A DNA stretch of 58,514 nt from positions 1 through 58,514 of the forward strand of contig CACZIO010000011.1 in NCBI GenBank assembly GCA_902781215.1, written 5' to 3'. The notes under the pieces were generated by a model, which made no database searches, was not told the origin of the DNA, and saw only the letters and a list, made by a program, of their open reading frames with translations. Positions 1 to 58,514 of the stretch are shown here, one piece after another (the stretch's first letter is position 1; the number at the start of each line of letters is the position of its first letter). The stretch is from an uncultured Lachnospiraceae bacterium. GTDB lineage: Bacteria; Bacillota; Clostridia; Lachnospirales; Lachnospiraceae. Position numbers and translations under genes: made by a program.

Positions 1-906
1 GTGGACCATGACAGAGGAACCAAGGCCGGCTTCATTGGAGAAGACGCCGCGCTTCATGCCCATCTTCATGGCCAGGGCGATGCCGGAACCGACAATGCCC
101 CCCGCGACGGACTTCATGGCAAATGCGCCCTTAAAAATGGAAACAAATACAGCGGGCACCATGGTAATGTGCAAGATGATGATGAGGAGGGTTCCGAGGA
201 GATAGAGGATGACCATGAAAGGCACCAGCTTCTCTGTAAAAGCCGCAACCCTCTGGAGGCCGCCGACGATGACCAGGGCGACCGCAAAGAAAAGAAAGAC
301 ACCGACTGCCAGGTTGGGGATGCCGAAAGCATGGTTCACATTCTTGACCATACTGTTGACCTGGCTCATATTGCCGATGCCGAAGGAAGCCAGCAGGCAG
401 AAGCAGGAGAACAGAACGGCCAGGAAAGCGCCGATGGCCTTACAGTTTTTCCTGCCGCCGAGGCCGTCGCGGAGATAGTACATGGCACCGCCGACCCATT
501 CTCCCTCGGCATTCTTCCTGCGGTAAAGGATACCCAGGACATTCTCCGAAAAATTGGTCATCATACCGAAAAAAGCGATCAGCCACATCCAGAAAACCGC
601 GCCAGGTCCGCCGGTGGCAATAGCGCCTGCCACACCGACAATATTTCCGGTGCCGACCGTGGCGGCCAGCGCCGTGCACAGGGACTGGAACTGTGAGATC
701 GAAGCGTCTTTGGTGTGGGCTGTAATACGCTTCTCGCCGAAGATCTGGCCGATGGTATGGCTGATCCAGTAGCGGAAATGAGAAATCTGGTAGAACCTGG
801 TCAGACAGGTCATCAAAACGCCCGTAAAGCCCAGCAGGATCAGGGCCGGCCAGCCCCATACAAGCCCGTTGACAGTGTCATTGATGTTGGTGATCGTCTG
901 CAGCAT
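1..906 (-). CDS. Alanine/glycine:cation symporter (AGCS family), C-terminus cut by window edge
   Basis: This is a multi-pass inner-membrane transporter that imports alanine or glycine with Na+ or H+. The visible 302 residues contain the AGCS signature ATVGTGNIVGVAGAI near residue 85, a WMWLIAFFGM helix, and the late motif FSNEAGLGSS just before the window edge. About one third of a usual 450-480 residue protein is missing beyond base 1. I chose the ATG at 904-906 because GGAGAGGG lies six bases upstream; an ATG at 910-912 would overlap that ribosome binding site. A consensus promoter and a palindrome lie upstream. The opposite-strand frame over the same bases is a shadow. The family is certain; the exact substrate is not. 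Confidence 0.93.
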   Translation of the reverse strand, partial: MLQTITNINDTVNGLVWGWPALILLGFTGVLMTCLTRFYQISHFRYWISHTIGQIFGEKRITAHTKDASISQFQSLCTALAATVGTGNIVGVAGAIATGGPGAVFWMWLIAFFGMMTNFSENVLGILYRRKNAEGEWVGGAMYYLRDGLGGRKNCKAIGAFLAVLFSCFCLLASFGIGNMSQVNSMVKNVNHAFGIPNLAVGVFLFFAVALVIVGGLQRVAAFTEKLVPFMVILYLLGTLLIIILHITMVPAVFVSIFKGAFAMKSVAGGIVGSGIALAMKMGMKRGVFSNEAGLGSSVMVH

Positions 907-948
907 AAGCATCCCTCTCCGAATGAAACAAAAAATAAGAGGTACCTG

Positions 949-974
949 TGTATTTTTGTATGCAAAAATACACA
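949..974 (-). promoter_or_regulatory. Perfect palindrome at the expected transcription start of the symporter gene
   Basis: Two 11-base arms (GTGTATTTTTG and its complement) flank a 4-base centre. The element starts about five bases after the -10 hexamer, so it could be an operator over +1 or a hairpin at the 5' end of the mRNA. No poly-U follows, which argues against a terminator. Confidence 0.5.
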
Positions 975-978
975 AATT

Positions 979-1007
979 ATTCTAAATCATAAATATATGG
1001 ATGTCAA
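979..1007 (-). promoter_or_regulatory. Sigma-A promoter of the AGCS symporter gene
   Basis: On the minus strand TTGACA (1002-1007) is followed by a 17-base spacer and TAGAAT (979-984). This is close to the sigma-A consensus and points at the symporter start about 75 bases downstream. Confidence 0.75.
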
Positions 1008-1052
1008 ATGCCAATAACAGGATGAAAGATTGTGACCCATCACTGAGACGAG

Positions 1053-1397
1053 TCACATGGTCCGCAGCAGGTCGGTTGTCAGGCGCTCCCACTGATATTT
1101 TTTCAGATCCACCTTCCCGCCCGGACAGGGTATACCTTCCGCTTCCAGCAGCTCGATCTGGCGGTTGCCGCCGCCAAATGCAAAGGCCTCCGAGACCTCC
1201 CCGAAGCGGTTGACAACACGAAAGCAGGGAATCCCGTCCGGGTCCGGATTGACATGCAGGGCATAGCCCACGACCCTCGACCACCGGCGGTTTCCTGCCA
1301 GCGCGGCGATCTGGCCGTAGGTCGCGACCCTGCCAGCGGGAATCTGCCGCACGATCTCATAGATTTTTTCAAAGGAGTTTTCTTTTTTCTTAATCAT
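1053..1397 (-). CDS. MGMT-family (alkyltransferase-like) DNA-binding protein
   Basis: This 114-residue protein corresponds to the C-terminal DNA-binding domain of O6-alkylguanine-DNA alkyltransferase. The helix-turn-helix PAGRVATYGQIA is clear. The active-site region reads IPCFRVV where true alkyltransferases have PCHRV: the acceptor Cys is kept but the following His is Phe. Alkyltransferase-like (ATL) proteins instead replace the Cys, usually with Trp, so this one falls between the two classes. The start is the ATG at 1395-1397 (MIKKKENSFEKI), with AAAGGA upstream; a longer frame exists but adds an unconserved leader. It probably recognises alkylated guanine; catalysis is uncertain. Confidence 0.82.
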   Translation of the reverse strand: MIKKKENSFEKIYEIVRQIPAGRVATYGQIAALAGNRRWSRVVGYALHVNPDPDGIPCFRVVNRFGEVSEAFAFGGGNRQIELLEAEGIPCPGGKVDLKKYQWERLTTDLLRTM

Positions 1398-1513
1398 GAG
1401 GTCCTTTCCGCCCTCCGGCAGGTATGAAAAGCACTTTTGTCCGGACATTTCACCGCGCATGTGCTATGTGTTAACTTCATGTAAATTTAATGATTTTAAT
1501 TTGCCCGTTTCCA

Positions 1514-1542
1514 TTGCCTTATTCATTAAATAAGCTTATACT
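1514..1542 (+). promoter_or_regulatory. Probable promoter of the esterase gene
   Basis: TTGCCT (1514-1519), a 17-base spacer and TATACT (1537-1542) lie about 100 bases before the esterase ATG. A small hairpin (CAGACAG/CTGTCTG, about 1600-1618) lies in the leader. Confidence 0.5.
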
Positions 1543-1645
1543 TCTCCATATTGCAAAACGCCCCTGCATAATAAATAAGAAAAAAGAGATATGAATCAGG
1601 CAGACAGAAATGCTGTCTGAAAAAGCCCTGTAAGGAAACGACACT

Positions 1646-2416
1646 ATGATCATCAAACGAGATATTATGTTTACGCCGGCGAACACGACCCGTCATCTGC
1701 ATATTCATCTCCCTGAGAGCTACTCCACCGGTCATCAGCTGTATCCCGTCATGTATTTCTTTGACGGACACAACCTGTTTGATGACAGCGAAGCGACCTT
1801 TGGAAAAAGCTGGGGTCTGAAGGATTTTCTGAAACGCTGGTCAAAGGAAATGATCATTGTGGGAATCGAATGCGGCCATAAGGGGAACGAGCGTCTGAAA
1901 GAGTACTGTCCCTATACCTTCAGAGGAAAATTCTGGGGTGGTACGCTCAAGGGCATCGGCTTTGAAACGCTGCAGTGGGTCGTGTCGGAACTGAAACCTG
2001 TCATCGACCGGGACTATCGCACCTGGCCCCACCGCGAGGCGACCGGAATCGCCGGTTCCAGTATGGGCGGCCTGATGGCTCTGTGCGGAGCAGTCTGTTT
2101 CAACGACTGGTTCTCCAAAGCAGCCTGTGTCTCCAGTACGATTTCCCCCTGCATGGCACCTCTGCGGCGGGATATTCACAAGGCGGATATACAGGAGGAT
2201 ACCCGGATCTACCTGTCCTTCGGGACAGAGGAAGCCTTCCACCCGCACCCGACGGATCCGATGCAGAGCCGCACGGCTCTCCAGAACCTGAAGGTCCAGG
2301 AGGAACTGCGCGAGAAGGGCGTCATGACGTCGCTCTACTGTCAGGTCGGAGGGGGCCACAATGAAGCCAGCTGGGAGAAACAGGTCCCGCGCTTCATGGA
2401 TTTCCTGTGGATGTAA
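1646..2416 (+). CDS. Alpha/beta-hydrolase esterase (esterase D / enterochelin-esterase-like)
   Basis: This 256-residue cytoplasmic serine hydrolase belongs to the putative-esterase family. The nucleophile elbow GSSMGG lies near residue 139, preceded by VMYFFDGHNLF, the typical early strand and oxyanion region. The motif GGGHNEASW near the C-terminus supplies the likely catalytic His. No signal peptide is present. AAGGA stands upstream of the ATG. It is monocistronic and convergent with asnB, with a bidirectional terminator between them. The substrate cannot be told from sequence. Confidence 0.85.
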   Translation: MIIKRDIMFTPANTTRHLHIHLPESYSTGHQLYPVMYFFDGHNLFDDSEATFGKSWGLKDFLKRWSKEMIIVGIECGHKGNERLKEYCPYTFRGKFWGGTLKGIGFETLQWVVSELKPVIDRDYRTWPHREATGIAGSSMGGLMALCGAVCFNDWFSKAACVSSTISPCMAPLRRDIHKADIQEDTRIYLSFGTEEAFHPHPTDPMQSRTALQNLKVQEELREKGVMTSLYCQVGGGHNEASWEKQVPRFMDFLWM

Positions 2417-2460
2417 GGATTTTATGTAGAAGTATATGCTGATATAACTGTATTCTGATA

Positions 2461-2499
2461 CAGGCCATTGAAAGCCTCATTCCGGTTTTCAATGGCCTG
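2461..2499. terminator. Bidirectional hairpin terminator between esterase and asnB
   Basis: A 13-base perfect stem (CAGGCCATTGAAA and its complement) is followed on the plus strand by a T-rich stretch. It separates two convergent genes. Confidence 0.65.
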
Positions 2500-2566
2500 T
2501 TTATCTTTGCCCCGGTGAATCCCGGAAGCCCGGCCGGAGCTGTTTTCAGCCCGGCAGGTCCTGACT

Positions 2567-2664
2567 GCTTTCCGTGCAGCCCGGTCAGAGCTGTTTTCCG
2601 TGCAGCCCGGTCAGAGCTGTTTTCCGTGTAACCGGTCAGAGCTGTTTTTCCGTGTAACCGGTCA
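2567..2664 (-). repeat. Tandem repeat starting exactly at the asnB stop codon
   Basis: On the minus strand the asnB stop TGA (2662-2664) opens a unit of 25-26 bases, TGACCGGTTACACGG followed by AAAACAGCTC. Further copies begin at 2638, 2613 and 2587 (the last partial). Each unit starts with TGA. Copies 3 and 4 share a TTA to GCTG change. Confidence 0.85.
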
Positions 2665-4203
2665 GAACCCGTACTCGTCGTACCAGACAAGGAAGGTGTA
2701 GATGGTCCAGATCTTGCGCCAGAGGTCGGAGTTGCCGCCGACGTATTCGTCGTAGATCGCACGGATCTCCTCCAGGCGGAAGAATTTCGCAGCACTCTCT
2801 CCGAACAGGCGCCTGCGGACGTCGGCATTATAGCGTTCATCGGCGAGCCAGATCCGGATGGGTACGATGAATCCGAGCTTTTTGCGGAAGGCAATCTCCT
2901 CCGGGAGGACCTTTGCCGCCGCTGTGCGGAAGGCCACCTTGTTCTGTTCCTCGTTGACCTTGAAACGGGACGGCATTCTGGACGCGATGTCAAAGATCCG
3001 GCGGTCTGTGAGGGGCATGCGGATCTCAAGGCCTGCAGCCGTGCTCATCTTGTCCACGTTGAGATAAATGTCTCCCTCCAGCCAGATCTGAATGTCAACA
3101 TCCGACATCCTGGCGAGCGGGTCGAGGCCCTCGGTCTCCTCGTAGATCTCCCTGACCAGGTTGATCGGAAGATTCTCCGGATCATAGCGGAGCAGGATCC
3201 GTTCCTTCTCATCCTCCTTCATAATGTTGGTGTTGCCGACATAGAAGTTTTTGAGATTATCGCCGTAGCGCTCCGCATTGCGGTACATGTTGTAACCGCC
3301 GAAGAACTCGTCCGCGCCCTCGCCGGAGTAGCACAGCTTCGTGTGCTTTGCCGTCTCCCGGCAGGCGATGGCAAAGGCAATGGCCGAGGCATCGCCCAGC
3401 GGCTGTTCCATGTTCTTCATGACATAAGGGACAATGTCAAAATAGTCCTCAGGTGTAATGCGGCAGCGGCTGTTGCCGCGCCCCAGAATGTCAGCCGTCT
3501 GTTTTGCCAGGCCGGACTCGTCAAACCTGGCTTCATCATATCCGCAGGAATCCGTCATCTGCACATCGGATACCGCCAGCACATAGGAGGAATCCACGCC
3601 GCCGGACAGGAAGGAGTCAGCCTTCTCCTCCGGATCCTTGACCTCCGGCATAATGGTCTGCAGTGTCGTGTGGATCTCATCCGCCCATTCATCGAGGGTC
3701 CTGGACTCATCCGGCGCGAAGGTCGGCGTATAATACCTTGTGATACGGATCTCTCCGTCCGGCTTCCAGACCAGGTACCTGCCGGGCATCAGTTTTTTAA
3801 TGCCCTTGAAGAAGGTATCCTCGCCCGCAACATAGGTCAGGCTGAGGTAGATCTGGAGCATGTCCTCATTCAGCTCCTTCTGATAGCCGGGTTTATCCAG
3901 GATGTCCCGGATCATGGTCCCGTACAGGAGCTGTCCGTCCTCTGTCAGTGTATAGTAAAAGGGCTTTGTCCCGAAGGGGTCGCGGAGGCAGAAAAGCTCC
4001 TGCTCCTCCTCATCCCACAGGGCAAAGGCGAACATGCCATGCAGATGCATGCCCATCTCATGTCCCCATTTTTGATAAGCCTGCTGCAGCAGGAAGGGCT
4101 CCCGCTCTTCCCGGGACATGGTCTCCACGTTCGTCAGTCCCAGTTCCCCGCTGAGTGCTCTCCAGTTTCTGATGTGTCCTCTATAGGTTCTGATTTCTAC
4201 CAT
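2662..4203 (-). CDS. Asparagine synthase-related protein lacking the N-terminal glutaminase nucleophile
   Basis: This protein is predicted to make asparagine from aspartate and ATP. The synthetase domain is intact: the pyrophosphate loop LSGGVDSS lies at residues 199-206, followed by CYSGEGADEFFGGY and LEIRMPLTDRR. The N-terminus starts directly at YRGHIRNWRALSGELG, which aligns with the mid part of the usual glutamine amidotransferase domain (the NGEIYNYRELR region). The MCGI start with nucleophile Cys2 and about 70 residues are missing. The ATG at 4201-4203 has AAAGGA upstream, and the region before it encodes no MCGI in any frame, so a frameshift is unlikely. At 513 residues it may use free ammonia or a partner amidotransferase. 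Expression would end in the repeat downstream. Confidence 0.85.
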   Translation of the reverse strand: MVEIRTYRGHIRNWRALSGELGLTNVETMSREEREPFLLQQAYQKWGHEMGMHLHGMFAFALWDEEEQELFCLRDPFGTKPFYYTLTEDGQLLYGTMIRDILDKPGYQKELNEDMLQIYLSLTYVAGEDTFFKGIKKLMPGRYLVWKPDGEIRITRYYTPTFAPDESRTLDEWADEIHTTLQTIMPEVKDPEEKADSFLSGGVDSSYVLAVSDVQMTDSCGYDEARFDESGLAKQTADILGRGNSRCRITPEDYFDIVPYVMKNMEQPLGDASAIAFAIACRETAKHTKLCYSGEGADEFFGGYNMYRNAERYGDNLKNFYVGNTNIMKEDEKERILLRYDPENLPINLVREIYEETEGLDPLARMSDVDIQIWLEGDIYLNVDKMSTAAGLEIRMPLTDRRIFDIASRMPSRFKVNEEQNKVAFRTAAAKVLPEEIAFRKKLGFIVPIRIWLADERYNADVRRRLFGESAAKFFRLEEIRAIYDEYVGGNSDLWRKIWTIYTFLVWYDEYGF

Positions 4204-4341
4204 TCGTATGATTCCTTTTCCTCCGGGCGTCCGCAACCCGGTCCCGGCATCCGGGATGCCGTATCCTGCAATGTGATTCTGATCAGCTTTTCGGCCGGAC
4301 AACAGGCGGTCAGCAGTCAGCTCCGCTGAAAGGACCTGTCA

Positions 4342-4749
4342 TCATTTCATCGCTTCCACGATCTCATCCAGCTCCGCGTCAGAAGCCTTGCCGGGTTTCC
4401 AGAGAATGTGCTGGCCGTCATTCTGATACCTGGGGATGACATGCAGGTGGAAATGGGGCACGGTCTGACCCGCGGCCTCGCCATTGTTCTGCACGAGGTT
4501 TACGCCGTCTGTATGGAGCCGCTCCTTCATACGGACTGCAATCTGCTGTCCGATCTTCACAGCGCCGGCCGCCCAGTCCTCAGGGATCTCATAGATGCTG
4601 GCGAAGTGCTCTTTGGGAAGCACGAGGGCATGGCCCTTCGTCGCAGGCCCCAGATCCAGGATCACACGATATCTCTCGTCCTCATACAGTGTTCTCGAAG
4701 GGATCTCCCCGTTCGCGATCTTACAGAAAATGCAGTTTGTATCCTTCAT
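4342..4749 (-). CDS. HIT-family nucleotide hydrolase (HINT-like)
   Basis: This 135-residue protein has the N-terminal NCIFCKIANGEIPS motif typical of bacterial HINT proteins and the histidine triad PHFHLHVIPR near residue 105. Family members hydrolyse AMP-lysine or other adenosine phosphoramidates in the cytoplasm. Start ATG 4747-4749 has GGAG six bases upstream; an in-frame ATG 15 bases earlier is less well placed. About 140 bases separate it from asnB on the same strand, so co-transcription is possible. Confidence 0.92.
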   Translation of the reverse strand: MKDTNCIFCKIANGEIPSRTLYEDERYRVILDLGPATKGHALVLPKEHFASIYEIPEDWAAGAVKIGQQIAVRMKERLHTDGVNLVQNNGEAAGQTVPHFHLHVIPRYQNDGQHILWKPGKASDAELDEIVEAMK

Positions 4750-4999
4750 GGTCGTCTCCATTTCCGCCGCCTTTTTCCACGGCATAAACGCATTTGTCAT
4801 CTCCGCTTCCGCACATGTTCCGGCTGTTCATGTAAACCGTTTATTCTCCGCTTCCATCCGCGGAACACTTTGTCGTGTGAAAGCAGGTATTCCGCAATCA
4901 TCTTATCATCGGTCCGAAAATGCGTCAACGCCGACCGGGCGGGAATGGCCCCGGAATAAGCCCCGGTCATCCGTCGGCCGGAAGGATATGGACCGGGGC

Positions 5000-6709
5000 T
5001 CATCGAAAGACAAACTCCATTTTGCCCAGGCGAATGTGGTCCCCGGTCTGCAGGGACCTGCTCTCATTGGGCTGCAGACGTTCCCCGTTCAGCCATGTTC
5101 CGTTGGTGCTGTTGAGGTCCCGCACATACATCTTTCCATCCCGCTCAAGAGAGAAGCGGGCATGCATGCGGCTCACCGAGGCATCATGGAGGACATGGTC
5201 CACATATTCCTCCATTTTGCCCACGACACAGGGAAGCTCACCCAGGCTGATCTGCTCCCCCCGATAATTTCCCGTCCCGTAGAGACCTGCCCCGCCGGCA
5301 GGATCCTGTCCCAGCAGGCAGGTCTCCGCGGGAGGCGCAGGTCCGCAGATCCGAGAGCCGGCATACAGGTCCCGGTCCCTGGAGAAAGGTTCTCTACCAT
5401 AATCCGCAAAGGATGAGCCGCCTGATTGCAGCTGCCGGAAATCCCGGGCAGCGGCGTCTCCCAGCTGCGGATTCCAGCTGTACCGGTCTCCTTCCTGACT
5501 ATCCCCTCCATACAGGTCCTGATGTTCTCCTCCTTCTGGGCCGCCTTCCCTGCCCTGTCCGTCACGGCTTTCAGAGCGTTCTCTGTGCCTGCGGATCAGG
5601 AAAACGATCAGAAGCCCCGCGCCGGCTGCGGACATGACAGCTCCGATCGCATGGGACAGCAGAAGCCCCCGCTCCTCCATAGGCATCCAGAGATACAGAA
5701 AAAACACCACAAGGCCCGCTGCCATGAGTATACAGGCAAGAACCGGAAGCCATCCCGGTCTTTTTGCGGATGAAACCGACGCCGGTCCTGTTTTCTGTCC
5801 GGTTTCCGCCCGATCGCGCGCGGGCTCTCCCTCATAAGGCCACAGATCAGACCCATATGCGCCCGGCCCGTATGCACCCGGCCTGTCTTCCCCCTCCCGG
5901 GTCCTGCGCCCGGCAGGGGCGTGATCATAGTCAAAAGCTCCATATGTATTTCTCTGTCTGCGCTCCCGGCCCGGAGCGGAACAGGTATCGAATGGATCCG
6001 CTATGCCGGCAGGCTCAGAGGGGTATGGCGGATATGATGTCTGCGAGGCAGCTGTCATGAAACGGTATTTTCTGCTGTCTTCCCTTCGCCCGTCTGCCGT
6101 AAAGGGGCTGTCTTTCCTGTATGTGTGACGGTTCTGCTGTGACGCCCCGCCTGCCATGCCGAGTTCCTGCAGGGTATCCGGTCGCAGCCGGAAGCCCGGC
6201 TTTTCCGCCAGCATACAGAGCCTGTAGATCAGGGCTGCCGCCTGCTTGTCCTTTCCGTCCACACGGTCGGCGAGAAAGGAAAAAAGTTCACTCCAGTTCT
6301 GTCCCTGCTCCTCGCCCGGATAATAGGTAAAACTGTATGTCTGCTCACGGAAGTCCACATAGATACAGGCCGGGTCCGTCAGAAGATGGGCCCCGTCCAG
6401 CAGATATTCCGTCAGTGTCTCCTCCAGCCCGGCAAGACTGTCCAGAAGCTCCTGCAGGTCAGTGCTTCGGACAGGCTTGTGGTCATAGAGGTCGGTCAGA
6501 CTCTGCCGGGATGTAATGTCATAGTACAGGTAATCCTGATTGTCGATCGTCCTGCTCCCGCAGGGCAAAAGTCCGCGGATCTGATTGGCCGCAAGCATCT
6601 TGTACTGATAATTCTCCTTCAGCTCCGGCGGGCATTCCAGGACCATATAATTGTGCACAGCATCGCTGTAGTAGGAAATCTCCGGTTTCACTTTTCTATC
6701 CACCTCCAT
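5000..6709 (-). CDS. DUF6382-like and FHA domain protein, last gene of the Tad locus
   Basis: This 569-residue protein has three parts. Residues 1-190 form a globular domain resembling DUF6382, common in clostridial Tad loci. A Gly/Arg-rich linker and one or two transmembrane helices follow (around WLPVLACILMAAGLVVFFL and the next hydrophobic run). The C-terminal FHA domain has the core SVSRMHARF, DLNSTNGTWLNG and a final GDHIRLGKMEFVF strand. FHA domains bind phosphothreonine, so it may link pilus assembly to a Ser/Thr kinase; no kinase gene is in view. Start ATG 6707-6709 has AAGGGG upstream. It lies about 80 bases after the TadE gene. Family assignment of the first domain is from memory. 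Confidence 0.78.
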   Translation of the reverse strand: MEVDRKVKPEISYYSDAVHNYMVLECPPELKENYQYKMLAANQIRGLLPCGSRTIDNQDYLYYDITSRQSLTDLYDHKPVRSTDLQELLDSLAGLEETLTEYLLDGAHLLTDPACIYVDFREQTYSFTYYPGEEQGQNWSELFSFLADRVDGKDKQAAALIYRLCMLAEKPGFRLRPDTLQELGMAGGASQQNRHTYRKDSPFTADGRREDSRKYRFMTAASQTSYPPYPSEPAGIADPFDTCSAPGRERRQRNTYGAFDYDHAPAGRRTREGEDRPGAYGPGAYGSDLWPYEGEPARDRAETGQKTGPASVSSAKRPGWLPVLACILMAAGLVVFFLYLWMPMEERGLLLSHAIGAVMSAAGAGLLIVFLIRRHRERSESRDGQGREGGPEGGEHQDLYGGDSQEGDRYSWNPQLGDAAARDFRQLQSGGSSFADYGREPFSRDRDLYAGSRICGPAPPAETCLLGQDPAGGAGLYGTGNYRGEQISLGELPCVVGKMEEYVDHVLHDASVSRMHARFSLERDGKMYVRDLNSTNGTWLNGERLQPNESRSLQTGDHIRLGKMEFVFR

Positions 6710-6788
6710 TGTGTGCCCCTTACCGTCGATCAAAGGCAATCCTTGACAGACACTTGTGCTCCGTCATAAGCATCCGCCCTGTACAGTT

Positions 6789-7286
6789 TTATGGATCAGA
6801 GGCGCCCCCGATTCCGGCAGCGGCGGCGAGATGCAGGAGTCTGCGCACCCTGCGATAATCCTTCGGGGGATCAGTCTTTCTGGCTTTCTCCCCTGCCGCA
6901 AGGCTCCACTTTCTCTGACCCCGCAGAAAATCAGGCAGGAAAACCGGGGTCTCCATAGCTGCCGACGCATGGACGCGGATGGTCCCTCCACCGGAACATC
7001 CGGTCTCCAGCCCGTGCAGCATAAACAGCTTCTGTCCGAACTGTTCCCGGGCGGCTCCTTCCCCCGCCCTGTCGGCATCTCCCTTCTCGATACTCTGCCG
7101 GTAGCTGAGAACATAGCAGTCCTGTGCAAGAATGCACCTGTCATACAGGTAAAAGGACAGGTACATCAGCATCAGGATCACGCAAAGTACGACCGGGATG
7201 ACCAGGGAGGCCTCGACGGTGAAATACCCGTCCGCAGCCCGGGTCGGATCCTTCCTCTTGTTATGGCTCAGTATTTCAGCACACAT
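6789..7286 (-). CDS. TadE-like pilus assembly protein / minor pseudopilin
   Basis: This 165-residue protein has one N-terminal helix introduced by GYFTVEASLVIPVVLC, the typical TadE start with an acidic residue after the processing position. It is expected to sit in the membrane and be processed by one of the two prepilin peptidases in the operon. The start ATG at 7284-7286 is preceded by GGGAGGAG with six-base spacing; an ATG at 7290-7292 would abut that site. The C-terminal half is basic and poorly conserved. Confidence 0.8.
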   Translation of the reverse strand: MCAEILSHNKRKDPTRAADGYFTVEASLVIPVVLCVILMLMYLSFYLYDRCILAQDCYVLSYRQSIEKGDADRAGEGAAREQFGQKLFMLHGLETGCSGGGTIRVHASAAMETPVFLPDFLRGQRKWSLAAGEKARKTDPPKDYRRVRRLLHLAAAAGIGGASDP

Positions 7287-7320
7287 CTTCATCTCCTCCC
7301 ATGGCGCTGCAGCACATCTC

Positions 7321-7764
7321 TTACCATTGAACCCCTGATTGAAGCGCCGCTGTCAGCAGCACCCAGGCTGCCGCTGTAAATGACAGAAAGGGAAGCTTTG
7401 TCCTGCGGCTACCCCTGCGTGTGACGAGCAGGACAGCTCCAGCCGCCGCGGAGAGCACCAGGGCGGCGGTCAGCAGCAGGCAGGTCTTCCATGCCCCTTC
7501 CAGGGCTCCAACGACCAGATAGCAGATCCCGTCTCCGGATCCTGCGGCGCCGTCCGCCAGGCGGGCAAGTACCAGCAGGGCCGCGCCTGGCAGGAGTCCC
7601 CCCAGGCAGGGCAGGAGGGCCTGCGGCTGGCGAAACACCAATGCCGCATCCAGGCCCAGGGCCAGGACTCCCGCAATGGCCGGAGTCTGCAGGCATATTT
7701 TTCTGATGTGCAAGTCCTGGACTGCGCACACTGCCAGGAAGATGCCCGAAAGGATTACTCTCAT
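7321..7764 (-). CDS. Prepilin peptidase, A24 family (TadV/CpaA type), copy 2
   Basis: This 147-residue polytopic aspartic protease would remove the leader of Flp pilins at the inner face of the membrane. Both catalytic aspartates are visible: the first in AVQDLHIRKI near residue 15, the second in GSGDG near residue 76, the GxGD motif. Four or more hydrophobic helices follow. It lacks the N-terminal methylase domain, as is usual for TadV. Start ATG 7762-7764 has GGAGGG upstream. The operon carries a second A24 peptidase at its 5' end (15958-16419). Confidence 0.83.
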   Translation of the reverse strand: MRVILSGIFLAVCAVQDLHIRKICLQTPAIAGVLALGLDAALVFRQPQALLPCLGGLLPGAALLVLARLADGAAGSGDGICYLVVGALEGAWKTCLLLTAALVLSAAAGAVLLVTRRGSRRTKLPFLSFTAAAWVLLTAALQSGVQW

Positions 7765-7787
7765 ACCTGTCCCTCCTGATCTTTTCT

Positions 7788-8723
7788 TTAATGCGCATGG
7801 CCGCACTTTGGGCACGGATGAAGGTGCCCTGCTGCCTCCTCCGCCGTCTCCGTGTGGGTGGTGCGGGTGATCCGGGAACAGTCCGCGCTGCTGTGGTAGC
7901 GGTCTCCGTCCGGCGTGACGAACACTTTGCCCGACGGAGACGGGTGGCAGTACTCACAGGGATGGTAAATGGAACCGTCATTGGCGCGCAGGTGCTTCAG
8001 AGAGGAGGCATTGACTGCGCGGATCCGGGGCCTGAGGTAGACGCAGTCCGGGTCCGTGTGCCAGACCACGCCGTGCTCCGCCACGATCACCTCTTCATTC
8101 CCCTGCGAGTCTCCGCCGGCCTCTCCTCCTCCACCATCCCCGCCTTCGTATCCGGTCCAGGCATGCCCGTAATAGGTGCTGCGGATCCGGAAATCCGGCC
8201 CGCTCAGGACCGGAATAAAGGGCCGCGTCCGGTAGTCCGCGTTCAGCTCCACGATCCCGTTTCCATCCAGGATCCGGGAGTGCAGGAGGGAGATTCCGCC
8301 GCTCCCGCCCCGCAGACAGGTGTGGTTCATGTAGTCGCCGCCCAGATGGCTGCGCAGCTCTCCCGACGCCCAGGCGGCGGAAAGGATATTTCCGGCTGCC
8401 TGCGGAATTTGGACCCCGCCGCCTCCGCCGCCGTCACTTCCGCCGCTGCCGGCAGCAAATTCCGGGTACCAGGCATATTCACAGATCCGGTCACCCGCCT
8501 GCTGGAGCGCCGCTGTAACGCGGCTCTGCAGGCGCACGACATCCAGCAGAAACAGCACATTGCAGAAAAAGAACATGAACAGCGGCAGCACCAGTGCCGC
8601 CTCCACCGTCATGCTGGCGGCCATGCCGGCCCGCAGGAACCTTTTCCTGAAGGCGGCGATACCCTTTTGTGCGTGCGGCGCGCCGCCTTTTTCTGCCCGG
8701 AGAGACTTCTGATTCGACTTCAT
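7788..8723 (-). CDS. TadE-like protein with a Cys/His-rich C-terminal tail
   Basis: This 311-residue protein starts with the TadE signature SMTVEAALVLPLFMFFF (residues about 37-53) and a single transmembrane helix. A Gly-rich middle follows. The last 90 residues contain two copies of a Cys motif: DPDCVYL...YHPCEYC and YHSSADC...HPCPKCGHAH. These YH-x3-DC...PC-x2-C modules look like small metal-binding or disulphide domains exposed outside the cell. TadE proteins are normally 150-200 residues, so the tail is an addition. ATG 8721-8723 has GGAGG five bases upstream. The gene starts 32 bases after the DUF5702 gene stop. Confidence 0.8.
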   Translation of the reverse strand: MKSNQKSLRAEKGGAPHAQKGIAAFRKRFLRAGMAASMTVEAALVLPLFMFFFCNVLFLLDVVRLQSRVTAALQQAGDRICEYAWYPEFAAGSGGSDGGGGGGVQIPQAAGNILSAAWASGELRSHLGGDYMNHTCLRGGSGGISLLHSRILDGNGIVELNADYRTRPFIPVLSGPDFRIRSTYYGHAWTGYEGGDGGGGEAGGDSQGNEEVIVAEHGVVWHTDPDCVYLRPRIRAVNASSLKHLRANDGSIYHPCEYCHPSPSGKVFVTPDGDRYHSSADCSRITRTTHTETAEEAAGHLHPCPKCGHAH

Positions 8724-8755
8724 CGCAACCTCCACAAAAAGGTATCGCATCTTTC

Positions 8756-10276
8756 TTAGTTATAGCCCTCACTTTTTGTCAGGGTCACCTCCGGCCCGAA
8801 CCGGCTCCTGACCTGTGCGGTCATGGAAAAGGCATCCAGGCACCAGTCCATGCGGAAGCCGGCATTGCCGGGCGTCCTTCGCAGGTCCATCTCCATAATG
8901 TCCATGGTCCGGAGGCTTTTGACAGAACTCCCCTCCAGGAACAGAAGTCCCTGGAGATAGTCCGTGTAGCACAGGCCCTCCCCGCCGCCGGAGCCTTCTC
9001 TCTGGACGGCGGCCCCCGGCGTCAGCAGATCTGTGAGGGAAGTGCGCCAGGTCTCCGGCGTCTTCAGCAGAGGCACACGGCCGCCGTCAAAGAGGACCCG
9101 AAGGTCCTGCACTGACTCCAGGTAGGACCAGGCAAATAAAAGCACTGTGGTGAGCGTATCCTTGAGCTCCGGATTGAGCAGGACCAGGGCGACGACCGCC
9201 GCCACTATTTCCGCCTCCCCTCTGCGGGCCTCATCGGAAAACAGGCTTGCGCAGTTGGACGCCGTCCGGATCAGCAGGAGTCTCCGGGCGATCTTTTCGA
9301 GATTTTCTTTATCTGACTGCCTGCCTGCCAGAATATACTCGATCTGATACCTGAGCCTCCCCTTTTCCAGGGGCTTTGTATAGCATCCGCACTTCTCCCC
9401 GATATAGAGGTCAAACATGATCTCATCCGCCCGGGGATAGCCGTGGGCGTTCTCCACCTGCAGAGAGGTCCCGCTGTGGATGCCCCGCTTCGACAGGACA
9501 TTTCCGTCCGCGGCAGCGGTGGAAAGCCCCGAGGTCTCTCCAAAGACCTGCCGGAGGATCGGCAGGCGGCGGAAATCGTCCATCCGGGAGATCGCCTGCT
9601 CCGCCATGTCGTCTCCTTCCTCGCGGGCCTCCTGCCGCTCCTCGTGGGTGTGGTTCTCCTGTGCGTCCTCTCTGGCCCTGCGCATCTGATCGCGCAGATC
9701 CTCACGCGCCTCTGACCGTTCTTTTTCCCACTCGGCCCCATCCTCCATAAGCCCCTGCCACACGTCGACATTTGTCAGGGCCTCCGCCAGGACAGCTCCG
9801 GCAGGGTCGGCAGACATGTAGGCATAGACCTGCTCCCGCAGGGCACGGGCCCTGTCGTCCGCCGCGAACCTGGTCCCGGTGATCTGCAGGTCCTCCAGCC
9901 GGGTCCCGGTGAAATCTCCCGCGATCCCGAAGCCGGCCGGGGATGTCGTCTCCAGGTTTTTCGCCATATAGCTGCGAAGGTGCTGCTCCACGTTTTCCAC
10001 GGATGCGGATCCGGTCCCGTAGGAGGTATCGACGAAGTACAGGTCATACTGGCGGAGAAGCTCTCTGTTGAATTCCCCCAGGACGGACCGGACTGCAATG
10101 TTGCCGGCCACTTCCGTCTTCATGCGAATCGCATTGACGCGGGCTCCCTCCACCAGCGTCAGGATCAGCGTGAGCAGCACAGCGACCGTCAGGGCCAGGA
10201 AGACGGTCAGATAGCCCTCTGCCGGCCGGAGTGACCTGCGGCATCTGCCCACCGCTCTGCCGCTTATACCTTCCAC
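8756..10276 (-). CDS. DUF5702-like protein of the Tad locus
   Basis: This 506-residue protein has an N-terminal membrane anchor (YLTVFLALTVAVLLTLILTL) preceded by arginines, then a long extracytoplasmic region with a charged helical stretch rich in Glu/Arg around residues 180-230. The pattern matches DUF5702 proteins found next to TadE genes in Clostridia, thought to be minor pilins or assembly factors (from memory). The longest frame starts at GTG 10276 and overlaps the Flp gene by 13 bases, which suggests translational coupling. No convincing ribosome binding site marks the exact start. Confidence 0.75.
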   Translation of the reverse strand: MEGISGRAVGRCRRSLRPAEGYLTVFLALTVAVLLTLILTLVEGARVNAIRMKTEVAGNIAVRSVLGEFNRELLRQYDLYFVDTSYGTGSASVENVEQHLRSYMAKNLETTSPAGFGIAGDFTGTRLEDLQITGTRFAADDRARALREQVYAYMSADPAGAVLAEALTNVDVWQGLMEDGAEWEKERSEAREDLRDQMRRAREDAQENHTHEERQEAREEGDDMAEQAISRMDDFRRLPILRQVFGETSGLSTAAADGNVLSKRGIHSGTSLQVENAHGYPRADEIMFDLYIGEKCGCYTKPLEKGRLRYQIEYILAGRQSDKENLEKIARRLLLIRTASNCASLFSDEARRGEAEIVAAVVALVLLNPELKDTLTTVLLFAWSYLESVQDLRVLFDGGRVPLLKTPETWRTSLTDLLTPGAAVQREGSGGGEGLCYTDYLQGLLFLEGSSVKSLRTMDIMEMDLRRTPGNAGFRMDWCLDAFSMTAQVRSRFGPEVTLTKSEGYN

Positions 10277-10488
10277 CGCGTCAGCGTCATTCCGATGATC
10301 TGATTGCTGTCGGACGTGATCTTCTTGAAGATCTTGTTGACCAGGTCATTGATCTGTTTTTTGAAGATAATGACCAGCCCGATCAGGACCACGATGATCA
10401 GGATGACCTCCACTGTTCCCATTCCGGACTCATCCGCCCAGAACCGCTGCAGTGCAGTTTTGATTCCCTCTTTTCTGTCTGTGTTCAT
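10264..10488 (-). CDS. Flp1-like type IVb pilin (major pilin subunit)
   Basis: This 74-residue protein has a positively charged leader, then ESGMGTVEVILIIVVLIGLV, a Flp-type processing site (Gly followed by acidic +5 region) and hydrophobic helix, and a short lysine-rich tail. After cleavage by an A24 peptidase it would form the pilus shaft. AGGAGG stands just upstream of the ATG. It is the only Flp-like gene in the window. It overlaps the following DUF5702 gene by 13 bases. Confidence 0.87.
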   Translation of the reverse strand: MNTDRKEGIKTALQRFWADESGMGTVEVILIIVVLIGLVIIFKKQINDLVNKIFKKITSDSNQIIGMTLTRWKV

Positions 10489-10569
10489 TTTTTCCTCCTT
10501 TCAGGTGTCTTAAAACGTCTGCGTGGATCATGATTTTCCCCGGGCGGCCTCTGCACAGCACACAGTCCC

Positions 10570-12279
10570 TTACATCGAAAAGCCGAAATAGGCGGGTACA
10601 ATGATGATCAGCATGGTGACCCCCAGCATGATCATCATGGGCAGCAAAAGCTTGGTGCCCGCCTCCTCTCCCAGCTCCCGGGCCAGGTTTTTGCGCTCCT
10701 CGAAGGAGGTGCTCGCCTCCTCCTGCAGGACCTGCAGGAGGGTGTCGTTGCCTCTCCGCAGGTTCTGGACCAGCAGGCTGGACAGGCGTGAGTACTGGCG
10801 GAGCCGGCAGCGGCGGCCAAAATGCATATAGGCCTCGGTCTCGGAGATCCCGCTCTCAAGCTCATTGCACACAAGCAGAAGCTCCTCTCCGAGCCAGCGC
10901 GTCTCCTGTTTCTGCCCGCTCCGTGATGTCCGCTGTATTTCATTTTCTCCCGGGAACCTGGTCCCCGGAGCAGCACCCTGCTTTTTCCTTCCATCTGCCC
11001 TGAGACTGTCCGCAGCGCACTTGTAAAAGACATTGCGCACACTCATGCCGGCCCCCAGATACAGGACAAACTTGCTTGTCAGCTTCGGATAATCGAGTGC
11101 CAGCTGACGGCTCCGCTGCCGGGTCTTCTCATGGAGGCGGCTGTCCAGGATGTACCAGGCTGCCGCGCAGGCCGCTGCCCCCAGGAGAAGCACAGAGCCG
11201 CTGATGTCCTCCGCCTGCTCGCGCCAGTCCAGGGTTTTCCCGGCCACCTCACGGGGAAGGACAAAGTGTGCGCCGGAGGCGCTCTCTTCCTCCGCGCTCT
11301 GAAGCGCGCTGCGGATCTCCCCGCAGAATTCCTCTCTTTCGTCGTGCAGGGGGGCCCGCACGACAAAGTTCATTTTTTTCTGAAAGCGGTATCCGGCATA
11401 GGTCAGGGCGACCGTCAGGTCGACAGCTTCCGACTGGTCGGGCGTGTACTCGCTGTTAAAGATGCTTCCGTCTGTGTCCAGGACCGCATAGCGGCTGCTC
11501 TCCCAGGTGACCGCAAAAGGTGCCATTGCCGAGGATGGCGGCATGGACAGGGGTGTCCGGATCATGTCCGGGGCTGAATTGGTGCCCAGCAGGGAGTCCG
11601 GGAACCGGTCCAGGATCTCCCGGGCCCGCTTTTGTGCCTCTTCGCGGGTGTAGCGGCGGGCGTGGATCGTGACGGTATAGGTCCCGTAGTCCTTTACTTC
11701 CGCCTGCGCCTCCGCTTCGTCTCCGGATCCCCTTCCGCGATCCTCCGTTTCTGTCCCTGTTCCGGCCCCGCTTCCTGTGCGATCGCCGCTGTCTGCGTCA
11801 TCTTCTGCCTCCTGCGCGGGCAGTGCCTTCACGCAAAGCCGCTGGTCCTCCCCGCCGGCCGGTGCGCGCTCAACACTCACGTTGTCCTGCAGGATCCCTG
11901 CGCGGAGGGCCCGGATATGCAGAGATCCGGCCAGGAGGATCCACAGGAGCAGGAGGGCCAGGATCTTCTCCACCTTCTCCGCCTGGTAGCGGACCTCCTG
12001 CCTTTTTGCTTTCATGACCGGATACAGGGCCTGCAGGTCGCTGCGGACCCCCTCCGCCCCCGGGACCCGGAAGTCTCCGCCCTCCCGCTGCCGGGCCAGT
12101 CTGCCTTCCCGCGCCCTGCGGCAGATCCAGCATGCCATCCGCCGCAGCGGACGCAGGAAAGGGGGGTCTCTGGCATAAGCCGGCAATTCCTCCCTGCGGG
12201 ACAGCACTGCCAGCAGGATAAAACCGCCTAAAAGCAGCACATACAGCCCCGAATATAAAATGGACAAGACCCTCTCCAT
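10570..12279 (-). CDS. TadC-like inner-membrane platform protein with a large insert
   Basis: This 569-residue protein ends in a type II secretion F domain: a basic segment with YPKLTSKFVLYLGAGMSVRNVF, the LQVLQEEASTSFEERKNLAR region and a C-terminal helix (LLLPMMIMLGVTMLIIIVP). The N-terminal half is unlike classical TadC (about 300 residues). It has two helices, then a Glu/Asp/Gly-rich linker (about residues 150-195) and an extracytoplasmic beta-rich region before the third helix. ATG 12277-12279 is preferred because AAAGGAGG precedes it by six bases. It pairs with TadB upstream. Confidence 0.8.
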   Translation of the reverse strand: MERVLSILYSGLYVLLLGGFILLAVLSRREELPAYARDPPFLRPLRRMACWICRRAREGRLARQREGGDFRVPGAEGVRSDLQALYPVMKAKRQEVRYQAEKVEKILALLLLWILLAGSLHIRALRAGILQDNVSVERAPAGGEDQRLCVKALPAQEAEDDADSGDRTGSGAGTGTETEDRGRGSGDEAEAQAEVKDYGTYTVTIHARRYTREEAQKRAREILDRFPDSLLGTNSAPDMIRTPLSMPPSSAMAPFAVTWESSRYAVLDTDGSIFNSEYTPDQSEAVDLTVALTYAGYRFQKKMNFVVRAPLHDEREEFCGEIRSALQSAEEESASGAHFVLPREVAGKTLDWREQAEDISGSVLLLGAAACAAAWYILDSRLHEKTRQRSRQLALDYPKLTSKFVLYLGAGMSVRNVFYKCAADSLRADGRKKQGAAPGTRFPGENEIQRTSRSGQKQETRWLGEELLLVCNELESGISETEAYMHFGRRCRLRQYSRLSSLLVQNLRRGNDTLLQVLQEEASTSFEERKNLARELGEEAGTKLLLPMMIMLGVTMLIIIVPAYFGFSM

Positions 12280-12338
12280 CCCCTTCCTCCTTTCCATACT
12301 GTCTGAAGATTCCTGACGAAATGAGCAGGCTGCAGGAC

Positions 12339-12368
12339 TGATCGCTGCATGGCTGATCGCTGCATGAT
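12339..12368 (-). repeat. Short tandem duplication after tadB
   Basis: Two adjacent copies of a 15-base unit (CTGATCGCTGCATGG) lie about 50 bases after the tadB stop. Confidence 0.7.
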
Positions 12369-12416
12369 CGGTCTCGCCGCCTGCAAAAGCGGGGATCCGC
12401 CCTTTGAGAGAAGGTC

Positions 12417-13193
12417 CTACAGCTCTATCGCCATGATCCTGTCGGACAGGAGGATCGCCGCCAGGTAAGCCGCGAGGCAGCCCGTCATGAAAATGACCCC
12501 GCCCGGGTTGTGGTAGAGGACATCAAAGAAGCCCTCCGTCGACATGCCCAGATAAAAAATGATAAAGAAGGGCACCCCTTCCATGATCTTCTGTTCAAAC
12601 CTCCGGCTGCTCAGGAGCAGGTCGATCTCCGTATCGATCTCCATGCGGTCCCGGATCAGGGATGCGGTCCTGCCCAGGATCTCCGGAAGATTTCCTCCGC
12701 TCCTTCGCGCGATGGCAAAGACCTCCGCGAACTCCCGGATCTCTTCGATCTGCCACCTCGCGGCAAATTCCGCCAGGAGAGCGTCCAGCGGGATCCGGTT
12801 GCCCAGGCCTTTTTCGATCCGGTCCATCTCCCTGGTAATGAGGGCCTTCTCGCCGAACTGGAACTGCATCTCCCGCCGGCACTCGCGGAAGGCATTTTCA
12901 GCGGAATACCCCGCTTTGAGCGCTGTGATGATGGCCGCGAGCGCCTCCTGAAACTGGGCCGACAGCTCCTTCTGTTCCTGACGCCGCTTTTCCTTTGCCC
13001 GTCTGCGGTAGTAGGGGAACAGGAGTGGTGACAGAAAGAGGGCCGCCGGCCAGGAATCATAGAAGAGGCAGGCGATGACACAGACCAGAGCAGCGCCCTC
13101 CAGCAGCAGCGCCGGATAGGCGGGCCGCCGGAACAGCCGGTGTCGTTTATGGTCCGGGTGTTTTTTGGTTTTTTTCAAATTCAATGCTTTCAT
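12417..13193 (-). CDS. TadB-like inner-membrane platform protein
   Basis: This 258-residue type II secretion F domain protein has two N-terminal helices (residues about 28-65). Its cytoplasmic domain contains the diagnostic FQEALAAIITALKAGYSAENAF and REFAEVFAIARRSGGNLPEIL motifs, and two C-terminal helices follow. It would bind the CpaF ATPase and form the base of the pilus machine with TadC. AGGAAAG lies upstream of the ATG. It lies between cpaF and tadC, in the usual Tad order. Confidence 0.87.
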   Translation of the reverse strand: MKALNLKKTKKHPDHKRHRLFRRPAYPALLLEGAALVCVIACLFYDSWPAALFLSPLLFPYYRRRAKEKRRQEQKELSAQFQEALAAIITALKAGYSAENAFRECRREMQFQFGEKALITREMDRIEKGLGNRIPLDALLAEFAARWQIEEIREFAEVFAIARRSGGNLPEILGRTASLIRDRMEIDTEIDLLLSSRRFEQKIMEGVPFFIIFYLGMSTEGFFDVLYHNPGGVIFMTGCLAAYLAAILLSDRIMAIEL

Positions 13194-13370
13194 TCTCTGT
13201 CTTCTTTCCTGTCTGAAGCGCAGGCGGCGGGATCGAAGCCGTCTCCTGCAGAAGCAGGGATCCTCTCATGACTGCGTGACTCCGGCGCATCTGTCCCTTG
13301 CGCAGCCGGGTGTGGTGTGCAGGGTTATGTTGTATTCGCAGTATTCGCGGTTTTCGTGCTGTTTGTGGTT

Positions 13371-14648
13371 TCACCCCCACGGACATTCCACGCCGGCCAT
13401 GGCGAGTTTTTCGCGCGCCGCAAGCCTGCCGGTCTGCTCCCAGGTTCCCAGGATCCTGCCGTTCCGCTCCCCCGTCTCGCGAAAGCGGAACAGGGGCGAT
13501 GTCAGGATGCGGCCGTCCTGCATGCCGGTCACCTCGCAGATCTCCAGCAGCCTGCGGCTCCGGTCGCGGAGCCTTCCCAGGTGGACGATCAGGTCGATCG
13601 CCGAGGCGATCTGGCCGCGGATGGCGGGCAGGGGCAGGTCCATCCCCATCAGGATCATGGTCTCCAGACGGGCCAGCATGTCCTGCGCGCTGTTGGCGTG
13701 GCCGGTTGATAAGGACCCGTCATGCCCCGTATTCATAGCCTGGATCATGTCAATGGCCTCGCTCCCCCGGACCTCGCCGACCACGATCCGGTCCGGGCGC
13801 ATGCGGAGCGCCGACCGGATCAGGTCCCGGATGCTGATGGGCCGGCATCCCTCCACGTTGGCGTTCCTGGCCTCCAGGCGCACGAGGTTTTCGATGTGCA
13901 GGATCTGCAATTCAGCATTGTCCTCGATCGTGATCACACGCTCACCCTGCGGGATATAGGCGGACAGGGCGTTCAGGAAAGTCGTCTTGCCGGAGCCCGT
14001 CCCGCCGCTGATGAAAATGTTGTAGCCGGCGCACACCACGCACTCCAGGAAAGAAGCGATCTCGCTGGAGATGGAGCCGAAGGCCAGCAGGTCCCCCATA
14101 CGGATCGGTTTGTCCGGAAAGCGGCGGATGGTCACGATCGGGCCGTTGAGGGCGACGGGCGGCAGGACGATATTGACGCGGTCCCCGTTCTCCAGCCGGG
14201 CGTCCACGATGGGGGACGATTCGTTGACCACTCGATTACATGCCGCGACGATCTGCTGCACGACGTCCTCCAGCTTCTCTCTCGAGACAAATGTGCGGTC
14301 TGTCCGCCTCAGCTTCCCCGCCCGCTCGATGAAAACGTGGTCCGGGCCGTTGATCATGATCTCGGTGATGGTCGGATCCTCGATCAGTTCCTGCAGGATG
14401 TCCAGGCGGCGGATCGAGTTGAAGAGCTCCAGACGGAGCTGTTTCATCTCATCCAGGTTCAGTTCCCCCGCCCGTCTGGCCCGCACGATCTCCCGGTCGA
14501 TCAGTTCCAGGACCTCACCGTCCTCCACACTGCGGGAGAAGTCGATCCCGCGCATGACGGCGTCGTGGATGTCCTCCCTGATCCGGACATAGGTCCTCGG
14601 CACTGCCGGAGCCGGCCCCATATTTTTTTCAGATACATTTCCAGGCAT
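13371..14648 (-). CDS. cpaF: CpaF/TadA-type secretion ATPase
   Basis: This 425-residue cytoplasmic ATPase powers Flp pilus assembly. The Walker A motif GGTGSGKTT spans residues about 215-223, the Asp box is VITIEDNAEL, and Walker B is RIVVGEVRGSE near residue 288. The His box TGHDGSLSTGHANS follows. An N-terminal domain of about 80 residues precedes the ATPase core. The reading frame extends upstream through an 18-base tandem repeat to a GTG at 14789, but ATG 14646-14648 has GAGG seven bases upstream and fits the family N-terminus, so I use it. Confidence 0.92.
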   Translation of the reverse strand: MPGNVSEKNMGPAPAVPRTYVRIREDIHDAVMRGIDFSRSVEDGEVLELIDREIVRARRAGELNLDEMKQLRLELFNSIRRLDILQELIEDPTITEIMINGPDHVFIERAGKLRRTDRTFVSREKLEDVVQQIVAACNRVVNESSPIVDARLENGDRVNIVLPPVALNGPIVTIRRFPDKPIRMGDLLAFGSISSEIASFLECVVCAGYNIFISGGTGSGKTTFLNALSAYIPQGERVITIEDNAELQILHIENLVRLEARNANVEGCRPISIRDLIRSALRMRPDRIVVGEVRGSEAIDMIQAMNTGHDGSLSTGHANSAQDMLARLETMILMGMDLPLPAIRGQIASAIDLIVHLGRLRDRSRRLLEICEVTGMQDGRILTSPLFRFRETGERNGRILGTWEQTGRLAAREKLAMAGVECPWG

Positions 14649-14684
14649 ATCAAAACCTCTGAAGTTCTCCTGATGCCAATGGCT

Positions 14685-14774
14685 GCATTGTTGCCGCAGG
14701 CCGCATTGTTGCCGCAGGCTGCATTGTTGCCGCAGGCCGCATTGTTGACGCAGGCCGCATTGTAACCGCAGTCG
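14685..14774 (-). repeat. Five-copy 18-bp minisatellite between cpaE and cpaF
   Basis: The plus-strand unit is GCATTGTTGCCGCAGGCC, repeated five times with few changes; the last copy is the most degenerate. The unit length is a multiple of three and keeps the upstream cpaF frame open (LRQQCG repeats), but no ribosome binding site supports its translation. Confidence 0.9.
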
Positions 14775-14831
14775 CAGGGCACAAGCCACAGGACATCCCG
14801 CCCCCTGCTGTCAGCGCGGGGCATACAAGCG

Positions 14832-15854
14832 TCATGCGCCGGCCCTCTCCTCTGCGTACTCCCTCGACAGCTTCTCCCTGATATAGGCGGCCAGGTCTCC
14901 CCGGGTCAGGTCTTCCAGTCTGACGGGGATCTCCCGGAAGACCGGCAGCTTCCAGTACCTTGTGTTCATGCGGACATCCTCGTAATTCATGCTGCGCAGG
15001 ATCTCCTCATACTGGAAGCAGCGCGCACGGGAAAAGGTGTCGTCCCGCACGATCGTATATACCATGTCGCAGGTCCGCAGCAGATCGAGCAGACCGTCCG
15101 TGTGCTCCGTCAGGTCCATGATCAGGTATTCATATTCGGTGACCTTCTCGATCGTGCGCAGAAGGCTGCTCCACTGCTCCTTCCGGATCGAGCGCAGCTC
15201 GATAAAGGATTTCATGGGCGGGATGAAATGGAGCCCGCCGATCTCCTCCGTCATGGCCTCCAGCTGGCCGGCCAGCTTTTCTCTTGCGCACTCGTTGTAG
15301 TAGATCAGGTCGCTCACACTGCCCCTGAATTCCCTGGAAAGCATTTTCTCCAGGCCTGAAAAGGCCTCGAAGTTCATGTACAGGACCCGGCTGCCCTGTG
15401 CCAGGATCTGGCCCAGGGTCAGGGCAAAGGTCGTCTGCAGGCACCGTGTCACGGGCGTATAGACCCCGATCCGGACCATGGGCCTGCCGTGGCGCAGGGA
15501 GGCGGCCTCCGGCATCCCGCAGTCCGCACACCGGGCCCTGATGCAGAGGGCGATGTTGGTGATCGACTGGTATTTGCTGATATTTTCAGGTTCGTCCATC
15601 CACTCGTCCGTCTCGTTGAGCAGGAGGAGGTTTCCGAAGCCCGCCCCCGCGATCTCCGGCGTATACTGGGACTGCGCCACGACCACCAGGGCCGCCTCCT
15701 TTGTCTCCGGGTCCTCCAGCAGCCGGTCCGCGCCGGTGTAGAGACGGATCCCGCAGGGAAAAGCCGCATCCCGGTGCAGGTATTCCATGAGCCTCCCCGC
15801 ATAGGAGAGGTCGCTGTCGCAGATCGCGATCTTCTTTTCCGTTTGTCTGTCCAT
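14832..15854 (-). CDS. CpaE/TadZ-like localisation ATPase with degenerate P-loop
   Basis: This 340-residue protein combines an N-terminal receiver-like domain (KIAICDSDLSYAGRLMEYL, residues 8-26) with a MinD/ParA-like domain. The position of the deviant Walker A motif reads YTPVTRCLQTT (residues 132-142), without the glycine and lysine needed for ATP binding. Later hallmarks YLIMDLTEHTDG and the VREDDTF-like VYTIVRDDTFSRAR remain. TadZ proteins mark the pole where the pilus forms, and some are known to be atypical ATPases. ATG 15852-15854 has AAGGA upstream. It is the second gene of the operon. Confidence 0.83.
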   Translation of the reverse strand: MDRQTEKKIAICDSDLSYAGRLMEYLHRDAAFPCGIRLYTGADRLLEDPETKEAALVVVAQSQYTPEIAGAGFGNLLLLNETDEWMDEPENISKYQSITNIALCIRARCADCGMPEAASLRHGRPMVRIGVYTPVTRCLQTTFALTLGQILAQGSRVLYMNFEAFSGLEKMLSREFRGSVSDLIYYNECAREKLAGQLEAMTEEIGGLHFIPPMKSFIELRSIRKEQWSSLLRTIEKVTEYEYLIMDLTEHTDGLLDLLRTCDMVYTIVRDDTFSRARCFQYEEILRSMNYEDVRMNTRYWKLPVFREIPVRLEDLTRGDLAAYIREKLSREYAEERAGA

Positions 15855-15905
15855 CCCTGTTTCCTTTCTGCTTGTGCTCATGGTCTTACGGCCACTGACA
15901 TTTAT

Positions 15906-15953
15906 GAGTGAAACCTCACTTGACTGTCTTAAGTCACGAGAATGCACCGGTGT
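15906..15953 (+). repeat. Dispersed 48-bp repeat, copy A
   Basis: The segment GTGAAACCTC...GACTGT...AAGTCACGAGAATGC...CCGGTGT lies between the first prepilin peptidase and cpaE. A second copy in opposite orientation is at 18151-18200; roughly 40 of 49 positions agree. Confidence 0.75.
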
Positions 15954-15957
15954 ATTA

Positions 15958-16419
15958 TCAATACAGCCCTGCCAGGTGCAGGAATACGCTGGCCGCGACC
16001 GGCAGGGCGAAGTGCATGGTGTGCACGGTCCCCCGCGACCGGGTCAGCTGCAGGATACCCAGCGCGGCCCCGATCCCGAAGGCCCCCGCAAAGCAGCGCA
16101 GATAGGTCTCCGCCGGCATGAAGGCGGAGACAGCCGCCAGCAGCTTGATGTCCCCCGCGCCCAATCCGCCTGCCGTGTAAAAGGGAAAGAGTATCAGGAC
16201 CGTAAAGCCCGCCGCGCACAGGACCTCCAGGATCCCAGCAGGCCCCGCCCGCAGGACAGCAAAGCAGGTCCCCAGGCAGAGACCCGGCACCGTGACGGCG
16301 TTGTAGACCCTGCCCCCGTACAGGTCCGTCGCGGCGCAGACCGCCGCCAGGCAGCCGGCCGCTGGATCTGCCCATCTCTTCATTTCGTTCAGGCTGTTGA
16401 TGATCTGTGTGAACTGCAT
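15958..16419 (-). CDS. Prepilin peptidase, A24 family, first gene of the Tad operon
   Basis: This 153-residue membrane aspartic peptidase has the first catalytic Asp in CAATDLYGGRVYNAVT near residue 32 and the second in GLGAGDIKLLAA near residue 94 (GxGD motif). Five to six hydrophobic helices follow the TadV/CpaA pattern. It leads the operon, about 190 bases after its promoter. The two A24 enzymes in this operon differ clearly in sequence, so they may process different substrates (Flp pilin versus TadE-like proteins). Confidence 0.87.
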   Translation of the reverse strand: MQFTQIINSLNEMKRWADPAAGCLAAVCAATDLYGGRVYNAVTVPGLCLGTCFAVLRAGPAGILEVLCAAGFTVLILFPFYTAGGLGAGDIKLLAAVSAFMPAETYLRCFAGAFGIGAALGILQLTRSRGTVHTMHFALPVAASVFLHLAGLY

Positions 16420-16618
16420 CCCGTGGTCTCCTCCCCTTTTAATAGCGGTGTGCCATCCATCTTTTACCGCTCAGCCCTTCTGCCTTTCGCTCCGCAGGAC
16501 TTCCTCCCGGCTCCTGCGCCGGTCCATGCCTCCTCAGAGGCCCCGGCACCGGCTCTCGATTCAGATATATTTGCATTTGGAATTATTTAATTCCGAATTG
16601 AATCATTTTTATGATGCG

Positions 16619-16647
16619 ATTATACTTGCACTTTTTCAACTTTTCAA
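16619..16647 (-). promoter_or_regulatory. Promoter of the Tad operon
   Basis: On the minus strand TTGAAA (16642-16647), a 17-base spacer and TATAAT (16619-16624) form a near-consensus sigma-A promoter. The surrounding 16420-16978 gap (about 560 bases) has no gene. It is AT-rich from 16560 on, holds a perfect small palindrome (GGAATTA/TAATTCC, 16579-16594), and carries the upstream region of the divergent oxidoreductase. Confidence 0.72.
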
Positions 16648-16978
16648 TCCTTTTTTATGGACGTTTTCATTTTCATCGTTTTGACGAAAAATCAGGTTTT
16701 TTTTATCCACAATGGGCCTTCTGAGGCGTTCTCATCACAAAAATACATGTCAAAAAAACCGCTTATCCACATACTTATCCACATTGTCCACGTCGTTTTA
16801 ACTTTATGAAACGCTCCGGGCAGGATTGACTTTGCTTTTTTCACATGGGATACTACTGTCAAAGCTCTCCTGCCGGGTGTGCAGCGCAGGCAATCGCGCG
16901 CATCACACATACCGACAGATGCAGAACTTCGGGGATAACCGCTTCGGGGATGTTATATAAAAATGGGGTAATACTGAA

Positions 16979-18091
16979 ATGACAGAGACAAGACCTTATG
17001 TCGCATGGGATCTGATGAACGATTTTCTGACGGATGCCTTTGCCGGCTTCGGCGTCCCGCGGGAGGAGGCCGCCATCTGCGCGGATGTCCTGCTTGAGTC
17101 CGACCGCCGGGGGATCGAGAGCCACGGCTGCAACCGCTTCAAGCCGATCTATATCGACAGGATCCTGAACGGGACGCTGCTCCCGGAAACAGAGATCGAA
17201 ATACTGAAGGAGACGCCGACCACCGTCGTCATGGACGCCCACAACGGGATGGGCATGGTGGCCAGCCACCGGATGATGGAAATGCTGATCGACAAGGCAA
17301 AAAAGAACGGCATGGCGGGCGGCGCCATCCGCAACTCCACCCACTACGGGATCGCAGGCTACTGGGCGACCATGGCCAGCAAAGAGGGCCTGATCGGCCT
17401 GACGGGCACCAACGCCCGCCCCTCCATCGCCCCGACCTTCGGCGTGGAGAACATGATGGGCACCAATCCGCTGACCTTTGCATTTCCGACGGATGAGGAA
17501 TTTCCCTTCTGTATCGACTGCGCGACCTCGATCGTGCAGCGCGGCAAGATCGAGTACTATGCCCGCGAGGGGAAGGACACGCCCGCCGGCATGGTGGTCG
17601 CGCGCGACGGCACGGCCATGACCGACAGCGCACAGATCCTGCAGGCCCTGGTCGACGGGGAGGCCGCGCTCGCCCCGCTGGGCGGCATCGGCGAAGAGCT
17701 CGCCGGATACAAGGGCTATGGCTACGCGGCTGTAGTGGAGATCCTCTCCGCCGCCCTGGCAGGCGGCAAATTCATGAAGGCGCTCACAGGCGTCGCGGAG
17801 GACGGATCCCGCCGCATGTACCAGCTGGGTCACTTCTTCTTTGTCATCGACCCGGATGCCTTCATGGGACAGGACCAGTTCCGCAAAACCGCGGGCGATA
17901 TCTGCCGCGCCCTCCGCGCCTCGCAGAAGGCCCCCGGCCACGACCGCATCTATACAGCCGGCGAAAAAGAGTACCTCACCTGGCTGGACCGCAGGGACAA
18001 GGGCGTTCCGGTCAGCGCCGCTGTGCAGAAGGAGATCCTGGAGGTACGGGACAGGCTGAACCTGCCCTATCATTTTCCCTTTGAGGATTGA
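16979..18091 (+). CDS. Ldh2-family NAD(P)-dependent 2-hydroxyacid oxidoreductase
   Basis: This 370-residue protein belongs to the malate/L-lactate dehydrogenase (Ldh2, YlbC/ComC) family, which is unrelated to classical LDH. Typical motifs are ADVLLESDRRGIESHG near residue 36, with the conserved His, then GMAGGAIRNSTHYGIAGYW and MGTNPLTFAFP. It reduces a 2-oxoacid (such as pyruvate, oxaloacetate or ureidoglycolate oxidation products) with NAD(P)H. It is monocistronic and divergent from the Tad operon. The exact substrate is open. Confidence 0.88.
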   Translation: MTETRPYVAWDLMNDFLTDAFAGFGVPREEAAICADVLLESDRRGIESHGCNRFKPIYIDRILNGTLLPETEIEILKETPTTVVMDAHNGMGMVASHRMMEMLIDKAKKNGMAGGAIRNSTHYGIAGYWATMASKEGLIGLTGTNARPSIAPTFGVENMMGTNPLTFAFPTDEEFPFCIDCATSIVQRGKIEYYAREGKDTPAGMVVARDGTAMTDSAQILQALVDGEAALAPLGGIGEELAGYKGYGYAAVVEILSAALAGGKFMKALTGVAEDGSRRMYQLGHFFFVIDPDAFMGQDQFRKTAGDICRALRASQKAPGHDRIYTAGEKEYLTWLDRRDKGVPVSAAVQKEILEVRDRLNLPYHFPFED

Positions 18092-18150
18092 GATCTTTCG
18101 TCAAAAAAAGAGACGGCCCCTCTGAGAGACGTCCCCTGCCTTTTGAAAAA

Positions 18151-18200
18151 ACACCGGCGCATTCTCGTGACTTCATAACAGTCGTGCGAGGTTTCACAAC
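18151..18200 (-). repeat. Dispersed 48-bp repeat, copy B
   Basis: This is the inverted copy of the repeat at 15906-15953, in the gap downstream of the Ldh2 gene. The best conserved core is AAGTCACGAGAATGC. Confidence 0.75.
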
Positions 18201-18287
18201 GGATCATCCCTGAGAACCGGGCTCGCCCCTTTTAAGGCGCGATTTTTTTCCTGAGAATTCAAAAAACGGAGGTTCTGAACCATAGAT

Positions 18288-19034
18288 ATGAGCGAGAAGA
18301 AACTTCACCCCCTGCTGGAGGCCTACTATGCGGAACTGGAGCCGGACGCCCGGCGCAGGCACCTGGAGGCCTATGCCGCCGCGCGCAGGGAGGCGGATCT
18401 GCAGGCAGCAAAAGCCGCGTCATCCGATGAAAACGATCTGGCGGATGACGCGGTATCAGGTCTGGATGTTCTTTTGGCAGCGGCCGGAGATACTGCGGAG
18501 GCCGCATCTTTCGGGTCTGCGCAGGCGGATGCCTACCGCGAGGCTCTCTTTGCCGCGCGCCACCAGGACAAAAAACATCCCGGCCAGCCGGTCGACCGCT
18601 TCCTGTGGTACCTGATGAATATGTCCACCATCTACAAGAACCCCGGCTTCTTCCCGAAACGGCACAGGAAAGAGGTGCTGTCCTATCTGCGCAGCATGGA
18701 GCTGGATGACCGCCCCCGCAGCGATGCGGCGTGCGGGGATGTCCTCTACATGGAGCTGCGCAACCTGGTCCACCGCTACTACTTCACCTGCTCCGACCCC
18801 TCCTACGGGCGGAGCCTGCTCGGCATGCTTCCCGCCGATGCGGGCAGGCGCGCCGCCCTGTGCTGCACGGACATCTGGAACTTTTCCCGCGGGATCGCGG
18901 AAATGACCGGTCTGGAGGAGGAGATGGAGCTTCTGTGCCGCGCCGCCAACGACGAATACTGCGCCCTGGTGCCGGAGGCAGAATCCCTGGACGCCGCCTA
19001 TCGGGCCTTTAACCCCGACAGCAAAAAGCGCTGA
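18288..19034 (+). CDS. Uncharacterised protein (possibly DUF6553-like)
   Basis: I do not recognise this 248-residue protein with confidence. The first 80 residues are charged and Ala-rich, likely helical. The middle has FLWYLMNMSTIYKNPGFFPK and later VHRYYFTCSDPSYG, which recalls a family of unknown function in Lachnospiraceae (DUF6553, from memory). There is no signal peptide or membrane segment, so it is probably cytoplasmic. Codon use matches the neighbours, which supports a real gene. The ATG follows an ill-defined purine-rich site. The gap 19035-19313 behind it holds no gene that I can support. Confidence 0.65.
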   Translation: MSEKKLHPLLEAYYAELEPDARRRHLEAYAAARREADLQAAKAASSDENDLADDAVSGLDVLLAAAGDTAEAASFGSAQADAYREALFAARHQDKKHPGQPVDRFLWYLMNMSTIYKNPGFFPKRHRKEVLSYLRSMELDDRPRSDAACGDVLYMELRNLVHRYYFTCSDPSYGRSLLGMLPADAGRRAALCCTDIWNFSRGIAEMTGLEEEMELLCRAANDEYCALVPEAESLDAAYRAFNPDSKKR

Positions 19035-19313
19035 ACAATGCGCCTGGAAGCAGGGTGGCTGGTTTCACCCGGCTATCCGCCGCCTGCCTCCATAAGGCTC
19101 TTTCAGCGAGCCCTTTCTCAGAACATAAAAACCGTTTTCCCACAGGATACAGCATGTCAAATACTGAATCCCCCGGGAAAACGATTTTTCTCATCTTTTT
19201 GCTTTTGTGATCTGATTTATTTCGTATACCCGGGACCTGCTCCCGAGTATTGGCCGGCGCAGGGAAGGACCCTGCCGCCGGATCCCTGCCACCGATTATC
19301 CCTCCTGGTCGTC

Positions 19314-20657
19314 TCAGGCCCCGCCCCAGTTCTTCCTGCCGACGCGGTAGAGGACCAGGCAGATGACCACGGACAAGAGCGACCCCATGGGAGCCGCGAT
19401 CCCCATGGCATAGAGGGTCTGCGGGAAAAGGACGGCCGCGGCCCAGGCGCCGGGGATGCGAAAGGTGATGATCGAGATGATGTTGTGCAGGAAAGAGTAG
19501 CCGGATTTGCCGTAGGCGCTGAAAAAGCCGCTGAAGCAGAAATGGATGCCCGCCAGCATGCAGTCCAGTGAATAGGTGCGCAGGTACTGGCCGCCCAGAC
19601 GGACGACGGCCTCCACGTTGTCGCCCTGCTTTACAAAGAGCGACACGATGTGCGGCGCCAGCGGCTGGCAGAGGACGAAGACCACTGCGCCGAAACCCGC
19701 GCAGATCAGGCAGCCGATGCACAGCACCTGCCGGCTCCGGTCGTGCCGGCCCGCGCCCGCGTTCTGGGCGGAGAGGGCAGAGACCGTCGAGAGCATGGCA
19801 CTGGGGACCAGGAAGAGGAAGCTGATGACCTTCTCCACGATGCCGACCGCCGCCGCGACCTCGACGCCCCGGCTGTTGGCGATCATGGTGATGACGAGGA
19901 AGGAGATCTGGATCAGGCCCTCCTGCAGGGCGATGGGGACACCGACACCCAGGATCTTCCCGGCGTCGTCCCTGTCGGGCCGCGCCCCCCTGTGGAAGGC
20001 GTCGCCGTGGTATCTTTTCAGCGCGATGAGGCCCAGCAGGACCGAGACGCCCTGGCTCACCACAGTCGCGAGAGCGGCGCCGCCCGCCCCCATGCCTAGA
20101 GGCCCCACCAGGAGCCAGTCCAGACCGATGTTGAGGATCCCCGCCGCCGCGACATAATACATGGGCCGGCGCGTGTCGCCCAGGCCCCGGAAGACTGCGG
20201 AGACTACGTTGTAGGCGGTGATGAAGACGACACCCCAGAAGCAGATGCGCATATAGGCCGCCGCCTCGGGGACTGCCGCCGCCGGGACCTTCAGAAGGAC
20301 GATGATGGGATTCGTAAAGAGGAGCAGGATAACGGTGAGGCCCGCTGCCAGGGCCGCGAAGACGGCAAAGGTCGTGCTGACCGCGCCCGCGATGCCGCGC
20401 CGGTTTCCCGCGCCGACACTGCGGCCGATGAGGACTGTCGATCCCATCGCGAAGCCCGCGATCACGACCGTCAGCATGTGCATGAGCTGGCTTCCGACCG
20501 CCACGGCCGAAATCGAGGCCGGTGCGTTGAACTGCCCCACGATAAAGAGGTCTGCCATCCCGTAGAAGGTCTGCAGAAAGCACGTGATCAGGTAGGGCAC
20601 CGAAAAACGCAGCATGCCCCGCACAATATTTCCTTCGGTAAATGATTTCGTTTCCAT
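19314..20657 (-). CDS. MATE-family efflux transporter (copy 1)
   Basis: This 447-residue protein has twelve predicted helices in two halves. The opening FTEGNIVRGMLRFSVPYLITCFLQ and YGMADLFIVGQF are typical of MATE pumps, which export cationic drugs against Na+ or H+. A second, differently diverged MATE gene lies at 48058-49443. A CGGAG purine block just precedes the ATG. The divergent 227-base gap to rubredoxin holds the promoters of both genes, not individually resolved. Confidence 0.92.
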   Translation of the reverse strand: METKSFTEGNIVRGMLRFSVPYLITCFLQTFYGMADLFIVGQFNAPASISAVAVGSQLMHMLTVVIAGFAMGSTVLIGRSVGAGNRRGIAGAVSTTFAVFAALAAGLTVILLLFTNPIIVLLKVPAAAVPEAAAYMRICFWGVVFITAYNVVSAVFRGLGDTRRPMYYVAAAGILNIGLDWLLVGPLGMGAGGAALATVVSQGVSVLLGLIALKRYHGDAFHRGARPDRDDAGKILGVGVPIALQEGLIQISFLVITMIANSRGVEVAAAVGIVEKVISFLFLVPSAMLSTVSALSAQNAGAGRHDRSRQVLCIGCLICAGFGAVVFVLCQPLAPHIVSLFVKQGDNVEAVVRLGGQYLRTYSLDCMLAGIHFCFSGFFSAYGKSGYSFLHNIISIITFRIPGAWAAAVLFPQTLYAMGIAAPMGSLLSVVICLVLYRVGRKNWGGA

Positions 20658-20884
20658 ACTCCGAAAGTGATCCTTTTTTTGTAGAATTCCGGCTCCTGTG
20701 CCGACTGATGCGCCATCTTCTCTTTGACAGATGTCCGTGTATTTGTTAATGTACTATCAGACTGTGCGTTTGCAGACAGGTTCTCATTTTTGAACGACCT
20801 GAACGGGCATCTGGTGACGCACGGAAGTCTATATTTTACCACTTTAATTCAAAAAAGCAAACAGATATCAATGGAGGAAGAACC

Positions 20885-21049
20885 ATGGCAAAATTTGTGT
20901 GTGATGTGTGCGGTTATGTCTATGACGAAGATCTCGGCGATCCCGATGCCGGCATCGAGCCCGGAACCAAGTTTGAGGATCTCCCGGACGATTTCGAGTG
21001 TCCCATGTGCAGTGTAGGCAAAGATGAGTTCTCCCCCGAGGAGGAATAA
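20885..21049 (+). CDS. Rubredoxin
   Basis: This 54-residue iron protein has both metal ligand pairs, [10 protein letters not shown] and [11 protein letters not shown], with Asp-rich spacing of family length. It carries single electrons in the cytoplasm, often for oxygen or peroxide detoxification in anaerobes. The upstream AGGAAGAACC places a ribosome binding site before ATG 20885. The last eight codons and the stop are duplicated directly downstream. Confidence 0.96.
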
Positions 21050-21119
21050 GCTGAAGAACTGCAGGAACTCATCTTCAGATGAGTTCTCCCCTGAGGAGGA
21101 ATAAGCCGGTAAACTGCAG
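21023..21119 (+). repeat. Duplication of the rubredoxin 3' end including its stop codon
   Basis: A segment of about 42 bases starting GATGAGTTCTCCCC and ending AACTGCAG occurs at 21023-21064 and again at 21078-21119 (period 55). The second copy repeats the codons for DEFSPEEE and the TAA but is not joined to a gene. Confidence 0.88.
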
Positions 21120-21132
21120 AAAACAAGTCAGT

Positions 21133-21169
21133 AAAAAAGGCATCTCCCGCCTGCGGGAAATGCCTTTTT
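21133..21169. terminator. Bidirectional terminator between rubredoxin and yoeB
   Basis: The stem AAAAAGGCATCTCCCGC pairs with GCGGGAAATGCCTTTTT around a short loop. It has an A-tract on one side and a T-tract on the other, so it can stop transcription from both convergent units. Confidence 0.85.
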
Positions 21170-21432
21170 CATTTGTCAGAATAGTGTCCTCTGCACTGTT
21201 TGATCAGCACGACCTCCTCTTCGATCCTGTACACGAGTCGATCCTGTGCATTGATCCTTCTGCTCCAATCGCCCTCCCTGTTTTTCAGAGGTTCCGGTTT
21301 CCCCGTGCCATGATAGGGGTCTCTCTGAATTTCCTTAAGCAGGGCGTTGATTTTCCTCAATAACTTTTTGTCCTGTATCTGCCAATACAGATAATCCTCC
21401 CATGCTGACTCTGTGAACATGATTCTGCTCAT
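21169..21432 (-). CDS. yoeB: YoeB/Txe-family toxin (ribosome-dependent mRNA interferase)
   Basis: This 87-residue RelE-superfamily toxin has the YoeB hallmarks YHGTGKPEPLK (residues 40-50), WSRRINAQDRLVYRI and a C-terminal GHYSDK, including the usual catalytic Glu, Arg, His and Tyr region. It cleaves mRNA in the ribosomal A site. It overlaps the antitoxin gene by four bases (ATGA), the classic coupling of such pairs. Confidence 0.95.
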   Translation of the reverse strand: MSRIMFTESAWEDYLYWQIQDKKLLRKINALLKEIQRDPYHGTGKPEPLKNREGDWSRRINAQDRLVYRIEEEVVLIKQCRGHYSDK

Positions 21433-21698
21433 TCCGCCATCGCCTCCAGCTCCTCCATTGTCTTGACAACCACTTTTCCGTCACGGAACTGCTGCTCTGA
21501 CTCCTGCAGCCTTTTCATATTGGAATCTGAGAAAAACGGATCCTCCGGTGCAGTGACTTCAAACGGAATTTTCCGGTCCCGCAGTGCCCTTTTTGCATAA
21601 ATCATAAAAAAGGTCGTGATATTCATGCCCATATCATCGACCATTTTGTCGAGCTCTTTCTTCATATCATCATCGAAACGAAGTGTGACCGTCGTCAT
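21429..21698 (-). CDS. relB: RelB/DinJ-family antitoxin
   Basis: This 89-residue antitoxin starts with a ribbon-helix-helix DNA-binding domain (VTLRFDDDMKKELDKMVDDMGMN) and ends in a charged toxin-binding tail. It is expected to neutralise the downstream YoeB and repress its own operon. AAGGAGGTGATTAT precedes the ATG. A consensus promoter lies 90-115 bases upstream. Confidence 0.94.
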   Translation of the reverse strand: MTTVTLRFDDDMKKELDKMVDDMGMNITTFFMIYAKRALRDRKIPFEVTAPEDPFFSDSNMKRLQESEQQFRDGKVVVKTMEELEAMAE

Positions 21699-21784
21699 AT
21701 AATCACCTCCTTTTTCTTCCTTTACTGTTTTTACCGAGGCACATCAGGTCATACAGTCTGCCTCAAAATCATCTCGCTTATATA

Positions 21785-21813
21785 ATTATATCCAGTCCCT
21801 TATAATATTTCAA
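21785..21813 (-). promoter_or_regulatory. Promoter of the relB-yoeB operon
   Basis: TTGAAA (21808-21813), a 17-base spacer and TATAAT (21785-21790) on the minus strand. A GAGGCA/TGCCTC inverted pair (about 21738-21766) between promoter and gene could be part of an autoregulatory operator. Confidence 0.72.
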
Positions 21814-21974
21814 CAGTTCGAATGATAATTGCTTCTTTTATCATTCATTTTGTCGTTGCTACGTCCTCTCAAGGGCCTGACAGTAACCACATTTTACTTA
21901 ATTCATTCATCGCAATTCATAACAGACATTTTTTGCACTGCATCTGAACCATCGTTTCTTAACAGCTCACTCCA

Positions 21975-22937
21975 TCATGGCCTGACGGTGACCAGGTACC
22001 ACTTGGCAAAGGACGTCCCGATGATGATGACATAGCCGATGATGCTCCAGAGGTCCGGGAGCTCGCCGAACAGGATGAGGCCGAAAACCGCCGCGTAGAT
22101 GACCTGGGAGTAGTCAAAGACAGAGATGTCGCGGGCGGGAGCATGCTGGTAGGCCGCCGTCACCGAGAGCTGTCCGCCGGCGGCCGAGCAGCCCGCCAGC
22201 AGGAGGAAGACGGTCTGCTGCAGGGTCATGGGATGAAAGCGCAGCAGGAGGTTGGGCAGCAGGACCAGGGTGGAAAAACCGGAAAAGAAGGCGACCACGG
22301 CGGGTCCCTTCACCCCCTGCAGGCCCAGCTTCCGCACATAGGTATAGGCGGTGCCCGCCGTAAATCCGCCCAGGATGCCGACCAGGGCCGGGAGCGAGAG
22401 GATGCCGGCGGAGGGTTTGGCCACAAAGGCTGCGCCGATAAACGCGAAGAGGACGCTCAGCCACTCGATCCGGTTGGGCTTCTCACCCAGGATAAAGATG
22501 GACATGAGGATGGCGAAAAAGGGCGAGAGCTTGTTGAGCATGTTGGCATCCGCAATCCCCAGATGATCCACCGCCCAGAAATTGGCCAGGATCCCGGCGG
22601 TCCCGAAGACGCACCTCATCAGCAGCGGAAAGACGTCCTGCCTGTGGAGGGAGACCCTCTCCCCCGAGCGCAGCAGGATCACCACTGCCACGACAGCCGC
22701 CACGATATTCCGGAAAAAAGCCTTCTGCATGGTCGGCACATCGCCGGACAGGCGCACGAAGATAGACATCATGGAAAAGAAAAAGGCGGCCATCAGGATA
22801 AACAGAATGCCCTTCCTGCGGCTGCCGCTTTCCGTTTTTTCTGCTCCTGTGATCACTTTTCCCTTTTCCTCACTGCTCCGCATTTCCTCATTCTCTGTCA
22901 CTTTCTCTTTCCCGCGCATTTCCTTATTCTCTGTCAT
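21975..22937 (-). CDS. EamA/DMT-family transporter
   Basis: The core has ten predicted helices in two EamA repeats; FFFSMMSIFVRLSGDVPTMQ opens the first and LGGFTAGTAYTYVRKL the second. Such proteins export or import small metabolites; the substrate is unknown. The N-terminus is extended by a charged, repetitive leader: the DNA at 22882-22953 is a two-copy tandem duplication of about 36 bases. The start is therefore uncertain. I take ATG 22935-22937 behind GGGAGAGAG; an upstream ATG at 23015 has no ribosome binding site. No clear terminator follows. Confidence 0.83.
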   Translation of the reverse strand: MTENKEMRGKEKVTENEEMRSSEEKGKVITGAEKTESGSRRKGILFILMAAFFFSMMSIFVRLSGDVPTMQKAFFRNIVAAVVAVVILLRSGERVSLHRQDVFPLLMRCVFGTAGILANFWAVDHLGIADANMLNKLSPFFAILMSIFILGEKPNRIEWLSVLFAFIGAAFVAKPSAGILSLPALVGILGGFTAGTAYTYVRKLGLQGVKGPAVVAFFSGFSTLVLLPNLLLRFHPMTLQQTVFLLLAGCSAAGGQLSVTAAYQHAPARDISVFDYSQVIYAAVFGLILFGELPDLWSIIGYVIIIGTSFAKWYLVTVRP

Positions 22938-22953
22938 TTCTCTCTCCCGGCAG
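22882..22953 (-). repeat. Two-copy tandem duplication at the start of the EamA gene
   Basis: Two units of about 36 bases, each containing ATTCTCTGTCA and TTCTCT, encode the imperfect repeats TENKEMRGKEK and TENEEMRSSEEK. Confidence 0.75.
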
Positions 22954-23226
22954 TTCCTTATTCCATCATCCCGAACAGTCCTGCCTGCATCTGTCCCCGG
23001 CGTCAATCCATTCATACGAAAATCTAATTATATTCCTTTTTTCTCTTCTGGCAAGTGCTTTGGGTAGGCCCCTGTCCCGGTACTTTGGGAAGGCACGTGC
23101 CATCGCTGCCGCTGAACACAGCCCTCAGACATGTATTTGTGCGGAAATACATCCGGTCATATTGTACCGGTTATACATGCATGAGAACGCATATGTAATA
23201 CCACTAACATTTTCTTGTTTTTACGC

Positions 23227-23255
23227 TTGCTTTTTGCTTTTTCAGATGTTATTCT
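23227..23255 (+). promoter_or_regulatory. Probable promoter of the trp operon
   Basis: TTGCTT (23227-23232), a 17-base spacer and TATTCT (23250-23255) lie just before the T-box leader. Between this and the EamA gene (23016-23226) I see no gene; a small hairpin (ATGTATTT/AAATACAT, about 23131-23153) is present. Confidence 0.5.
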
Positions 23256-23261
23256 TTGGAA

Positions 23262-23590
23262 AATCGCATCTGACAGAGCCGCAAGGCCGGACAGATGCAC
23301 AAACCGATGAGGGAGAGTGAGTAGGCTATATCCCTGGCTTCACAGAGAGCCGCGGGCGGTGAGATCGCGGCAGGTCACATACAGCTGAATGGACTCCTGA
23401 GGGCGAACAGAAAGGACAACTGTCCGAGTATGTGAGACGGAGAAGGCGCTCCGTAAACAAAGGCCGGCGTATGTTGGTACGCGCTGAGTGGGTACAGTTT
23501 CTGTACCAAGCCGGGTGGCACCGCAGGAATTATTGATCCTGTCCCAGCAGAACTCTATATTCTGCCGGGGCAGGATTTTTGCGTGTAGCA
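23262..23590 (+). promoter_or_regulatory. Tryptophan-specific T-box leader
   Basis: This leader senses uncharged tRNA-Trp. The T-box itself is AAGCCGGGTGGCACCGCAGG (23509-23528). Its TGGC pairs with the tRNA 3' end if the discriminator is G, as in bacterial tRNA-Trp. Stem III (GGTACAG/CTGTACC) precedes it. In stem I the specifier loop reads GAA-TGG-A, with TGG (Trp) at 23390-23392. The competing terminator spans about 23535-23580: ATCCTGTCCC pairs with GGGGCAGGAT and is followed by a T-tract. Low charged tRNA-Trp would favour the antiterminator and switch on trpD-CF-B-A. Confidence 0.93.
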
Positions 23591-23729
23591 ATGAGCCATG
23601 CGTGAACAGACGAAAAGACAGCCGCCGGGAGCTTGCTCACAGGCGGATGGCTTTTCGGATGAGCACATACGGCGAATGCCGCGACAGCGAGCGAACTTCG
23701 TTCGCGAGCCTGTCGGCATGGCTCATTGC
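23588..23729. repeat. Palindromic intergenic element between T-box and trpD
   Basis: A perfect 14-base inverted repeat (GCAATGAGCCATGC, 23588-23601 and 23716-23729) bounds about 140 bases of nested hairpins, including ATGCCGCGACAG/CTGTCGGCAT and GCGAAC/GTTCGC. A related copy of its right half is at 36602-36680, so it is a dispersed element and not part of the T-box. It would form a cruciform or strong RNA structure in the trp leader. Confidence 0.8.
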
Positions 23730-23861
23730 GGCATCACCGCCATGCGCGCTCTCTCCTGTCCCGACCTACTACGTTGATTCCATCGGGAATAATCACAGTG
23801 ATTTCCGCGATGGGTGTCTCAGCGCAAAGCGCTGCGATCGTTTCGGTACAGGAGGTAAATG

Positions 23862-24887
23862 ATGTACAAGGACATTCTGAGCAAACTGACAAATGGTGTG
23901 GATCTGAACGCGGAGGAGGTCTCCGAAATCATTTCCGATATCCGCGAAGACCGGCTGACCGAGGGCCAGATCTCCGGCTTCCTGGTCGCCCTGGTCATGA
24001 AGGGGACGACCCTGGAGGAGACCGCTTACATCGCCCGCGCCATGCGGGAGAACTGCATCCCGATCCTGCCCGCTGTCGAGGCGGAAATGATGGATACCTG
24101 CGGGACCGGCGGCGGTCTGTCGACCTACAACATCTCGACCGCGACCGCCCTGATTGCCGCGGCGGCCGGCATCCCGGTCGCCAAGCACGGGAGCCGCTCC
24201 ATCTCCAGCCTCTCCGGCAGCGCGGACGTCCTGGAGGCCCTGGGCGTCAATATCAACCTGACCCCGCAGCAGGCGGCAGAACTGATCGAGCAGATCAACA
24301 TCGCCTTCATCTACGCGCCCCTCTTCCACCCCGTCATGGGCAAGGTCCTGGCGCCGGAGGCGGCCCTGGGCATCAAGACCATCTTCTACACGATCATCGG
24401 TCCCCTGATCAACCCTTCCTTTGCCCCCCGCCACCTGCTGGGCGTCTACAAACCGGAGCTGCTGGAGCAGGTCGCCACGGTCGCGAAGGAGATTGGCTAC
24501 ACCCGCGCCATGTTCGTGCACGGCCTGGACGGCCTGGACGAGATCTCTCTCCTGGGCAAGACCCGCATCATGGAGCTCAGGGACGGCGAATTCAATACCT
24601 ATGAGATCGCGCCGGAGGACTTCGGCCTGCAGCGCTGCACGCTGGACCAGATCCGGACCGGCACGCCGGAGGAAAACGCCGCCACCATCCGCGGCGTCTT
24701 TGACGGGACGATCCGCGACGCGCGCAGGGACGCCGTCCTCCTCAACGCCGCGGGCGCCCTGATCATCGGAGACAAGGCGGACGGCTTTGCGGACGGCATC
24801 ACCAGGGTCGCGGAGATCATCGACAGCGGACAGGCCTCCGCCAAGCTCGCTTCCCTAGTGGAAAAGTCCAACGCCTATCTGAAGTGA
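23862..24887 (+). CDS. trpD: Anthranilate phosphoribosyltransferase
   Basis: This 341-residue enzyme transfers phosphoribose from PRPP to anthranilate, the second step of tryptophan synthesis. The PRPP loop MDTCGTGGGLSTYNISTATA is at residues about 78-97, followed by AKHGSRSISSLSGSADVLEALG and the FIYAPLFHPVM motif. Two overlapping ATGs exist; the second (23862) has AGGAGG at better spacing. It is the first gene after the T-box, although trpE and trpG usually precede it. It is not fused to TrpG. Confidence 0.96.
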   Translation: MYKDILSKLTNGVDLNAEEVSEIISDIREDRLTEGQISGFLVALVMKGTTLEETAYIARAMRENCIPILPAVEAEMMDTCGTGGGLSTYNISTATALIAAAAGIPVAKHGSRSISSLSGSADVLEALGVNINLTPQQAAELIEQINIAFIYAPLFHPVMGKVLAPEAALGIKTIFYTIIGPLINPSFAPRHLLGVYKPELLEQVATVAKEIGYTRAMFVHGLDGLDEISLLGKTRIMELRDGEFNTYEIAPEDFGLQRCTLDQIRTGTPEENAATIRGVFDGTIRDARRDAVLLNAAGALIIGDKADGFADGITRVAEIIDSGQASAKLASLVEKSNAYLK

Positions 24888-24960
24888 ACTAAGCCCCGCC
24901 TGCGCATAGGCATAGTGGCGGGAGTATTTCTCCACTGAGATCAAGCCTGAGGAAAAGCAT

Positions 24961-26499
24961 ATGAATTTCCTGACCGCATTGAAAAAAAGAAGGGATGCCG
25001 GCCCCTTTCCGGTAATCCCGGACATCAAATCCTTTTCCCCCAAGGAAGGCGACCTGCTGCGGGGCCGGGCCCCCGTATCCCTGGCCCTGCAGCTGGAAGC
25101 CGCCGGCGCCTGCGTCCTCTCCGTCGTCACGGAGGAGCGGGAATTCCACGGATCCATGGACATCCTGCGGCAGATCTGCCGCGCCGTCTCCGTCCCGGTC
25201 CTGCGCAAGGACTTCATAGAGTCAGAGGCAGACCTGCTGGAGACAAAAAAGGCCGGCGCCTCCGCTATCCTGCTCATGTACGCCTGCCTGGGAAAAGACC
25301 GGTTGGAAGCGCTGTACGAAAAGGCTCTGGAAATGGGGCTTGTTCCCTTCGTGGAGACCCACACTGCACAGGAGCTGCAGTGGGCGGCAGAGCTGGGCGC
25401 CGGTCTGGTCGGGATCAACAACCGGAATATCCTGGACCTGGAGCGCGATGACGGAGATGTGCGCAAGTCCGAGAGTCTGGCAGGCTTCCGGCCGCAAAAT
25501 GCCTTTCTGGTCGTGGAGAGCGGCCTGCAGGGCCCTGCGGATGTGCGGCGCGCCGCAGGTTTCGGCGCCGACTCTGCCCTGGTCGGGACGGCGATCCTGC
25601 AGGCACCCGATCCCGCCGCCATGTACAGGGCCATGACCCGCCCCTGCGGTCTCAAGATCTGCGGCATCATGGACAGGGAAGGGATCCGGATCTGCCGGGA
25701 GCAGCAGGTAGATGTGCTCGGGTTTGTGACGGAATATCCCGTTCCCGTCCCCTGGAACCTGACCCGGGAGAAAGCTGCGGACCTGGTCTCCTTCGCAAAG
25801 AGAAATTCGGAAGACGAGGCAGACGCTGTCATCCCCGGTGATGCGGATCAGGATCCCGGTGCTATCCCACAAAGCCTGTCTTCAAAGTATGGCGGAGGAG
25901 GCAACACCGGCTCTGCCGCCGGCAGACCCGATGAACCCGGCTCAGACACAAAACCCGGCTCAGCGTCTGAACGGTCTGTAAAAACCTGCATCGTGACCGG
26001 TGGAACTCCCGATCAGGTCATCCGGCTCGCGCGCGAGATCCGGCCGGACCTGGTCCAGCTCCACTATACGGAAACCGCCGCCGAGACAGCCCGGATCACA
26101 GAGGTCCTGGCGCTGGAGGGCATTTCCGTGATCCGCAGCATCCCCGGTGACCCTGCACAGCGCAGGCGCATGTTCGGGACGGAGGACCTGACAGAGATCG
26201 CAAAAATGATGGAGACGGCGGGCGTAAGCGCGCTCCTGCTCGATTCCCGTGACGCGGGCAACGCCGCCGCGGGCGGCGGCGCCATCCTGGAGCAGATGGA
26301 CGCGGGCTCCATCAGGCAGATCCGGAGCTTTTTTTCGGGAGAGATCATCCTGGGCGGAGGCCTGACGGCCGCCAACATCCGGGAGGCCGTCCGGGTCCTC
26401 AGGCCGGACATGGCTGATGTAATGACCGGCGCAGAGACCTCGCCCGGTCGGAAAAGCGCAGAGCTGGTGAGCGCCCTGGTCCGGGCCCTGGAAAATTGA
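24961..26499 (+). CDS. trpC: Fused indole-3-glycerol-phosphate synthase / phosphoribosylanthranilate isomerase
   Basis: Residues 1-225 form IGPS with the catalytic Lys in IPDIKSFSP, VLRKDF, FVETH, GINNRN and VVESG; the usual Glu before the catalytic Lys is Asp. It starts later than most IGPS proteins, without the first helix. Residues 230-512 form PRAI: LKICGI carries the catalytic Cys, and LLLDSRD the Asp. A 55-residue Gly/Pro/Asp-rich insert (about 283-338) splits the PRAI barrel between helix 2 and strand 3. Fusion order matches E. coli TrpC. GAGGAAAAGC precedes the ATG. The 3' end is tandemly repeated. Confidence 0.93.
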   Translation: MNFLTALKKRRDAGPFPVIPDIKSFSPKEGDLLRGRAPVSLALQLEAAGACVLSVVTEEREFHGSMDILRQICRAVSVPVLRKDFIESEADLLETKKAGASAILLMYACLGKDRLEALYEKALEMGLVPFVETHTAQELQWAAELGAGLVGINNRNILDLERDDGDVRKSESLAGFRPQNAFLVVESGLQGPADVRRAAGFGADSALVGTAILQAPDPAAMYRAMTRPCGLKICGIMDREGIRICREQQVDVLGFVTEYPVPVPWNLTREKAADLVSFAKRNSEDEADAVIPGDADQDPGAIPQSLSSKYGGGGNTGSAAGRPDEPGSDTKPGSASERSVKTCIVTGGTPDQVIRLAREIRPDLVQLHYTETAAETARITEVLALEGISVIRSIPGDPAQRRRMFGTEDLTEIAKMMETAGVSALLLDSRDAGNAAAGGGAILEQMDAGSIRQIRSFFSGEIILGGGLTAANIREAVRVLRPDMADVMTGAETSPGRKSAELVSALVRALEN

Positions 26500-26570
26500 G
26501 GGCACCCCAGTCCGGGCCCTGGAAAATTGAGATTAACCCGGTCCGGCGCAGTGAAGTTTGAGGGCACCTC
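26479..26570 (+). repeat. Tandem repeat of the trpCF 3' end
   Basis: The 22 bases at 26479-26500 (GTCCGGGCCCTGG then AAAATTGAG, containing the stop) recur unchanged at 26510-26531 (period 31). A third, degenerate copy starts near 26540 and includes the GAGGGCACC spacer. Confidence 0.85.
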
Positions 26571-26666
26571 TGAATGCCGGAATTAGTATTCTATGATCTT
26601 CAGGATCATTTGTTGTTTTTGGATTCACCTGTGGATTTTTAAAAAGAAAAAATAGCGAGGAAAGAC

Positions 26667-27851
26667 ATGTCAAAAGGAAGATTCGGGATCCACGGCGGGC
26701 AGTACATTCCCGAGACGCTGATGCACGCTGTGGGAGAACTGGAAGAGGCCTATCTGAAGTACCGGGATGATCCAGACTTCCAGAGAGAACTCACAGACCT
26801 CTACAACAATTATGCAGGGCGTCCCAGCATGCTCTACTACGCGGAGCATATGACCCGGGATCTGGGCGGCGCCAGGATCTATCTCAAGCGGGAGGATCTC
26901 AACCACACCGGCGCCCACAAGATCAACAATGTGCTGGGCCAGATGCTGCTGGCAAAATACATGGGCAAGACGCGCGTGATCGCGGAGACCGGCGCCGGCC
27001 AGCACGGCGTCGCCACGGCGACGGTCGCGGCCATGATGGGCATGGAGTGCGAGATCTACATGGGCAGGGAGGACTGCGAGCGCCAGTCGCTCAACGTCTA
27101 CCGCATGCGGCTTCTGGGCGCAAAGGTCCACCCGGTCGACACCGGGACGAAGACCCTCAAGGACGCAGTCTCGGAGACCTTCAAGGAGTGGACCCGCCGG
27201 ATCGACGACACCCACTACGTGCTGGGGTCTGTCATGGGTCCCTACCCCTTTCCGGAGATGGTCCGCGATTTCCAGGCCGTGATCAGCCGTGAGATCAAAG
27301 CCCAGGTCCTGGAGTGCGAGGGAAAGCTCCCGGACGCGGTCCTGGCCTGCGTCGGCGGCGGTTCCAACGCCATCGGCGCCTTCTATCATTTCATCGGCGA
27401 TCCCTCCGTGCGGCTCATCGGCTGTGAGGCCGCGGGACGGGGCATCCACACGGCGGATACGGCCGCCACGATCGCGACCGGCCGGCTGGGGATCTTCCAC
27501 GGGATGAAGTCCTATTTCTGCCAGGATGAATTCGGCCAGATCGCGCCCGTCTACTCCATCTCCGCAGGCCTGGATTACCCCGGCATCGGCCCCGAGCACG
27601 CCAACCTCTATGACACAGGCCGCGCGGAATACGTGCCCGTCACCGATGAGGAGGCCGTGCAGGCCTTTGAGTATCTCTCCAGGACCGAGGGCATCATTCC
27701 GGCGATCGAGAGCGCCCACGCCGTGGCCCACGCCATGACCCTGGCGCCCGCCATGCGGCCGGACCAGGTCATGGTCATCAATATTTCCGGGCGGGGCGAC
27801 AAGGACGTCGCGCAGATCGCCCGCTACAGAGGAGAATCGCTCTATGAATGA
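26667..27851 (+). CDS. trpB: Tryptophan synthase beta chain
   Basis: This 394-residue PLP enzyme joins indole and serine. The PLP lysine is in [11 protein letters not shown] near residue 87, the activating motif [14 protein letters not shown] follows, and the phosphate-binding loop [10 protein letters not shown] is near residue 230. Length and sequence are those of TrpB1. The ATG has GCGAGGAAAGAC upstream. It lies 167 bases after trpCF and 67 bases before trpA. Confidence 0.97.
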
Positions 27852-27918
27852 GCCGCCTGAAGCAAAGATCCCGTGTCCCCAGTGGCACCCGGGGGTATTG
27901 TAAAAGGAGCACAAGGAA

Positions 27919-28698
27919 ATGAGTAATATCGCAAAAGCATTTGACCACGGCAAGGCCCTGATCCCCTTTATCACCTGCGGCGACCCCTCCCTGGAGCAGA
28001 CCGCGGAATATGTGCGCGCAGCCGTGGAGTCAGGCGCCGACCTGGTGGAGCTGGGCATTCCTTTTTCAGATCCGACCGCCGAGGGCGCCGTCATCATGGA
28101 GGCGGACGCCCGGGCCCTGGCCGCCGGGACTACGACGGAGAAGGTCTTCGACCTGGTCCGGGACCTCCGCAGGGATATCGATATCCCCATGGTCTTTATG
28201 ACCTACGCCAATGTCCTCTTCTCCTACGGGTCGGAGGACTTTATCCGGACCAGCCGCGACATCGGGATCGACGGCTTCATCATCCCGGACATCCCCTTTG
28301 AGGAAAAGGCGGAGTTTGACGGCTTCTGCAAAGCATACGACAGAGACCTGATCTCCATGATCGCCCCGACTTCCGAGGACCGGATCTCCATGATCGCCAG
28401 GGAGGCCTCGGGCTTTCTCTACTGCGTCTCCTCCCTGGGCGTCACCGGCACCCGCGGCGCGATCACGACCGATGTCGGCGCCATGGTCCGCACAGCAAAA
28501 AAAGCACAGGACATTCCTTGTGCCGTAGGCTTCGGTATTTCCGGCCCGGACCAGGCCGCCGCCATGGCCGCCGTCTCGGACGGCGCGATCGTCGGCTCCG
28601 CCATCATGAAGATCATCGCGCAGCAGAAACCTGACACAGCCGGCGAAGTCTACCGCTTCGTCAAGGAACTCAAGGACGCCGTGCGCAGCGTGCAATAA
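27919..28698 (+). CDS. trpA: Tryptophan synthase alpha chain
   Basis: This 259-residue TIM barrel cleaves indole-3-glycerol phosphate and channels indole to TrpB. The catalytic residues are present: Glu in VELGIPFSDP and Asp in SDPTAEG. The later motifs SSLGVTGTRG and VGFGISGP bind the phosphate. The N-terminus is shorter than in E. coli. AAAGGAG lies upstream of the ATG. It is the last gene of the operon, followed by a large REP-like cluster. Confidence 0.96.
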   Translation: MSNIAKAFDHGKALIPFITCGDPSLEQTAEYVRAAVESGADLVELGIPFSDPTAEGAVIMEADARALAAGTTTEKVFDLVRDLRRDIDIPMVFMTYANVLFSYGSEDFIRTSRDIGIDGFIIPDIPFEEKAEFDGFCKAYDRDLISMIAPTSEDRISMIAREASGFLYCVSSLGVTGTRGAITTDVGAMVRTAKKAQDIPCAVGFGISGPDQAAAMAAVSDGAIVGSAIMKIIAQQKPDTAGEVYRFVKELKDAVRSVQ

Positions 28699-28703
28699 AC
28701 CAT

Positions 28704-28932
28704 TTTGAACCATTTGGGACGGTTCCCGTGGTTCAAAGCCCGCAGTGAAACCGTATGGGACGGTTCTCGCAGTTCAAAGCAAGACCAGTGAGCTGGTTTC
28801 CTCGGTTCAAATAACATCAGAAGCGGTTTCCGCAGTTCAAAAAGGCAAAAGAAAAGGGACGGATCTCAGCGGTTCAAAAAGAACCGCTGAGATCCGTCCC
28901 CTGTGGTTTGCGAGATCCGTCCCTGCTGGTTT
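28704..28932. repeat. REP-like cluster with a perfect 20-bp hairpin between trpA and ldh
   Basis: At least five degenerate copies of GGGACGGTTCxCG..GTTCAAA occur (starts near 28716, 28757, 28795, 28824, 28856). The last forms a perfect 20-base stem with 28881-28900 around an AAAAA loop. A partial copy follows at about 28910. It sits between convergent genes and may act as terminator for both, though no long T-tract follows. Confidence 0.85.
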
Positions 28933-29887
28933 ACCTTGCTTCTCCCAGGACATCGTCCACGATCGACTTGACGGTCGCGGCGGACTTGCGGATCTCATCG
29001 AGCTCGTCCTCGTTCATCTCCACGGGGACCAGGCACTCGACGCCGTCCGCGCCGACCACGGCCGGCATGGACAGGGCGATGCCGTCGATATCGAAGGCCC
29101 CGTACATGAGAGAGGAGACGGACAGGACCGCCTTCTCGTCCCGGACGATGGCCTCGCAGACCCGGCGGGCCGCCATGGCGACGCCGAAGAAGGTGTCGTC
29201 CCTGCGGTAGCTGAGATCGCCGGCCGCCGCCCTGACCTCCGTGATGACTTCCTTCAGGAAGGCATCCGGATCCTGATAGCCCCGCATCTCAAAGAAGTCG
29301 CGGAGCGGGACCCCGGAGACGCGGGCGCTCGACCAGATCGGCACCTCGGACTTTCCGTGCTCGCCGACGACAAAGGCGTGGACATTGCGGGGGTCTACAT
29401 TGAGTTTTTTGCCAAGCAGATACTTGACCCGCCCCGTATCCAGGATCGTTCCGATTCCCATGATCCGGCTCTCGGGGATCTCGATGAATTTCAGGGCGGA
29501 GTAGGTCAGGATATCGACCGGATTGGTGACGACCAGGAAGATGGCCTCTGTATTCCGCTTTGCGACCTCCGGAATGATGGATTCCAGCACATTGACGTTT
29601 TTACGGATAAAATCCATGCGGGAATCCGTCTTGAGCATGGGCTCGCCCGCCGCCAGGATGATGATGCCGGCGTCCGCCAGATCCTCGTAAGCGCCCGCAT
29701 AGATCTTCATCGGCTTTGCAAAAGAAGTCCCGTAGGCGAGGTCCAGCGCGACGCGGTCTGCCCTGCCCGCCAGCGAATCGATCAGTACCATTTCTGAAAA
29801 CAGGCCGCTCTGCATCAGCCCGAAGCTGACCGCAGATCCGGAACGGCCGCATCCGACAATTGCCACTTTCCGCATATTCACTGCCAT
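28931..29887 (-). CDS. L-lactate/malate dehydrogenase-family protein
   Basis: This 318-residue NAD-dependent 2-hydroxyacid dehydrogenase has VAIVGCGRSGS for NAD, NPVD, LDTGRVKYLL (Asp and Arg of the active site) and the catalytic His in GEHGKSEVP. In the specificity loop AAGEPMLKTDSR the residue aligned to Gln102 (lactate) or Arg102 (malate) is Met, while Arg109 is kept. L-lactate dehydrogenase is the nearest fit, but the preferred substrate is open. ATG 29885-29887 has AAAGGGAAAG upstream. It lies downstream of enolase on the same strand, separated by a hairpin. Confidence 0.83.
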   Translation of the reverse strand: MAVNMRKVAIVGCGRSGSAVSFGLMQSGLFSEMVLIDSLAGRADRVALDLAYGTSFAKPMKIYAGAYEDLADAGIIILAAGEPMLKTDSRMDFIRKNVNVLESIIPEVAKRNTEAIFLVVTNPVDILTYSALKFIEIPESRIMGIGTILDTGRVKYLLGKKLNVDPRNVHAFVVGEHGKSEVPIWSSARVSGVPLRDFFEMRGYQDPDAFLKEVITEVRAAAGDLSYRRDDTFFGVAMAARRVCEAIVRDEKAVLSVSSLMYGAFDIDGIALSMPAVVGADGVECLVPVEMNEDELDEIRKSAATVKSIVDDVLGEAR

Positions 29888-29945
29888 GATCTTTCCCTTT
29901 CTGCCTGTCTGAACCAGTGATCGCAGACATGCCACTGATATATAG

Positions 29946-29986
29946 CAGACCCCTGCAGGGCAGCATTGCTGCGCCGCAGGGGTCTG
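29946..29986 (-). terminator. Hairpin after enolase
   Basis: An 11-base stem (CAGACCCCTGC/GCAGGGGTCTG) surrounds a GC-rich loop. It follows the enolase stop by about 35 bases. The weak T-tract makes it a partial terminator at best. Confidence 0.45.
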
Positions 29987-30019
29987 ATTTCAATTGTCTG
30001 CGCAGGAGCGCTCATTCAA

Positions 30020-31339
<1,320 letters not shown>

Positions 31340-31376
31340 TTAAGACAAGGGAAAATATTGATTCGAACCAATGCTT

Positions 31377-31405
31377 ATTGTAGCAATTCCCATAGAAAAT
31401 AGCAA
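31377..31405 (-). promoter_or_regulatory. Enolase promoter
   Basis: TTGCTA (31400-31405), a 17-base spacer and TACAAT (31377-31382) on the minus strand, about 55 bases upstream of the start codon. Confidence 0.7.
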
Positions 31406-31424
31406 CCGCAGCCGAATCATTTTT

Positions 31425-31481
31425 GGTAAAAACTAACAGCGTGAAAGTTTTCACATTGTTTTCGGAAAACTCCCACGCTGT
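31425..31481 (-). terminator. Terminator downstream of the DUF1858 gene
   Basis: On the minus strand ACAGCGTGGGAG pairs imperfectly with a downstream CTTTCACGCTGT and is followed by TTAGTTTTT. It separates the DUF1858 gene from the enolase promoter. Confidence 0.6.
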
Positions 31482-31598
31482 ATATGTCTGACCGCTCTGT
31501 TTATTTTCAGGCGTCTGCACAGTCTGCTGCCGGCATCAGAGGCTTTGCGGGACCCGGATGCCGCGGGGCGGTGCAGGGCTTTCTCTTCTCTTCCGGGC

Positions 31599-31829
31599 TC
31601 AGATCTCGATCAGGCCAAGCTCGACGTTGAGGTATCTGGCGACTTCTTCCGCATCCAGTCCGTGGACCTGGCAGGCCTCGGTCAGGGACTCCATCTGGGA
31701 AGCGGGGCAGCTGACACAGCCCATGCCGCAGTTCATGAGCAGGAACTGAGCGTCAGGGTATTTGCCGATGATGGCAGCGATGAGCATATCGCCGGTGATG
31801 GGCTCTTTGGCAAGAGTTGCGTTTTCCAT
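31599..31829 (-). CDS. DUF1858 domain protein (hybrid-cluster-associated type)
   Basis: This 76-residue protein has the DUF1858 pattern: ITGDMLIAAIIGKYPDA, then NCGMGCVSCPAS with a CxxC pair, then a helix ending in LNVELGLIEI. Members are common in anaerobes, stand alone or fused to redox or cluster proteins, and may bind a metal or cofactor through the Cys pair; no reaction is established. AGGAGG precedes the ATG. Confidence 0.88.
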   Translation of the reverse strand: MENATLAKEPITGDMLIAAIIGKYPDAQFLLMNCGMGCVSCPASQMESLTEACQVHGLDAEEVARYLNVELGLIEI

Positions 31830-31994
31830 GAGAATGATCCTCCTTGTTGATCTTTTTTGTATAGTAAAAAATATTTGTTTACGTCGACAGCGCTGCAGGA
31901 TCCGGCCGTTTTTCCAATCGTATTTATTCGCCTATGAATCCTACAGGTAATTACAGATTGTATCAGTCAGCGCGCGGCTCTGTCAAGATGTTTT

Positions 31995-33323
31995 TCAGAC
32001 ACCGTTGCCCAGCACGATGAGGTAGTACAGGTAGTAGATGCCGGAGACAAAGTGGGCCAGCAGGACAAGGCCGCAGAGCAGAAAGCCGATGATGGAGAAG
32101 ACCCTCCACACGCTGATCTCGCCTGCGAGCCGCCCCTTCCAGACCGCGAGGTCGCGGATGCTGACAAACCACAGCAGGTAGAGGGCGATGATGTAGCCCC
32201 AGCTGAAGTTGCCGTGCGCCATGCGGGATCCGCCCTCGGCGAGGAGGAACTTCTCCGCCATGCCGACGAGCAGCATGACCCAGGCGAAGAAATCTGTCCA
32301 GTCAAAGGTGCGGCGGATGATGCTGCACAGGCCCATCAGGAGCGGGAAGGCCAGGACCAGGAGCGTGGAGATGGCGATGTTGTCCGTGTAGAGGCCGGCG
32401 ACCTTGAAGGGGGCGATCACGACCCCCGCGGAGTCACTGTTGGTGGTCCCGTAGAAGGCGGACAGAAACTGCATGCCCATGAGGCCGACGGAGGGCAGGC
32501 AGCAGACCAGGAGCTGCATGCCGAAGGGGAAGTTCCGGAAGCGGTAGGCAAAGAGCCAGAGGAACATCAGCACAAAGATCGCGGGATAGAAAACCTGGAT
32601 AAAGCTGGGCTTGGACAGGTTGGACAGGACCAGCAGGACCGCGAGGGCAAATCCCTTCCAAATCCGGAGTCCCTGTCCCTTCTGGAAGCCGCCGCGCTGG
32701 ACGCGCAGGCACTCTCCCATCACCAGGACGAAGATCAGCAGGGCGATGGGCCGCACCATGATCGTCGTCGGATTGTGCCAGGGGTTGGGGGATCCCTGGC
32801 CCAGGTAGGGCTTGGGATTGAACCAGGGGACAAAGACGGCGCTCGAGATGCTCAACAGGAGGGTGAAGACCGCGGCGCCGGCCACGGACAGGCCGCTGAA
32901 GTGGCCCGTTCCGGACGCGCCGGCCGGGATCCGGACCGCGAGGGCCGTCCCGCTGTCGGGATTCTGTGTTCCCGCGACAGAGGCGTTGACCGCGCGGTGG
33001 ATGAAATGGGCCGCGATCAGGTAGGTCAGGGCGCAGAGACCGCCGGACACAAGGCCCGCCGCCCGCTCCGCGGAAAAGCCGCCGGCCTTCATGGCCGCGC
33101 GCACCAGCAGGTGCCAGACGGGCTCCGGGTGCTCCCGGAGCATCTGCACGGGGTCACTCCAGTCCAGCTCCTTCGCAATGTCCACATGGATTCCGTAGTC
33201 GACCGACACATAGCTCACCTTATAGGTTGCGTAAAAGACCGCCATGGCGCCCACCAGCAGGAGCACGACTCCAATCAGAATGGAAAGAACACTTTCTTTT
33301 TTTCCTTCTCTGTATCCGCCCAT
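31995..33323 (-). CDS. Polytopic membrane protein of unknown function
   Basis: This 442-residue protein has about ten hydrophobic helices and a conserved-looking first loop SVDYGIHVDIAKELDWSD followed by EPVWHLLVRAAM. This layout, with acidic residues in a large first outer loop, resembles GT-C glycosyltransferases or EpsG-like polymerases, but no family can be named. AAAGGAAACC precedes the ATG. It lies 151 bases after znuB on the same strand and could be the last gene of the zinc operon or independent. Confidence 0.7.
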   Translation of the reverse strand: MGGYREGKKESVLSILIGVVLLLVGAMAVFYATYKVSYVSVDYGIHVDIAKELDWSDPVQMLREHPEPVWHLLVRAAMKAGGFSAERAAGLVSGGLCALTYLIAAHFIHRAVNASVAGTQNPDSGTALAVRIPAGASGTGHFSGLSVAGAAVFTLLLSISSAVFVPWFNPKPYLGQGSPNPWHNPTTIMVRPIALLIFVLVMGECLRVQRGGFQKGQGLRIWKGFALAVLLVLSNLSKPSFIQVFYPAIFVLMFLWLFAYRFRNFPFGMQLLVCCLPSVGLMGMQFLSAFYGTTNSDSAGVVIAPFKVAGLYTDNIAISTLLVLAFPLLMGLCSIIRRTFDWTDFFAWVMLLVGMAEKFLLAEGGSRMAHGNFSWGYIIALYLLWFVSIRDLAVWKGRLAGEISVWRVFSIIGFLLCGLVLLAHFVSGIYYLYYLIVLGNGV

Positions 33324-33474
33324 TGTTCCGGTTTCCTTTCAAAAAACATTCATTCCTTATGTCAGCGGCAGCGGCTCCGCCGCCGGACAGAGCTTTTTTA
33401 TTTGGCGCCTGTCACCGTCACGATCGCCGGCTCTGCAGTCAAATTCGCAGGCGGCTGCCGGAAGGAGGCAGGCA

Positions 33475-34311
33475 TCAGTCCAGCCCCCTGATCTTCGCGA
33501 TGACCGCGTAAATGAAAAAGGCGGCCATGTTGCAGAGGACGATGCTGGCCCCTGTGGGCGTCGCGTACAGGTAGGAGATCACAAGCCCCAGCAGGAGGCA
33601 GACGACCGAGACGATCGCCGCGCTGATCATGACGCTCCGGAAGGTGCGGCAGAGCCGCATGGAGGTCATGGCCGGAAAGACGACCAGGCTGGAGATCAGA
33701 AGCGACCCCATCATCCGCATGCCGATGACGATGACCAGGGCCGTCAGCAGGGCGATCAGGGAATTGTAGGTACCCGCCGGAATGCCGGTCGCGCGCGTAA
33801 AACTCTCGTCAAAGGTGACGGCAAATATCCTGTGATAAAAAAAGATAAAGAGGGCCAGGACGACCACCGAGACAACGGCTGTGATCCAGACGTCGCTGCC
33901 CGACATACTCAGTATACTCCCGAACAGGTAATTGTACACGTCCGTATTCATGCCGGTCGTCATGGAGACGACCGTGACGCCCACGGCCAGGGCGCCCGTG
34001 GAGATCAGGGCGATCGCCGAATCCCCCTTGACGTGACTGGTCTCCCGCAGGCGCAGCAGGAAAAAGGCCGCCGCGACGACCACGGGGATGGCCACGGCCA
34101 GGGGCGCCGCGTTCATGGCGGACGCGATCGCCAGGGCCCCGAAGCCCACGTGGGAGAGGCCGTCGCCGATCATGGAGTAGCGCTTGAGCACCAGGGTGAC
34201 GCCCAGGACCGCCGCGCACAGGGCGATCAGGGCCCCGACCAGCAGGGCGCGGACCATAAAGGGATAGGAAAACATTTCTATGATCAAGTGAAGCAAGTTT
34301 TTTCTCCTCAA
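33475..34311 (-). CDS. znuB: Zinc/manganese ABC transporter permease
   Basis: This 278-residue ABC-3 family permease has eight to nine helices. Family motifs include VGFGALAIASAM, the REtsHVKGDSAI loop (as RETSHVKGDSAIALIS) and LLISSLVVFPAMTSMRL. It would form the membrane channel with the ATPase and binding protein encoded just upstream. Its substrate is inferred from the His-rich ZnuA partner. Confidence 0.92.
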   Translation of the reverse strand: MRRKNLLHLIIEMFSYPFMVRALLVGALIALCAAVLGVTLVLKRYSMIGDGLSHVGFGALAIASAMNAAPLAVAIPVVVAAAFFLLRLRETSHVKGDSAIALISTGALAVGVTVVSMTTGMNTDVYNYLFGSILSMSGSDVWITAVVSVVVLALFIFFYHRIFAVTFDESFTRATGIPAGTYNSLIALLTALVIVIGMRMMGSLLISSLVVFPAMTSMRLCRTFRSVMISAAIVSVVCLLLGLVISYLYATPTGASIVLCNMAAFFIYAVIAKIRGLD

Positions 34312-34425
34312 AATACAGGCGGGTCTGTCCTGTGGCCGATCCGGGTTTCAGCGTCTCTTCAGGACACGATGCGGTTTTATCCACCGACCTGTCCGGCGCA
34401 TTTCATACCGGACCCGTCAGTCTTT

Positions 34426-35355
34426 TCACATTTTATCGCCCTGTTCACCGCTCTCCGATGCAGAAGGCCTGTCGTGTGCGATCGGTGTCTTTTCCCGGTC
34501 TGCCTGTTCCACAGCCTTCTTTCCGGCCCTGTGCAGGCCTTTTTTGCCGGAATGGATCTGAACCCGGCGCTCAGTCTCGGTCGGCTCCACGGTCTCCCTG
34601 GGGGCGGGGCGGCCGGACCGGTTGGGGAACTCGTGCTTCCACATGGGAACAGCGCGGTCGCCCAGGAACTCGTGATAGACAGCGCTGCGGCGGTACTCCT
34701 TCTGTGTGCCGAAAAAGAGCTGGCCCTCCTGGCCGAGATGGAGGATGTGGCTGGCGTAGCGGAGGGAGGCGTCGATGTCGTGGGATACCATGATGACCGT
34801 GATGCCCGTCTTCTCATTGATGCGGGCGATCTGGGCATAGAGGCTCCGGGTCGCGACCGGGTCCAGGCCGGAGACCGGCTCGTCGAGCAGGATCAGCTTC
34901 TGGGCGGCGCACATGGCGCGGGCCAGAAGGACGCGCTGCTGCTGGCCGCCGGACAGGTCCCTGTAGCACTGGTCCTGCAGGTCCAGGATCTCCAGGGCCT
35001 CCATGTTTTCGCGGGCGCGCGCTTTTTCCGCCCGGGAGTAGAAGGGCCGCAGACCCATGCGGTTGAGGCAGCCGGACAGGACGACCTCCCGCACGCTGGC
35101 CGGGAAGTCCTTCTGGATCTGGGTCTGCTGGGGCAGGTAGCCGATCTCGGTCGCCTTGAGCCCCTGGCCCATCTCCACCGTGCCGGCGGAGGGCTTTTTC
35201 AGGCGCAGAAGGCCCTTGATCAGGGTGCTCTTGCCGGCGCCGTTCTCACCGATGATGCAGAGGTAGTCTCCCTCCTCCACGGTAAAGTTCAGATTGTTGA
35301 CGACTGTCACGCCATCGTAGGCGAAGGACAGATTTTCACATTTGAGCAGACTCAT
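34426..35355 (-). CDS. znuC: Zinc/manganese ABC transporter ATP-binding protein
   Basis: This 309-residue ATPase has Walker A GENGAGKST (residues 37-45), Q-loop YLPQQTQ, signature LSGGQQQR and Walker B LILLDEPVSGLD, then the switch His in MVSHD. The last 60 residues are charged and unconserved, longer than in most ZnuC proteins. The gene lies between znuA and znuB; a REP-like element separates it from znuA. Confidence 0.93.
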   Translation of the reverse strand: MSLLKCENLSFAYDGVTVVNNLNFTVEEGDYLCIIGENGAGKSTLIKGLLRLKKPSAGTVEMGQGLKATEIGYLPQQTQIQKDFPASVREVVLSGCLNRMGLRPFYSRAEKARARENMEALEILDLQDQCYRDLSGGQQQRVLLARAMCAAQKLILLDEPVSGLDPVATRSLYAQIARINEKTGITVIMVSHDIDASLRYASHILHLGQEGQLFFGTQKEYRRSAVYHEFLGDRAVPMWKHEFPNRSGRPAPRETVEPTETERRVQIHSGKKGLHRAGKKAVEQADREKTPIAHDRPSASESGEQGDKM

Positions 35356-35393
35356 GAATCTCCTTCAGCAAACCGTTTGAAAACCGCTTGGGG

Positions 35394-35425
35394 AAACCGC
35401 TTGGGACGGTTCTCCGTGGTTCCGG
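35394..35425. repeat. REP-like element between znuA and znuC
   Basis: GGGACGGTTCTCCGTGGTT (35403-35421) is preceded by two imperfect AAACCGCTTGGG copies. It belongs to the same family as the cluster downstream of trpA. Confidence 0.7.
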
Positions 35426-35435
35426 GTGGTTTCGT

Positions 35436-36560
35436 TCAGTTGAGGGCCTGGCGCAGGGCTTCGAGGTTGCCCCGCATCAGAGAGAGGCAGGTCGCGCCGG
35501 ACGAATATTCGTCTCTGGTCACATTGTGGCAGGAATGGAGCTGCAGGACCCGGATCCGGCCGGTCTGTCCTTTGATCCGCACCTGGGCCGCCTCGCTGAC
35601 GGCGCGGGCAATGTTTCCGTTGGAAAACTCGATCCGGAAGACGACCGGCAGTTTCTCATCGGCGGCCTTGTCAATCAGGAAGGCGATGGTCGCGGCGCTG
35701 GGCTCGGACTCCGCCGAACAGCCGGAAAAGGCCGCGTAACAGGTCAGTCCCAGTTCCTCCGCCAGGTAGCGGAAGGGGAAACGGTCGCCGAAGAGAATGG
35801 TCTTTCTGGCTGCCGAGGCCGCCATGGAGAGGTATTCCCCGTCCAGTTCTTCAAAGGCGGCCCTGTAGGCGTCACCGTTTCTGCGATAGACGGCCGCCCG
35901 GGCCGGATCCTCTTCGCAGAAGATCTCTGTCAGTTTTTCGATCAGGATCACGCAGTTTGCCGGAGATGTCCAGACGTGCTCGTCCGGCTCCTCTTCGTGG
36001 ACGTGGGAATGTGTGCCGCTGCCCGCGGCGTGCTCTTCATGGTCCTCTTCCTCATGACCGTGACTGTCCTCCGACTCCTCGTGGTCATGATCTCCGTCCG
36101 CATCCTCGTGCTCTCCGTGGTCGTGGCCTTTTTCGGGCATCATGCCCTCCAGCTGTTCCTCGTTATAGGTCTCCACCAGATCGAGCAGGCGGACGGGCCG
36201 GGGACCGGAGACAGACGACAGGATGTTCTCCACCCAGACATCATTTTCCCCTCCGGTATAGATAAAAAGGTCGCAGTTCTGGATCATCCGGATGTCCTGC
36301 GGCGTCGGTTCGTAGGAGTGGATCTCCTCGCCGGGTTTGAGGAGCATGCGCACATCAGCGCTGCCGCCGGAGATCTGTCTGGCAAAGTCATATTGGGGGA
36401 AAATGGTGGTGACCACCTGCAGACGGTCTTCCGATGTATTCTGATCCCTGTCAGGGAGACCGGCGGAAGCCGTGCTTCCGCAGCCGGAGAGCAGGCCTGC
36501 CAGGAGCAGGACAGCCAGACATGCCGCCATGACCGCGCGGCATGATCGCAAATATTTCAT
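35436..36560 (-). CDS. znuA: Zinc-binding lipoprotein of the ABC transporter (ZnuA-like)
   Basis: This 374-residue cluster A-I solute-binding protein has a lipoprotein signal (AVLLLAGLLSGC, Cys near residue 27). Metal ligands are expected at the His in EIHSYEPTPQD, the His after the loop (DEHVWTSPAN) and the C-terminal domain. The central loop is extremely His/Asp/Glu-rich (about residues 146-195), the mark of zinc-specific members, where it may buffer zinc. It is the first transport gene after the fur gene. Confidence 0.93.
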   Translation of the reverse strand: MKYLRSCRAVMAACLAVLLLAGLLSGCGSTASAGLPDRDQNTSEDRLQVVTTIFPQYDFARQISGGSADVRMLLKPGEEIHSYEPTPQDIRMIQNCDLFIYTGGENDVWVENILSSVSGPRPVRLLDLVETYNEEQLEGMMPEKGHDHGEHEDADGDHDHEESEDSHGHEEEDHEEHAAGSGTHSHVHEEEPDEHVWTSPANCVILIEKLTEIFCEEDPARAAVYRRNGDAYRAAFEELDGEYLSMAASAARKTILFGDRFPFRYLAEELGLTCYAAFSGCSAESEPSAATIAFLIDKAADEKLPVVFRIEFSNGNIARAVSEAAQVRIKGQTGRIRVLQLHSCHNVTRDEYSSGATCLSLMRGNLEALRQALN

Positions 36561-36601
36561 ATGTTTCTATACTTTCTTTTTATGTGTGTCCATTTTTCCA
36601 C

Positions 36602-36680
36602 TGCATGCCGCGACAGCGGGCAAAAAGCAACGCGTTTGCGAGCCTGCCGGCACGGCGGATTGCGTCCCCGCTGAAGCCGC
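36602..36680. repeat. Second copy of the palindromic intergenic element
   Basis: The segment ATGCCGCGACAGCGGG...GCGAGCCTGCCGGCA..GC..ATTGCG matches the right half of the element at 23588-23729. It lies upstream of znuA in the 312-base gap to fur, which has no gene. Confidence 0.7.
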
Positions 36681-36773
36681 TATATCACGACAAACCGGAG
36701 TTTACCGGAACAGGCTGCTGCGCAGACATCGCGCAAAAGATGAACGACAGCGTGATAATATCGAAAATAGGGC

Positions 36774-36878
36774 CCTGGAACCGTCCCTCTGGTTCCCGTA
36801 AGTGCGCGGGCTCATTCAAATCCCAGAGCAGTCCGACGCGGCCAACGAGCTGGTTCCCGTAAGTGCGCGGGCTCATTC
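36774..36878 (-). repeat. Repeat anchored at the fur stop codon plus REP-like motif
   Basis: A 29-base segment is found unchanged at 36850-36878 and 36789-36817 (period 61). On the minus strand it reads GAATGAGCCCGCGC... and its first copy contains the fur stop TGA. A REP-like AACCGTCCC with flanking GGAACC/GGTTCC lies beside the second copy (36777-36796). Confidence 0.85.
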
Positions 36879-37289
36879 CCTGCAGTCGCCGCACACGCCG
36901 TAGATGACGGTCTGCACATTGTCCATGCGAAAACCGCTTCTCTCCTCAAGGAGGCGGGCCATCTCCTCGATCTCACTCCTGTCTATGTGGAGGAGCTTCC
37001 CGCACTTTTCGCACTTGCAGTGGATGAAACGGGCATGACCCTGCTCGGCACCGATATATTCGAAACAGGCGGCGCTGCTGCTGTCCACGGTATACTTGCG
37101 CATCTGCCCGTCCGCCACCAGCTGCTCCAGCTGACGGTAGATGGTCGCGACGCCCATCGTGCTCCCCGTGCTGCGGAAGTGGTCATGGATCTCATTCACT
37201 GTCACATGCGACCCCTCCCGGCTCCGCAGGTAGGCCACCAGTGCGTCTCTGTTTTTTGTTCTGTAATGCATTCCGTTTTTTGCCGGCAT
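36873..37289 (-). CDS. Fur-family metalloregulator, probably Zur
   Basis: This 138-residue repressor has an N-terminal winged helix (VTVNEIHDHFRSTGSTMGVATIYRQLEQLV) and a C-terminal dimer domain with HARFIHCKCEKCGK and a final CGDC. These two CxxC pairs form the structural zinc site. Its place directly before znuA-znuC-znuB suggests a zinc sensor, though Fur or PerR cannot be excluded by sequence alone. GGAGGAG precedes the ATG. A Fur-type box lies just upstream, so it probably controls itself and the transporter. Confidence 0.9.
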   Translation of the reverse strand: MPAKNGMHYRTKNRDALVAYLRSREGSHVTVNEIHDHFRSTGSTMGVATIYRQLEQLVADGQMRKYTVDSSSAACFEYIGAEQGHARFIHCKCEKCGKLLHIDRSEIEEMARLLEERSGFRMDNVQTVIYGVCGDCRE

Positions 37290-37314
37290 ATCTCCTCCAT
37301 TTTCAGACAGTTTT

Positions 37315-37333
37315 GAAAATGATTCTCATTTTC
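37315..37333 (-). promoter_or_regulatory. Fur/Zur-type operator upstream of fur-znu
   Basis: GAAAATGATTCTCATTTTC is a perfect 8-3-8 palindrome and resembles the 7-1-7 Fur/Zur box (consensus TGATAATNATTATCA). It lies about 25 bases before the fur start. Confidence 0.8.
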
Positions 37334-37491
37334 TCAACAGAAGCATTATAACGGTTCTCTGCCGCTTGTCAAGCCTCCCGGGCGGCTGTGACGAGCTGCC
37401 GAAAGAAAGGCATGAAAGATATGCTTTTATGTTAGAATGACAGACAGGGACAATACTTTATGTCGCCGGGACAGGCAAGGGGGACGTGGGC

Positions 37492-39168
37492 ATGTTTCTG
37501 ATCGATGCGTTGCAAAGTATAATAAATGCGGAAACGGGGCAGCTGCTCACCTGGGTCACAGGCCTGCTGCCGCAGGTCTTTTTGTTTCTGATCCTGCTCA
37601 ATGCCGTCACCCGCCTGATCGGCCGGGCCCGCGTCGAGCGGCTGGCGGCCCGATGCGGCTCCAATGCCCTGCTCCGCTACCTGGTCCTGCCCTTCCTCTC
37701 CGCCGTCGTGCTCGGCAATCCCATGGCCATCTCCATGGGCCGCTACCTGCCGGAGCGCTGCAAGCCGGCCTATTTTGCCTCGGCCAGCTACCACTGCCAC
37801 ACCAACAGCGGCATCTTCCAGCACATCAATCCCGCAGAGCTCTTTATCTGGCTGGGCATCGCCAACGGGATCCTGTCCCTCGGTCTGGATCCCGTCCCGC
37901 TCGCCCTCCGCTATCTCTGCGCCGGCCTCGCCGCCAACTTCGTATCCGGCTATGCCACTGAGCTCATCACCGGATGGATCGAAAAAAAAGAAGGCCTGCA
38001 CCTGAGCGGGCATGTGCATCTGACGGAGACTGCGGACAGCGGACCGGAAGATGCGGAACAGGCTGCGGCCGGCGGATCCGGGTATGGAAAAAAGGCAACA
38101 GCCGGTAACTCTGAGGATCCCAAAGTTTCCGAGGCCGCCGGTCCGCCCTCCGGCTTCCGCAGCATCACCATCACCTGCGGCGACGGCGGCTACGGGGGAC
38201 CAGTGACCGTCACGCCCACGAGGGACCGCCACATCGTCCTGTACATGACCGGCGGCGGCCTCATCCCCGAGCCCCTGGACAAGATCGTGGCTCTCTCCGG
38301 CATGAGGGCCGTCAACGGAAACGAGGAGACCGTTCCCGACGAGGAGGTCGCCCTGGCCATCATCGACTGCGGCGGCACCCTCCGCTGCGGCATCTACCCC
38401 GGCAAGGGGATCCCGACCGTCAACCTGCTGGCGACGGGCAAAAGCGGCCCCCTGGCCAAATATATGACAGAGGACCTGTACGTCTCCGCCGTCACCTCGG
38501 CCCAGGTTGAACCCACAGCCGCCGCTGCGCAGGATTCCTCCGTACAGGACACTGGACAGCAGCCCTTCATGCAGGACAAATCGCAGGCAGTTTCTGAAGA
38601 AGCCCCTGCAGAACCTCCGCGGAGCGCATTCTCCGGACGCCTCCGCTATCTGCTGCGGCCCGCCTCCGCGGTCAGTAAAGTGATCAGCATCTTCCACCAG
38701 TCTGCCCGGGACGCGGTCCGGACCTGTCTGGAAATGCTGCTCCCCTTCATGGGCTTTGCGGCCCTCTTCATCGGCATCTGCCGCGGATCGGGGCTGACGG
38801 AATTCCTGGCGTCCGGCCTGCAGCCCATGGGCGGATCCCTGCCCGGACTCATGGGGCTCGGCATCATCTGCTCCATTCCCGGTCTGAGTGCGGTCCTGGG
38901 GGCCGGCGCAGTCGCCGCCCAGATGTTTTCCACCGTGATCGGCGACCTCATCGCCAGGGGTGCCATCTCCCCCGCCATGGCCCTGCCTGCCCTCTTTGCC
39001 ATCAACAGCCAATGTGCCTGCGATTTCATCCCCGTGGGCCTGAGTATGACGGAAGCCAGGCCTGAGACCACCCAGGTCGGTATGACGGCAGTCACCCTCT
39101 CCCGCTTCGCGACCGGCTGGATCCGGATCCTCATCGCCCTGGTCTTCAGCATCGGCCTTTACCAGTGA
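37492..39168 (+). CDS. Fused glucitol/sorbitol PTS permease (EIIC-EIIBC)
   Basis: This 558-residue protein joins SrlA (residues 1-165: GNPMAISMGRYLPERCKPAYF and SASYHCHTNSGIF) to SrlE (from about 220). In the SrlE part AIIDCGGTLRCG carries the phosphorylated Cys, and the C-terminal membrane part has GIICSIPGLSAVLGAGA and ACDFIPVGL. Two low-complexity linkers join the parts. It imports and phosphorylates a hexitol, but the needed EIIA is encoded elsewhere (50058). A split paralogue pair lies at 54620-56417. A GTG six bases upstream is possible; ATG 37492 follows AAGGGGG. It precedes the regulator gene. Confidence 0.9.
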   Translation: MFLIDALQSIINAETGQLLTWVTGLLPQVFLFLILLNAVTRLIGRARVERLAARCGSNALLRYLVLPFLSAVVLGNPMAISMGRYLPERCKPAYFASASYHCHTNSGIFQHINPAELFIWLGIANGILSLGLDPVPLALRYLCAGLAANFVSGYATELITGWIEKKEGLHLSGHVHLTETADSGPEDAEQAAAGGSGYGKKATAGNSEDPKVSEAAGPPSGFRSITITCGDGGYGGPVTVTPTRDRHIVLYMTGGGLIPEPLDKIVALSGMRAVNGNEETVPDEEVALAIIDCGGTLRCGIYPGKGIPTVNLLATGKSGPLAKYMTEDLYVSAVTSAQVEPTAAAAQDSSVQDTGQQPFMQDKSQAVSEEAPAEPPRSAFSGRLRYLLRPASAVSKVISIFHQSARDAVRTCLEMLLPFMGFAALFIGICRGSGLTEFLASGLQPMGGSLPGLMGLGIICSIPGLSAVLGAGAVAAQMFSTVIGDLIARGAISPAMALPALFAINSQCACDFIPVGLSMTEARPETTQVGMTAVTLSRFATGWIRILIALVFSIGLYQ

Positions 39169-39495
39169 TCCCGCCGGACACAGCCACAGGATCGCTGCAC
39201 CTGCCTGCACCTGTCATCCGCCGCTGCGTCGTTCCGGACAACCGATCTCTCCGGGCCGGACGGCGGCAGTTCGCCCGCTGTTTTCCGACTGGTGGAAAAA
39301 CTCTGTATTAACTCTTTCTTTCTCTTTTTTAAAATAGAGACGGTATAACTATATCCGCGCTTCTGACGCCTTGCGGAGCCGCTCGAAATGGCAGGCAGCC
39401 TGTGCAGGCGCGAAAGCTCGAAGCAGGCCCTGCGGGGTCTCACGCGCAGAGACGGTGTCATGAACACGGACGCAACAGGAAACAGGGGGTATCTG

Positions 39496-41409
39496 GTGAA
39501 GAATTTATATACGGATAACAGACCTGCAAATATTCTCAAGATGCTGGGGACCAAGTCCGGCCTGACGGTCGCCGCCATCGCCCAGGAGCTGGGGGTCAGC
39601 GAGCGGACCATCCGCAATGACATCCGCCAGCTGAACGAGGATCTGGGCGACGGCGCTTCGATCGAGGGCGTCCAGGGCCGCTACAGCCTGCGCATCTTTG
39701 ATCCGGACGCCTATAAAAAAGCATATGAAAAAATCTGTGATACCGACGGGATGTTTGACACGCCCCGCGGCCGGCAGAACTATATTTTCGCGGAACTGAT
39801 GAGGGCGGATGCCCCCCTCCTGACCGACGAGCTGGCCTACGAGATGAATGTGGGCCGGACGACCCTGGTCAGCGACCTCAAAAAGCTCCGCGAGGAGCTG
39901 ACGCCCTTCGGGCTCAAGATCGTCGGCAAGACCAGCAAGGGCATGATCCTGCACGGAAAGGAGCTGGATATCCGCACCTATGTGCTGGAGAACTCTTTCG
40001 ACGCCATCTACAGCGATTATCCCCTCGACCAGGAGATCCGCGAGATGATCCGGGCTGAGCTGCAGCAGAAGGCCTTCGAAAAACAGGTCGGCATCCAGTT
40101 CGAGCGCTACCTGATCCTGATGATGGACCGCTTCCTGACCGGACATTTCATCGGAAAGCTGACCGACGCCTACTACAATCTGACGGCAAACGCCGAGTTT
40201 TTCCGCGTCAACGGTATCATCGACCGCATCGCGGGACTCCTGCACGTGGATTTCCCCGTGGAGGAAAAGATCTTTACCTTCCTGCCCATCGCCGGCATGC
40301 GGACACCGGCCGATCTGGGCTCGGTGGAGGAAATGGAGCTCGACGAGACGATCGGTCCCCTCTCGGAAAAGATCATGGCACAGATCCGCGAGGAGCTGGG
40401 TGTTTCCATCGACCCCAGGGATTTTGCGGAGGAATTCTCCTATCACCTGATGTTCATGCTCAACCGTCTGCGCTTCAAGATCCGTCAGCCCAACGTCATG
40501 CTGGAGGAGCTGCGGACCAAGTTCCCCCTGGCCTATGAGATGTCCGGCATCGCCGCCCGCGTCATCGAGCGGGAGGAGGGCCTGGAGGTCAACACCGACG
40601 AGCGCGGCCACCTGGCCACCTACTTCGGCGTCTTCCTGGAGGAGAACAATCTCGGCCAGCGCCGGCCCTTCCGGATCGCGGTCATCTGCGGCACCGGCCG
40701 GGTCACAGCCCGCCTCATCAGCGTCCAGCTCAAAAAGATCATGGACAGCCAGGTGCAGATCCGGACTATGTCTGACACTGCCGTCTCCCCGGAGACCCTG
40801 GAGACCTACGATGTGGTCCTGTCCACCGTGGACCTGCCCTTCAGGCCCGACAAGCCCGTCATCCGGATCCGCGAGATCTTCGACGAGCGCGAACTCAAGC
40901 AGAAGCTGGAGAAGGTCCGCTACTGGGACAGCGTCGACATGCCCCTGCTCGACGACAACCAGTTCATCATGAGCAGCCTCCTGGACGAGGACAGAGTCTT
41001 CTTTTTTGAAAAAGGACGCAGCTACGAGGATGCCCTGTCGGAGATGGTCGAGATCCTGGCTGATGAGGGCCAGATCGATCCCGGCTTCGGGGACCGCCTG
41101 GCCGAGCGCGAGGAAAAGGGCTCCATGGTCTTTGACAACGGCGTCGCGATCCCCCACGGAATCCAGACCGCCACAAACCGGATGGTCCTGGCCATCGGCA
41201 TCTTCGAACAGCCCGTGCAGCACAGGGGCCAGGAGGTCCGTGTCATCTTCTTCATGGCGCTCCCGGAGGAGTCGGACGACGATGACATGCTCATGATCCG
41301 CGTCTACGACGAGCTCCTGGAGATCTCCCGCGACACCGATATGCTCCAGGCCATCTCCCGCAGCTCCAATTATCCGGAGCTTCTGCGGGTCCTCTACAAA
41401 AAAGCATAA
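39496..41409 (+). CDS. PRD-containing transcriptional regulator with EIIB- and EIIA-like domains (GutR-like)
   Basis: This protein of about 637 residues starts with an HTH (LTVAAIAQELGVSERTIRNDIRQL). A second HTH-like segment, two PRD domains (around SFDAIYSDYPLD and FSYHLMFMLNRL), a GatB-like EIIB domain with CGTGRVTARLIS and a C-terminal EIIA domain with IPHGIQT follow. Such regulators activate sugar operons, depending on phosphorylation by the PTS. The neighbours make glucitol the likely signal. The start is unclear: GTG 39496 has AGGGGG upstream, while ATG 39460 is the alternative. The 39169-39459 gap holds only its AT-rich upstream region. Confidence 0.88.
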   Translation: MKNLYTDNRPANILKMLGTKSGLTVAAIAQELGVSERTIRNDIRQLNEDLGDGASIEGVQGRYSLRIFDPDAYKKAYEKICDTDGMFDTPRGRQNYIFAELMRADAPLLTDELAYEMNVGRTTLVSDLKKLREELTPFGLKIVGKTSKGMILHGKELDIRTYVLENSFDAIYSDYPLDQEIREMIRAELQQKAFEKQVGIQFERYLILMMDRFLTGHFIGKLTDAYYNLTANAEFFRVNGIIDRIAGLLHVDFPVEEKIFTFLPIAGMRTPADLGSVEEMELDETIGPLSEKIMAQIREELGVSIDPRDFAEEFSYHLMFMLNRLRFKIRQPNVMLEELRTKFPLAYEMSGIAARVIEREEGLEVNTDERGHLATYFGVFLEENNLGQRRPFRIAVICGTGRVTARLISVQLKKIMDSQVQIRTMSDTAVSPETLETYDVVLSTVDLPFRPDKPVIRIREIFDERELKQKLEKVRYWDSVDMPLLDDNQFIMSSLLDEDRVFFFEKGRSYEDALSEMVEILADEGQIDPGFGDRLAEREEKGSMVFDNGVAIPHGIQTATNRMVLAIGIFEQPVQHRGQEVRVIFFMALPEESDDDDMLMIRVYDELLEISRDTDMLQAISRSSNYPELLRVLYKKA

Positions 41410-41428
41410 AGGCCATCCTTACACTTAC

Positions 41429-41491
41429 AAGGAGCGCACAGGGATCCATGGGGGCAGCATATCACCATCCGCCCGGTGTGCTCCTTTTTTT
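41429..41491 (+). terminator. Terminator after the PRD regulator gene
   Basis: AAGGAGCGCAC pairs with GTGTGCTCCTT across a long loop and is followed by a run of seven T. Confidence 0.75.
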
Positions 41492-41586
41492 ATCTCAGTG
41501 GGGGAAGGCCCCCGCTTCTATAAGCGAAGGGATAAAAATTGCAGCTTGCTTGTCTCAGCGGCGGGTCACAATCCCCCACTGAGATA
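41491..41586. repeat. Inverted-repeat element between regulator and gutM
   Basis: Perfect 15-base arms (TATCTCAGTGGGGGA, 41491-41505, and its complement, 41572-41586) enclose about 65 bases with GGCCCCCGCTTC and further small repeats. It resembles a short non-autonomous element or REP unit; no coding content. Confidence 0.7.
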
Positions 41587-41675
41587 AACGCTTCCACTAA
41601 CCGAAGGTTTGTTAGATGCAGCACATGCTTTGCATGTGCGGAAGATGCTGCCCTTACATCCCCGATTGTCCACCT

Positions 41676-41732
41676 GATTTCCGCGGCCATGGAAAAGGGC
41701 GGATTAAGTCCTGCGTTTTTTTCAGGTATCAT
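41676..41732 (+). promoter_or_regulatory. Glucitol-regulon promoter P1 (gutM)
   Basis: GATTTCC (41676-41682), eight bases, then GGAAAA form one operator palindrome. It is followed by GGATTAAG (41701-41708), 18 bases and TATCAT (41727-41732). The bases after it (ACAATCATCAAAGGAAA) are also shared with the other two glucitol promoters. Confidence 0.8.
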
Positions 41733-41840
41733 ACAATCATCAAAGGAAACACAGGCGCTCCGGCAATCGATACGATCGGAAGGCCGGAAAGCAGAACCAT
41801 TGCAAAGGCAAGCGCAATATTAAAAAAACGGAGGTGGACC

Positions 41841-42299
41841 ATGCTGTCATTGATCATCGTTGTCGGAATCGCTTTTCTCCTGCAGGGACTTTTCAGTTTT
41901 CTCCAGATGAGGCACCTGTCCAATGAATTCATCAAGCTGCGCCGCAAGGGCAAGGTCGCCTTCGGCCGCAAATCCGGCGGCTTCCGCGCAGGCGCGGTCG
42001 TCATGTTCCGGATCGACGACGACGGCATCATCCAGGAGGGCCGGATGCTCTCCGGCCTCACCGCTTTCGCCAAGGTCAGACCTCTCGACGGCTTCGAGGG
42101 CCGCTACATCGGCAGCCTGACTGCGGCCGACGGCCCCTCCAGCCACAAAAACCTGTGCAAAGCCATCGAGGACGCCGCCCTCACCTACCGCAAGTACACC
42201 AACGGCGAAGTGATCGAAGAGTCGCCGACCCCCATGGAGAAAGCCGGTGCCGCTGTCACAAGCCTCCTGCGCAGACCCGCGAAGGCAAAGACCATGTGA
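41841..42299 (+). CDS. gutM: Glucitol operon activator GutM
   Basis: This 152-residue protein has an N-terminal membrane-type hydrophobic segment (LSLIIVVGIAFLLQGLFSFL) and the GutM core: MRHLSNEFIKLRRKGKVAFGRKSGGF and GAVVMFRIDDDGIIQEGRML. In enteric bacteria GutM assists activation of the glucitol operon; its mechanism is poorly known. The ATG has GGAGGTGGACC upstream. It follows the PRD regulator but has its own glucitol-type promoter and a strong terminator behind it. Confidence 0.93.
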   Translation: MLSLIIVVGIAFLLQGLFSFLQMRHLSNEFIKLRRKGKVAFGRKSGGFRAGAVVMFRIDDDGIIQEGRMLSGLTAFAKVRPLDGFEGRYIGSLTAADGPSSHKNLCKAIEDAALTYRKYTNGEVIEESPTPMEKAGAAVTSLLRRPAKAKTM

Positions 42300-42460
42300 T
42301 TCGCTCACAGCCCGTCTGCAGCGCCCGGGGAGCTGAGCCCCGCCTTCGCTTTTCCCAAACTTTTGACAACTCCTTTCTGCCGGGCCCTCTGCGGACTTCA
42401 CCCCCCGGTTCGCCGGGTCCGGTCCATTTAAAATACATCCCCTGTAATTGCCTCCCTGTC

Positions 42461-42511
42461 AAAACCGCCTGCGGCATCGATCACGATCCGGTCGATGCCG
42501 CAGGCGGTTTT
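42461..42511. terminator. Strong bidirectional terminator between gutM and uvrA
   Basis: A perfect 20-base stem (AAAACCGCCTGCGGCATCGA and its complement) encloses an 11-base loop. A- and T-tracts at the ends serve both convergent genes. Confidence 0.85.
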
Positions 42512-42516
42512 CATTT

Positions 42517-42623
42517 CGGGAACCATAGAGACGGTTCCATGGCCCTTTTTTCATTCCGGACCACGGGGACGATTCTGTGATTCCTTTTTCATTTCTGCAG
42601 GCCGGGGCCGGAGAACCGTCCCC
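42517..42623. repeat. REP-like elements between gutM and uvrA
   Basis: Three related motifs: GGAACC...GAGACGGTTCC (42519-42538), GGGGACGATTCTG (about 42565) and inverted GAGAACCGTCCCC (42611-42623). They belong to the GGGACGGTTC family. Confidence 0.7.
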
Positions 42624-42644
42624 CCGGCTCCCGGACACCACTGT

Positions 42645-45230
42645 CTACAGGAAGCGGCCGGTCAGGCTCTCCGGGCAGGCGCGGACCTGCGCGGGGGTCC
42701 CGCTGACGACGATGCGGCCGCCCTCGGCGCCGCCGCCGGGTCCCATATCGACGATATAGTCCGCACTGCGGATGACATCCAGGTCATGCTCGATGACAAC
42801 AACTGTCGCGCCCTGGTCCAGGAGGGTCCGGAAGACGCCGAGCAGGACGCGGACGTCCTGCGGGTGCAGGCCGATGGTCGGCTCGTCAAAGACAAAGACG
42901 GAGTCCGTCTGGGGTCTGCCCATCTCGCTGGCCAGCTTGAGGCGCTGGGCCTCGCCGCCGGACAGGCCGGGGGTCTCCTCACCCAGGGTCAGGTAGCCCA
43001 GTCCCAGATCGTGCAGGACCTGCAGGCGGCGCCGGGTCGCGGGCAGGTCCGCGCAGGCCTCCAGGGCCTCGTCGACACTCATGGCCATCAGGTCGGGCAG
43101 GCTGTAGGCACTGCCGTCCTTTGCCCTGCGCAGGACCTCGTGGGCCTCCCGCCGGTAGCGGCGGCCGCGGCAGTCCGGGCAGGGAATATCGACATCCGGC
43201 AGGAACTGGACATCCAGGGAGATCTCTCCCGTCCCGTCACAGGTCGGGCAGCGGAGTTTGCCGGTGTTGTAGGAGAAGTCGCCCGCCTTGTATTTGCGCG
43301 CTTTCGCGTCCGGTGTCCGCGCGTAGATCTTGCGCAGCTCATCGTGGACATTGGCATAGGTGGCGACAGTGGACCGGACATTGATCCCGATGGGCGTCGC
43401 GTCGATCAGCCTGGCCTGGCTGATGCCCGGCGCCTCGATGGACTTCACGTGCGCGGGCAGCTTCCCGCCTCCCGCCTGCAGGGCCTGGATCAGGCTCTCC
43501 AGGACCATGGTCGTCTTGCCGGAGCCGGAGACGCCGGTGACCACCGTCAGCCTCCCCACGGGAATCTTCACATCCAGAGGGTGCACCGTGTGGATCCGGT
43601 CCGTCACCATGTGGATCGTCCCCCCTGCAAAAAGGTCCTGTTCAGGTGTTTTTCCGCTCTTCCGGTCACTCTGTCCGGTCTTTTCACTGTTTTTTTCTAT
43701 CCCGCCGCGGCCGGAAGCAGGACCTGCAGAGGATGTGCAGGCCGCATCCTCCCCCATCCGGACCGCCTTTTCGCCGGACAGGTAGGGTCCGATCACGGAG
43801 GCGGGATTTTTTTCAATGTCTTCGACGGTCCCCTCGGCGATGACGGTCCCGCCGGAGGCGCCGGCGCCGGGGCCCATCTCGACGACCCAGCCCGCGTGGG
43901 ACAGGACCTGGGTGTCGTGGTCGACCAGGACGACCGTGTTGCCGTCCGCCTCCAGGTCATCCATGACTCCGGTCAGGCCCTTCAGGTTATAGGGATGGAG
44001 GCCGATGGAGGGCTCGTCCAGGACATAGAGGACGCCGGTCGTGCGGTTGCGTACCGCCCTGGCCAGCTGCACGCGCTGGCGCTCCCCGGTCGACAGGGTC
44101 GAGGACGCGCGGTCCAGGCCCAGGTAACCCAGGCCCAGGTCCATCAGGCGGACGGAGGTGTCCAGGAAGGACTCGCAGATGTTGCGGGCCATGGGCCGCA
44201 TGGGCTCCGGCAGGGACTCCGGCACACCCTTTACCCAGGGAATGAGCTCCGAGAGGGTCATGGCCGCCGCCTGGTCCAGGCCGATCCCGCGGACCCGGGG
44301 CGCGCGGGCGGCGTCGGACAGCCGTGTCCCGCGGCAGTCCGGGCAGGTCCCCTCGGTCAGGAAGCGCTCGATCCGCTTCATGCCCTTTTCATCCTTGACC
44401 TTGGAGAGGGCGTTTTCCACCGTGTAGACGGCGTTGTAGTAAGTGAAATCCATCTCCGTGGACTGTTTTGTCTGCGGATTCATATAAAAAATATGCTTTT
44501 TTTCCGCCGGACCGTGGAAGACCATCTCCCGCTCCTCCGCCGTGAGGTCCCGGAAGGGCACATCCGTGCGCACACCCATGGCGCGGCAGACATCCTTCAT
44601 GAGCGACCACATCAGGGTTCCCCAGACCACGACCGCACCCTCGTCGATGGTCAGGCTCTCGTCCGGAACCAGGGTCGACTCATCCACCGTGCGCGTGATC
44701 CCGGTCCCTCCGCAGGTCGGGCAGGCCCCGGAGCTGTTGAAGGCCAGCTCCTCCGCGCCGGGTCCGTAGAAACCGGCCCCGCAGACCGGACAGACTGTCT
44801 CCTGTCCCGCCGCTACGTCCATGGACGGCTCCACATAGTGGCCGTTGGGGCAGCGGTGGCTGGCCAGGCGCGAGAACATGAGCCGCAGGCTGTTGAGCAA
44901 CTCCGTCATGGTCCCGAAGGTGCTCCGAATCCCCGGAACGCCCGGCCGCTGGTGCAGGGCCAGGGCCGCCGGGACGTAGCAGACATCGTCCACATGCGCC
45001 CGCGCCGCCTGGGTCATGCGCCTGCGGGTATAGGTGGAGAGCGACTCCAGATACCTCCGCGACCCCTCCGCGTACAGGACGCCCAGGGCCAGCGACGATT
45101 TGCCCGACCCCGACACTCCCGCGATCGCGGTGATTTTGTTGAGCGGAATATCCACATCGATGTTTTTCAGGTTGTGTACGCGCGCCCCCCGCACCTGCAT
45201 GGAGCGCGGGAGCATTTTTCCGTCTTCCAT
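42645..45230 (-). CDS. UvrA paralogue (UvrA2-like ABC ATPase)
   Basis: This 861-residue protein has two ABC modules: GVSGSGKSSLA early and TGVSGSGKTTM near residue 570. The signatures LSTGERQR and LSGGEAQR, and Walker B YVLDEPSIGLHP and FDEPTIGLHP, are present, as are zinc-binding Cys clusters (CPTCDGTGE...CPDCRG). It is shorter than housekeeping UvrA (about 940) and resembles UvrA-like proteins tied to drug resistance or accessory repair. A low-complexity linker (Ser/Gly/Lys) splits the modules. ATG 45228-45230 follows AAAAGGAC; ATG 45236 is the alternative. The 1,112-codon frame on the other strand is a shadow. Confidence 0.9.
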   Translation of the reverse strand: MEDGKMLPRSMQVRGARVHNLKNIDVDIPLNKITAIAGVSGSGKSSLALGVLYAEGSRRYLESLSTYTRRRMTQAARAHVDDVCYVPAALALHQRPGVPGIRSTFGTMTELLNSLRLMFSRLASHRCPNGHYVEPSMDVAAGQETVCPVCGAGFYGPGAEELAFNSSGACPTCGGTGITRTVDESTLVPDESLTIDEGAVVVWGTLMWSLMKDVCRAMGVRTDVPFRDLTAEEREMVFHGPAEKKHIFYMNPQTKQSTEMDFTYYNAVYTVENALSKVKDEKGMKRIERFLTEGTCPDCRGTRLSDAARAPRVRGIGLDQAAAMTLSELIPWVKGVPESLPEPMRPMARNICESFLDTSVRLMDLGLGYLGLDRASSTLSTGERQRVQLARAVRNRTTGVLYVLDEPSIGLHPYNLKGLTGVMDDLEADGNTVVLVDHDTQVLSHAGWVVEMGPGAGASGGTVIAEGTVEDIEKNPASVIGPYLSGEKAVRMGEDAACTSSAGPASGRGGIEKNSEKTGQSDRKSGKTPEQDLFAGGTIHMVTDRIHTVHPLDVKIPVGRLTVVTGVSGSGKTTMVLESLIQALQAGGGKLPAHVKSIEAPGISQARLIDATPIGINVRSTVATYANVHDELRKIYARTPDAKARKYKAGDFSYNTGKLRCPTCDGTGEISLDVQFLPDVDIPCPDCRGRRYRREAHEVLRRAKDGSAYSLPDLMAMSVDEALEACADLPATRRRLQVLHDLGLGYLTLGEETPGLSGGEAQRLKLASEMGRPQTDSVFVFDEPTIGLHPQDVRVLLGVFRTLLDQGATVVVIEHDLDVIRSADYIVDMGPGGGAEGGRIVVSGTPAQVRACPESLTGRFL

Positions 45231-45274
45231 ACTCATGTCCTTTTCTGTCTTTTCATGTTGTCCGACGATCCACA

Positions 45275-45289
45275 GGGACGGTTCTCCGG
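45275..45289. repeat. REP-like motif between cbiD and uvrA
   Basis: A single GGGACGGTTCTCCGG lies in the 63-base gap between two same-strand genes. Confidence 0.6.
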
Positions 45290-45293
45290 CCCC

Positions 45294-46613
45294 TCACGCT
45301 TCCGCAAATCCTTTCAGCTCTTCGATAAAGGCCGCAGCGTCCGGTGTCCTGCCCAGCTCTCCGTGCACGTTGGAAAAAACAATGATTTCCACCTGCATCC
45401 TGCCGCCGGCCCAGTCCTGCATGACCTCCTGGATGCGCCGGGTCATCTCCGCCAGGACCGGCTCCGCCAGGCCCCTGGCCTGCAGGATGCGGACAGCCTC
45501 GTCCGTGGAGACGCAATCCGCGAGCAAACTGCGGACCGGAATTTCCGTCTCCGGGACAGATCCGTCGGCAGGGGCGCCGGGGTTTTCGCCAGTATTTCCT
45601 TTTTCGACCGTGCCGCCCGCCGGCGCGGCACCCTGCATAACCGCCTCCGCGATGTCCGCCAGGATCTCCATCCGGTGGTCGCCGTACTGCGAGTGGGTGT
45701 TGCGGATCCCACCGGCAACCTTGACCAGCTTCCCGATGTGGCCCACGAACAGCATGCGTGTGAATCCGGCAGCGGCCGCCATTTTCACTGTGTCACAGAT
45801 AAAATTGGAGGAGGTGACTGCCGTGTCCAGTGAAAAGCCGTAGGCATCCAGAAAAAACTGCTTCCCGTAGTTTCCCGGGGCAGCGGGCAGGATGGGCCAG
45901 CGCTCCCGCGCGCGGACGCTGATCTCCGTCCGGATCGTATCCAGGAGGGCCTGCTCGCTCATGGGCTCCACAATGCCGGTCGTGCCCAGGATAGAGATGC
46001 CGCCGACGATGCCCAGCTTCGGGTTGAAGGTCTTCTCCGCCAGCGCCCGGCCCTCCGGGACGGAGATGGTCACCGAGAGACCGACGCACCGGGCCCGGCC
46101 GGGCCTGGTGTCTTCCCTTGTGAGATCTCTTTTCGGCATGTCGAGGCGCTCCTTTGAAAGCTCCTGCAGGGCTCCGGGAAAGCACTCGGAGACAGCCTCC
46201 CGCACCGCCTGCGCGATCATGGCGCGCGGCGTGCTGTTGATGGCAGCGGCGCCAACCGGCTGGTCCAGCCCCGGCCTGGTCACGCGGCCCACGCCCTCGC
46301 CCCCGTCAATCGAAATCCCGGGCTGGTCCGACCATGCGACGCATGCGTAGACCAGGGCGCCGTTTGTCACGTCCGGATCGTCGCCGCTGTCCTTGCGGAC
46401 CGCGCACAAAACGGACGCCTCATCACAATGTATATCTTCCAGCTCCAGCAGCAGTTCGATTCCCTTCGGTGTCAGCAGGAGGACATAGGACAGCTTCTCC
46501 CCGGTCACCAGCATACGGGCGGCTGCCTTCGCCGCTGCTGCGGCGCAGCTCCCGGTCGTATATCCCCGGCGGAGTTTCTGTCCGCCTTTTTCAACATAAG
46601 AATCCAGTCTCAT
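45294..46613 (-). CDS. cbiD: Cobalt-precorrin-5B (C1)-methyltransferase
   Basis: This 439-residue enzyme of the anaerobic cobalamin pathway methylates C1 of cobalt-precorrin-5B. The N-terminal RRGYTTGSCAAAAAKAA is the CbiD hallmark. GGISILGTTGIVEPMSEQAL and FVGHIGKLVKVAGGIRNTHS follow. It is longer than typical (about 370) because of a Gly/Pro insert near residue 340. No other cobalamin gene is in view, so it is isolated here. AGGATATAAG precedes the ATG. Confidence 0.95.
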   Translation of the reverse strand: MRLDSYVEKGGQKLRRGYTTGSCAAAAAKAAARMLVTGEKLSYVLLLTPKGIELLLELEDIHCDEASVLCAVRKDSGDDPDVTNGALVYACVAWSDQPGISIDGGEGVGRVTRPGLDQPVGAAAINSTPRAMIAQAVREAVSECFPGALQELSKERLDMPKRDLTREDTRPGRARCVGLSVTISVPEGRALAEKTFNPKLGIVGGISILGTTGIVEPMSEQALLDTIRTEISVRARERWPILPAAPGNYGKQFFLDAYGFSLDTAVTSSNFICDTVKMAAAAGFTRMLFVGHIGKLVKVAGGIRNTHSQYGDHRMEILADIAEAVMQGAAPAGGTVEKGNTGENPGAPADGSVPETEIPVRSLLADCVSTDEAVRILQARGLAEPVLAEMTRRIQEVMQDWAGGRMQVEIIVFSNVHGELGRTPDAAAFIEELKGFAEA

Positions 46614-46842
46614 CTTATATCCTGCACTTTTTGTTCATTCCGAATGATTTGTATATCCCACGATGATTGTAAGGGAAGGGTTTCCCGGAAGTCAACCGCA
46701 GCCCTGCCTGTAGTGACAGCCTGCCCCTCATAAAGTTACAGGGTTTTTCGCGAAAATACCGCTAAACACCTCGAGTTTCGAGACAGTCTGAACTGTAACC
46801 TCATAAACACAGATGCAATAATCTTCCATAGATTGTCTTAAC

Positions 46843-46916
46843 AAAACAGTAAAGAACAGTAAAAATATTGAAAAACAGTAAAGAACAGTAAAAACATCAA
46901 AAAACAGTAAAAACAG
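46843..46916 (+). repeat. Three-copy 29-bp direct repeat (iteron-like) upstream of the ATPase remnant
   Basis: Copies start at 46843, 46872 and 46901 (last truncated). Each opens AAAACAGTAAAGAACAGTAA (the third lacks AGAACAGT part). The region is AT-rich and lies in the otherwise gene-free gap 46614-46970. Confidence 0.8.
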
Positions 46917-46970
46917 TTTGAAAAGTCGTTTACACATATCCACATTTTCACCGGATAAGGAGACCTGATC

Positions 46971-47215
46971 ATGGCACAAAATCCCTATACACTCATGTCC
47001 GGCCGGGAGCCGGCTCAGCTGATCTCAAGGGCTGCGCAGATGTCAATGGTCACAGATTCTTTTCTGGCCGAATCTCCTTCAACCCTTACAGAAAGCGTCT
47101 GATCCAGAAGGGCATTGCAGATGGCAACCGGCACGGACACCTGACCTTCACGCTGCCCCTGTTTGATCTGTTTGTAGTGGAAAACAGCGATTTCCCCGGA
47201 GAAATCAATTTGTGA
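46971..47215 (+). pseudogene. Remnant of an AAA-family ATP-binding protein with large internal deletion
   Basis: A strong AAGGAG site precedes ATG 46971. The first 35 codons (MAQNPYTLMSGREPAQLISR...) resemble the start of clostridial AAA ATPases that open with NPFTL-FGKEP. After about 47077 the match shifts frame and continues as NPYRKRLIQKGIADGNRHG and LTFTLPLFDLFV, which resembles the C-terminus of the same family, ending at TGA 47213-47215. The P-loop and about 300 residues between are gone. So this is one gene collapsed by deletion plus frameshift. The assignment rests on remembered family patterns. Confidence 0.6.
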
Positions 47216-47350
47216 GGAACCGCCGCTGGAACCGTTTCACTCATAAAGTCATTAATGAGGCTGCTTCCGGCTGTTTTGCTTATGAAGTGATCGAACGGAA
47301 TCGCTGCCGGCCGGATCAGTGCGTGGAAATCAGCCCGCGGATTTGCCGGC

Positions 47351-47980
47351 TCACTCCAGCACAAACTGCTCCATGTGCCCCGGACAGATCAGGATCTCCC
47401 CGGGCAGATTCCGCAGGAACGGCTCTGTCACCTTCGCGTAAATCTCCGGGTCCCCGCCCGGAAAGCGGAGGATCGGCTTCTCGCCCGGGATCAGATAGTC
47501 GCCGCTGAAAAAGGTCTTTTCATCCAGAAAAATGCCCGAGCTTCCGGGCGTGTGCCCGGGAAGGGAGACGAAGCGGAAGGTGTGGTTCCGCCATTTCAGA
47601 ACGGCGTCGTCGGGGATGATCTCATCGGCCTCCCGCCCCGTAAAGGGATCATAGTGGATCCCCGGCTTTCCGCGGAAATAGAGATAGACCTCCATGACTC
47701 TGGACATGTTCAGCCGGGCGCTGCGGACGCCGGCGTCGCACCGCTCTGTCGCCAGATAGCGGGCCTTCGGATATTCCTGCCGCAGGGCCTCCAGACCAGC
47801 CATATGGTCGCAGTGCTCGTGGGTCAGCAGGATCAGTTCGGGTGTCCAGTTCCTTTTTTTGAGTATGCGGAACAGACCCTCGGATTCCCCTGGATCGATG
47901 ACGACACACCGGTCTCCCTCCGCGAGTATGTAGCAATTGCTTTCTGTCAGAGGATCTACGGAAACGACTTGCTGCAGCAT
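47351..47980 (-). CDS. MBL-fold metallo-hydrolase (glyoxalase II-like)
   Basis: This 209-residue hydrolase has the metal motif LLTHEHCDHMAGLEAL near residue 52, SLPGHTPGSSGIF with the third His near residue 142, FFSGDYLIPG with the bridging Asp, and a C-terminal CPGHMEQ. The fold and length match YcbL/GloB-like enzymes acting on thioesters. AGGAGAGG precedes the ATG. It lies after the MATE gene on the same strand, separated by a strong terminator. Confidence 0.9.
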   Translation of the reverse strand: MLQQVVSVDPLTESNCYILAEGDRCVVIDPGESEGLFRILKKRNWTPELILLTHEHCDHMAGLEALRQEYPKARYLATERCDAGVRSARLNMSRVMEVYLYFRGKPGIHYDPFTGREADEIIPDDAVLKWRNHTFRFVSLPGHTPGSSGIFLDEKTFFSGDYLIPGEKPILRFPGGDPEIYAKVTEPFLRNLPGEILICPGHMEQFVLE

Positions 47981-48001
47981 ATTTTACCTCTCCTGATATG
48001 T

Positions 48002-48039
48002 CAGTGTAAAAAAGCGCCATCAGGCGCTTTTTTACACTG
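48002..48039. terminator. Perfect hairpin terminator between MATE and MBL genes
   Basis: A 17-base perfect stem (CAGTGTAAAAAAGCGCC and its complement) with a four-base loop and built-in A/T tracts. It follows the MATE stop by about 20 bases. Confidence 0.88.
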
Positions 48040-48057
48040 CTTTCACACATTTTGGTA

Positions 48058-49443
48058 TCAGTCCCGGGTCAGCCGTTTGATCCACTTGCCGCTGCGCACG
48101 CGCAGAAAAACGGGGAGTCCCTTGAAGATCTGGTCGGACTGGATGCAGAGGACGACCAGGGGGATGGGCAGCTTCCAGACAAAGGCGGCGAGCAGGGAGA
48201 GGGGCATGACGATGCCCCAGATGCTGATGATGTTCATCCACATGGTAAAGGTCGTGTCGCCGCTGCCGCGCAGGACTCCGTTGCAGACCGGCATCTGATA
48301 GGACATGCCGACCATGACAAAGCACAGTACGATGATGATCTGGTTGGCATACTGCAGGGCGGTCGGCGTCAGACTGTAGTGGGCCAGCAGGGGGCCGCGC
48401 AGGATGAACAGGAGCAGGGCCAGGACAAGGCCGATCCCCAGGTCCACGACCGACAGGGTCCGGGCATCCGACCGGATGCGCCGCATGTTGCCCTTGCCGA
48501 CGGACTGGCCCATGACAACCGCCGAGGCGGAGGCCATGGCGCTGACGACCACCTTCAGGTACTGGTAGAAGGTCATGGAGACCGAGTTGGCCGCGATCGC
48601 GTCCGAGGCGTCCGCGCCGGGCAGGTGTCCCAGAATCGCCGTCTGCAGCGGCACGGAAATGGCCCAGATCATGGCCATGACGATGACCGGCACCGCGACC
48701 CGGATGAAGTCACCCGCCAGCTGGCCCGCACCGGTCAGGAAAGACTCAGAGAAGAGCTCCAGCTTCTTGTCCCTGACACGCACATAGAAGAGCACGATCA
48801 AAAACTCCAGCGCGCGGGCCGTCAGTGTGCCGATCGCCGCGCCGCGGATTCCCATCTCCGGGAAGCCGAAATGTCCGAAGATCAGGGTATAGTTGATGGC
48901 CGTGTTGACGATCAGCGAGACGACCGACACGTAGAAGGAAATCTTCACGGTGCCGACGCAGCGCAGCGCCCCCATCATGACACTGGTCAGGATAAACAGG
49001 GGGAAGGTAAAGAGCAGGATCTGCATGTAGCGCATGCCCTCGGCCACGATGGCCCCGTCCCGGGTGAAAAATCCCAGGACCGGCGCCGGGAACAGGGCGC
49101 AGATGACAGCGAAGAAAAGCCCGCAGCCCAGGCCCAGCTTCAGGGCCAGTCCCGTGATCTTGCGCACCGGCGTCATCCGCCCCTGGCCGTAGTACTGGGA
49201 CGCCAGGATGATGTGGGCATCGCAGACCGCGATCGACACCTGCTGGACCAGAAAGAAGATCTGGTTGACCGTCGCCGCCCCCGAGAGGGAGGTCTGGGAA
49301 TAGCTGCCCATCATGACATTGTCGATCATGTTGACACTGTAGGCCACCAGATTCTGGAGCGCCACCATAATGAAGATGGAGAACAGCTGCCTGTAAAAGG
49401 CCCTGTCCTGTGTAAAAAATGTTTCGCCTGTTTTCATGTTCAT
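48058..49443 (-). CDS. MATE-family efflux transporter (copy 2)
   Basis: This 461-residue pump has twelve helices. Typical motifs are VAYSVNMIDNVMMGSYSQ, the early Asp-containing region, ARALEFLIVLFYV and NGVLRGSGDTTF. It differs clearly from the MATE protein at 19314-20657. The frame extends upstream through a Lys-rich stretch without ribosome binding site; ATG 49441-49443 has GGAG just before it and fits the family N-terminus. Confidence 0.91.
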   Translation of the reverse strand: MNMKTGETFFTQDRAFYRQLFSIFIMVALQNLVAYSVNMIDNVMMGSYSQTSLSGAATVNQIFFLVQQVSIAVCDAHIILASQYYGQGRMTPVRKITGLALKLGLGCGLFFAVICALFPAPVLGFFTRDGAIVAEGMRYMQILLFTFPLFILTSVMMGALRCVGTVKISFYVSVVSLIVNTAINYTLIFGHFGFPEMGIRGAAIGTLTARALEFLIVLFYVRVRDKKLELFSESFLTGAGQLAGDFIRVAVPVIVMAMIWAISVPLQTAILGHLPGADASDAIAANSVSMTFYQYLKVVVSAMASASAVVMGQSVGKGNMRRIRSDARTLSVVDLGIGLVLALLLFILRGPLLAHYSLTPTALQYANQIIIVLCFVMVGMSYQMPVCNGVLRGSGDTTFTMWMNIISIWGIVMPLSLLAAFVWKLPIPLVVLCIQSDQIFKGLPVFLRVRSGKWIKRLTRD

Positions 49444-49765
49444 CTTGCTCCGCCTTTTGTTTTCTGATCCCTGCTTTTTGTTTTTTATGATTTTGTCTTT
49501 CTCTTTGATCTCTTTTATTCTTTTCTGCCTCACCACAGCAGGGAAGCTGCTGCCCCGGCGGGTAGCCTGTATCATGAAATATTTCCTGACACCAAGCTAC
49601 ATTATCATTCTACTCCCCCGTTTGCAATTTATTCTTTCATTTTTTTGCCGCAATCAGGAACCGGAATCCCTTCATATCAATCACTTCATATCAATCACAA
49701 AATGAAACTGAAATACAGGCCTACCTGAGAGTTCAGGGCAGACCCATACCTTCTCAGGCCGGCAT

Positions 49766-49855
49766 ATTTCCGCGGCGTGGAAATACGTTGAACAAATCAA
49801 TTTCCATCTGAAAGGAAATTGCAGGATTAAGACACCCCTTCATTTCAGCTATGAT
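49766..49855 (+). promoter_or_regulatory. Glucitol-regulon promoter P2 (srlB)
   Basis: Two operator palindromes: ATTTCCGCGGCGTGGAAAT (49766-49784) and CAATTTCC-N8-GGAAATTG (49798-49821). GGATTAAG (49824-49831), 18 bases and TATGAT (49850-49855) follow. The shared tail ACAGTCATCGAAGGAAAACACAG then runs to the long srlB leader. The rest of the 49576-50057 gap has no gene. Confidence 0.82.
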
Positions 49856-50057
49856 ACAGTCATCGAAGGAAAACACAGCGACGGAAACACGAACACAAAG
49901 CACAGAACAAAACAGAAAGCATAGCCCTGCAACACAGAGTAAAAGCAGAAAGCAACGCACAAAAACAGAAAATCAGGAAAACGTCACCGCAAAAAACATC
50001 TACAGCATTTTTTATAAGAAATCAAAAAGGCATTCAACCAAAAGAGGAGGTTACAAA

Positions 50058-50423
50058 ATGAAGGTTATCTACGAGAATCAGGTCAAGGCAGCAGGCGCAT
50101 CCGTCGAGGAGTTCAAGGATGCAGGCATGTTCATCATTTTCGGTGAGAACGCACCCGAAGAGATCAAGGACTACTGCTACAGCGTCAGTGTCAATCCCAT
50201 CAACGGCGAGATCGCTCCCGGTCAGTTCCTGGTCATCGACGGCGAAGAGTTCAAGATCACCTGCGTCGGCCACGAGGCCCCCGTCACCCTCAAGGGCCTG
50301 GGCCACTGCACCATCAACTTCAGCGGCGCCACCGAGGCCGAGCTCCCCGGCACCATCTATGTCGAGGCAAAGCCCATGCCCGAAGTAAAGATCGGCACCA
50401 CCCTGCAGATCGTGGAGAAATAA
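50058..50423 (+). CDS. srlB: PTS glucitol/sorbitol-specific EIIA
   Basis: This 121-residue cytoplasmic phosphocarrier accepts phosphate from HPr and passes it to the EIIB Cys. It shows the family pattern: KDAGMFIIFGENAPEEIKDYC, PGQFLVIDGEEFKIT and a C-terminal KGLGHCTINFSG with the conserved His. AGGAGG lies eight bases before the ATG. It is the only EIIA of this type in view and may serve both permeases. It stands alone under the glucitol promoter P2. Confidence 0.95.
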   Translation: MKVIYENQVKAAGASVEEFKDAGMFIIFGENAPEEIKDYCYSVSVNPINGEIAPGQFLVIDGEEFKITCVGHEAPVTLKGLGHCTINFSGATEAELPGTIYVEAKPMPEVKIGTTLQIVEK

Positions 50424-50452
50424 AGCCGGCGCGGTTTTCCGCCGGAACCACC

Positions 50453-50499
50453 AGGGACGGATCCGGACGGTACTTTTTGTACCATCTGGATCCGTCCCT
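50453..50499 (+). terminator. REP-type hairpin terminator after srlB
   Basis: AGGGACGGATCC pairs with GGATCCGTCCCT, with an inner GGTAC/GTACC stem and T5 loop. It is built like the hairpin after trpA. A half-copy (GGTCCGTCCCTGATGG) lies near 50625. Confidence 0.7.
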
Positions 50500-50857
50500 T
50501 AGTTTTGCGTTCCTTTGGTTTTCTTTTGGTTTCGCTTTCAAACCGCTCAAACCGGTTCTCACCGGTATTTATTGTCCCGGTGAGAGCCGCCCCTGAATAT
50601 TTTGTGGTTTTTGTACCACTTAGGTCCGTCCCTGATGGTTTTCCCCCGGACCGAAATACCGGAGGGCCAGCATGGAAAAATTTCTCCAGCCGCCGGTTTC
50701 ATGATAATATGTTGTTGTCCAGCCGGATTTTCGGAAAGAATATCTGAACCCGGACTTGATCTCGAACAGCGCTTTTCCTGCAGCCTGTTTTCGGACAGCC
50801 TTTTTTTATAGAGACATTCTTAATATAGAGATTTTTATATTTTTTTCAGAAAAGAGT

Positions 50858-50899
50858 ACTAATAGAGTTTTTCAAAAAAAGCACTAATAGAGTTTTTCA
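50858..50899 (+). repeat. Direct repeat before the PanE-like gene
   Basis: ACTAATAGAGTTTTTCA occurs at 50858-50874 and 50883-50899 (period 25), with two more degenerate TATAGAGA copies upstream (50812-50840). It sits in the presumed promoter/leader, 26-67 bases before the ATG. Confidence 0.75.
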
Positions 50900-50924
50900 G
50901 AAAGTATTTCAGAAAGGAACACCT

Positions 50925-51836
50925 ATGGAGATCAGATCAGCCGCACTCATCGGCGCCGGCGCTGTCGGCGCCTTCTTTATCCGCGGACTCTCGGAGAAGC
51001 TGGGAGACAATTTCTGCATCATCGCAGAGGGAGAGCGCGCACAGCGCCTGCGGGATGAGGGCCTCATCCTGAACGGCCAACAGGTCCGCCCCAATGTCTA
51101 CTCCCCGGAGGAGGCGGCGGGCGCAGACCTCATCCTGGTCGCGACCAAATACAACGGCCTTCCGCAGATCCTCGACAGCCTGCGCCACATGACGGCACCG
51201 CACACCCTGATCGTCAGCGCCCTGAACGGGCTCGACAGCGAGGAGATCATCCAGGAGGCTGTCCGCGGCGACCACCTCCTCAACGCCTTCATGTTCATTC
51301 AGTCCCAGCGCGTCGGAAACCGGATCGACTACGACCTGGACGCCAAGGGTCTCGTTTTCGGCGAAAAGGACACGGCGGTCATGACGCCCCGCGCGCAGGC
51401 CCTGGACCGGCTCCTGACGGAGGCCGGCATCGCCCATCGATTTTCCCCGGACATCCTGACAGAGCAGTGGCAGAAGTTCTCGCTCAACATCAGCAACAAC
51501 CTGCCCCAGGCCCTTCTCAACGTCGGCTATGAGGCCTATGTCGACAGCCCCCACGTCCGCTTCATCCACGACCGCCTCTTCGACGAGGCCATCCGCGTGG
51601 CGGCTGCCTGCGGAGTCACCGTCCATTACGACGAGAACCGCCATGGCCGCGTCCAGCCGGACGCCCGCTTCTCCACCCTCCAGGACATCGACGCAGGGCG
51701 CCCGACCGAGATCGAGATGCTGGCCGGCGCCCTGATGAAAAAAGCGGCCGCCGTCGGCATCGAAGTTCCCTACACCACCTACACCTACCACGCCATCCGC
51801 GCCCTGGAGGAAAAAAACGAAGGCCTGATCCGCTGA
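50925..51836 (+). CDS. 2-dehydropantoate 2-reductase-family protein (ApbA/PanE-like)
   Basis: This 303-residue NADPH-dependent ketoacid reductase has the N-terminal Rossmann motif IGAGAVGAFFIRG and LVATKYNGL. The C-terminal helical domain carries EQWQKFSLNISNNLPQALL, where the catalytic Lys is expected, and RPTEIEMLAGALMKKA. Many such proteins reduce compounds other than ketopantoate, and no panB or panC is near, so the substrate is open. AGAAAGGAAC precedes the ATG. Confidence 0.9.
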   Translation: MEIRSAALIGAGAVGAFFIRGLSEKLGDNFCIIAEGERAQRLRDEGLILNGQQVRPNVYSPEEAAGADLILVATKYNGLPQILDSLRHMTAPHTLIVSALNGLDSEEIIQEAVRGDHLLNAFMFIQSQRVGNRIDYDLDAKGLVFGEKDTAVMTPRAQALDRLLTEAGIAHRFSPDILTEQWQKFSLNISNNLPQALLNVGYEAYVDSPHVRFIHDRLFDEAIRVAAACGVTVHYDENRHGRVQPDARFSTLQDIDAGRPTEIEMLAGALMKKAAAVGIEVPYTTYTYHAIRALEEKNEGLIR

Positions 51837-52048
51837 CCTGCCGGTTCCTCATTTTCGCACGGTCCGCACCTGCCGCGCAGACCGCATACGTCCGTCCGCG
51901 CCGCCCGCCCACCGGGTGTAAATGATCAAAATCCAGGCGGCCGGCACGCTGCGAACGTGCCGCAGACCGCTTGCGGCCCGATGTGGTAAAAACAGCAAAC
52001 AAACTTGTTCACCCACCTTTGTAAACAGGAGGTCATGGTACCAAAATC

Positions 52049-53134
52049 ATGAGACGTAAAATGAAACACTGGATGATTCTGCCGCTCCTGCTGATCCTGG
52101 TCCTTGTGATCGTCGGCGGCTATGCGGCCTATGTTTTTCTGACCTACAGCCGGATCGAGGACAACCTGGCTCTGGAGCCCGCAGGCAACGCCGCGCAGGC
52201 CGCGCAGACCGGCCGGGAGTATACGATCGTCTCCTGGAACGCCGGCTTCGGCGCCTACACGGCAGACTTCACCTTTTTCATGGACGGCGGAAAAGAGAGC
52301 CGCGCCCGGTCGCGGGAGAGCGTGGAGACCTGCATTGGAGGCATCGCGGATACGACCGTCTCCTTCGCACCGGACTTTGCCCTCTTTCAGGAGGTCGACA
52401 CGGACTCGACGCGGAGCTGGCACGTCGATGAAGCGCAGATGATCCTGGACCGCTTCGCCGCCGAGGGCAGCTTGGACAGCGTCTTCGCGCAGAACTACCA
52501 CTCGGCCTACCTGATGGTCCCCGTCACACAGCCCCACGGCAGGTCCAATTCCGGGATCCTGACTCTGAGCCGGGCGGACATCACCTCCGCCCTCCGCAGG
52601 AGCCTTCCGGTCGCGTCGGGATTCAAAAAGCTCCTGGACCTGGACCGCTGCTACAGCATCTGCCGCATTCCCGTGGAGAACGGCCGGGACCTGGTCCTCT
52701 TCAACGTCCACCTCTCCGCCTACGGAACCGACGCCGCCCAGGGCAGCGCCCAGCTGGACATGCTTTTCGCGGATATGGAAAAAGAGTACGCGCAGGGCAA
52801 TTATGTCATCTGCGGCGGTGATTTCAACCACGACTTCACCGGCGATTCCCGCTCCTTTTTCAACGACGGCAGCCAAAAGACCTACAGCTGGTGCCAGCCC
52901 TTCCCGGATGACGCAGTCCCGGCGGGCTTTGTCAAATGCACTGCCTACGCGGAGGGGATGACCGCGACGACCCGCTACACCGACATTCCCTATTCCGAGG
53001 ACAGCTTCACCGTCATCCTCGACGGCTTCCTGGTGTCGGACAACGTGACCTGTACCTACGTGCAGAACATCGACACCGCCTACCGGTACACCGACCACAA
53101 TCCCGTCGTCATGAAATTCACCCTGGCGGAATAA
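52049..53134 (+). CDS. Membrane-anchored endonuclease/exonuclease/phosphatase-family protein
   Basis: This 361-residue protein begins with one transmembrane anchor (MILPLLLILVLVIVGGYAAYVFL) and an outside DNase I-like fold. Motifs are TIVSWNAGFGAY, FALFQEVD with the metal Glu, LVLFNVHLS, VICGGDFNHDF and a final YTDHNPVVM with the catalytic His. It could be a phosphodiesterase or sphingomyelinase-type enzyme at the cell surface. It lies 212 bases after the PanE-like gene and ends in a good terminator. Confidence 0.88.
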   Translation: MRRKMKHWMILPLLLILVLVIVGGYAAYVFLTYSRIEDNLALEPAGNAAQAAQTGREYTIVSWNAGFGAYTADFTFFMDGGKESRARSRESVETCIGGIADTTVSFAPDFALFQEVDTDSTRSWHVDEAQMILDRFAAEGSLDSVFAQNYHSAYLMVPVTQPHGRSNSGILTLSRADITSALRRSLPVASGFKKLLDLDRCYSICRIPVENGRDLVLFNVHLSAYGTDAAQGSAQLDMLFADMEKEYAQGNYVICGGDFNHDFTGDSRSFFNDGSQKTYSWCQPFPDDAVPAGFVKCTAYAEGMTATTRYTDIPYSEDSFTVILDGFLVSDNVTCTYVQNIDTAYRYTDHNPVVMKFTLAE

Positions 53135-53192
53135 CCGCCATAGAACCCTCATCATATGTAATAACAGAACTGCATAGACAGCAATCGCCCGC

Positions 53193-53246
53193 AAAAAGCG
53201 GTTTCCTTTCCCCGGATGACTCCGGCGAAGAGGGAGCCGCTTTTTT
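53193..53246 (+). terminator. Terminator after the EEP-family gene
   Basis: AAAAAGCGGTTTCC pairs with GGGAGCCGCTTTTTT around a GC-rich loop, ending in six T. Confidence 0.8.
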
Positions 53247-53421
53247 CATTTCATTGACTTGCCCTCCGCCCCGCATCCTCCCGGCGCTCATCTGATTCCG
53301 CATTCTCTCGAGCTCTTCTTCTGTCTCTGCCCCGCATCCTCCCGGCGCGCTTGCAGAAGCACAACTGTTTTTGCCCGCCTTTTTTCCACCGCCCGGCAAA
53401 AAACTGAACAAATCCTTTTCC

Positions 53422-53506
53422 ATTTCCGGGGAAATCCGCTGCACAAATCGATTTCCGCGGCGGGGGAAATCGCGGAATTAAAGCGGGCCTCCTTTTGAAA
53501 TATCAT
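53422..53506 (+). promoter_or_regulatory. Glucitol-regulon promoter P3 (srlD-srlA-srlE)
   Basis: Operator 1 is ATTTCCGGGGAAAT (53422-53435). Operator 2 is GATTTCC-N8-GGAAATC (53450-53471). GGAATTAA (53474-53481), 19 bases and TATCAT (53501-53506) follow, then the shared ACAGACATCAAAGGAAAACAC. It is the clearest of the three copies. Confidence 0.83.
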
Positions 53507-53648
53507 ACAGACATCAAAGGAAAACACCACAGCGAAACGGAGACAGAAACGACCTGAAAGCCGCTGCGGAAAACAGAACAAAGCACACAATCCAAAACAC
53601 TCAACACTCAGAAGGTTCATCGTTCAATTTCAAAAGGAGGAGAAAAAA

Positions 53649-54446
53649 ATGGCAAACTGGTTAAATCTTGAAGACAAAGTCGTAATCGTCACAGGTGGTG
53701 CTTCCGGAATCGGATACCATGTCGTGACCACCCTGAAGGACGCGGGCGCGACTCCCGTCATCGCGGACATCTCCGTCGAGACCGGCGATGAGAAGGACGG
53801 CATCTTCTGCACCAAGTGCGATGTCACGAACAAGGAGAGCGTCGAGGCCATGGTCGCCTCCGTCGTCGACAAATACGGCAAGCTCGACGCGATCGTCAAC
53901 AACGCCGGTGTCAACCTTCCCCGCCTCCTGGTCGATGTCAAGGGCGAGCGTCCCGAGTACGAACTGGATGAGAAGTCCTTCAACATCATGTTCAACATCA
54001 ACGTCAAGGGCCTGATGTACTGCGCACAGGCAGCCGCGAGGCAGATGCTCAAGCAGGGCGGCGGCGTCATCATCAACATGTCCTCCGAGTCCGGCAAGGA
54101 AGGCTCCCAGGGACAGAGCGCCTACTCCGCCACCAAGGGTGCCTGCGACAGCTTCACCCGCAGCTGGGCCAAGGAACTGAGCAAGTACGGCATCCGCGTC
54201 GTGGCCGTCGCGCCCGGCATCATGGAAGCCACCGGCCTCCGCACACCCGCCTACAACGAGGCACTGGCCTACACCCGCGGCGTCAAGCCCGAGGATCTCT
54301 CCACCGATTACAGCAAGGTCATCCCGATGGGCCGCGACGGCAAGCTCGATGAGGTCGGCAACCTGGTCGCCTACCTGGTCTCCGATCGCGCCAGCTACAT
54401 CGACGGCACGACCCTCAACATCTCCGGCGGCAAGTCCAGAGGCTGA
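53649..54446 (+). CDS. srlD: Sorbitol-6-phosphate 2-dehydrogenase (SDR family)
   Basis: This 265-residue short-chain dehydrogenase has the NAD motif VTGGASGIGYHV, the NNAGVN core and the catalytic Tyr/Lys in SAYSATKGAC, with Ser in NMSSESG. It would oxidise glucitol-6-phosphate to fructose-6-phosphate in the cytoplasm. The SDR fold alone does not fix the substrate, but its place as first gene of the srlA-srlE operon does. AAAGGAGGAG precedes the ATG. Codon bias is strong. Confidence 0.9.
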   Translation: MANWLNLEDKVVIVTGGASGIGYHVVTTLKDAGATPVIADISVETGDEKDGIFCTKCDVTNKESVEAMVASVVDKYGKLDAIVNNAGVNLPRLLVDVKGERPEYELDEKSFNIMFNINVKGLMYCAQAAARQMLKQGGGVIINMSSESGKEGSQGQSAYSATKGACDSFTRSWAKELSKYGIRVVAVAPGIMEATGLRTPAYNEALAYTRGVKPEDLSTDYSKVIPMGRDGKLDEVGNLVAYLVSDRASYIDGTTLNISGGKSRG

Positions 54447-54483
54447 TCCTCGGCAGGACGAAAAGCCTTTTCAGGAAAAAAAT

Positions 54484-54515
54484 CCGGATCCGGCGGCAGT
54501 CTTCGCCGGATCCGG
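54484..54515 (+). promoter_or_regulatory. Intercistronic hairpin between srlD and srlA
   Basis: A perfect 12-base stem (CCGGATCCGGCG and its complement) with an eight-base loop and no T-tract. It could protect or process the srlD mRNA or set the ratio of enzyme to permease. Confidence 0.6.
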
Positions 54516-54619
54516 TAAGGGAAAACAAAACCTTTCCCTGATAAACCGTCAGCCGGTCAGATGTAAGCAGTCAGGCTGAACTCTCCAATCCACATATTTT
54601 TTTCAGAAAGGGGACCAAT

Positions 54620-55171
54620 ATGGATTTCTTAGTCAAATTTGCATCCGCATTTATGGGAGTCTTCCAGCTCGGCGGTGAGCAGTTCATGGGCTGGGTCACG
54701 GGCATCATTCCCACCATCCTGATGCTCCTGGTCATGATGAATGCCGTCATCGCCCTGATCGGCGACGAGCGCATCGAAGTCATCGCCAAGGTCTGCACCA
54801 GCAACCCGCTCCTGCGCTACGCGGTTCTGCCCTGGCTCTCCGCCTTCATGCTCGGCAACCCCATGGCGCTTTCCATGGGCAAGTTCATGCCTGAGTTCTA
54901 CAAGCCCAGCTACTACGCGGCAGCTTCCTACCACTGCCACACCAACAGCGGTATCTTCCCGCACATCAACCCCTCCGAGATCCTGATCTACCTCGGTATT
55001 GCACAGGGCGTCACCGCCCTCGGCCTGGATGCCACGCCTCTGGCCCTCCGCTACATGCTCGTCGGCTTCATCGCCAACTTCATCTCCGGATGGGTGACCG
55101 ATTTCACCACCGCATTCGTCGAAAAGCAGCAGGGTGTCCGCCTCAGCAGAGAGCTGCACACCAAAGCCTGA
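54620..55171 (+). CDS. srlA: PTS glucitol/sorbitol EIIC (SrlA)
   Basis: This 183-residue membrane protein forms part of the sugar channel. It has LGNPMALSMGKFMPEFYKPSYY, SYHCHTNSGIFPHINPSE and GFIANFISGWVTDFTT, as in SrlA. It is closely similar to the first part of the fused protein at 37492. AGAAAGGGGACC precedes the ATG. It lies between srlD and srlE. Confidence 0.95.
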   Translation: MDFLVKFASAFMGVFQLGGEQFMGWVTGIIPTILMLLVMMNAVIALIGDERIEVIAKVCTSNPLLRYAVLPWLSAFMLGNPMALSMGKFMPEFYKPSYYAAASYHCHTNSGIFPHINPSEILIYLGIAQGVTALGLDATPLALRYMLVGFIANFISGWVTDFTTAFVEKQQGVRLSRELHTKA

Positions 55172-55177
55172 TCTTGA

Positions 55178-55340
55178 ACCACCCGGGACGGTTCTCACCG
55201 GTTCTTTTTGAGCCAGCCGGAACAGCCCCCGCAATTCAAAAAGAGTCCCGGCGAACTGTCACCTGAGACTCATCCGCAGTCTCGATCATTTGAAAATTCG
55301 AAAATTTAAAATGTACCGGGGAGAACCATCCCTGGTGGTA
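55178..55340. repeat. REP-like inverted pair between srlA and srlE
   Basis: GGGACGGTTCTCACCGG (about 55187-55203) and the inverted CCGGGGAGAACCATCCCTGG (about 55315-55334) bracket 110 bases with a GTTCTTTTTGA/TTCAAAAAGAG pair. It lies inside an operon, so it may shape the srlE mRNA. Confidence 0.75.
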
Positions 55341-55373
55341 TAGCGCTCCGCGCTTCAGAATAGGAGGAAAAAA

Positions 55374-56417
55374 ATGTCTGAATATCGTGCAATCCGTGTA
55401 GAAAAAGGCTCCGGCGGCTTCGGCGGCCCCCTGACCATCCAGGGAACAGAGAAGAAGAATAAAGTCATGTACATCACCGGCGGCGGTGTCGCCCCCGAGA
55501 TCCTGCCCAAGATCGTCGAGCTGACCGGCCTCGAGCCCGTCAACGGCTTCAAGACCAGCGCTCCCGAGGATGAGCTGGCCCTGGTCATCATCGACTGCGG
55601 CGGCACCCTCCGCTGCGGCCTCTATCCCAAGAAGAGGATCCCCACCATCAACATCAACCCCGTCGGCAAGGCCGGCCCCCTGGCTCAGTTCATCAAGGAA
55701 GACATCTACGTCTCCGGCGTCACCAACGCCAACATCAGCCTCGCTGATCCGGCGGAAGCCGCAGCAGCCGCTGATGCAGCAGCAACAACAGAAACAGCTG
55801 CAGATGCACCTGCAGAAGCTGAAGAGAAAAAGGGCGGCATCGACACCTCCAAGAAGCTGTCCGAGCAGATGGCAGAGTCCGGCAACGGCAACATGCTGGC
55901 CAAGATCGGCCTCGGCGCCGGCAAGGTCGTCGCGACCTTCAACCAGGCAGCCCGCGACGCTGTCCAGACCGCGATCAACACCCTGCTCCCCTTCATGGCC
56001 TTCGTCTCCATGCTGATCGGTATCATCAACGGCACAGGCTTCGGTACCTTCTTCTCCGGTATCCTGCAGCCCCTGCTCGGTTCCATCCCCGGACTCCTCG
56101 TCCTCGGCATCATCTGCTCCATCCCCGGCCTGTCCGCTATCCTCGGACCCGGCGCTGTTATCTCCCAGATCCTGGGCGGTATCATGGGTGCAGAGATCGC
56201 AGCCGGAAGGATTTCCCCCTCCCTCGCCCTGGTCGGCCTGTTCGCCCTGAACTGCCACGCGGCCTGCGACTTCATCCCCGTCGGACTTGGTCTTGCGGAA
56301 GCTGAGACAGAGACCGTTGAGGTCGGCGTCATGTCCGTCATGTACTCCCGCTTCATCACCAGCTGGGTCCGCGTCCTCCTGGCAGTCGTCTTCTCCATCG
56401 GCATGTACGCCGCTTAA
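55374..56417 (+). CDS. srlE: PTS glucitol/sorbitol EIIB-EIIC (SrlE)
   Basis: This 347-residue protein has the EIIB domain with phospho-Cys in VIIDCGGTLRCGLYP near residue 77. An Ala/Glu-rich linker (about residues 122-150) and four to five helices follow, with LGIICSIPGLSAILGPGAV and ACDFIPVGLGLAEAE. It completes the split permease with SrlA and takes phosphate from SrlB. AGGAGG precedes the ATG. A strong terminator follows 115 bases later. Confidence 0.95.
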   Translation: MSEYRAIRVEKGSGGFGGPLTIQGTEKKNKVMYITGGGVAPEILPKIVELTGLEPVNGFKTSAPEDELALVIIDCGGTLRCGLYPKKRIPTININPVGKAGPLAQFIKEDIYVSGVTNANISLADPAEAAAAADAAATTETAADAPAEAEEKKGGIDTSKKLSEQMAESGNGNMLAKIGLGAGKVVATFNQAARDAVQTAINTLLPFMAFVSMLIGIINGTGFGTFFSGILQPLLGSIPGLLVLGIICSIPGLSAILGPGAVISQILGGIMGAEIAAGRISPSLALVGLFALNCHAACDFIPVGLGLAEAETETVEVGVMSVMYSRFITSWVRVLLAVVFSIGMYAA

Positions 56418-56530
56418 GGATGTCCTCCTTTCCCGAAGAACAGAGAAGGTCCGGACACCGGCGCCGGATCTCGGCCGGACGGCCGGTACATCACCGGACA
56501 TAAACAGTAAACATTTCATCCGACAACCCA

Positions 56531-56565
56531 AAAGGGCACACAGGAAAATCGCCTGTGTGCCCTTT
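56531..56565. terminator. Bidirectional terminator between srlE and the HAD gene
   Basis: A 14-base perfect stem (AAAGGGCACACAGG and its complement) with a seven-base loop and T-rich ends. Confidence 0.85.
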
Positions 56566-56568
56566 ATT

Positions 56569-56687
56569 TGTGCCCTTCTCAGGGACTGTAGCTGCCGGTT
56601 CCGTCATTGTGTCTTTCTCAGGGACTGTAGCTGCCGGTTCCGCCATTGTGTCTTTCTCAGGGACTGTACCTGCCGGTTCCGCCATTA
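56569..56687 (-). repeat. 39-bp tandem repeats starting at the HAD stop codon
   Basis: About three copies of a 39-base unit, each containing CAGGGACTGTAGCTGCCGG on the plus strand. The first overlaps the HAD stop. The unit is a multiple of three; an ORF whose ATG overlaps the stop (TAATG) would encode 13-residue repeats like MAEPAATVPEKDT. Confidence 0.9.
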
Positions 56688-57506
56688 TGTCCCGAATAGC
56701 CGCTCCAGTACATCTGCAATTCCATCGTGATCGTTGTCGGCCGTGACCCGTCCGAACTGCCTCCGGATCTCTTCCGGCGCATTTCCCATCACATATCCCT
56801 GTCCCACTGCCCCCAGCATCTCCACATCATTGTAATGGTCCCCGAAGGCGATCGTCTCCTCCGGCAGGATCCCGGCATATTCACAAAACCGTCTGACAGC
56901 ATCCGCCTTCGAGGTCCCTCTGTCCATGATTTCGATAAGAATATCGCTGGATCTGACCACGAAGACCTCCGGAAATGCGCCCCGGATCTCGCGCTCGATC
57001 GCCGTGGTCTGCTCCGGGGCACAGATACAGAGAAACTTGTTAACACCTGCTCCCGGAACAATGTCACGGACGGATCCCTCCCGGGACCGTGCCTCCACGA
57101 TCCTCTCCTCGCGCAGGATCCTGGGATCCCTTCTGTCAGGAGCCAGCCACAGGTCCCCTGAATAGACCGACCAGGTCATATCATATTTCTTTTTGATGGA
57201 AGTTATAAAAAAATACTCTATCTCTGCCGCAAGATCTCTCCGGATCTGCCTGTTGAAAAGTATGCTGCGGTCCCTGTCCAGGATCATCGCCCCGCTGTAG
57301 GCGATCAGGGCACATTCCAGATCATTTCTCTTCAAAATCGGATAGATGCCGGAGGGACTCCTCGCCGACACAATGACAAACGGAATATCCTGTGCCATCA
57401 CCCGGCGGATCCACATCCCGGTGCGCGGCGTGACACGGTGGGCGGAGTTGAGCAGGGTTCCGTCCACATCACTGAAAATGGCTTTGATGGTATCGGGCTT
57501 CTCCAT
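56685..57506 (-). CDS. Cof-type HAD-superfamily hydrolase
   Basis: This 273-residue phosphatase has the nucleophile motif FSDVDGTLLNS near residue 11, the Ser motif VIVSARSPSG, a C2-type cap and the acidic motif IAFGDHYNDVEML near residue 215. Such enzymes dephosphorylate sugar phosphates or flavin precursors in the cytoplasm. ATG 57504-57506 follows GGGAG. A terminator separates it from the HPr-like gene upstream. Confidence 0.93.
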   Translation of the reverse strand: MEKPDTIKAIFSDVDGTLLNSAHRVTPRTGMWIRRVMAQDIPFVIVSARSPSGIYPILKRNDLECALIAYSGAMILDRDRSILFNRQIRRDLAAEIEYFFITSIKKKYDMTWSVYSGDLWLAPDRRDPRILREERIVEARSREGSVRDIVPGAGVNKFLCICAPEQTTAIEREIRGAFPEVFVVRSSDILIEIMDRGTSKADAVRRFCEYAGILPEETIAFGDHYNDVEMLGAVGQGYVMGNAPEEIRRQFGRVTADNDHDGIADVLERLFGT

Positions 57507-57527
57507 GACGCCGTATTCTCCCTTCCA

Positions 57528-57562
57528 AAAAAACAAGGGGGCTGTGCCGCAGCACAGCCCCC
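57528..57562 (-). terminator. Terminator after the HPr-like gene
   Basis: An 11-base perfect stem (GGGGGCTGTGC and its complement) with a four-base loop, followed on the minus strand by TTGTTTTTTT. Confidence 0.88.
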
Positions 57563-57574
57563 ATTATGCCAGGA

Positions 57575-57832
57575 TCAGATGTTTCTCTCCGCGAAGAGCA
57601 TGAGGCGCTCCGCATCCTCTTCCCGCCTTGCGCCGGACAGCTCGATCTCCAGGGTATCCCCCTGCCGTGCATGCAGGCTGAGGACATTGAAGATCATCTT
57701 CGCGTTTCCCGTTTTCTGCCCGCATCGGATCCGGACATCTCCGTCACATGCGATCGCCTCTTTGACGAGTTGGCCCGCGAGCCTGGCATCCAACCCGTTT
57801 GCGTTGTGTACCTGAATCGTAATATTTGTCAT
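57575..57832 (-). CDS. HPr-fold protein without His15 and Ser46
   Basis: This 85-residue protein has the size and pattern of HPr. The active-site loop reads NANGLDARLAGQLV where HPr has NPNGLHARPA: Asp replaces the phosphorylated His15. The regulatory site reads NAKMIFNVLSL where HPr has KSIM: Met replaces Ser46. It therefore cannot carry phosphate in the usual way. It might bind PTS or regulatory partners as a decoy or carry an acyl-phosphate on Asp. ATG 57830-57832 has GGAG seven bases upstream. It is downstream of a mannose-type EIID. Confidence 0.85.
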   Translation of the reverse strand: MTNITIQVHNANGLDARLAGQLVKEAIACDGDVRIRCGQKTGNAKMIFNVLSLHARQGDTLEIELSGARREEDAERLMLFAERNI

Positions 57833-57933
57833 GACCGCACTCCACATCGTTTCTTTCAGACATTTTAAGTCCTGCCGCCCGTCAGAGCGGCACCGCTCAG
57901 AGCAATCGCCAGCAGATCGATTCTCCCAAGCGT

Positions 57934-58215
57934 TTACCGGCCCCCGCAGCGTTCTGCAGCTTCCAGAATATGCTCGATATTTTTGCGGCCGTTCCGGATC
58001 CCGAGATCACAGAGGACCGCGACCGCCAGACCCGCCGCAGCCATAATGCCGCCCGCGGCCAGGAAGGGGATCCGCAGGGTGCTGCGGTGCAGCCCACCGT
58101 AAAGCAGGGCTGCGCCCGCTGCGGCCAGCACAAAACCGGCCGCGCGCCACTTGCTGATCGTTTTCAGAGCCTCCGACTGACGCTTTGCTTCTTCGATCAA
58201 TTCTTTTGCAGACAT
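57934..58215 (-). CDS. Small two-helix membrane protein of unknown function
   Basis: This 93-residue protein has an amphipathic start (MSAKELIEEAKRQSEALK), two hydrophobic helices (AAGFVLAAAGAALLYGG and AAGGIMAAAGLAVAVL) and a charged tail. I do not recognise a family. AGGAGATAAAAA before the ATG and its place between EIID and the HPr-like gene suggest a role with this PTS, perhaps comparable to the small proteins found in mannose PTS operons. Confidence 0.7.
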   Translation of the reverse strand: MSAKELIEEAKRQSEALKTISKWRAAGFVLAAAGAALLYGGLHRSTLRIPFLAAGGIMAAAGLAVAVLCDLGIRNGRKNIEHILEAAERCGGR

Positions 58216-58282
58216 TTTTTATCTCCTGTGCAGACGATGCCCGTTTCCTGTGCCGGGTCCGTGTTCTGTAAAGACATGTTTC

Positions 58283-58514
58283 TTAGTAGGCCAGACCGGG
58301 GTTGAAGAAACCGAGCAGAACGCCGACGAAGGCGATGACGACCAGAAGTCCCATGACCTTGAGAGGGCTGAGCTGCTTCTTGGCCATCAGCCACCAGCAG
58401 AAGATAACGCAGATCGCGGTCAGAAGGCCGGGGAATACGCTGTCGAACTTCTCCTGCAGGACCATGTAGGCTTCGCCCGCCTCATTGTAGAGGGCAAAGC
58501 TGGTCTTGACACTG
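58283..58514 (-). CDS. Mannose-family PTS EIID, C-terminal fragment
   Basis: The visible 76 residues (N-terminus beyond the window) include MVLQEKFDSVFPGLLTAI, a membrane helix, MAKKQLSPLKVMG and a last helix ending GVLLGFFNPGLAY. This is the usual end of EIID of the mannose/fructose/sorbose PTS family. The rest of the permease should lie beyond the window. Confidence 0.85.
   Translation of the reverse strand, partial: SVKTSFALYNEAGEAYMVLQEKFDSVFPGLLTAICVIFCWWLMAKKQLSPLKVMGLLVVIAFVGVLLGFFNPGLAY

What the first reader, a model, noticed from the sequence alone, without database searches (positions are those of the whole stretch)
41676..53506. Shared operator-promoter module in three glucitol transcription units
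Upstream of gutM, srlB and srlD the DNA shares a composite block. It has one or two GATTTCC-N8-GGAAATC palindromes, GGATTAAG or GGAATTAA, then 18-19 bases to TATCAT/TATGAT, then a common ACA(G/A)xCATC(A/G)AAGGAAA leader. The -35 region is poor, as for activator-dependent promoters. The PRD regulator at 39496-41409 is the obvious candidate activator. I know no published motif of this form for glucitol PRD regulators.
Basis: partly seen in the sequence, partly recalled or inferred. Interest (0 to 1): 0.75.

Follow-up and report, generated by a model that had tools for sequence, protein, structure and literature searches.

The report
Sorbitol-regulon GutR operator-promoter module
The repeated DNA block in front of the sorbitol genes looks like the landing site of the sorbitol activator GutR, a known kind of switch in Firmicutes, here in short tandem arrays in front of several separate genes and also in front of the activator's own gene.

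Summary
The block is real. TTTCC-N8-GGAAA-N7-ATTAA (up to one mismatch) occurs four times in the 3.33-Mb genome. In 61 congeners, all 23 with the regulator have the block at sorbitol or regulator promoters and none of the 38 without it does, but only two of those 38 carry sorbitol-PTS genes.

It is best read as the GutR operator. Of 11 distant Firmicutes gut loci with a PRD GutR, 10 have an ATTAA half-site 19 (once 18) bp before a -10-like box. The stricter TGYATTAA form lies before srl/gutR genes in 7 of 11 such loci and in 0 of 32 gut loci without GutR. A held paper says the GutR binding sequence is conserved in Firmicutes (PMC5723342), so the kind is known.

New here: a dispersed regulon with 34-35-bp tandem operator units (27 of 38 structural promoters, 0 of 13 regulator promoters), and a conserved early leader also found at a mannitol-PTS and a sugar-ABC gene. 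Binding and activation are inferred.

The parts
39282..39311 (+). GutR operator unit of the regulator's own promoter (reads as TTTCC-N7-GGAAA-N8-ATTAA)
   Evidence: same form directly upstream of the regulator in 16 of 23 regulator-bearing congeners, plus G010 where the contig ends
39330..39335 (+). putative -10 TAAAAT of prdR, 18 bp after ATTAA
39496..41409 (+). PRD regulator (GutR-like): HTH_11, Mga HTH, PRD, EIIB-like, EIIA-2
   Evidence: GTG start; an ATG-started frame begins at 39388
41678..41707 (+). GutR operator unit of gutM
41727..41732 (+). putative -10 TATCAT of gutM
41738..41749 (+). conserved early leader CATCAAAGGAAA
41841..42299 (+). gutM
   Evidence: PF06923
49767..49783 (+). 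distal operator unit of srlB (inner repeat, 7-base spacer)
49801..49830 (+). proximal GutR operator unit of srlB
49850..49855 (+). putative -10 TATGAT of srlB
49861..49872 (+). conserved early leader CATCGAAGGAAA
50058..50423 (+). srlB (sorbitol PTS EIIA)
   Evidence: PF03829; start read
53383..53400 (+). third (distal) operator unit of srlD, 9 of 10 inner-repeat bases
53417..53434 (+). second operator unit of srlD
53452..53481 (+). proximal GutR operator unit of srlD
53501..53506 (+). putative -10 TATCAT of srlD
53512..53523 (+). conserved early leader CATCAAAGGAAA
53649..54446 (+). srlD (sorbitol-6-phosphate dehydrogenase)
   Evidence: NF004817
54620..55171 (+). srlA (sorbitol PTS EIIC)
   Evidence: NF049923
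55374..56417 (+). srlE (sorbitol PTS EIIB)
   Evidence: PF03612 and PF07663

Best explanation
The block is the operator-promoter of a GutR regulon. A dimer of the PRD regulator (two HTH domains per subunit) binds an inverted repeat TTTCC-N7/8-GGAAA plus an outer half-site ending in ATTAA. That half-site overlaps the -35 hexamer, 17 bp before the -10, so the bound protein makes up for a poor -35, as a class II activator does. When sorbitol is taken up, the sorbitol EII proteins stop phosphorylating the EIIB/EIIA-like domains of GutR, while PRD2 phosphorylation keeps it active, and GutR switches on gutM, srlB, srlD-srlA-srlE and its own gene. Structural promoters carry up to four operator units at 34-35 bp spacing, which probably bind GutR cooperatively. 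Shown here: site positions, conservation, spacing, arrays, co-occurrence with the regulator. Inferred: binding by this protein, activation, the phosphorylation logic (from MtlR and GutR of other Firmicutes), cooperativity.
For: Four composite sites in the genome, at four sorbitol/regulator promoters, control 0. In 61 congeners 32 of 53 matches lie before sorbitol or regulator genes, against 16 matches in all for the reversed pattern. Regulator present in 23 genomes, each with a site at an srl or regulator promoter. Regulator's own promoter carries the site in 16 of 23, plus one cut by a contig end. TGYATTAA-N18/19-TANNNT before srl/gutR genes in 7 of 11 distant loci with PRD GutR and 0 of 32 without; ATTAA 19 bp (once 18) before a -10-like box in 10 of 11 such loci. 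Poor -35. PRD2 His317 and EIIA His554 invariant in 10 aligned GutR proteins. L. casei and P. parvulus GutR reported as activators with a conserved binding sequence (PMC5723342). MtlR of B. subtilis: palindrome with conserved flanks towards the -35, called class II, autoinduced (PMC3217849).
Against: No binding or expression data. PMC5723342 reports no clear homology between the L. casei and P. parvulus upstream regions, and expects no cross-talk, which speaks against one shared operator for all Firmicutes. Only two regulator-less congeners with sorbitol-PTS genes exist as negatives, and they were only partly examined. L194 has a PRD GutR but no such site; the distant regions were viewed by eye before the test. 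The left outer half-site of distant promoters (ATTAGT-like) does not read the same way in this genus (ACTAAT/ACAAAT). The EIIB cysteine is not kept in all aligned GutR.
Confidence: 0.85

Rival explanations
1. Another DNA-binding protein (a catabolite or polyol regulator encoded elsewhere) binds the palindrome, and the PRD regulator only travels with the genes.
For: No binding data; co-occurrence within one genus can reflect shared inheritance of a gene cluster.
Against: In relatives the regulator can lie on other contigs or stretches than the sorbitol genes and still co-occurs; the site lies at the regulator's own promoter; distant gut operons share the half-site and spacing only where a PRD GutR is present. 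No cre-like match with up to one mismatch at the four promoters.
Confidence: 0.1
2. The shared block is only a recent duplication of one promoter within the genome, its similarity reflecting descent rather than binding.
For: The similarity runs on through the -10 into the leader.
Against: The bases between the elements differ among promoters while the elements and their spacing are kept, across genomes and across promoters of different genes; the regulator's promoter keeps operator and spacing but not the leader; distant phyla members keep the half-site and spacing.
Confidence: 0.03
3. The regulator works on RNA as an antiterminator and the palindrome is part of a transcript structure.
For: PRD proteins include RNA-binding antiterminators (recalled).
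Against: The regulator has HTH/Mga DNA-binding domains and no RNA-binding domain among its hits; the palindrome lies upstream of a -10-like box at fixed distance.
Confidence: 0.01

Closest known systems
GutR operator and gut promoter of Firmicutes (Lactobacillus casei GutR, Alcantara 2008, cited in PMC5723342; Pediococcus parvulus gutFRMCBA)
   Same: PRD activator with HTH, EIIB- and EIIA-like domains, beside gutM and the sorbitol PTS genes; in P. parvulus pPP1 a TGCATTAA half-site 19 bp before TATATT.
   Different: There one operon with (as far as read here) one site; here four separate promoters, tandem units at 34-35 bp, a GC-richer inner repeat and a conserved leader. The L. casei site itself could not be read here.
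MtlR operator of Bacillus subtilis mtlA/mtlR (PMC3217849)
   Same: PRD activator, palindrome with conserved flanks next to the -35, autoinduction, class II geometry as proposed there.
   Different: Different sequence (TTGTCAC/GTGCCAA-type in the primers shown); no arrays mentioned in the passages read.
E. coli srl/gut system (GutM activator, GutR repressor; roles as stated in PMC5723342)
   Same: gutM and the same PTS genes.
   Different: The E. coli GutR is described there as a repressor; the regulator here is a PRD protein with EIIB/EIIA-like domains.

Membership tests
Firmicutes GutR regulon | PRD regulator with HTH, PRD, EIIB-like and EIIA-like domains | tested here: met
   (PF02302 just below its cut-off); alignment with distant GutR at 22-30% identity
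Firmicutes GutR regulon | regulator beside gutM and sorbitol PTS genes | tested here: met
   gutM next to the regulator, the others within 16 kb
Firmicutes GutR regulon | inverted repeat with a flank reaching the -35 of the gut promoter | tested here: met
Firmicutes GutR regulon | same half-site and spacing as other PRD-GutR gut promoters | tested here: met
   10 of 11 loci, L194 lacking it; strict form 7 of 11
Firmicutes GutR regulon | same sequence as the footprinted L. casei site | not testable with these tools
   paper not held
Firmicutes GutR regulon | GutR binding and sorbitol-dependent activation | not testable with these tools
   needs bench work
MtlR regulon | TTGTCAC/GTGACAA-type palindrome at the promoter | tested here: not met
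   the sorbitol promoters read lack it; the own mtlA promoter has it
CcpA cre site | TGNAANCGNTNNCA | tested here: not met
   no match with up to one mismatch at the four promoters

The most novel reading that the evidence does not exclude
The conserved early leader ATC(A/G)AAGG(A/G)AA, 6 bases after the -10, is a second, operator-independent control element shared by carbohydrate promoters under different activators. In this genome the pattern TANNNT-N6-ATCRAAGGRAA is exact at five places only: the three sorbitol promoters, mtlA (with an MtlR-like palindrome upstream) and a gene for an MglB-like sugar-binding protein. It could act at promoter escape or on the 5' end of the mRNA, for example in catabolite control.
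Probability: 0.15. Interest if true: 0.6.

Novelty: new variant of a known kind. Interest (0 to 1): 0.36.

Why it matters
It gives a concrete, testable operator and regulon for a PRD sugar activator in a Lachnospiraceae genus known here from genome assemblies. It proposes a common GutR promoter geometry (ATTAA half-site over the -35, 19 bp to the -10) for regulators only 22-30% identical. The tandem units with 34-35 bp period give a natural series of one to four operators for testing how PRD activators cooperate.

Tried and rejected
The genome-contig scan with the regulator gave two relatives only. The palindrome alone was a poor marker: 37 places per strand in the own genome with up to two mismatches. 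gutM orthologues were of little use: 1 of 20 loci has the block within 900 bp (the own one), two of the 20 having under 60 bp of upstream sequence; in most relatives gutM lies shortly downstream of srlD. N7-form matches in G019, G020 and G081 lie before other genes, and G081 has no regulator, so they were not counted as regulon sites. Paper searches for Lachnospiraceae sorbitol regulation and tandem PRD operators gave nothing relevant in the listings; led to PMC5723342, PMC3217849 and PMC3616900 (passages only). PMC3616900 lists GutR among Lactobacillales regulons; no motif is in the passages shown.

Known weaknesses. The srlB query was translated one base out of frame; one search repeats it in frame (84-92% identity in congeners, sites still placed before srlB; srlB then also found in most distant gut loci). 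One search classified 53 of 53 rows but 37 of the 68 rows, by exact string, so rows with one string share one label; I checked the 23 regulator genomes by coordinates. The site list was picked from earlier hits, not from all promoters: srlD loci L103 (masked) and L105 (degenerate site) were left out, and it holds near-identical rows such as L092/L093. Of 34 non-own rows, 31 were fetched. Of 52 plasmid records, six were opened. Two of the 32 loci counted as without PRD GutR (L247, L260) have weak partial PRD-regulator hits some kilobases away. One search scanned only the coding strand of each locus.
Full report
The window is one whole contig (C11) of a 3.33-Mb, 132-contig genome. The only two relatives of the regulator found in the named genome collection are titled Lachnospiraceae. 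The relevant genes are a PRD regulator (HTH_11, Mga, PRD, EIIB-like, EIIA-2), gutM, srlB, and srlD-srlA-srlE. gutM is separated from srlB by minus-strand UvrA-like, CbiD and MatE genes, and srlB from srlD by ApbA- and Exo_endo_phos-family genes.

Observation. The three blocks are present and in register. From palindrome centre to the first base of TATCAT/TATGAT is 40.5 bp in all three, and 19 bases separate ATTAA from the -10. The palindrome alone is a weak signal. The composite TTTCC-N8-GGAAA-N7-ATTAA with up to one mismatch is specific: four places in the genome, all here, all on the coding strand, reversed-pattern control zero.

Relatives. In 61 genomes of the genus (a sample of a larger group) 53 matches were found, against 16 for the reversed pattern. 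Of the 53, 32 lie before srlD (18), srlB (7), srlE (4), the regulator (2) or gutM (1); one is cut by a contig end (G076 C258); 20 are elsewhere. The srlE promoters were found by the motif, not by an srlE query. The regulator's promoter has a form with the inner spacer one base shorter and the next gap one longer; it lies directly upstream of the regulator in 16 of 23 regulator-bearing genomes, and once (G010) before a contig end. The regulator is found in 23 of 61 genomes. By the union, each of the 23 has a site at an srl or regulator promoter. None of the other 38 does. But only G070 and G080 of the 38 have a PF03829 or PF06923 gene, so there are two informative negatives, and for them only the fetched upstream regions were checked.

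Beyond the genus. A class-wide search with the regulator (391 genomes) found six others at 27-30% identity. All six have sorbitol PTS genes beside it and five have gutM. A phylum-wide gutM search (398 genomes) and plasmid records added gut loci. Eleven loci have a PRD GutR: L189-L194, L240, L244, L275 (Pediococcus parvulus), L276 (Ligilactobacillus salivarius), L279 (Aerococcus tenax). Thirty-two do not. The genus form TG[CT]ATTAA followed after 18-19 bases by TANNNT was found nine times in the eleven loci (0.75 expected from dinucleotide shuffles); eight of the nine lie within 320 bp upstream of an srl or gutR gene, in seven loci. In the 32 others it occurs twice (0.95 expected), neither within 320 bp upstream of an srl gene. 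I had viewed the upstream regions of the GutR loci by eye first, so the test is not blind. With the looser ATTAA, the 11 promoters examined in 10 loci have a TANNNT box at 19 bp in ten cases and at 18 bp in one (L193); L194 showed no such site. An inner TTTYC/GRAAA-like repeat also lies upstream of ATTAA (8-10 of 10 bases, but with degenerate scoring and free spacing in AT-rich DNA, a lenient test).

Reading. The ATTAA element is therefore best read as the outer half-site of the GutR operator, overlapping the -35 (3-4 of 6 matches to TTGACA at 17 bp). This is the layout of a class II activator, as proposed for MtlR in B. subtilis, whose operator is a palindrome with conserved flanks towards the -35 and whose gene is autoinduced (PMC3217849, passages). 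GutR of L. casei and P. parvulus is described as an activator, and the GutR binding sequence as conserved in Firmicutes (PMC5723342, passages). Against a single shared operator, the same paper finds no clear homology between the L. casei and P. parvulus upstream regions. From recall only, the abstract of Alcantara 2008 reports a 35-bp GutR footprint and a Firmicutes consensus with an inverted repeat; the paper is not held. PRD2 His317 and EIIA His554 are invariant in ten aligned GutR proteins, compatible with PTS control; the EIIB cysteine present here is not kept in all.

What is particular here. (a) The regulon is dispersed over four promoters. (b) Of 38 structural promoters in the genus set, 27 have a second unit 34-35 bp upstream (srlD 18 of 19, srlB 5 of 14, srlE 4 of 4, gutM 0 of 1), some three or four units; of 13 regulator promoters none has; shuffled upstream sequence reaches the threshold in 6 of 2550 trials. 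Of 11 distant promoters one (L189 srlA) scored 9 of 10 for an upstream unit with lenient scoring, the others 7 or less. The period is about 3.3 helical turns; cooperativity is a guess. (c) A leader close to ATCAAAGGAAA follows the -10 in 35 of 38 structural promoters (8 or more of 11 bases) and in 0 of 14 regulator promoters. In the own genome TANNNT-N6-ATCRAAGGRAA is exact at five places: the three sorbitol promoters, a mannitol PTS EIICBA gene with a TTGTCAC/GTGACAA repeat upstream, and a gene for a protein resembling MglB (below that family's cut-off). The reversed pattern gave three hits with up to one mismatch, where the true pattern gave eight, so the two extra places are suggestive only.

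Verdict. The kind is known (a GutR operator and PRD-activator promoter). The dispersed, tandem-array form and the leader are the new parts. Binding and activation remain to be shown.

Noticed in passing
own genome C47:2245-2267 (L177) and C6:42202-42224 (L176): The sorbitol-promoter leader ATC(A/G)AAGG(A/G)AA also stands 6 bases after a -10-like box before a mannitol PTS EIICBA gene, with a TTGTCAC/GTGACAA repeat upstream, and before a gene for an MglB-like sugar-binding protein.
   Followed up: partly
L148 8680-8704 (G010 C79): A similar leader (ATCAAAGGAAAG) after TATACT, upstream of a gene that reads by eye like a sugar-type oxidoreductase.
   Followed up: no
G033:C132:12089-13986 and G068:C4:26312-28215: The regulator orthologue is split into two adjoining reading frames in these two assemblies; assembly error or broken gene was not examined.
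   Followed up: no
G034:C64:18018-19382 and G067:C5:88418-89779: A second, 34-35% identical PRD-type regulator lies next to the first in these two genomes.
   Followed up: no
L149, L200, L207 and L201, L202, L203: N7-form operator-like matches at matching places in G019, G020 and G081, three before a gene that reads by eye like a HAD-type phosphatase and three before unknown short genes; G081 lacks the regulator.
   Followed up: partly
window 41841-42299: In the fetched relatives gutM mostly lies shortly downstream of srlD; only in the window genome does it stand by the regulator with its own operator (1 of 20 gutM loci).
   Followed up: partly
L279 5919-5960 (Aerococcus tenax): By eye, a cre-like stretch TTGACAGCGCTTACC directly follows the GutR half-site; none was found at the window's four promoters.
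   Followed up: no
The left outer element reads ATTAGT in most distant gut promoters but ACTAAT or ACAAAT in this genus, as if its orientation had flipped around a shared GTAC-like core.
   Followed up: partly
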